Below are positions 1-20,380 of a DNA stretch of 20,380 bases, in pieces. The DNA comes from a virus. The stretch covers positions 1 to 20,380 of the IMG/VR virus record IMGVR_UViG_3300044624_000837, one strand, 5' to 3'. The notes beneath the pieces are model-generated. The model saw nothing but the letters and a program-made list of their open reading frames with translations, was not told where the DNA came from and did not search any database. A program made the position numbers and the translations under genes. Position 1 is the stretch's first letter; each line of letters begins with the position of its first letter.

Positions 1-20
1 GCAACAGATAGGGATACAGA

Positions 21-212
21 ATGTTTCAAATTAAAGTGACCGAAACCAACGGTAAGCAGTGGAACTTTGACCAAGTAGACGCCGACACTGTAGAAGTTTG
101 GACAAGTGTGACGGGCAATGATGGCGATTGGTTCCAATGGGGAACGATTCCATTCCACGAGGCAATCGTTCAGGTATCGGTATTGGCAGGAAACGCAAAG
201 CGCAATTACTAA
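21..212 (+). CDS. Small hypothetical phage protein, 63 aa
   Basis: This is an unrecognised 63-residue protein that begins with ATG after the purine-rich stretch AGGGATA. It is rich in Trp, Val and acidic residues and looks like a small beta-rich soluble protein, with no signal peptide, membrane segment or Cys pair. It is the first complete gene of the plus-strand small-gene arm. Its TAA stop lies inside the outer strand of the hammerhead ribozyme that follows, so its transcript should acquire a ribozyme-cut 3' end about 21 nt past the stop. Its promoter lies outside the window. Function unknown. Confidence 0.7.
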   Translation: MFQIKVTETNGKQWNFDQVDADTVEVWTSVTGNDGDWFQWGTIPFHEAIVQVSVLAGNAKRNY

Positions 213-267
213 GCCGAAAACCCGTGAGGGTTCTACGGGGAATAGTCTCCCCGTACTGATGAGGCAG
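209..267 (+). ncRNA. Type II hammerhead self-cleaving ribozyme
   Basis: Every conserved part of a hammerhead is present and in register. The core C3-A9 is CTGATGA at 256-262. G12-A15.1 is GAAA at 216-219. U16.1 is T232, which pairs with A219, and H17 is C233. Stem III is 220-223 with 228-231 (ACCC/GGGT), capped by the GNRA tetraloop GTGA. Stem I is a perfect 8-bp helix, 234-241 with 248-255, with loop 242-247. Stem II is 263-265 (GGC) with 213-215 (GCC), possibly extended by 266-267 with 209-210 across an AA bulge. The open ends are in stem II, which makes this the type II permutation known from bacteria and phages. Predicted cleavage is between 233 and 234. That would split the mRNA between the first two genes and leave a 2',3'-cyclic phosphate upstream and a 5'-OH downstream. 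Confidence 0.9.
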
Positions 268-295
268 ACACTTCACACCATGAAAGGGTGACACA

Positions 296-490
296 ATGTA
301 CCGTAAAGACTACGAGGCAATCGCTAAAGCGTTGCGAACATACACAGAAGACATAGAGGCAACGGGAGCCACAATGGATACCCGAATCCGCCTAGACACA
401 TTGGAAGATGTGGTGGAAATACTTGCCGAAGTGTTTGAAGCAGACAACCCCGCATTTCAGCCCGCCCGATTTCGTCAGGCGTGCCGATAA
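296..490 (+). CDS. Small hypothetical phage protein, 64 aa (NPxF..xRFxxAC C-terminus)
   Basis: This 64-residue mostly helical protein begins MYRKDYEAIAKAL. It ends with the pattern NPAFQPARFRQAC, a composition I associate with a small ORF common in actinobacterial phages; that recollection is unverified. ATG 296 is preceded by GAAAGGG with 8 nt spacing. It lies directly downstream of the hammerhead ribozyme, so its mRNA should start with a 5'-OH stem-I leader after cleavage. It overlaps the next gene by one base (TAATG). Function unknown. Confidence 0.75.
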   Translation: MYRKDYEAIAKALRTYTEDIEATGATMDTRIRLDTLEDVVEILAEVFEADNPAFQPARFRQACR

Positions 491-687
491 TGAAAGCATG
501 GTCACGGTACATCGTCACACAATGGCACGACGAAAAACCCCGAAAAAAAATGTACGTCTACACGAACGAGGTGGACGACCAACGAGTCACGGGACAAGTG
601 ACAACAGATGACTACCGATTCCCTAGCACTAGCGCATGGTCACGAACTATGGCGGATAGGTGGACATGGACAGAGGTCACTATCTAG
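490..687 (+). CDS. Small hypothetical protein, 65 aa
   Basis: This is an unrecognised basic, Trp-rich small protein starting MKAWSRYIV. I chose ATG 490, whose A is also the last base of the preceding TAA stop, rather than an upstream in-frame GTG at 481, because one-base stop/start overlaps recur in this arm. It contains several Thr/Arg-rich strands and no membrane segment. Its stop at 685-687 lies three bases before the parS-like palindrome. Function unknown. Confidence 0.65.
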   Translation: MKAWSRYIVTQWHDEKPRKKMYVYTNEVDDQRVTGQVTTDDYRFPSTSAWSRTMADRWTWTEVTI

Positions 688-689
688 AA

Positions 690-709
690 AATGTTTCACG
701 TGAAACATT
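690..709. promoter_or_regulatory. parS-like ParB-binding palindrome
   Basis: The 20 bases AATGTTTCACGTGAAACATT form a perfect palindrome. Its central 16 bases (692-707), TGTTTCACGTGAAACA, equal the canonical bacterial chromosomal parS consensus bound by ParB, as in Bacillus, Streptomyces and mycobacteria. It lies in the 108-bp gap between two small genes. No ParA or ParB gene is visible in the window, so the binding partner is either host ParB or a phage protein encoded elsewhere. A chance exact 16-mer in 20 kb is expected at roughly five in a million. No second full site is present in the window. Confidence 0.85.
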
Positions 710-710
710 G

Positions 711-773
711 GGGCTAGACCGATTAGGTCGGCAAGGGTTCACGACCCTACTAGCCCACTACCCCACAACGGGG
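711..773 (+). ncRNA. Compact three-way-junction structure with trailing hairpin
   Basis: A 7-bp outer helix (711-717 GGGCTAG with 750-756 CTAGCCC) encloses two hairpins. One is 719-722/728-731 (CCGA/TCGG, loop TTAGG). The other is 734-738/744-748 (AGGGT/ACCCT, loop TCACG). Only four bases in 711-756 are unpaired outside the loops. A further hairpin, CCCC 761-764 with GGGG 770-773, follows. The geometry recalls a tRNA lacking its anticodon arm: a 7-bp acceptor, a D-like loop with GG and a TTCACGA T-like loop. It lacks A58 of the T loop, and no CCA follows. It may act as RNA (processing, 5' leader of the next gene) or as DNA beside parS. Function unknown. Confidence 0.5.
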
Positions 774-795
774 CACAACAGAAAAGGACAACACG

Positions 796-978
796 ATGAA
801 AAAGTACGAGACATTTAGCGAACGTCTGTTCGCTGAGGCGAGACTATGCCGAAATCTAGGAGACATCAAGAAGGCGGAGGCGTGGGAGCGTCAAGCGCAA
901 CACGAAAAAGCCTACGAAGATAGGCAGGCAGGCGTGGCGAGGATTCTAGAACTAATCGCACAGAAAAAAGCAGTGTGA
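796..978 (+). CDS. Small helical hypothetical protein, 60 aa
   Basis: This unrecognised 60-residue protein is strongly helical and charged (MKKYETFSERLFAEARL at the start, many Ala, Glu, Lys and Arg). It could be a small helical hairpin. ATG 796 follows AAGGA at 784-788 with 7 nt spacing. Its 5' leader, if transcribed from upstream, contains the three-way-junction fold. Function unknown. Confidence 0.7.
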   Translation: MKKYETFSERLFAEARLCRNLGDIKKAEAWERQAQHEKAYEDRQAGVARILELIAQKKAV

Positions 979-995
979 GTAGAAAGGTTAGGACA

Positions 996-1184
996 ATGAA
1001 AGCACCACGACAGGGTATCCACTACCTATGCCACCTAACGGGAAACGGTACGAAATGCTACGAATGGATAAGTAAAGAAACGGGGACAACTAAACAATGG
1101 AATGGGAGCCTATGGGAATGGCGCATACTGTGGGCAGATGATGTCACGGTACTGCCAGCAGATTACGCAAACACTACAGCGTGA
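996..1184 (+). CDS. Small hypothetical protein, 62 aa
   Basis: This is an unrecognised protein starting MKAPRQGIHYLCHL and rich in Trp and Thr. I chose ATG 996 because it sits behind GAAAGGTTAGGA, a good ribosome-binding stretch; an in-frame GTG at 975 overlapping the previous gene is the alternative. The predicted fold is beta-rich, from sequence pattern only. Its TGA stop is embedded in the GTGACGAATGTCAC inverted repeat that opens the first promoter block. Function unknown. Confidence 0.65.
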   Translation: MKAPRQGIHYLCHLTGNGTKCYEWISKETGTTKQWNGSLWEWRILWADDVTVLPADYANTTA

Positions 1185-1211
1185 CGAATGTCACAGAAGA
1201 AATACTTGACA
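1181..1211 (+). repeat. 31-bp direct repeat, copy 1 (promoter block)
   Basis: This 31-base block is identical to 2094-2124. It begins with the inverted repeat GTGAC-gaat-GTCAC, contains the stop codon of the preceding gene, and ends exactly at a consensus TTGACA -35 box. The identity stops at the -35 box while the following spacer differs, so the block behaves as a portable upstream promoter half. Confidence 0.9.
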
Positions 1212-1238
1212 ACTAAGAACTAACACGATATCGTGTTA
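1206..1238 (+). promoter_or_regulatory. Sigma70-type promoter P1 with overlapping 18-bp operator
   Basis: A consensus -35 TTGACA (1206-1211) is followed after 17 bp by TATCGT (1229-1234), a fair -10 box. A perfect 18-bp palindrome, TAACACGATATCGTGTTA (1221-1238), covers the -10, so a dimeric repressor could block RNA polymerase here. The motif TTACACATA follows directly at 1236-1244. It is shared with promoter P2 and with the region upstream of the minus-strand exonuclease gene. It would drive the genes from 1266 onward. Confidence 0.75.
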
Positions 1239-1265
1239 CACATACCACTAGAAAGGGTAAACACA

Positions 1266-1469
1266 ATGACAATAATCGCAAGAATCAGAACAGAATCGGA
1301 CATTGACAGTGGACTATTCGTTAGAACATTTGACACAATGAAAGAGGCTGAGACATTTAGCGACAATGCGTTAGGTAAATGGACAGAATCGGGACAAGTA
1401 AAACTCATATCATTATTTGACAGTGAAAGTGGCAACAGTTCAGAATGGGAACTAGAGAAAGGAAACTAG
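1266..1469 (+). CDS. Small hypothetical protein, 67 aa
   Basis: This is an unrecognised acidic 67-residue protein (MTIIARIRTESDIDSG at the start), with an alpha/beta pattern suggested by alternating hydrophobics followed by an Ala/Glu-rich helix. ATG 1266 lies behind AGAAAGGG at good spacing. The ORF stays open upstream, but those bases are the promoter, so the long form is unlikely. It is the first gene behind promoter P1. Function unknown. Confidence 0.7.
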   Translation: MTIIARIRTESDIDSGLFVRTFDTMKEAETFSDNALGKWTESGQVKLISLFDSESGNSSEWELEKGN

Positions 1470-1473
1470 ACCA

Positions 1474-1641
1474 ATGAAGATTACAGCATCGCAAACAAGG
1501 CTACTTGTTCTCACTGAGAACCAATACCAACTATTGGTGCAGGCAGTAGAACTAGCACGTGCATCTTATGAAGGCGTAGAAGAATGGAAACAAGAAGAAC
1601 GAGTGTTCGCACGATTAGGCGAACAGATAGAAGGACAATAG
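1474..1641 (+). CDS. Small helical hypothetical protein, 55 aa
   Basis: An ORF of 55 residues runs from ATG 1474 to TAG 1641. It begins MKITASQTRLLVLTEN and ends with a charged helix rich in Glu, Arg and Gln. AGAAAGGAAACTAGACCA precedes the start, and the stop is four bases before the next ATG. This spacing fits the surrounding operon and leaves no gap between genes. The protein looks helical and acidic. Function unknown. Confidence 0.7.
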   Translation: MKITASQTRLLVLTENQYQLLVQAVELARASYEGVEEWKQEERVFARLGEQIEGQ

Positions 1642-1645
1642 GACA

Positions 1646-1894
1646 ATGCTCACAACACTCAACAAATACTGCTCACGATGCGATATGGAAACGCCCGAAT
1701 ATAGAGCCTCATACCGTACCGATATGTTTGCACCCCATTGGTCCACCCCTAACGGGGAAGAATGGTTACAAGATATCTGCCATGAATGTCGGGGACATTT
1801 AGAAGATATGGCAGACGATGGGGTTATATGGTCACTAGTTTATCAGCGCCGATTCACTACAACTAAATGCCACTATGAAAGGGTAGGAAAATGA
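1646..1894 (+). CDS. Small zinc-ribbon-like hypothetical protein, 82 aa
   Basis: The protein carries two CxxC pairs: CSRC at residues 9-12 and CHEC at about 45-48. This spacing is typical of a small structural zinc ribbon, followed by a His/Cys-containing tail. ATG 1646 has AGGA five bases upstream. It overlaps the next gene by four bases (ATGA), and that gene is also a Cys-pair protein, so the two may be functional partners. Zinc binding is inferred from spacing only. Role unknown. Confidence 0.75.
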   Translation: MLTTLNKYCSRCDMETPEYRASYRTDMFAPHWSTPNGEEWLQDICHECRGHLEDMADDGVIWSLVYQRRFTTTKCHYERVGK

Positions 1895-2097
1895 CATATT
1901 ACCAAGCGAACACAGAATGTGAAGATATTATCTGTGATACGTGTGGGGAGACACGTTGGGAAACTCACCCCAAATATGGGTCTAACGTGGATAGTAGACT
2001 AGAAGAGGCAGAACGTACTGGCATACGTTGGTCTTGGGATGTTATCTACTCTTCTAACCCCGTCCCGTGTTCAATCTGTGGACATATGACTAAGTGA
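1891..2097 (+). CDS. Small zinc-ribbon-like hypothetical protein, 68 aa
   Basis: Two CxxC pairs, CDTCG near residue 15 and CSICGH near residue 60, flank a charged middle segment, as in rubredoxin-like zinc ribbons. Start ATG 1891 overlaps the previous stop (ATGA). Its TGA stop falls in the GTGAC-gaat-GTCAC inverted repeat of the second promoter block, exactly as for the gene ending at 1184, although the two proteins are unrelated. Function unknown. Confidence 0.75.
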   Translation: MTYYQANTECEDIICDTCGETRWETHPKYGSNVDSRLEEAERTGIRWSWDVIYSSNPVPCSICGHMTK

Positions 2098-2124
2098 CGA
2101 ATGTCACAGAAGAAATACTTGACA
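2094..2124 (+). repeat. 31-bp direct repeat, copy 2 (promoter block)
   Basis: This block is identical to 1181-1211 over all 31 bases, including the inverted repeat with embedded stop codon, the purine-rich AGAAGAAAT stretch and the terminal TTGACA. The neighbouring coding sequences do not match, so only the regulatory block is duplicated. Confidence 0.9.
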
Positions 2125-2155
2125 TTGGTACAGATACCCTGTATCGTGTTACACA
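2119..2155 (+). promoter_or_regulatory. Sigma70-type promoter P2
   Basis: TTGACA (2119-2124), 17 bp, then TATCGT (2142-2147) and TTACACATA (2149-2157) repeat the P1 arrangement at the same spacings. The right half of the P1 palindrome (ATCGTGTTA) is kept but the left half is not. Instead a shorter inverted repeat GATAC-cct-GTATC (2133-2145) overlaps the -10. P2 may therefore respond to a different repressor or bind the same one more weakly. It would drive the long run of small genes from 2179 to 5007. Confidence 0.75.
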
Positions 2156-2178
2156 TAGCCAATAGAAAGGGAAACAAA

Positions 2179-2385
2179 ATGGCTACAACAAAATACACAA
2201 TCCACAAGATAGGGACACCGAAACTAGCACTACCAAATACCGTTGGGTACTGGTCTAGCGAATGGTGGGATAACGAGAACGGGTGGGGACATAAATCTAC
2301 CGCCACAGTATTTGACACAACGGACTACAACCTACCGCTAGATGGTGAATGGGTAGAAATCTACATAGAAGAAACAAGGAAATAG
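2179..2385 (+). CDS. Small hypothetical protein, 68 aa
   Basis: This unrecognised protein starts MATTKYTIHKIGTPKLALP and looks beta-rich with many Trp and Thr residues, ending in an acidic strand. ATG 2179 follows AGAAAGGGAAACAAA. The ORF extends upstream through promoter P2, so I use this inner start. It is the first gene behind P2. Function unknown. Confidence 0.7.
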   Translation: MATTKYTIHKIGTPKLALPNTVGYWSSEWWDNENGWGHKSTATVFDTTDYNLPLDGEWVEIYIEETRK

Positions 2386-2387
2386 AA

Positions 2388-2696
2388 ATGGAAACAGAAA
2401 TGGAAACACAACCGAGAAATATTTGGGAGTTCTTAGAAGATGAAACTATCTTCCACCCAACAGAAACGAAAGCCTTGTTTGAGTGGTCGCTGAACTACGA
2501 CCACCAAGACCGACCTTTCAACCTAATGCTAGACCTAATCGGGTGGAGTTTAGACAACTACGGACACTCAATGTCTGGAGGGGTGAGGCTTGGATACTTA
2601 GAGGCTGACTATTTGGGTGACGCTCTAAAGGAATGGGCAGACCACCCCCAACAAGTAGAGGATTGGATTACAGACCTTATGAATTGCGAGGGATAG
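2388..2696 (+). CDS. Acidic hypothetical protein, 102 aa
   Basis: This unrecognised acidic protein begins METEMETQPRNIWEFL. Two consecutive ATGGAAACA units (2388 and 2400) could both start translation; I take the first, which has GGAAATAGAA before it. It has several Trp/Leu helices and no Cys pairs or membrane segments. It is among the larger products of this arm. Function unknown. Confidence 0.7.
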   Translation: METEMETQPRNIWEFLEDETIFHPTETKALFEWSLNYDHQDRPFNLMLDLIGWSLDNYGHSMSGGVRLGYLEADYLGDALKEWADHPQQVEDWITDLMNCEG

Positions 2697-2698
2697 AA

Positions 2699-2884
2699 AT
2701 GAAAACTAAAAGCAAGAACGAAATCATCACACAGAAATTGTGGGTACTAGCAAATAATTTCTACCATCATTCACCTACTGGATATGTGGATGGATATGAA
2801 ATGCCACTGCCATACGCTAAGAAATTGGTGGAGGGCATGATTAAAGATTTATCGGAACTACTAAAAGAAATAGAAGGAGAATAG
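2699..2884 (+). CDS. Small hypothetical protein, 61 aa
   Basis: This unrecognised 61-residue helical protein starts MKTKSKNEIITQKLWVLANNF and ends in a Leu/Glu/Lys-rich helix. ATG 2699 lies two bases after the previous TAG with GAGGGATAGAA upstream. The upstream in-frame extension lies inside the preceding gene and is not supported. Function unknown. Confidence 0.65.
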   Translation: MKTKSKNEIITQKLWVLANNFYHHSPTGYVDGYEMPLPYAKKLVEGMIKDLSELLKEIEGE

Positions 2885-2886
2885 AA

Positions 2887-3069
2887 ATGGAAACATACGA
2901 AGTAACACGGGACGGGCGAACGCTCGCCACATTCCGAACAGAGGGAGAGGCGTGGGCGTACTTACTTAGATACCAAAGCGCAAGCGTTGGTCATGCCGTA
3001 GCGCACGAGGGGTACGACATTATCTACCCCAATGGTACGGGTCTAAAAGGAATTGAGATGGGGGCATAA
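2887..3069 (+). CDS. Small hypothetical protein, 60 aa
   Basis: The protein METYEVTRDGRTLATFRTEG resembles small phage proteins with a strand-strand-helix pattern (xxV.rdG..la.F.t..eA). Start ATG 2887 sits in the recurrent context GGAGAATAGAAATGGAAACA. It overlaps the next gene by one base (TAATG). Function unknown. Confidence 0.7.
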   Translation: METYEVTRDGRTLATFRTEGEAWAYLLRYQSASVGHAVAHEGYDIIYPNGTGLKGIEMGA

Positions 3070-3308
3070 TGAAACTAGATAAACACACAGCAACCAACCT
3101 ACGCATAGCGTTCACAATTTATTCGCAAGGTAGGAACGGGTCGTACTGGCTCAACAAAGCACAGCATGATTGGGAACAGCGCACCAACGGTGAACCGATT
3201 TCTAGTGAGGTATGGCAAGAGGTTCGTGAGATGGTCGCTAAGGAGTTCCCTGAGGTGGTCAGTAGCAACAAGAAACTTTACGAGTGGCTGAACGGGGATG
3301 TGGCGTGA
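3069..3308 (+). CDS. Small hypothetical protein, 79 aa
   Basis: This unrecognised 79-residue helical protein starts MKLDKHTATNLRIAFTIY. Its ATG shares one base with the previous stop and its TGA shares one base with the next ATG, so translation is probably coupled. Charged helices and several Trp residues are visible; no known motif is seen. Function unknown. Confidence 0.7.
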   Translation: MKLDKHTATNLRIAFTIYSQGRNGSYWLNKAQHDWEQRTNGEPISSEVWQEVREMVAKEFPEVVSSNKKLYEWLNGDVA

Positions 3309-3472
3309 TGGAAACGAAAGAAAGAATTATCTTGAACGAGTGCCACGTATGTGGTGAACCTCACACCCTGAACCGTATGGTTCACAAGTGGGATTACTCC
3401 TACTGCCTCACTTGTTGGCAGACAATAGACAAAATCGTTACGGACTTTAATAAAGAAATGGAAACAAAATGA
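3308..3472 (+). CDS. Small zinc-ribbon-like hypothetical protein, 54 aa
   Basis: The 54-residue product carries CHVCGEPH near residue 12 and CLTC near residue 33, the spacing of a compact zinc ribbon. Start ATG 3308 overlaps the previous TGA by one base and uses the recurrent ATGGAAAC context; an in-frame ATG at 3284 lies inside the preceding gene. It overlaps the next gene by four bases. Zinc binding is inferred. Function unknown. Confidence 0.7.
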   Translation: METKERIILNECHVCGEPHTLNRMVHKWDYSYCLTCWQTIDKIVTDFNKEMETK

Positions 3473-3663
3473 TTCCCGATAGCGAACATAACTTGATAGC
3501 AATCATGTGGTTTGGGATGGCGTTCGGCTCTATCTTCCTACTGATTTTGTGGGAAGCATGGCGAGATGTCAAGCGTGACCATAGGCGTGGTTCTTACCAT
3601 CGTCACCCATCGCAAAGAAAAGATTTGTATCACAACCACAATCGTGGTACGGTACAGAAGTAA
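3469..3663 (+). CDS. Small single-TM membrane protein, 64 aa
   Basis: Residues about 9-30 form a hydrophobic segment (NLIAIMWFGMAFGSIFLLIL) followed by a basic His/Arg-rich cytoplasmic-type tail. This predicts a bitopic inner-membrane protein with the tail inside. It is the only obvious membrane protein of the plus-strand arm. A role at the host envelope during early infection is possible but unproven. It overlaps the previous gene by ATGA. Confidence 0.7.
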   Translation: MIPDSEHNLIAIMWFGMAFGSIFLLILWEAWRDVKRDHRRGSYHRHPSQRKDLYHNHNRGTVQK

Positions 3664-3685
3664 TCCATTGAGAAAGGAAATAGAA

Positions 3686-3964
3686 ATGGGTACACAAATA
3701 GAAACAATGCAAGAGCACGAGGCAATTGAACTGTTCCACCAGATGTGCGGGAAGTTTGGTTGGGTCGGGTGCATCTTCACCGAGGATGATATCCGTCAAC
3801 GTCTTGAGGATAACTACTTTAATGAAAAAGAAATAACCAAACTGATTGAGAAGATTCAGTGGACACGCTCGTGGCGTAAAGGAATGGATAACGCCATGAA
3901 CGAGGCAGGTAACGAGATGCTTGATGAAGCAATCTACGAAGCAACGACGGGAGAAACAGAATGA
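3686..3964 (+). CDS. Acidic helical hypothetical protein, 92 aa
   Basis: This unrecognised protein starts MGTQIETMQEHEAIELFHQM. It is acidic and helical and ends AIYEATTGETE. ATG 3686 lies behind GAAAGGAAATAGAA, a strong ribosome-binding context, so the longer open frame starting at 3566 inside the previous gene is rejected. It overlaps the next gene by ATGA. Function unknown. Confidence 0.7.
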   Translation: MGTQIETMQEHEAIELFHQMCGKFGWVGCIFTEDDIRQRLEDNYFNEKEITKLIEKIQWTRSWRKGMDNAMNEAGNEMLDEAIYEATTGETE

Positions 3965-4176
3965 ACATTATCGTTACAGCACAGGTCACATACGAGATGA
4001 CCGATGTAAAAGATATAGAGGAAGCGGTACAACGTTTTCAGGACGCTCTCTACAGGGGGACGTTTGACCAAAGCAAACAGTACATCGGTACTAAAGAAAT
4101 GTTCATCACGGAGATGACTGATGACGGGACATTCATGGAAAGCCCACAGATGTGGGAGATTGAGGAAGTAGCATGA
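3961..4176 (+). CDS. Small hypothetical protein, 71 aa
   Basis: This unrecognised 71-residue protein has a strand-helix-strand pattern: MNIIVTAQVTYEM, then an acidic helix, then EMFITEMT. It is coupled to both neighbours by ATGA overlaps. No motif is recognised. Function unknown. Confidence 0.7.
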   Translation: MNIIVTAQVTYEMTDVKDIEEAVQRFQDALYRGTFDQSKQYIGTKEMFITEMTDDGTFMESPQMWEIEEVA

Positions 4177-4481
4177 AACAACTAACAGTAGAGGACGTAT
4201 CACCAAAGGCGGTACGGTCAGCACAACTATGGCTAATGGGATACCTAGCCAACACAACAGATACCAACGCAGAGTATGACGAATGGAACCATAGTGACGG
4301 GTGGGATTTAAACCTCTATCACATTGGCGACACAGTACGAGTGAGTGCCTATGTCGTGGACAATGGGGAGACTAACGGTAGCCGTTGGGTGTGCGTAGCA
4401 GAGGGCACTGTCAAGCCACAGGATGACTCTCTCATCAACGCATACAGGGAACTAGCCTCGCAAATCCTAGGGGGTAGATAA
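4173..4481 (+). CDS. Hypothetical protein, 102 aa
   Basis: This unrecognised 102-residue protein begins with a helical segment (MKQLTVEDVSPKAVRSAQLW), followed by beta strands with aromatic and Val residues. It overlaps the previous gene by ATGA and the next by one base. No Cys pair or membrane segment is present. Function unknown. Confidence 0.7.
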   Translation: MKQLTVEDVSPKAVRSAQLWLMGYLANTTDTNAEYDEWNHSDGWDLNLYHIGDTVRVSAYVVDNGETNGSRWVCVAEGTVKPQDDSLINAYRELASQILGGR

Positions 4482-4753
4482 TGAACGGGACATACGAGAT
4501 TGAATACCACTCAGACAAATACCACTACGGCATGGACACTGAGACTGTCACCGTTGATGGCAGGTCTGCCCGTCAGAACCGTACACCTGAGTGCCTGATT
4601 GCATACGCCCGTGAACACGCTGTTGCTCGTGGGTGCTGGAGATTCCGTATCGCACAGGTAAAGGTGAAACACATCACAGCCAGCAAGATTGAGGGCATGG
4701 TTACTCATCTCATCTATGAGGAACAACTATCCCGTGAGGAGTACGTGGCATGA
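4481..4753 (+). CDS. Hypothetical protein, 90 aa
   Basis: This unrecognised 90-residue protein has an N-terminal beta hairpin (MNGTYEIEYHSDKYHYG) followed by a helical and basic C-terminal half. It is coupled to its neighbours by one-base and ATGA overlaps. Function unknown. Confidence 0.7.
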   Translation: MNGTYEIEYHSDKYHYGMDTETVTVDGRSARQNRTPECLIAYAREHAVARGCWRFRIAQVKVKHITASKIEGMVTHLIYEEQLSREEYVA

Positions 4754-5007
4754 GGGTTGCACCGTTACTGACAGTACGTAACAACCTTGCCACGCTACGC
4801 CGTATCCGTAGGAGACACGCTAAAAGGTATGTGATTGCCCGTAATAGCCCAAGGTCGCAACAGTATTACTGTATGCAACTGGATGGATACCGTTGGACTG
4901 CCGTCAAGGAACGGGCTACCATCTTTCGGGGGCGTGACGCTGTGAACAACGAGATTGAATCCACATGGATGCAGTACGAAAGTAATTACACCATAGTCTC
5001 TTTATAA
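4750..5007 (+). CDS. Basic hypothetical protein, 85 aa
   Basis: This is the last gene of the plus-strand arm. The N-terminal half is strongly basic (RRIRRRHAKRYVIARN), which could bind nucleic acid; the C-terminal half is neutral with aromatic residues. No helix-turn-helix is recognised. It starts in an ATGA overlap and stops 20 bases before the convergent terminator hairpin. Function unknown. Confidence 0.7.
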   Translation: MRVAPLLTVRNNLATLRRIRRRHAKRYVIARNSPRSQQYYCMQLDGYRWTAVKERATIFRGRDAVNNEIESTWMQYESNYTIVSL

Positions 5008-5027
5008 AATCTGCTATCATAAGTAAC

Positions 5028-5066
5028 GAACCCCCGCCTTGTCTCCCCTTCCGAGGTCGGGGGTTC
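5028..5066. terminator. Hairpin between convergent operons
   Basis: GAACCCCCG (5028-5036) and CGGGGGTTC (5058-5066) form a perfect 9-bp stem. CCT/AGG extends it inward past a one-base bulge. It sits between the ends of the plus-strand arm (5007) and the minus-strand whiB gene (5069), where a bidirectional terminator is expected. Neither flank has a long T run, so it may be an imperfect intrinsic terminator or a 3'-end stabiliser. Confidence 0.75.
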
Positions 5067-5068
5067 AC

Positions 5069-5341
5069 TTATGTCCTGATACGGGCAGGTATCTGCTCAT
5101 CCGCTAAGGCGTAGCGTTCCTTCGGGGTTTTCCCACCGAACATCCCGTACCTACAACGCTGTCCACTTTCCTCACGCATGGCGAACGCTAAACATTCCTC
5201 CCGTACAGCGCAACGATTACAGAACTTCAATGCGTCACGATACACACTGTCTTGACCGCCAGGATTTTCGGGGAACATCACAGTGTATGGTACGCCCCTA
5301 CATTCGGCTCGTTGTTGCCATGCTGGTCGGTCTTGTATCAC
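5069..5341 (-). CDS. whiB: WhiB-family iron-sulfur transcription regulator
   Basis: The 90-residue protein has the WhiB signature. Four cysteines, C14, C41, C44 and C50 (C...CxxCxxxxxC), would ligate a [4Fe-4S] cluster. The GMFGG turn lies at 66-70 and is followed by a basic KTPKER segment that contacts DNA in this family. WhiB-like proteins bind the principal sigma factor and modulate host or phage promoters. Phage copies such as that of mycobacteriophage TM4 can interfere with host division and superinfection. It is the last gene of the recombination operon and overlaps the preceding gene by ATGA. An extra Cys63 near the turn is unusual. The family call is firm; the role in this phage is inferred. 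Confidence 0.93.
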   Translation of the reverse strand: MIQDRPAWQQRAECRGVPYTVMFPENPGGQDSVYRDALKFCNRCAVREECLAFAMREESGQRCRYGMFGGKTPKERYALADEQIPARIRT

Positions 5342-5520
5342 TTTTTCTTCTTCCGTTTTGATTGTTGCAAGTCGTACTTGGCTTGCGTTGTTTTATTTCT
5401 ATGGCATACACACGGACAGGTGTCGTGTGTGCGCTGGTCATACACCGTGATTGCCCTTAGGATTGTTCCGCAGTGTGTACAGTCAGGATGTGAACGGGTG
5501 AACTCCCATTGTTCAGCCAC
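5338..5520 (-). CDS. Small Cys-rich hypothetical protein, 60 aa
   Basis: The 60-residue protein has HPDCTHCG near residues 11-18 and CPCVCH near 35-40, a possible zinc-binding pair, and a polybasic end (SKRKKKK). It may bind nucleic acid through the tail. It overlaps the whiB start by ATGA and the upstream gene by 8 bases, so it is translationally coupled to both. Function unknown. Confidence 0.7.
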   Translation of the reverse strand: MAEQWEFTRSHPDCTHCGTILRAITVYDQRTHDTCPCVCHRNKTTQAKYDLQQSKRKKKK

Positions 5521-5722
5521 GATAGTTCGGCATGTTCTTTTCTACTTCTTCCATGATGCGAGGGTCTTCATAGAGGCGCAGGATGTGGATACATGGGTCG
5601 TCCCCGTCATCCCACATGTCTAGTTCCCTGTCGGACATGGGTATCCCGTCATGGGTGGAGCAAACTGGTGGGGAACAAAAGCCATGTTCCCTACCAATCG
5701 CAAGCCAGTCATCAAACGTCAT
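5513..5722 (-). CDS. Small hypothetical phage protein, 69 aa
   Basis: The protein begins MTFDDWLAIGREHGFCSPPVCSTHDG and contains DDPCIHILRLYED. I associate this with a conserved short ORF in actinobacterial phages, where it is annotated as hypothetical; this is memory, not a search. The acidic composition and paired Cys/His residues hint at a metal-stabilised fold. It overlaps the ssb stop by ATGA. Function unknown. Confidence 0.75.
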   Translation of the reverse strand: MTFDDWLAIGREHGFCSPPVCSTHDGIPMSDRELDMWDDGDDPCIHILRLYEDPRIMEEVEKNMPNYRG

Positions 5723-6129
5723 CAGAATGGTTCTTCATCTGTGAAGTTTGACGATGGCATTGGCTTACCAATCATGCCTGTCTTCGCTACTGTGTCGCTG
5801 GTCTGGTCACGAACCCATGCGTTCCAACGGCATGACACACCCACTTCATCGGCAATCAACTTGGTTGTCTTGCCTGTGGTGCCGTCCTTCTTGGTGAACT
5901 CCTCTTGTTCGTAGCGTCCCGTGATGAGAACGGTAGTTCCTTTGGCGATGCTGTTCGCTACGTTTTCTGCGACCTTGCCGAACACGATGACGTTGTGCCA
6001 TGTGGTTTTCTTCTTGTCGTCTTTGCCGTAGTTGTCTGCTACCGAGAAAGTGAGGACTGCATTGTTGCTGGCTGAGAAGCGCAGTTCGGGGTCTTGCCCG
6101 ACTGTGCCGTGGATGGTGATGTTATTCAT
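5722..6129 (-). CDS. ssb: Single-stranded DNA-binding protein
   Basis: The 135-residue protein has an OB-fold SSB domain over about residues 1-105, with the family signatures MNNITIHGTVGQDPELRF, TTWHNVIVFGKVAENV and VLITGRYEQEEF. A short linker leads to the acidic C-terminal tip DEEPF, the tip that recruits partner proteins. It coats ssDNA during replication and recombination. In this operon it sits with an exonuclease, an annealing protein and a resolvase. It is shorter than typical bacterial SSB because the linker is reduced. The start ATG has GAAGGAAG upstream. Confidence 0.95.
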   Translation of the reverse strand: MNNITIHGTVGQDPELRFSASNNAVLTFSVADNYGKDDKKKTTWHNVIVFGKVAENVANSIAKGTTVLITGRYEQEEFTKKDGTTGKTTKLIADEVGVSCRWNAWVRDQTSDTVAKTGMIGKPMPSSNFTDEEPF

Positions 6130-6286
6130 TTGGTTCTTCCTTCTTTGGTTGGAGGTTTATGTGTCGCATTGCTTTCTTAGGGCAAGGATGCGAGGGTGGG
6201 TCTGTTAAGACCACGAATGTTGTGAGGGTGACACCGCAGGTGGGGCAGTGCCAGTCGGTTCGGGTGTTGCCCTTCATTGTTTCCAT
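6122..6286 (-). CDS. Small zinc-ribbon hypothetical protein, 54 aa
   Basis: The product carries CPTCG near residue 14 and a later HPCPKK, a possible zinc-binding set, followed by a basic and acidic tail. I use ATG 6286, one base after the upstream stop (6288-6290); the longer in-frame form from 6340 lies inside the upstream gene without a good ribosome-binding site. It overlaps ssb by 8 bases, suggesting coupled translation. Function unknown. Confidence 0.6.
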   Translation of the reverse strand: METMKGNTRTDWHCPTCGVTLTTFVVLTDPPSHPCPKKAMRHINLQPKKEEPNE

Positions 6287-6287
6287 G

Positions 6288-6746
6288 CTACTCGCTACCG
6301 CTACTGCTTCCTTGCCAGTGGGCTGACCCGCCATTGTCATACAGGTATTTGGCTACCTTCAGGTTACATGATGGGTCTGTCAGGGAACGTACTAACTGAC
6401 GCTTTGGACGTTTGCATATCTGAGCAGTGATGGTTTTATACCCTGAATTGACCTGAAGTAACCCGACATCATAGGAACGGACAGCCCGACAGTTCTTGTA
6501 GGTGGATGCGGGCGATAGCACACAGTCGTTGTGGTCGGTACCTTTGCGGTAGTTCCAGCCAATGGCTTTGGGTTCACATTTTGACTCACGCCACATATAA
6601 AAACTGAACTCTTTGACAGGCAGGCGGTGCTTGCGGAGAAGAGCCTCGTACTGTGGGCAGGACTTGGTTGGTTCTGTCTTTGCGTGGGCTGGTGCTGGTA
6701 TGACCAGCGTGATGGCAATAAGGGATGCCGTTATATATTTTCGCAT
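6288..6746 (-). CDS. Secreted lytic transglycosylase (SLT)-like protein
   Basis: The 152-residue protein begins with a Sec signal peptide: MRK, then a hydrophobic stretch to about residue 20, then AHA with cleavage after residue 22. The mature part resembles the lysozyme-like SLT fold, with E54 in WRESKCEP as the likely catalytic Glu and GLLQVN at 95-100 corresponding to the GLMQI motif. It should cut peptidoglycan glycan strands outside the membrane. Several cysteines (30, 57, 75, 86, 110, 126) suggest disulfides. AAGGAGG precedes the ATG. It sits inside the recombination operon, away from the endolysin, and was possibly placed there for envelope remodelling or superinfection effects rather than final lysis. 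The exact GH23 family assignment is unverified. Confidence 0.8.
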   Translation of the reverse strand: MRKYITASLIAITLVIPAPAHAKTEPTKSCPQYEALLRKHRLPVKEFSFYMWRESKCEPKAIGWNYRKGTDHNDCVLSPASTYKNCRAVRSYDVGLLQVNSGYKTITAQICKRPKRQLVRSLTDPSCNLKVAKYLYDNGGSAHWQGSSSGSE

Positions 6747-6798
6747 AGTGCCTCCTTGTGGCTACGTTTGCGCCCCGTTTCTCTAAGGCGAGTTTAGC

Positions 6799-7212
6799 CT
6801 AATCGTAGGCTTGGTTGGTTTGTAAGTCTTGAATGTGTTGTGGGTAAAGGAGAAATCCTTTTGCTGGGTTGGTGCTGTTGGTTGCGAAGTCACGCTTCTG
6901 TAGTGTGTCACGGTTTGCTCTGAGATAGTTCTTCAACCGTTGCACACTCACGATAATGAACGCATCAGGTGCATACCTGTACGCCCACCACGTTGCCTGG
7001 GTCACGTTGATGCCCGACACCTTCCAACCTGCACCATTAGGATTCTGTTCTGTCTCTACAGCCATGCGTCCATTACGGTATCGGTCTGCCTTGACTTCCA
7101 CTGTGCCGTTGTTGAAGGCGGTGAAGAAGTCAATCAGGTTTTGTTCACCTTCATGTCCGTACTCTAAGTCTGTTTTGAAATCAAACTTAGGGTTGTACCC
7201 TGCTATTTCCAC
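6799..7212 (-). CDS. Hypothetical protein, possible PD-(D/E)XK nuclease
   Basis: The 137-residue protein contains VEVKADRYRNGRMAVETE at about 38-55, an ExK pair (E39, K41) followed by an Arg/Glu strand. This is compatible with a compact PD-(D/E)XK nuclease core, preceded by a helix with E21 and E23. The rest (WWAYRYAPDAFIIVS) fits a later strand-helix of that fold. The upstream Asp of the motif is not clear, so the call is tentative. The likely start is GTG, overlapping the previous stop. Its place among recombination genes supports a DNA-processing role. Confidence 0.65.
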   Translation of the reverse strand: MEIAGYNPKFDFKTDLEYGHEGEQNLIDFFTAFNNGTVEVKADRYRNGRMAVETEQNPNGAGWKVSGINVTQATWWAYRYAPDAFIIVSVQRLKNYLRANRDTLQKRDFATNSTNPAKGFLLYPQHIQDLQTNQAYD

Positions 7213-7391
7213 GGGTTGTTATCGGGTTTGTAAGAGCCTCTGTTGTTTCTTAAACGTTCTCTATCTAGTTCAGAAGCAAGCCGTTCAATCTCACGACAAG
7301 CAATCAACGCCAAGTCGGGCAGGTGTGCAATGTCGGCTGCATTGTCTGCCACAATCTTGCGGATAATGACCAGTAATTCACTGTGATACAT
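7203..7391 (-). CDS. Small helical hypothetical protein, 62 aa
   Basis: The protein starts MYHSELLVIIRKIVADNAADIA and is almost entirely helical, with a Glu/Arg-rich middle and a disordered basic end. I chose ATG 7391 because GAGAGAGAG stands just upstream; the longer frame begins with GTG at 7439 without a good site. It overlaps the upstream gene by 14 bases. Function unknown. Confidence 0.65.
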   Translation of the reverse strand: MYHSELLVIIRKIVADNAADIAHLPDLALIACREIERLASELDRERLRNNRGSYKPDNNPWK

Positions 7392-7737
7392 ACTGTAACT
7401 CTCTCTCTTGTTTGATACTGGTGTTGTCAAAGCATCCACGATAGAAGTCTTGACCCCAGATTTCTATTGGGTGATACCCAAGTTTTGTTGCCCATGTGTC
7501 GGCTGCATAAATATCCATGCCTTCTGCTCGCCACCTGGATTTAACACTTGATTCCACTGCACCTACACGTTCGTCAAGTATTAGTCGTTCAAGCAATGGT
7601 GTTGCGTCTAGTCGTAGCCCTGCGTTGATGTTGGTTTCACGGTACTTCTTGCGGTATGCCTGTGCTTCAGCAACACAGATTTCGCATCGGCATTTGTGTT
7701 TCATGTAGGACGAACGCCCATGTTTGATGTCAGCCAT
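7378..7737 (-). CDS. Hypothetical protein with Cys/His-rich basic N-terminal motif, 119 aa
   Basis: The N-terminus, MADIKHGRSSYMKHKCRCEICVAEAQAYRKKYRE, matches a pattern common in small actinophage proteins (HG..S.Y..HkCRC..C..A...Y...yR). This is likely a small metal-binding or DNA-contacting module. The rest is helical and includes ADTWATKLGYHP. I use ATG 7737, preceded by GAAAGG, rather than an upstream TTG. A DNA-binding role is plausible but unproven. Confidence 0.65.
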   Translation of the reverse strand: MADIKHGRSSYMKHKCRCEICVAEAQAYRKKYRETNINAGLRLDATPLLERLILDERVGAVESSVKSRWRAEGMDIYAADTWATKLGYHPIEIWGQDFYRGCFDNTSIKQERELQYVSQ

Positions 7738-7939
7738 TGGATGCCAACCTTTCAAGGCGGGACACTTCAGCCTCTAACGCACGTATCTGTGTCGCTAACT
7801 GGTCACGAGAAGCCTCAACTTCTTTTGCCATGTCTAAGAGTTTGCGGTATTGATGCCGCCAAAAATCCCCGTATGACATGTCACTTCCGTATACCTCTGG
7901 GGGTACTGGCATCGTGATGATGGGTCTGATGATACTCAT
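7730..7939 (-). CDS. Coiled-coil hypothetical protein, 69 aa
   Basis: The protein starts MSIIRPIITMPVPPEVYG and ends in a heptad-like helix over about residues 35-66 (Leu/Ile/Val spaced with Glu and Arg), a probable dimerising coiled coil. ATG 7939 forms an ATGA overlap with the stop of the short gene upstream and has AAAAGGA before it, which argues against the longer frame to 7975. Function unknown. Confidence 0.65.
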   Translation of the reverse strand: MSIIRPIITMPVPPEVYGSDMSYGDFWRHQYRKLLDMAKEVEASRDQLATQIRALEAEVSRLERLASNG

Positions 7940-8088
7940 TGTTCTAGTTCCTTTTCTTCTTGTAGTTGTAGCCATGTGTCAATGGCTTTACGTTCACGCT
8001 CCGATGGCGCTTGTAGGCGCACGAAGTCTGACGCATTGTAGATACGGTTCATTAGACATTCAAAGAGTTCACGGCTTGCCTGTTCCAT
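7936..8088 (-). CDS. Very small hypothetical protein, 50 aa
   Basis: A 50-residue ORF fills the gap between its neighbours exactly. ATG 8088 overlaps the resolvase-like gene's TGA (ATGA), and its own TGA overlaps ATG 7939 (ATGA). The product begins MEQASRELFECLMNRIYNAS and ends with a Gln/Glu-rich helix. The double overlap strongly supports it as a real gene and fixes its neighbours' boundaries. Function unknown. Confidence 0.75.
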   Translation of the reverse strand: MEQASRELFECLMNRIYNASDFVRLQAPSERERKAIDTWLQLQEEKELEQ

Positions 8089-8423
8089 CAGTACCCTGCC
8101 TGCTTCAACAACTTAACCATATCCTCAAAGCGCATGATGGCATACTGCTCTGCACCAGTGGCATGACCCTGACGCTTGACAACCAGCACACCAAAGTCTG
8201 CCCCTGCATTAACACGTTCAGCCTCAGTCTCCTGCAACCAGCCCGACAGTTCATGTCTCTTTGCTGCTTTACATTCAATAACAATAGGCGCACCACAGTT
8301 GATGTCCCCCTTGTCTAGATTGCCATGCAATGCACGACGTTCAGCATAGGGGAACCCGTTATCACGCATAAAGCGGGCGATAAGGGTTTCAAATGATGTT
8401 CCTTTAGAACGGCTCTTTGACAT
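8088..8423 (-). CDS. Holliday-junction-resolvase-like PD-(D/E)XK nuclease
   Basis: The 111-residue protein fits small archaeal/phage Hjc-like resolvases. Motif residues are E12 in GTSFETLI, D40 in KGDIN, E50 and K52 in VIECK, and Q64 in the following helix, the expected order of a PD-(D/E)XK core. Such enzymes cut branched DNA during recombination or before packaging. AAGGAGG precedes ATG 8423. It is translationally overlapped with genes on both sides and sits near the exonuclease and annealing protein, which supports a recombination role. A restriction-type nuclease is the alternative. Confidence 0.85.
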   Translation of the reverse strand: MSKSRSKGTSFETLIARFMRDNGFPYAERRALHGNLDKGDINCGAPIVIECKAAKRHELSGWLQETEAERVNAGADFGVLVVKRQGHATGAEQYAIMRFEDMVKLLKQAGY

Positions 8424-8592
8424 TATCCATCGCCTCCTTCACCAGTTGTCGTAACAGTTCAGACTTTGTGATACCGCCACGTACCTGGGTTAATAGTTCA
8501 ATGTGGTACCACTGCTGTGCTGTGACACGCAAACCAAGGAACCGAGTAGAGGCATGTTCGCCTGTTGGGTCTACTGTTCTTTTGTTCGCCAT
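8404..8592 (-). CDS. Ribbon-helix-helix-like DNA-binding protein, 62 aa
   Basis: The small protein has a strand (RFLGLRVTAQQWYHIE), a helix, a turn with GGITKSELLRQLVKEAM, and a second helix. This is the pattern of CopG/Arc-type ribbon-helix-helix dimers. It could autoregulate the recombination operon by binding a palindrome such as the one upstream of the exonuclease gene, but no target is demonstrated. ATG 8592 shares a base with the SSAP stop, with AGGGAA upstream; a GTG one codon earlier is the alternative. Confidence 0.7.
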   Translation of the reverse strand: MANKRTVDPTGEHASTRFLGLRVTAQQWYHIELLTQVRGGITKSELLRQLVKEAMDNVKEPF

Positions 8593-9257
8593 CACTTCCC
8601 TGCTTTCGCTGCTGTGAATGTCTTACGCAATGCGGCAAGGTCTTTCTGTGTACCGAACCCGAACCGTACACCTGCATCCTTGTAGATAGTCATAGGGTTC
8701 AGGTCGTTGTCTACACACGCTTTGTTGAACGCTGTGATTTGTTCTTCGCTGAGGGGTGCGTCATCAGGGAGGGCTTGCTTTGGTGCAGGCTTGGCTGGTT
8801 GTGGCTTGTCACCATCAAGGTCAGCCCACTGGTTTCTGGTCCACAAATTCAACGAAATTCCGAAACGCATGGAAGCGTTACGCAAGAAGTCCCCGATGAG
8901 TTCCTTCTCGTAGTCTCCCTTGTCAGCCTTGACACTGCCGACACCGAGGAGTTCTTTGCCGTGGACTGTGAGCCAACCCCACATCGTTGCTGTGCCGTTC
9001 TCAACGTGGATAGCAGGACGACCCTGCACCCAACCGCATGGTTCCCATGACCAGTACGGGTCAATCTCAATGAGGATACGAGTGATGTCTGCGTGTCCAA
9101 CGAAGTCCAACTTGGTTCCACCCTTGGGTAGTTGCTGGATAATTGATGGGTCTGGCTTTGCGTAGTCCTTCAGGATTTTCCTGAGTTCTTCTGCTTTGTT
9201 CTTGTCTTCCACTGTTGTTACCTTTCTTGGTGTTGTGTATGTGTAAGAAGTTTCCAT
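8592..9257 (-). CDS. Rad52-like single-strand annealing protein (recombinase)
   Basis: The 221-residue protein has the layout of phage annealing proteins of the Rad52/Sak superfamily. A beta-rich core (residues about 50-110) contains KLDFVGHADITRILIEIDPYW and WGWLTVHG. It is followed by DYEKELIGDFLRNASMRFGISLNLW at about 115-139, matching the 'K.a.tdAlkRA.r.lGig.yLw' helix of the family. A Pro/Lys linker and a small helical C-terminal domain follow. It would anneal ssDNA made by the exonuclease encoded just upstream. Start ATG 9257 has GAAAGG and lies two bases after the exonuclease stop. The superfamily assignment is good; the exact family would need a profile search. Confidence 0.82.
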   Translation of the reverse strand: METSYTYTTPRKVTTVEDKNKAEELRKILKDYAKPDPSIIQQLPKGGTKLDFVGHADITRILIEIDPYWSWEPCGWVQGRPAIHVENGTATMWGWLTVHGKELLGVGSVKADKGDYEKELIGDFLRNASMRFGISLNLWTRNQWADLDGDKPQPAKPAPKQALPDDAPLSEEQITAFNKACVDNDLNPMTIYKDAGVRFGFGTQKDLAALRKTFTAAKAGK

Positions 9258-9259
9258 TG

Positions 9260-10207
9260 TTATTCGCCTTTCAAACGGAGTGTTCGTGATGATGTTGTCT
9301 TAACGTACTGTGCGTACATGTCAGGGTTCTCTGCCTGGAATCGTTTAGCGTCAAACCAGTCACGCTTGTATCCCTTCCATGTTGCAACAGTTGCACCGTT
9401 GATTGTGGCAGATTCGTTCTCGCCAATCAAGTCACACAGTTCAGCCTTCAATCTATCTTCCATCGCTTTGTATGACGACAGTTCAGACTTGACATGCTTT
9501 AACTGTGCAATCAGTTCTGTCACTGATGGGTTCAGTTCTACTGACTCACCATTGAACCGTTGGTAACGAGTAGAGATTGTCTCGTAAGAGTAGACCACAC
9601 CTTCGGGGTTCATGCCAAGTGCGATTGCGTTCAGCCATTGTGCCGAGGACGAGAGGTGTTCCAACTTTTCTTCGTCAGTGATGTTCTGCTCTACGATTGT
9701 GAGGCGCAATGTGTTGTCAAAGATTGCCCACGTCACACGCTTAGCGTCAGAACAGATGGCTTGCTGGACACCCTGGATTTTCCAGTAGTCAGGGAGTGTG
9801 CCTGAGTATTCACGGCTAGTTGTTTTCACTTCAAGGATGTGGCGTGTCTCTTCGTTCCATCCGTCAAGGGTGGAGATGAGGTGTGCGCCTTGTTCATCGT
9901 CGTAGCAAAACAGTTCATCGGGTGTTTCAAACTTGATACCAAGTCTGTCGCCTGCCCACTGGATGATGGTGTCTTCAAGGCGGTTGCCTGTTTCCATCGC
10001 TGCGTTGGGAGGGATAGGTGTCGGTGCAATTCCTGACAGCAGTTCTGCTGCGTATTGGTCTTGCTTGACAAATGGGTGTAGTCCGTAGATGGCTGCTGCT
10101 GCACTAGCGGAGATGCGGCGGTTGCCGTTGTTATCTTCGTAGCGTTGGTTCAGCCATGCTTGTGAACCGTGTGGTGCTTTTGGTATGCGATACCGTGTGA
10201 AACTCAT
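9260..10207 (-). CDS. YqaJ/lambda-exonuclease-family recombination nuclease
   Basis: The 315-residue protein matches the YqaJ viral recombinase family: E79 in METGNRLED, D115 in STLDGW, E126 and K128 in ILEVKTT, and conserved Gln residues in KIQGVQQAI. The catalytic domain covers about residues 10-200. The C-terminal third has a coiled region (LIAQLKHVKSELSSYKAMEDRLKAELCDLIG) and the short TINGATVATWKGYKR strand unit seen in this family. It resects dsDNA 5'-3' to give ssDNA for the annealing protein two bases downstream. AAGGAAGGGGAA precedes the ATG. Confidence 0.92.
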   Translation of the reverse strand: MSFTRYRIPKAPHGSQAWLNQRYEDNNGNRRISASAAAAIYGLHPFVKQDQYAAELLSGIAPTPIPPNAAMETGNRLEDTIIQWAGDRLGIKFETPDELFCYDDEQGAHLISTLDGWNEETRHILEVKTTSREYSGTLPDYWKIQGVQQAICSDAKRVTWAIFDNTLRLTIVEQNITDEEKLEHLSSSAQWLNAIALGMNPEGVVYSYETISTRYQRFNGESVELNPSVTELIAQLKHVKSELSSYKAMEDRLKAELCDLIGENESATINGATVATWKGYKRDWFDAKRFQAENPDMYAQYVKTTSSRTLRLKGE

Positions 10208-10232
10208 TGAGTTCCCCTTCCTTCGTGTTATG

Positions 10233-10263
10233 TGTAAATCACTTTACAGGAGGGGTGTGTCAA
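10233..10263 (-). promoter_or_regulatory. Probable promoter/operator of the recombination operon
   Basis: Read on the minus strand, a consensus TTGACA -35 box (10263-10258) overlaps the stop of the upstream gene. About 10 bp downstream is the inverted repeat TGTAAA-N4-TTTACA (10248-10233), then TTACACATA, the same nonamer that follows both plus-strand promoters. No good -10 box is seen at 17 bp (GATTTA), so activation by a protein bound to the inverted repeat is possible. Transcription would enter the exonuclease gene and continue to whiB. Confidence 0.55.
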
Positions 10264-10523
10264 TTACAAGGGGTAAGTACCAAAGTTTTTCTAACCATGC
10301 CTACGGGGATGTAGAACAGGTTGATTCCTTCTCCTTCATGGAAGGATTGGAGCAGTGTCACATGGTCTTTCTTGCCACCTGGGTCTTCAGATGGTACGAG
10401 GAAACCTACTGAGTGGACCAGGGTTTCGCCGTCGTCTTCTACGGTTTCTAGTGTGAGCCATCCTGCGTCACCTCCGCAGGCATCTGCCCATTCAATTAGA
10501 ACTACTGGGTATTCAGTCTTCAT
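10260..10523 (-). CDS. Hypothetical phage protein, 87 aa
   Basis: The protein MKTEYPVVLIEWADACGGDAGW... with HSVGFLVPSED resembles short beta-rich phage ORFs of unknown role (pattern 'v..eW.D......W' and 'hsvG.l..ed'). It is acidic. It overlaps the upstream zinc-ribbon gene by 11 bases. Its stop codon lies inside the -35 box of the next operon. Function unknown. Confidence 0.7.
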   Translation of the reverse strand: MKTEYPVVLIEWADACGGDAGWLTLETVEDDGETLVHSVGFLVPSEDPGGKKDHVTLLQSFHEGEGINLFYIPVGMVRKTLVLTPCN

Positions 10524-10632
10524 TGGCTGCTGGCTCGCCTTCTGTGCGACACTCTGGGCAGTAGCGCCCTTGTGATTGGTGCCATGCTTCTTCGCAGGTT
10601 GGGCATACGTAGATGTGGGACAGCGAGGTCAT
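10513..10632 (-). CDS. Micro-protein with zinc ribbon, 39 aa
   Basis: This 39-codon ORF starts MTSLSHIYVCPTCEEAWHQ and has the pairs CPTC (10-13) and CPEC (25-28), a near-minimal rubredoxin-like knuckle with an acidic tail. It overlaps the next gene by 11 bases and follows the previous stop at a gap of 12 bases. The Cys spacing makes chance unlikely. Function unknown. Confidence 0.65.
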   Translation of the reverse strand: MTSLSHIYVCPTCEEAWHQSQGRYCPECRTEGEPAANED

Positions 10633-10644
10633 GGGTCTAGGTTA

Positions 10645-10776
10645 CTATGCCGCTTGGTTGGTGCGTAGCAGGTGGTTTATCCGTTCAACAATTCGGATGA
10701 GTTCTTCTTCTTCTGGTCCACGAACCACCACTTTCATGAGGAAATTGCGGATTGTGATTAGTTCTGCGAGTGTCAT
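10645..10776 (-). CDS. Very small helical hypothetical protein, 43 aa
   Basis: A 43-residue ORF, MTLAELITIRNFLMKVVVRG followed by an acidic run and a helix ending RTNQAA, fills the space between its neighbours. The ribosome-binding site is weak. The 12-bp near-palindrome GATAA-ga-TTATC (10783-10794) lies just upstream. Function unknown. Confidence 0.5.
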   Translation of the reverse strand: MTLAELITIRNFLMKVVVRGPEEEELIRIVERINHLLRTNQAA

Positions 10777-10792
10777 AGGACCGATAAGATTA

Positions 10793-11023
10793 TCAGTCTG
10801 GCTTAGTGATATACGTTTCCACGAGTGTTAAACGATTCTCAATTCTGTCAAGAGAATCCCGCAACGAAGAACCACTATTCGGTTTCATCTGTTCCTCAAC
10901 AAACCCCATCGCCTTCTCAATGCGCTTAGCCCAACGGTACATCGGCAGTAGCAACCCACGGTGAATAACACCAAGAGAAGCCACTGCCGCAGCGACCATG
11001 CCAAGGATTTGAATGACGGTCAC
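10793..11023 (-). CDS. Single-TM coiled-coil membrane protein, holin/spanin-like candidate
   Basis: The 76-residue protein has an N-terminal hydrophobic segment (about residues 4-27, ILGMVAAAVASLGVIHRGLLL). A basic stretch and a charged helix follow, with PNSGSSLRDSLDRIENRL, a C-terminal pattern I recall from small membrane proteins near actinophage lysis genes. It overlaps the endolysin stop by ATGA. A lysis-accessory role (holin or regulator) is inferred from position; nothing in the sequence proves pore formation. Confidence 0.7.
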   Translation of the reverse strand: MTVIQILGMVAAAVASLGVIHRGLLLPMYRWAKRIEKAMGFVEEQMKPNSGSSLRDSLDRIENRLTLVETYITKPD

Positions 11024-11589
11024 TTCCCGTCACACCACTGCCAGTGCCAGTGTTCAAACTCTGGTGACTTGATGTTGCTTCCCTGAAGATAGAACCCGAA
11101 CGTAGGACCGTTCTCGCACATCCACTTAAAGCCCTTCTTAGCCGATGCCATGCCGACAATGTTGCCACCCTTGCCTTCCACTGCCAGGTCAATCGCAAGA
11201 CCCCAGCCGTGGTTAGAACCTGACTTACCTGTCGGGTCTGGTGCAGCCGATGGTGCCTTGCCCTTCTTGAGAATCCAAGTCTTGCCGTCAAACTTACGGG
11301 TCACTGTGTTCTTCTTGCCGAGGCGTGGGTCGTTAGGCTTTGCTACTTCGTAGCGGTCCATGAACATGGCGAACTGTCCGTCATAGGAACGGTAGTCACC
11401 GATGTTGCGGAGTTGAATACCTGCTGCCATTGCTGCGTCATACATTTTGTTGAACGCTTCGGCTGCTTCCTTATACATCTTGCCACCAGTCTTCACACCA
11501 ACAAGAAGACTCTTGTCAAGGCGACCATTGATTTGACCTTTCAAACCTGTAGGTACTACTAACTTTTTATATGGGAGTGTCTTTGACAT
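11020..11589 (-). CDS. Endolysin, M15 (VanY-like) peptidase
   Basis: The 189-residue protein carries the zinc peptidase M15 signatures. SNHGWGLAIDL at 125-135 supplies H127 and D134. EHWHWQW at 179-185 supplies catalytic E179 and zinc ligand H182. A helical N-terminal half with GDYRSYDGQ (the R.. substrate strand) precedes the core. It should cleave a peptide bond in peptidoglycan stems. There is no signal peptide, so release would depend on a holin, and small membrane genes lie on both sides. AGGAACAAACAA precedes the ATG. No separate wall-binding domain is seen. Confidence 0.93.
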   Translation of the reverse strand: MSKTLPYKKLVVPTGLKGQINGRLDKSLLVGVKTGGKMYKEAAEAFNKMYDAAMAAGIQLRNIGDYRSYDGQFAMFMDRYEVAKPNDPRLGKKNTVTRKFDGKTWILKKGKAPSAAPDPTGKSGSNHGWGLAIDLAVEGKGGNIVGMASAKKGFKWMCENGPTFGFYLQGSNIKSPEFEHWHWQWCDGK

Positions 11590-11640
11590 TTGTTTGTTCC
11601 TGTGTTGCTTTCGTTGGTTGGTGGGTGTACTATTTCTATT

Positions 11641-11683
11641 GCCTCAGGCGGAGTTCTTTTTCCCTTTCTCCTTCGCCTGGGGC
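11641..11683. terminator. Long hairpin in endolysin leader; intrinsic-terminator shape in plus direction
   Basis: GCCTCAGGCG (11641-11650) pairs with CGCCTGGGGC (11674-11683) through ten pairs with one G-T wobble, around a 23-base pyrimidine-rich loop (plus strand). It is followed on the plus strand by TTTT. In minus-strand RNA it forms a purine-loop hairpin 52 bases before the endolysin ATG without a following U run. It may therefore stop antisense transcription or control read-through into the endolysin gene. Confidence 0.55.
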
Positions 11684-11692
11684 TTTTACTAT

Positions 11693-11863
11693 TTACTCAT
11701 CAGTTGCAATGTTAAATATGGCTGCAAGGATGAGAACGACAAGGGTGGACACGCTGATAATCAAAGCCTTGGACAGCGTGGGTCCTGAAAGGGTGATGAG
11801 AACAAGCCCTGTTCCTGATGCCCAGAGAAGTATGGAAACGATAACGCCTAGATATTTACGCAT
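11693..11863 (-). CDS. Two-TM small membrane protein, holin candidate, 56 aa
   Basis: An ORF of 56 residues runs from ATG 11863 to TAA 11693. It has two hydrophobic segments, about residues 5-25 (LGVIVSILLWASGTGLVLIT) and 34-52 (ALIISVSTLVVLILAAIF), separated by a short polar turn and ending ATDE. This is the size and topology of a class II holin. It is the gene immediately upstream of the endolysin. Function is inferred from topology and position. Confidence 0.7.
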   Translation of the reverse strand: MRKYLGVIVSILLWASGTGLVLITLSGPTLSKALIISVSTLVVLILAAIFNIATDE

Positions 11864-11873
11864 GGGTACAAAT

Positions 11874-12932
11874 CTACCATTTCATGCGAGTCGTGGCGGC
11901 GGCTGCCATTGTGACTGCGGCTAGGGTGACAAGGGTTCTGCGGGTGGATACGGGGACGGTAGAACCGAGGGGTACATAGGTATCTAATTCCCCACTGAAG
12001 ATGTCTACGGTGTCCTCAAAGGCTTCTCGTACCTCTGTAGGGGCTTCTTGTACTGAGGCTACAAGTTCTTCTAACTGCTCATCCGTGAGGTCTTCTATGA
12101 CCAGGGCTTCAAAGACTTCGGTGGCTTCGTCTGCTGTGATGGTGGCAAGAACTTCAGGGTTCAGGGCTATCTCTGCTGCTTGTTCTTCTGTGATGTTAGG
12201 TGGTATTGTTGATGTACTCGTAGGAATGGGGACAGGTAATGTGGGTTCTGGAATGGGGAGCGTTGTTGTTGGCGGCATTGACGTGCTGGACGACGTGGTT
12301 GTGGTTGAAGGAGCAGAAGTAGATGTGGTGGTTTGAAGTTCAGTTGTGGAAGGCGCAACGGAAGTGGAAGAAACTACAGGCACGAGGGTTGTCGTTGTGG
12401 TTGTGGTTGACACTTCTGTGGTGGTTGTCGTTTGTTCTGTTGTTGTGGTCGGAGGGACAGTAGATGTCGTTGTTGTACGAGGCGGGTCCGTGGTTGTTGC
12501 TTGTGGGAGCGTTGTTGTGGGTAACGATACGAGGGTGGTAGCGACAGCACCCTGCCCATAGCCCAGTTCGTACTGAACATTCCATGTAGTGCCGTCACGC
12601 CAAACATCAGGTTGCCAACAGCAAGTGCCAGCCCGTAGACGATACCTTCCAGGCTGTAGTTCTACAGACAAATAGGATTGCAAACCGTTGTAGTCATCGT
12701 TGCTGACAATCAGTTCACCCGTATCTGTATACAGCCATAGTTGCGGGTCAGATAAGTAGCCCTCAGACTGGTAGGTTTGCGCTACGAACTGTGTTGGTTC
12801 TGTGTATTCAAACCAAATATCTGTTGGTCTGGTGATGATTGGGTTTTCTGCGCTGACACTAGATGACAGCATCAAAACGCAGAAGATTACCCCTATTAAA
12901 AGTGTGGCGGCTCTAGTGAGCCTGGTCGTCAC
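11874..12932 (-). CDS. Secreted Thr/Pro-rich protein with beta-sandwich head, 352 aa
   Basis: The protein starts (GTG) with a signal peptide (MTTRLTRAATLLIGVIFCVLM...SAE, cut near residue 29). Residues about 35-130 form a beta-rich domain with a 'LWLYTDTGELIVSNDDYNG' segment and 'LQPGRYRLRAG', like PPC/DVUA0089-type extracellular domains. Residues about 135-245 are a low-complexity Thr/Ser/Pro linker. The C-terminal part is an acidic helical domain (ITEEQAAEIALNPEVL... LTDEQLEELV) ending in VPLGSTVPVSTRRTLV and a weak hydrophobic tail. It is probably exposed on the host surface or virion and may be O-glycosylated. It overlaps the membrane gene upstream by 20 bases. Function unknown. Confidence 0.8.
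   Translation of the reverse strand: MTTRLTRAATLLIGVIFCVLMLSSSVSAENPIITRPTDIWFEYTEPTQFVAQTYQSEGYLSDPQLWLYTDTGELIVSNDDYNGLQSYLSVELQPGRYRLRAGTCCWQPDVWRDGTTWNVQYELGYGQGAVATTLVSLPTTTLPQATTTDPPRTTTTSTVPPTTTTEQTTTTTEVSTTTTTTTLVPVVSSTSVAPSTTELQTTTSTSAPSTTTTSSSTSMPPTTTLPIPEPTLPVPIPTSTSTIPPNITEEQAAEIALNPEVLATITADEATEVFEALVIEDLTDEQLEELVASVQEAPTEVREAFEDTVDIFSGELDTYVPLGSTVPVSTRRTLVTLAAVTMAAAATTRMKW
12240..12520. repeat. Low-complexity Thr/Ser/Pro-coding tract
   Basis: The plus strand is dominated by GTT, GTG, GGT and TGT triplets, which encode runs of Thr with Ser and Pro on the minus strand. It is an imperfect triplet-rich tract, a likely site of length variation by slippage or recombination. Confidence 0.7.
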
Positions 12933-13182
12933 GCTTCACACCGAAGGCTGCGTCCACTTCATGTGCTTCTAACTTGCCATCAAGAGATGACTTTGCAAGG
13001 TTAACAAGTACGTCTGCGATTGCGTGGAATCCACCGAGGGCTGCTGAGTACCACAACGGGATAGACACGCCTGTGCCTACGGAGTTAATGATGCTAGAGC
13101 CTGTGATGATTGTAAGGCTGGACATGATGAACAACGCTACGATGCGGCTTGCTACGTCCTTAGCAATCTTTAATGACAACAT
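12913..13182 (-). CDS. Small membrane protein, holin-like, 89 aa
   Basis: Two hydrophobic segments (about residues 13-33, RIVALFIMSSLTIITGSSII, and 41-63, IPLWYSAALGGFHAIADVLVN) are followed by a charged C-terminus. The N-terminus is basic. This resembles phage holins annotated near lysis genes in actinophages. TAGGAG precedes the ATG. It overlaps the secreted Thr-rich protein gene by 20 bases. A holin role is inferred. Confidence 0.75.
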   Translation of the reverse strand: MLSLKIAKDVASRIVALFIMSSLTIITGSSIINSVGTGVSIPLWYSAALGGFHAIADVLVNLAKSSLDGKLEAHEVDAAFGVKRDDQAH

Positions 13183-13209
13183 GGGGGTCTCCTACTGGTT
13201 AGCCCCTCC

Positions 13210-13225
13210 AGGTATGGGTATACCT
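13210..13225 (-). terminator. Short hairpin after tail fibre gene
   Basis: AGGTAT-GGGT-ATACCT is a perfect 6-bp inverted repeat with a four-base loop, 9 bases past the stop codon of the collar-domain fibre gene and upstream of the holin-like gene. It may be a weak terminator or an mRNA 3'-end protector; there is no U run. Confidence 0.4.
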
Positions 13226-13233
13226 TAGCAGGT

Positions 13234-14439
13234 TTAGTCATGCTTAATGATGTAGTTGATTAGGGCTGATGGCTGAACATTGCCATGTGTAGTACCAGTA
13301 TCAACGTTCGTGACCGTGATGGCTGTACCTACGGTGGCTGTGATGCCAGTTGTTGCGGTATTGACATAGCCAGTTTCTACTGTGCCACCATCTAAGACAA
13401 GCGCACCATTAATACCACCGCTTGTGGTTGATATATCAAGAGTGTGTTCGTGTCCAGGGTCAGTAATCGTGACAGTCCCAGAAGTAAGAACTGCGGTGTT
13501 TGCGTGGCTGTGAGTGGCAACGCTAGTTGTTGAACCAAACTTAGAAAGCAAAGCCCCATCAAAAGGTGCCGAACCCTTGCCTACAAGAGTATGACCTCTT
13601 AGGTCGGGGGTTGTAGAACCAACGAGGGCAGCCAATGCTGTGTAGCCAGTAGTGGTTGTACCGTCACAAAGCAACCAACCTGTTGGGGCTGTTGCACCTG
13701 CGTATGCACTAATAGTACCGACAGGGACAAGCCTGTTAACTACAGCAGTAGCCAAGTCTTCTAAAGCAACTGTGCCGTTGACAAGGTTCGCTGAAGCAAC
13801 TGTTACATCGGTTGGCAATGCACCAGCACCCAACTTGCTTGGAGCAATAGCAGCCGAGGCGTTAATGTCAGCATTGACGATTGCACCGTCAAGGATTTTA
13901 CCTGACGTAATAGCCGAGTCAGCAATGCCATCAGCAGTGATTTGCGCCCACTTCACACCACCGTCAGCAACACTGGAATCAGCAACCAATACCTTATTGT
14001 TGTTGCCTGAACCGCCAGTAGCAATTGTTTTAAAACCAGAAGTTCCATGAACCACAATGTCACCATTGGTGGTGTACTTAGACACTAACTCGTTAGCCTG
14101 GTTTGCCTCAGTAGCAGTGAACACAGGGTAGATAGTTGCACCAACATCGTGCGCCCTGTCCGTGGTGTCATCAGCGCCACGACCATTAACCGATGCTGAC
14201 CAGGCTGAAGTAACAGCAGGGTCAACCACCGTCAACGTAGTGGTGGAAGCATAGATAACACAAATCTTTTCTTCCTTTGCGGTTCCAGCGTCAACCACAA
14301 CAAAGAACGGTGTCCCACTTGTTGACCAGCCAGACATCGCTGTTGCAAGGGTGATGCTTGTAGCGTTAGCAGCAAGACCACTACCACCTAAAGCGTTTGA
14401 TACTGGCGCACCTTTATAAGACCTGCGTGAATAAGCCAT
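13234..14439 (-). CDS. Tail fibre protein with phage tail collar domain
   Basis: The 401-residue protein has an N-terminal Ala/Thr-rich beta region, a middle part with repeated 'ITSGKILDGAIVNADINASAAIAPSKL' type segments, and a collar domain from about residue 240 (PVGTISAYAGATAPTGWLLCDG... TPDLRGHTLVGKG). It ends with a His/Thr-rich tip ending HGNVQPSALINYIIKHD, the usual terminal motif of this family. It probably forms a trimeric receptor-binding fibre. AGGAG precedes the ATG and it lies 9 bases after the previous gene. It is the second adhesin-like gene of the module, besides the Gly-rich protein at the window edge. Confidence 0.9.
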   Translation of the reverse strand: MAYSRRSYKGAPVSNALGGSGLAANATSITLATAMSGWSTSGTPFFVVVDAGTAKEEKICVIYASTTTLTVVDPAVTSAWSASVNGRGADDTTDRAHDVGATIYPVFTATEANQANELVSKYTTNGDIVVHGTSGFKTIATGGSGNNNKVLVADSSVADGGVKWAQITADGIADSAITSGKILDGAIVNADINASAAIAPSKLGAGALPTDVTVASANLVNGTVALEDLATAVVNRLVPVGTISAYAGATAPTGWLLCDGTTTTGYTALAALVGSTTPDLRGHTLVGKGSAPFDGALLSKFGSTTSVATHSHANTAVLTSGTVTITDPGHEHTLDISTTSGGINGALVLDGGTVETGYVNTATTGITATVGTAITVTNVDTGTTHGNVQPSALINYIIKHD

Positions 14440-14448
14440 TGTTATCTC

Positions 14449-16332
14449 CTAGTTTTCCACTGAACGCAAGGTTACAACAAGCGTCCCGTTAAATTGCCAT
14501 GTGTTCCCCTGCGAATCTGACGCATCCCACTGTAAGTCTTCCAAAATAACTGAGTGGGTAACAGAACCAATTTGTAAAGTGATAATGCGAGGAGAAGCAA
14601 TCAGACCGTCAAAGAAAATTTGTTCTTCATCTACGTCGTAGTAATACTCTTTGCCACGGACAGTGACCGACTGGTGAAGCAACACGGGAACAACGAATAC
14701 TTGTGAACGGAATGGGGCGGCATAGGCTCTAGCCATCCAACGGGTGAAGGTCGGACCTGTTGAGGTTGCGGTGGAAGACCTGGCAAGGGTGAACTTAAAC
14801 GCTGCTTCAATGGCTCGTGTGTCTGAACCATCAAACGAGTTTTCAATGTCGTTGCCTGTGTCCCATACACCAACTTCTTGGTAGTCGCCGTCGTCTAGTT
14901 TCAGGTAGGAAGTGATGGAGCCGATTAGCGGAGTAGAACGTGTGTCAATTTTGGCTACGAACTTACGGTCAGGAATACCCCAACGCCAAGTGCCTGTCTC
15001 AATCTCTCCTGTAGCAACAAGGTTCGCAGAGTCCTCTACGATTACACCTACACCTGAGATGGTGAAGGCACGTTTCCCACCAATAGACGCTACTGATTTA
15101 ACTGCTCCTGTATTGGTATACATGAGGTCTGTTGCGTATGCGGGGGTGTTGGTTGCGGTAAAGACTGACAGGTCAAGCCTGCCAAGACCGCTAGATACAC
15201 CGTCGTAGTTGGTGTATGCGAACCAGATGAAGCGGTCATCAGATGTAAAGTCGTTAACTGCGCCTGTGGTTGGGATGATTGCGCCTGCGAGAAGGTTTGA
15301 TTGTGCGTCTGAGGAACAGAAACGAACGCCCTTGTTTGAACCGATAGCAATAAATCCAAGGTAGCCGTGGATGGCTGTGACTATTTCACCGACTGGTAGT
15401 TCAAGGGCTACGACAGGAACATCAAGAGTACCGTCTGCTTTGATGGTAATTTTGTAGACGAGGCTTTTGTCCCCTGAATGTCCTGCTGCATACACAGCGT
15501 TTTGTCCTGCTGCTGCGCCAGCCCATCGGAATGTCGTGTCAGGGTTGTCAAAGAAAACAGTGTGTGAACCTGAACCAAGACCGATTTGGTATAGGTCTTG
15601 GTCTACTGCTGCAAAGCCACGACCTTTGGCGTAACCAAAAGCAGAATAGGTTTGGTCATCTGTGCCTGATGTGGGGTAAAAGAATGTGGCAGTAGTTGAA
15701 CCTGGTGTGGTGTACCAAATGTCGTTGCCTGTCCAAGCAATAAAAACATTCTGCCCGTTGGTTTCTAAACCAGTGATTGCCGTTGACGGCACTGGGCTGC
15801 TACCACCAGCAATGGTCGCAACAGCAGTCCATGTAGGGGTAGCGGCATACGGGTTGCTGGAGAACTTGACGACACCACCGTCTGCGACATACAGATATTC
15901 TGTTCCGCCTGATTCCACCACACAACTAAAAAGATTTGTGCTGGTCGTACTAAGAGACAACTTAGTTGTGTTAAGCAACGACAACTGTCCTTTAGTCCAA
16001 GGGTCAATACCTTTAGATTTATAAAACCGATAGTTCTGCGAATCAGCAGTGTCAGCATAAACCTGTCCTGCACCACTGTGCCAAGAGTCCTGACCACGCC
16101 TCCACAAACCACCAGGGTTAATAGCACCCTCACCAGGAGTGGTTGAATCGTCCGTTGAATCACGAACACGCTGCTCATAGCCACGTTTAAATTGTCCAGA
16201 TTTCTGGTCAATCATAAAAGGACGACCATCAATAGCAACAGGGAAAGTATGCGGCACTAAAGACGATGAGGCTGTGCCAGAGAAATAAGGTGGCGTACCA
16301 AAATACGGCAGTGTGAAGGTAGGAACCGCCAT
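14449..16332 (-). CDS. Large beta-rich minor tail/structural protein, 627 aa
   Basis: The N-terminus contains GGLWRRGQDSWHSGAGQVYAD and SKGIDPWTKGQLSLL, a pattern I associate with tail proteins of uncultured and actinobacterial phages (unverified). The body consists of repeating strands of the form 'LYVADGG', 'VFIAWTG' and 'RFIWFAYTNYDG', compatible with a beta-propeller as in tail nozzle proteins. The C-terminal third is a beta-sandwich-like region ending in SVTHSVILEDLQWD. It lies between an adaptor-like gene and the tail fibre. A structural role is likely; the exact position in the tail is unknown. Confidence 0.75.
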   Translation of the reverse strand: MAVPTFTLPYFGTPPYFSGTASSSLVPHTFPVAIDGRPFMIDQKSGQFKRGYEQRVRDSTDDSTTPGEGAINPGGLWRRGQDSWHSGAGQVYADTADSQNYRFYKSKGIDPWTKGQLSLLNTTKLSLSTTSTNLFSCVVESGGTEYLYVADGGVVKFSSNPYAATPTWTAVATIAGGSSPVPSTAITGLETNGQNVFIAWTGNDIWYTTPGSTTATFFYPTSGTDDQTYSAFGYAKGRGFAAVDQDLYQIGLGSGSHTVFFDNPDTTFRWAGAAAGQNAVYAAGHSGDKSLVYKITIKADGTLDVPVVALELPVGEIVTAIHGYLGFIAIGSNKGVRFCSSDAQSNLLAGAIIPTTGAVNDFTSDDRFIWFAYTNYDGVSSGLGRLDLSVFTATNTPAYATDLMYTNTGAVKSVASIGGKRAFTISGVGVIVEDSANLVATGEIETGTWRWGIPDRKFVAKIDTRSTPLIGSITSYLKLDDGDYQEVGVWDTGNDIENSFDGSDTRAIEAAFKFTLARSSTATSTGPTFTRWMARAYAAPFRSQVFVVPVLLHQSVTVRGKEYYYDVDEEQIFFDGLIASPRIITLQIGSVTHSVILEDLQWDASDSQGNTWQFNGTLVVTLRSVEN

Positions 16333-16335
16333 CGC

Positions 16336-17223
16336 TTAATCCCTATTAAGGAATGTTGGGTATTGCCTCATAAGTTTTGATGCTTCAGACGTGATGCGGT
16401 CACGACGCATACGCAACAAGTTAGTGATTGAGTTACCAACAGAACCAGGTGGCACCTCATCAGAACGACGAGTATCACCTTGAGATTCTGTGAAGTTACG
16501 TTTGATTTCACGAGGACCAACCAAACGAATCTGTGAACCAAGAATCAAAATGTCTTCACAGGAAGTTGGTAATCCAGCGACGTTCTGAATGTTCTGTGTT
16601 TCAGTTGTGATATTGGTAAACGGTGACTTATATACAATAATCATTCGTCCTGCACGAACCTGCTCGTCAAAACGAATGGCGTATCCAGTGTTGAAGTCAT
16701 CGTTAGGAAGGTCACGAATGAGTCGGCAACGACGCACCTTGATGTAGTCCGTTGATATGTAGCGTAACGAAACTGAAATCAAGTCAATGATTTTGTCTGT
16801 CGTTGGCAAGTTAACCATCAGGTCGGTGCCGTTGTAGTTCAACTCCAAGATTTTGATTTGAAACAAACCATTCATCGGAGATGCCAAGTCATCCAGTTCG
16901 GCGTTCATTGCTTCTAGAATTTGCGCCCGTGGAAACTTAGGGTCAACAGTTGCAATGGAAGATGCGGCATGGGCTGCGGCAGTTGTGCCGTTCCATCCTC
17001 GCTCAACAGTCACAGACTTTGAACCAGCAGAAATTTCCCAGACATACATCAGTTCGCTGTCTATTTGGATAACACCACCAGGGCGCATACCGCTAAGGTC
17101 GTATTGAAATGTGACGGTAGTGGTAGATGCGTTGATGGCAACAGTTGTTTTGTTACGTTCTTCTACAACACCAGACATTAACTGGCGTAGAGTGCGGTCT
17201 ACTACGGTGCCGACTGAGGACAT
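16336..17223 (-). CDS. Virion structural protein, adaptor/neck-like, 295 aa
   Basis: The N-terminal 90 residues form a beta module with 'IDSELMYVWEI' and 'VTVERGWNGTTAAAHAA', a unit recurrent in phage structural proteins. It is followed by FPRAQILEAMNAELDDL, a helix typical of head-tail adaptor proteins, then a beta-rich half (VSLRYISTDY, AGRMIIVYKSPF) and a basic helical C-terminus. The order small basic protein, this protein, large beta protein fits neck and tail genes. The specific assignment is inference. Confidence 0.65.
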   Translation of the reverse strand: MSSVGTVVDRTLRQLMSGVVEERNKTTVAINASTTTVTFQYDLSGMRPGGVIQIDSELMYVWEISAGSKSVTVERGWNGTTAAAHAASSIATVDPKFPRAQILEAMNAELDDLASPMNGLFQIKILELNYNGTDLMVNLPTTDKIIDLISVSLRYISTDYIKVRRCRLIRDLPNDDFNTGYAIRFDEQVRAGRMIIVYKSPFTNITTETQNIQNVAGLPTSCEDILILGSQIRLVGPREIKRNFTESQGDTRRSDEVPPGSVGNSITNLLRMRRDRITSEASKLMRQYPTFLNRD

Positions 17224-17364
17224 TTACTTCTTCTTAGCCTTAGCCTTACGCACTGGAGCCTTCTTGGACTTGTCCATCTTCATGCCTGTTTTCTTGGCTT
17301 CAGCCTTAGCCATAGCCATTCCCTTAGCGTTGTATGGGAATTCTTTTTTTCCGACCATTGGCAT
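17224..17364 (-). CDS. Lys/Ala-rich micro-protein (MPMVG..FPY), 46 aa
   Basis: A 46-residue ORF from ATG 17364 (AGGAG upstream) ends TAA directly abutting the next ATG. It begins MPMVGKKEFPYNAKGMAMAK and ends in KKK. I associate such basic 'MP.VG...FPYT..G...A' micro-proteins with structural gene clusters of many aquatic phages (unverified memory). The charge suggests binding to DNA or acidic virion surfaces. Function unknown. Confidence 0.8.
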   Translation of the reverse strand: MPMVGKKEFPYNAKGMAMAKAEAKKTGMKMDKSKKAPVRKAKAKKK

Positions 17365-17394
17365 GGTTTGCTCCTAATTGTTGAGGTGCCTACA

Positions 17395-18432
17395 TCATAG
17401 CCGATACCATGAGAGGTTGGCTTGGAGCCTTTCATCATCTGGTTTGATGGCTAATGCTTCGCTTCCGTGGAACCAGGCTTCGTCGTGGTCGCCAAGATGG
17501 TAGCAGGCAAGCGCCATGTAATCATGGATTTCCCAACCCCATGCTTCTGGTTCACAGAAGTAATCTGTTGGCTTGGTTGTCGTTCGGAACGCCATTTCGC
17601 AGGCGGCTCGGCAGGCAGTCCAGTCTTCACGGGTGCGGTAAAGGTTTGCTAGGTCTACCCAGTTTTCACGGCGGGTCGGGTCTTCTGCTACTGCTTTGTA
17701 GAGGTGGTGTTCGGCTGAGTCGGGGCGCATCTTTGCCATGTAACGATGTGAGGCTGCTCGTTCTGGGTTCCATTGCGAGATGCTGAGGTGCCGTGTGAAG
17801 TGGTGTTGGGCTAGTGCGTAGCGTCCGTGGTAATAGTATTCACGGGCTAGGTAGAACTGGCTGCGTTCATCGTTGGGGTTTTCTTCGGCTGCCAGTTTCA
17901 GCATCTCTAGGTATTGACCACGTGATTTGGTGTTGTCGGGGTGGTGGTGTATTTCTAAATTGTAAACATAGGTAGAGTTTTCTGTTGCTACTGGCGTGAG
18001 GACTTCATGGATTGGGTACTTCCATATGTGACTATGCCTGCCGTGGATGCGACCAATGGTAAACGATTGCCCTTCTGAACCGTCATCATGGAATGTGGTT
18101 ACGACCTTGTGTTTAACCATGTTGATATCTGGGGATAAGTTTTCTAGGACTTGTCGCCAGCCTGGGGTTAGCACCTCGTCCATATCTAGTGAGATGCACA
18201 GGTCTATGTCGTCAGGAAGGCAGGTGAGTGCCACGTTGCGGGCGTGGTCAAATCTCCACGGGTCAAAAGTTTCTGTTTCTACAGTGACATCACAGTCCCA
18301 TGCTATTTGACAGGTGTTGTCTGTTGAGCCTGTGTCAAGGATTAACCGATAGTCGGCTTCCTTACAAGACTCAGCCCATCGTGCGACATGCTTCGCTTCG
18401 TTCTTAGCGATTGTGTATACCGCTATTTTCAT
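17395..18432 (-). CDS. Family 2 glycosyltransferase fused to TPR repeats
   Basis: Residues 1-180 form a GT-A domain of family GT2. It has the start KIAVYTIAKNEAKHVARW, DTGSTDNT at 33-40 for nucleotide-sugar binding, and the metal-binding SLDMDEVL with D83 and D85. A later segment GRIHGRHSHIWKYPIHEVL contains the acceptor/His region. Residues about 190-345 are TPR-like helical pairs (AREYYYHGRYALAQHHF, LANLYRTREDWTACRAACEMAF, MALACYHLGDHDEAWFHGSEAL). It is intracellular, with no signal peptide. Its place among tail genes suggests it glycosylates virion proteins or host surface polymers. AGGAGGGG precedes the ATG. Substrate unknown. Confidence 0.92.
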   Translation of the reverse strand: MKIAVYTIAKNEAKHVARWAESCKEADYRLILDTGSTDNTCQIAWDCDVTVETETFDPWRFDHARNVALTCLPDDIDLCISLDMDEVLTPGWRQVLENLSPDINMVKHKVVTTFHDDGSEGQSFTIGRIHGRHSHIWKYPIHEVLTPVATENSTYVYNLEIHHHPDNTKSRGQYLEMLKLAAEENPNDERSQFYLAREYYYHGRYALAQHHFTRHLSISQWNPERAASHRYMAKMRPDSAEHHLYKAVAEDPTRRENWVDLANLYRTREDWTACRAACEMAFRTTTKPTDYFCEPEAWGWEIHDYMALACYHLGDHDEAWFHGSEALAIKPDDERLQANLSWYRL

Positions 18433-18440
18433 AGCCCCTC

Positions 18441-19469
18441 CTAAAGATTTAAAACAGTTTGCTTGTTCCTGAAGAACCTTACTTGATTGTCAAAGAAAGG
18501 TTTGTCTGCATCACGGATTGGCTCAACGTAGTAGTCGTTGAACCTTTGAATACCAGCGTCAAGTTCTGCCTGCTCCAATGCTTGCAAACCGTAGGTATCT
18601 TCAATGCCGTGGATTTTGAACAGGGCTGACAGTGATGATGAAGCCATGCGCTTGAACACCATTGTCTTGATTGCGTCATCCAGGGCGGGGATGTTTGATG
18701 GTCGTACACGGGCTGTCTCGCTACCTGCTAGGTAGTTGCTGATTTGCATAGGGGGCAGGGAGGCTAGGGCTGTGCGTTCTTCTGTGGTAAACCCAAGGAA
18801 GTCAAGGAATGTTTTGGCTGCAACTGCTGCTTCGTCTGTGCTGTTGAATGGTTGTTCAGCGAGGACTGACCATTCGTAGATGAGGCGCATGGTTTCCTGA
18901 AGTGTGCGTCCAGTGACAGGAGCAATGCTGTTGTTCACTTTTTCATTAGCAAGTTGTGTCTTCCCTGTTGCTTCTACATAAACGAGATATCCAGCGTTGT
19001 TTAGGTTAAGCAACGATTCGTAAATAACAATTTGTGTTACTTCGTCAATAACGATTTGGTGATTATCGTCGGTGAACTGCCAAGGACCATACATTCCTCT
19101 GTGGCATCGCCAGTCCCCACCGTCAATAGGGATTGACTTTGCGAAACTAAATGTTCCAAGGCTTGCGTCTAGTGGTCGGTCATAAATATCAATGATGCGT
19201 TCAAGTGGGCAAAGGTTGAGTACCTGGACTGTCCCATCGCAGAACACGGTGAGGTTATGCAGGGGAAGTTTCTGGAATGGATGCACCCATGCAGCGAGTA
19301 GTGTCCCGTCTTGCAGGACAAATAAGTCAATGAAATCAACCGATTCGTTACCTGTTGGTGTTTGAATCCATACGTCAACTTCTGTTGCGTTCTTAGGCAG
19401 CCTGTCAAGGATGAAGAATCCTCGGTGTGTTGCAATAATGTTTGTTGTGAATGGTTGTGTTTGAATCAT
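18441..19469 (-). CDS. Hypothetical virion-associated protein, 342 aa
   Basis: This is unrecognised. The N-terminal half is beta-rich with many Asp and aromatic residues (GFFILDRLPKNATEVDVWI...). The C-terminal half is helical (from about residue 190) and ends with a charged helix and RFFRNKQTVLNL. Its start overlaps the Gly-rich adhesin gene by ATGA, so the two are probably co-translated and may act together, for example as a chaperone or tail-tip partner. No catalytic motif is seen. Confidence 0.7.
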   Translation of the reverse strand: MIQTQPFTTNIIATHRGFFILDRLPKNATEVDVWIQTPTGNESVDFIDLFVLQDGTLLAAWVHPFQKLPLHNLTVFCDGTVQVLNLCPLERIIDIYDRPLDASLGTFSFAKSIPIDGGDWRCHRGMYGPWQFTDDNHQIVIDEVTQIVIYESLLNLNNAGYLVYVEATGKTQLANEKVNNSIAPVTGRTLQETMRLIYEWSVLAEQPFNSTDEAAVAAKTFLDFLGFTTEERTALASLPPMQISNYLAGSETARVRPSNIPALDDAIKTMVFKRMASSSLSALFKIHGIEDTYGLQALEQAELDAGIQRFNDYYVEPIRDADKPFFDNQVRFFRNKQTVLNL

Positions 19470-20380
19470 GCTAATGCCGTACTTGCGTAGTATTGGAAGT
19501 AGACACGACCTGGCGAACCTGATGCGCTTCCTTCTCCTTGACCACCAACACCATAGTTGCCTCCACCGCTTGCGCCGTTACCGTTGCGTCCATCGCCACC
19601 ACCACCGCCACCGAATGTGCCGCCACCGTAGGTACAGGAAGATGCGCCGCCGCCATTGCCACCAATTTCATTTGTTACATCGCCGTTGCCACCGCCACCT
19701 GCGTTGCCTCCACCGCCACCGCCTGCCCATGCAATCAATGCGCCGTTTTTATCATTGGCTCCATACCCAACGCCACCAAGGTTTCCTGAACCACTAGAAC
19801 CAGCACGACCAGTATAAATATCTGTGCTTGCTCCACCGCCACCTGCTGCCGAGACACCTAGGTTAGAAATAGAAGACGACCCTCCTGACGCAGCGCCGCC
19901 ACCGCCTGCTCCTAGAACAACAGAAATAGCAGTGCTTGAACCACTAGCAAAAGTCAATGATGCAGACGAATAGCCTGCTCCACCACCGCCACCGCCACCT
20001 TGGTTATATCCACCGCCACCACCGCCGACTAACTGAACGGAAGTAATTGATGGGACAACTATTGAACCGCCAGTAGGGGTGACAGTCGGGATAGTGATGT
20101 TCCAAGTCCCTGATGTTGTTTTACTAAGTGTTTGCAGGGACCAGGTAGTGAATGACGAAGAAGAAGTTGTGGTTGTGCCGATTGCGTTGGTTGCTACACA
20201 ACGGAAATAATATGTGGTGCCAACAGACAAGCCAGTGATGTTGGCATACGAAGAAACACTTTGCCCAGTAATCGGTGTAGTCGCAGCGTTAACTTCGGTG
20301 AATGAAGAAAAGTTATTGGTTGTGTTGTATTGGAACTTTACTGTTGTTGAGTAGAAGTTTGCGCTAACAGTTGCGTTGAG
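19466..20380 (-). CDS. Gly-rich adhesin/tail fibre with FN3 domain (5' end beyond window)
   Basis: The frame is open to the window edge at 20380, so the N-terminus is missing. The visible part begins in a fibronectin type III-like domain (TTVKFQYNTT... ANITGLSVGTTYYFRCVATNAIG). It continues with WNITIPTVTPTGG... and a C-terminal ~150 residues dominated by glycine runs (VQLVGGGGGG, NQGGGGGGGAG). Such Gly-rich tips form polyglycine-helix sandwiches in phage adhesins. It probably binds the host cell surface. It overlaps the next gene by ATGA. An apparent start at 20230 (TTG) is only an internal codon. Confidence 0.88.
   Translation of the reverse strand, partial: LNATVSANFYSTTVKFQYNTTNNFSSFTEVNAATTPITGQSVSSYANITGLSVGTTYYFRCVATNAIGTTTTSSSSFTTWSLQTLSKTTSGTWNITIPTVTPTGGSIVVPSITSVQLVGGGGGGYNQGGGGGGGAGYSSASLTFASGSSTAISVVLGAGGGGAASGGSSSISNLGVSAAGGGGASTDIYTGRAGSSGSGNLGGVGYGANDKNGALIAWAGGGGGGNAGGGGNGDVTNEIGGNGGGASSCTYGGGTFGGGGGGDGRNGNGASGGGNYGVGGQGEGSASGSPGRVYFQYYASTALA
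19560..20030. repeat. Low-complexity Gly-coding tract (CCACCG-rich)
   Basis: The plus strand is rich in CCACCG, CCGCCA and CCACCA units encoding glycine runs on the minus strand. The repeated triplet blocks could allow recombination-driven length or specificity change of the adhesin tip. Confidence 0.65.

Follow-up and report, generated by a model that had tools for sequence, protein, structure and literature searches.

The viral DNA analysed here, a stretch of 20,380 nucleotides that we call the window, carries between the first two genes of a rightward small-gene operon an element whose identity as a type II hammerhead ribozyme is near certain. This assignment, made from sequence, rests on the Rfam score, the intact catalytic core and, in six distinct copies, compensatory changes that include the pseudoknot. 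We consider it probable that the ribozyme is functional and acts as a constitutive intercistronic cutter in the operon. The family and the operon-cutting idea are already known (PMC3088659), and the window ribozyme is an additional member in a known setting; the part of the result most worth following up is the anchoring of viral type II hammerheads to the stop codon of the preceding gene.

Results

Structure and boundaries of the ribozyme

An Rfam covariance search of the window, the check that the sequence-only reading had proposed, matched RF02276 (Hammerhead_II) at 212-273 (+), with 45 bits against a gathering cut-off of 37 and an E-value of 1.8e-6. The catalytic core is complete, with CUGANGA, GAAA, U16.1 (U232) and H17 (C233) at exactly the positions assigned in that reading (GAAA, T232, C233 and CTGATGA; Table 1), and its description of a GNRA-capped stem III, an 8-bp stem I with no mismatch and an open stem II (GGC/GCC) proved correct. 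Self-cleavage in the window is predicted 3' of H17, the cleavage position of the hammerhead family. The fold and the compensatory changes in stems I and III agree with the Hammerhead_II topology, in which these two stems are loop-closed and stem II is open. Additionally, the pseudoknot of this family is present as a short GUC/GAC pairing (3-4 bp), with U248-A266 as a possible extra pair. The element therefore reaches to about 269; the span of 209-267 given for it earlier was right in placement and too short at the 3' end, the pseudoknot having been overlooked.

The hammerhead is both the minimum-energy and the centroid fold of 209-275 (-23.1 kcal/mol, z -2.3). Stem II is just 3 bp long and is lost by pseudoknot-free folding models once more flank is added; with at least 40 nt of gene 1 included, other stem II pairings are preferred. 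A second hammerhead was found neither in the window, even at a lax threshold, nor in a near-identical 36-kb contig.

Table 1. Features of the window, with positions counted from its first letter
Feature	Positions	Strand	Basis or remark
Gene 1 (63 aa), not assigned to a known family; opens the rightward operon	21..212	+	stop TAA 210-212 adjoins the ribozyme
Type II hammerhead ribozyme including pseudoknot tail	213..269	+	Rfam match 212-273, fold, covariation in relatives
Stem II, 5' strand GCC (partner 263-265, open stem)	213..215	+	sequence, fold
Core GAAA (G12 A13 A14 A15.1)	216..219	+	sequence
Stem III hairpin, 5 bp (219-223/228-232), GUGA (GNRA) tetraloop 224-227	219..232	+	sequence, fold, covariation
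Predicted cleavage site, C233 (H17) / U234	233..234	+	family knowledge and sequence
Stem I hairpin, 8 bp (234-241/248-255), no mismatch, loop 242-247	234..255	+	sequence, fold, covariation
Pseudoknot, loop I strand GUC (G245 U246 C247)	245..247	+	pairs with GAC 267-269; compensatory changes in six copies
Core CUGAUGA (C3-A9)	256..262	+	sequence
Stem II, 3' strand GGC	263..265	+	sequence, fold
Pseudoknot, tail strand GAC (G267 A268 C269)	267..269	+	sequence; copies in relatives
Shine-Dalgarno-like AAAGGG of gene 2	283..288	+	sequence
Gene 2, 64 aa, small phage protein	296..490	+	homologues in L028, L029, L023, L063 and others
Candidate downstream promoter: palindrome GTGACGAATGTCAC, TTGACA-17-TATCGT	1181..1234 (repeat to 1275)	+	repeated unit
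Second copy of this candidate promoter unit	2094..2147 (repeat to 2188)	+	repeated unit

Genomic setting

The window is a contig of an uncultured tailed phage and is covered at 99.96% by the 36-kb contig. A third contig (G003, also L013; 4900-8070) joins both ends of the latter through 3.2 kb, which indicates a circularly permuted genome of about 39.2 kb. WhiB-like, SSB, single-strand annealing, RecE-like and tail genes are among those present, and the occurrence of WhiB tentatively points to an actinobacterial host. A search with the terminase found no relative in genome contigs of 84,980 species, that is, no cultured or prophage relative there, and phage records gave only partial matches at about 25-33% identity.

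To the left of gene 1 lies a 0.9-kb promoter region without clear rightward genes, followed by the leftward terminase gene. Gene 1 is thus the first gene of the rightward operon, also beyond the window edge in the 36-kb contig, as the phrase "first two phage genes" had implied, and the ribozyme falls at the junction of genes 1 and 2 in a small-gene run of about 5 kb. The earlier coordinates for this junction, from the stop codon of gene 1 to 28 bases ahead of gene 2, hold as well.

Taken as a class, promoter matches do not exceed chance, though the candidate unit at 1181 and 2094 is repeated. It comprises a palindrome GTGACnnnTGTCAC (CRP/GlxR-like TGTGA-N6-TCACA), then TTGACA-17-TATCGT, with a palindrome TAACACGATATCGTGTTA across the -10; the same unit is found in L010 (10832-10886), and a similar palindrome stands ahead of a promoter-like site preceding gene 1. 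The repetition suggests several co-regulated early promoters, and transcription from the two candidate promoters could let distal genes bypass the ribozyme.

Compensatory evolution in related phages

The terminase search for relatives yielded 80 loci, and a strict descriptor and a covariance model identified type II hammerheads in L026, L029/L030, L050, L073/L074 and L093. Relative to the terminase these are on the opposite strand, 1.5-2.6 kb away from the start of that gene, in the same place as in the window or nearby; that of L093 is located between later genes, not between genes 1 and 2. Across six distinct related copies, all on the same strand, sequence changes in stems I and III and in the pseudoknot leave the pairing intact. 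With the pseudoknot counted, 96.5% of pair cells are standard and ten pairs show changes on both sides; none of 500 shuffles was as good as the real alignment, and slid controls collapsed to near zero. When the three stems were analysed alone, stems I and III covary and stem II is invariant. The pseudoknots of the relatives read UAGCC/GGCUA, UAUC/GAUA, UGGCC/GGCCA and UUAUC/GAUAA. Because the covariance model was trained on these same six sequences, its scores on them are not independent evidence, in contrast to the descriptor and Rfam. Together, the paired changes in the six copies are strong sequence-level evidence for selection on what is probably an active fold.

Several further elements were observed. 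The L093 hammerhead (3357-3410, -) has a U inserted between A9 and stem II (CUGAUGA-U-GGC), and an insertion of this kind recurs in a number of other type II copies. L006 (same as L012), a phage contig in which a gene 2 homologue (46%) also occurs, carries at 1357-1409 (+) a complete type III hammerhead with an extra A after CUGAUGA, which stays below threshold (24.1 bits against a cut-off of 48.5). In L048, L050, L085 and L087, the sequences GGACTTAAGTC / GGACTTAAGAC recur just ahead of the start codons of several unrelated small genes, upstream of the terminase and on the opposite strand.

Patchy presence and ribozyme-less junctions

On a terminase tree of the 37 rows with enough flank, ribozyme gains or losses number at least five, as forced by well-supported branches, with six as the best estimate. 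The close ribozyme-less relatives contain no hammerhead remnant detectable by descriptor, model or Rfam. Replacement by another known RNA was considered and rejected, as 11 ribozyme-less loci (126 kb) gave no Rfam match. The ribozyme is not essential, since close relatives do without it.

At the junctions that can be compared, the ribozyme-less relatives have stop and start codons fused. In L020 the gene 1 homologue runs into its neighbour through a fused stop-start TAATG; in L023 the gene 2 homologue starts inside the TAATG of the preceding gene; and L086, the ribozyme-less counterpart of L093, also has a TAATG junction. Gene 1 and the ribozyme are absent together from L048, whereas they are present as a block in L050. 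The window versus L020 or L023, L093 versus L086 and L050 versus L048 thus offer natural pairs with and without the ribozyme for comparison.

Stop-codon anchoring of viral type II hammerheads

Type II hammerheads are abundant in viral contigs, a sequence-pattern search finding them in at least 120 stretches. From the matches listed together with the terminase relatives we extracted 206 distinct and 142 non-redundant type II hammerheads, 139 of the latter having enough upstream sequence. Within this set, the stop codon of an upstream ORF of at least 40 codons ends between -1 and +5 nt of stem II in 103 of 139 copies (74%), as compared with 2.7% of random positions taken from those loci. Contact or overlap between stop codon and stem II is seen in 60 of the 139; specifically, stem II begins with the G of UAG in 33 copies, and the stop abuts stem II in 27. 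The quartiles of the distance are -1, 1 and 4 nt from stop codon to stem II, and 22, 26 and 32 nt to the following start codon.

The genes on either side are nearly all unrelated, with 121 clusters among 125 upstream genes and 120 among 129 downstream genes. A link to a particular gene family was therefore rejected, nearly every flanking gene forming its own cluster, and the steady stop distance beside unrelated genes indicates that conservation applies to the placement with respect to the stop codon and not to the gene. Compactness of phage genomes may account for part of the stop-codon anchoring. In 103 copies that have 8 nt or more to spare, a mean of 30% of that space lies upstream, which is a bias and not an absolute rule. 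The A preceding stem II might have been a mere trace of the stop codon; this was rejected, because A is also enriched where no stop abuts (47/79), and it is thus partly structural.

In some phage contigs (L136, L099, L111, L186, L188, L197, L204 and L209), type II hammerheads are crowded into a few kb, about six or more per contig and mostly one ribozyme behind each small gene.

Stop-codon anchoring is not described in the open-licence papers searched, an earlier mention elsewhere being possible; the words "stop codon" do not occur in the main text of PMC3088659.

Discussion

Proposed function

We propose that the nascent operon RNA would cut itself between C233 and U234. The 3' end of the gene 1 mRNA would lie 21 nt beyond the stop codon and carry the stem III hairpin and a 2',3'-cyclic phosphate, while the downstream mRNA would start 62 nt ahead of gene 2, its 5' end bearing the 8-bp stem I hairpin and a 5'-OH. 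The predicted folds of both cleavage products agree with such hairpin-ended halves, and the type II layout would be the one that gives both new ends a hairpin. Cutting would protect, or at least separate, the two messages, and translational coupling of genes 1 and 2 would be removed; since both halves keep whole reading frames and an end hairpin, the stability and dosage of gene 1 would be uncoupled from the downstream genes. The adjoining stop codon of the first gene and the compact spacing to the next ribosome-binding site lend support, and the putative mRNA-processing role put forward earlier, in which gene 1 is separated from the downstream transcript, is the one best supported by position and context. 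Constitutive cutting is the simplest reading. The tight stop-codon anchoring suggests that the chief role is to make the 3' end of the preceding gene's mRNA.

That the element resembles a hammerhead by chance, or is a dead one, is exceedingly improbable: it was rejected on the Rfam E-value of 1.8e-6, the covariation and the shuffled controls, in which the strict descriptor had no match (759 kb of shuffled sequence of relatives), and the matching position in relatives argues against it too. A selfish or hitchhiking element, spreading with accessory genes or through early-region recombination, would have its cutting tolerated rather than useful. Its patchy presence, with six changes on the terminase tree of which well-supported branches force at least five, would fit such an element, as would the unrelated flanking genes and the block-wise presence or absence of gene 1 and ribozyme in L050 and L048. 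However, compensatory change has kept the stems, core and pseudoknot, which argues that activity is under selection; moreover, the close relatives without a ribozyme retain no remnant, and the placement spares reading frames and ribosome-binding sites. We consider hitchhiking unlikely.

Regulation by a ligand, a protein or translation is rather unlikely as well. A terminating ribosome might cover the core, or the end of gene 1 might mask stem II, and cutting would then report gene 1 translation. Consistent with this, the stop codon meets stem II in the 60 of 139 copies described above, and the final 63 nt of gene 1 bias folding against stem II beyond codon-shuffled versions, only 5 of 200 of which are as strong. 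This masking is marked in the window alone, however: L026, L029, L050, L073 and L093 fall within their own shuffles, so that conserved masking by the gene 1 end was rejected, and an extra sensor domain is absent. Coupling to termination is nevertheless possible, since the core would be covered by a ribosome positioned on the stop codon, although the fold signal that favours it is limited to the window. Viroid and retrozyme hammerheads release units that are ligated into circles, and two ribozymes could likewise free a circular RNA here. Some viral contigs do carry up to eight type II hammerheads (among the matches listed and the terminase relatives), yet the window and the 36-kb contig have a single one, without the second that a retrozyme would have, which disfavours this reading; a search for circular or spliced products of tandem prophage hammerheads found none (PMC3088659). 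We regard it as very improbable.

The anchoring, together with TAATG in ribozyme-less relatives, turns a vague "mRNA processing" into a specific, testable idea, namely that the ribozyme generates the 3' end of the mRNA of the gene before it, perhaps in time with translation termination. Tentatively, and with more doubt than confidence, this may extend to phage type II hammerheads at large: they would be general, gene-independent formers of mRNA 3' ends, docked on the stop codon, in many cases with the G of UAG serving also as a base of stem II. Such a device would travel with a gene or be added behind it and would cut about 20 nt downstream, leaving hairpins on both ends and making separate messages out of coupled junctions; translation termination may time the cutting.

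Comparison with known systems

The window ribozyme shares with other RF02276 members (PMC3088659) the core, the open stem II, the loop I-tail pseudoknot and the phage setting between small genes. It differs in that its genome has a single copy where many others have several, in its pseudoknot of 3-4 bp, which is at the low end, and in the stop codon abutting stem II. The loop I-tail pseudoknot is typical of type II hammerheads and critical for speed (Perreault et al. 2011, PMC3088659), its shortening having cut rates about 20- to >100-fold in one construct (PMC3088659). The window ribozyme may, by analogy, cleave at a modest rate, because its pseudoknot is short.

Tandem hammerheads that flank genes such as ardA in prophages of Agrobacterium and others cleave in vitro, that of Agrobacterium also in E. 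coli, and an mRNA-processing or operon-cutting role has been proposed for them (PMC3088659). As would the window ribozyme, they are proposed to cut polycistronic phage RNA into operon- or gene-length mRNAs, and the identities of their genes are not constant; in contrast, the window has other genes, one cut only and a phage group without a cultured close relative. The hammerhead of haloviruses HF1/HF2 likewise belongs to an early transcript, in which it lies ahead of the early helicase gene and immediately before a start codon (PMC3088659), but these are archaeal viruses with a structural variant, whereas the window ribozyme is stop-anchored between genes 1 and 2. Finally, the crystal structure of a pseudoknot-containing hammerhead (PMC11300833) represents the same pseudoknot-stabilised class; in that designed construct the pseudoknot replaces helix II, while the window ribozyme keeps a 3-bp stem II.
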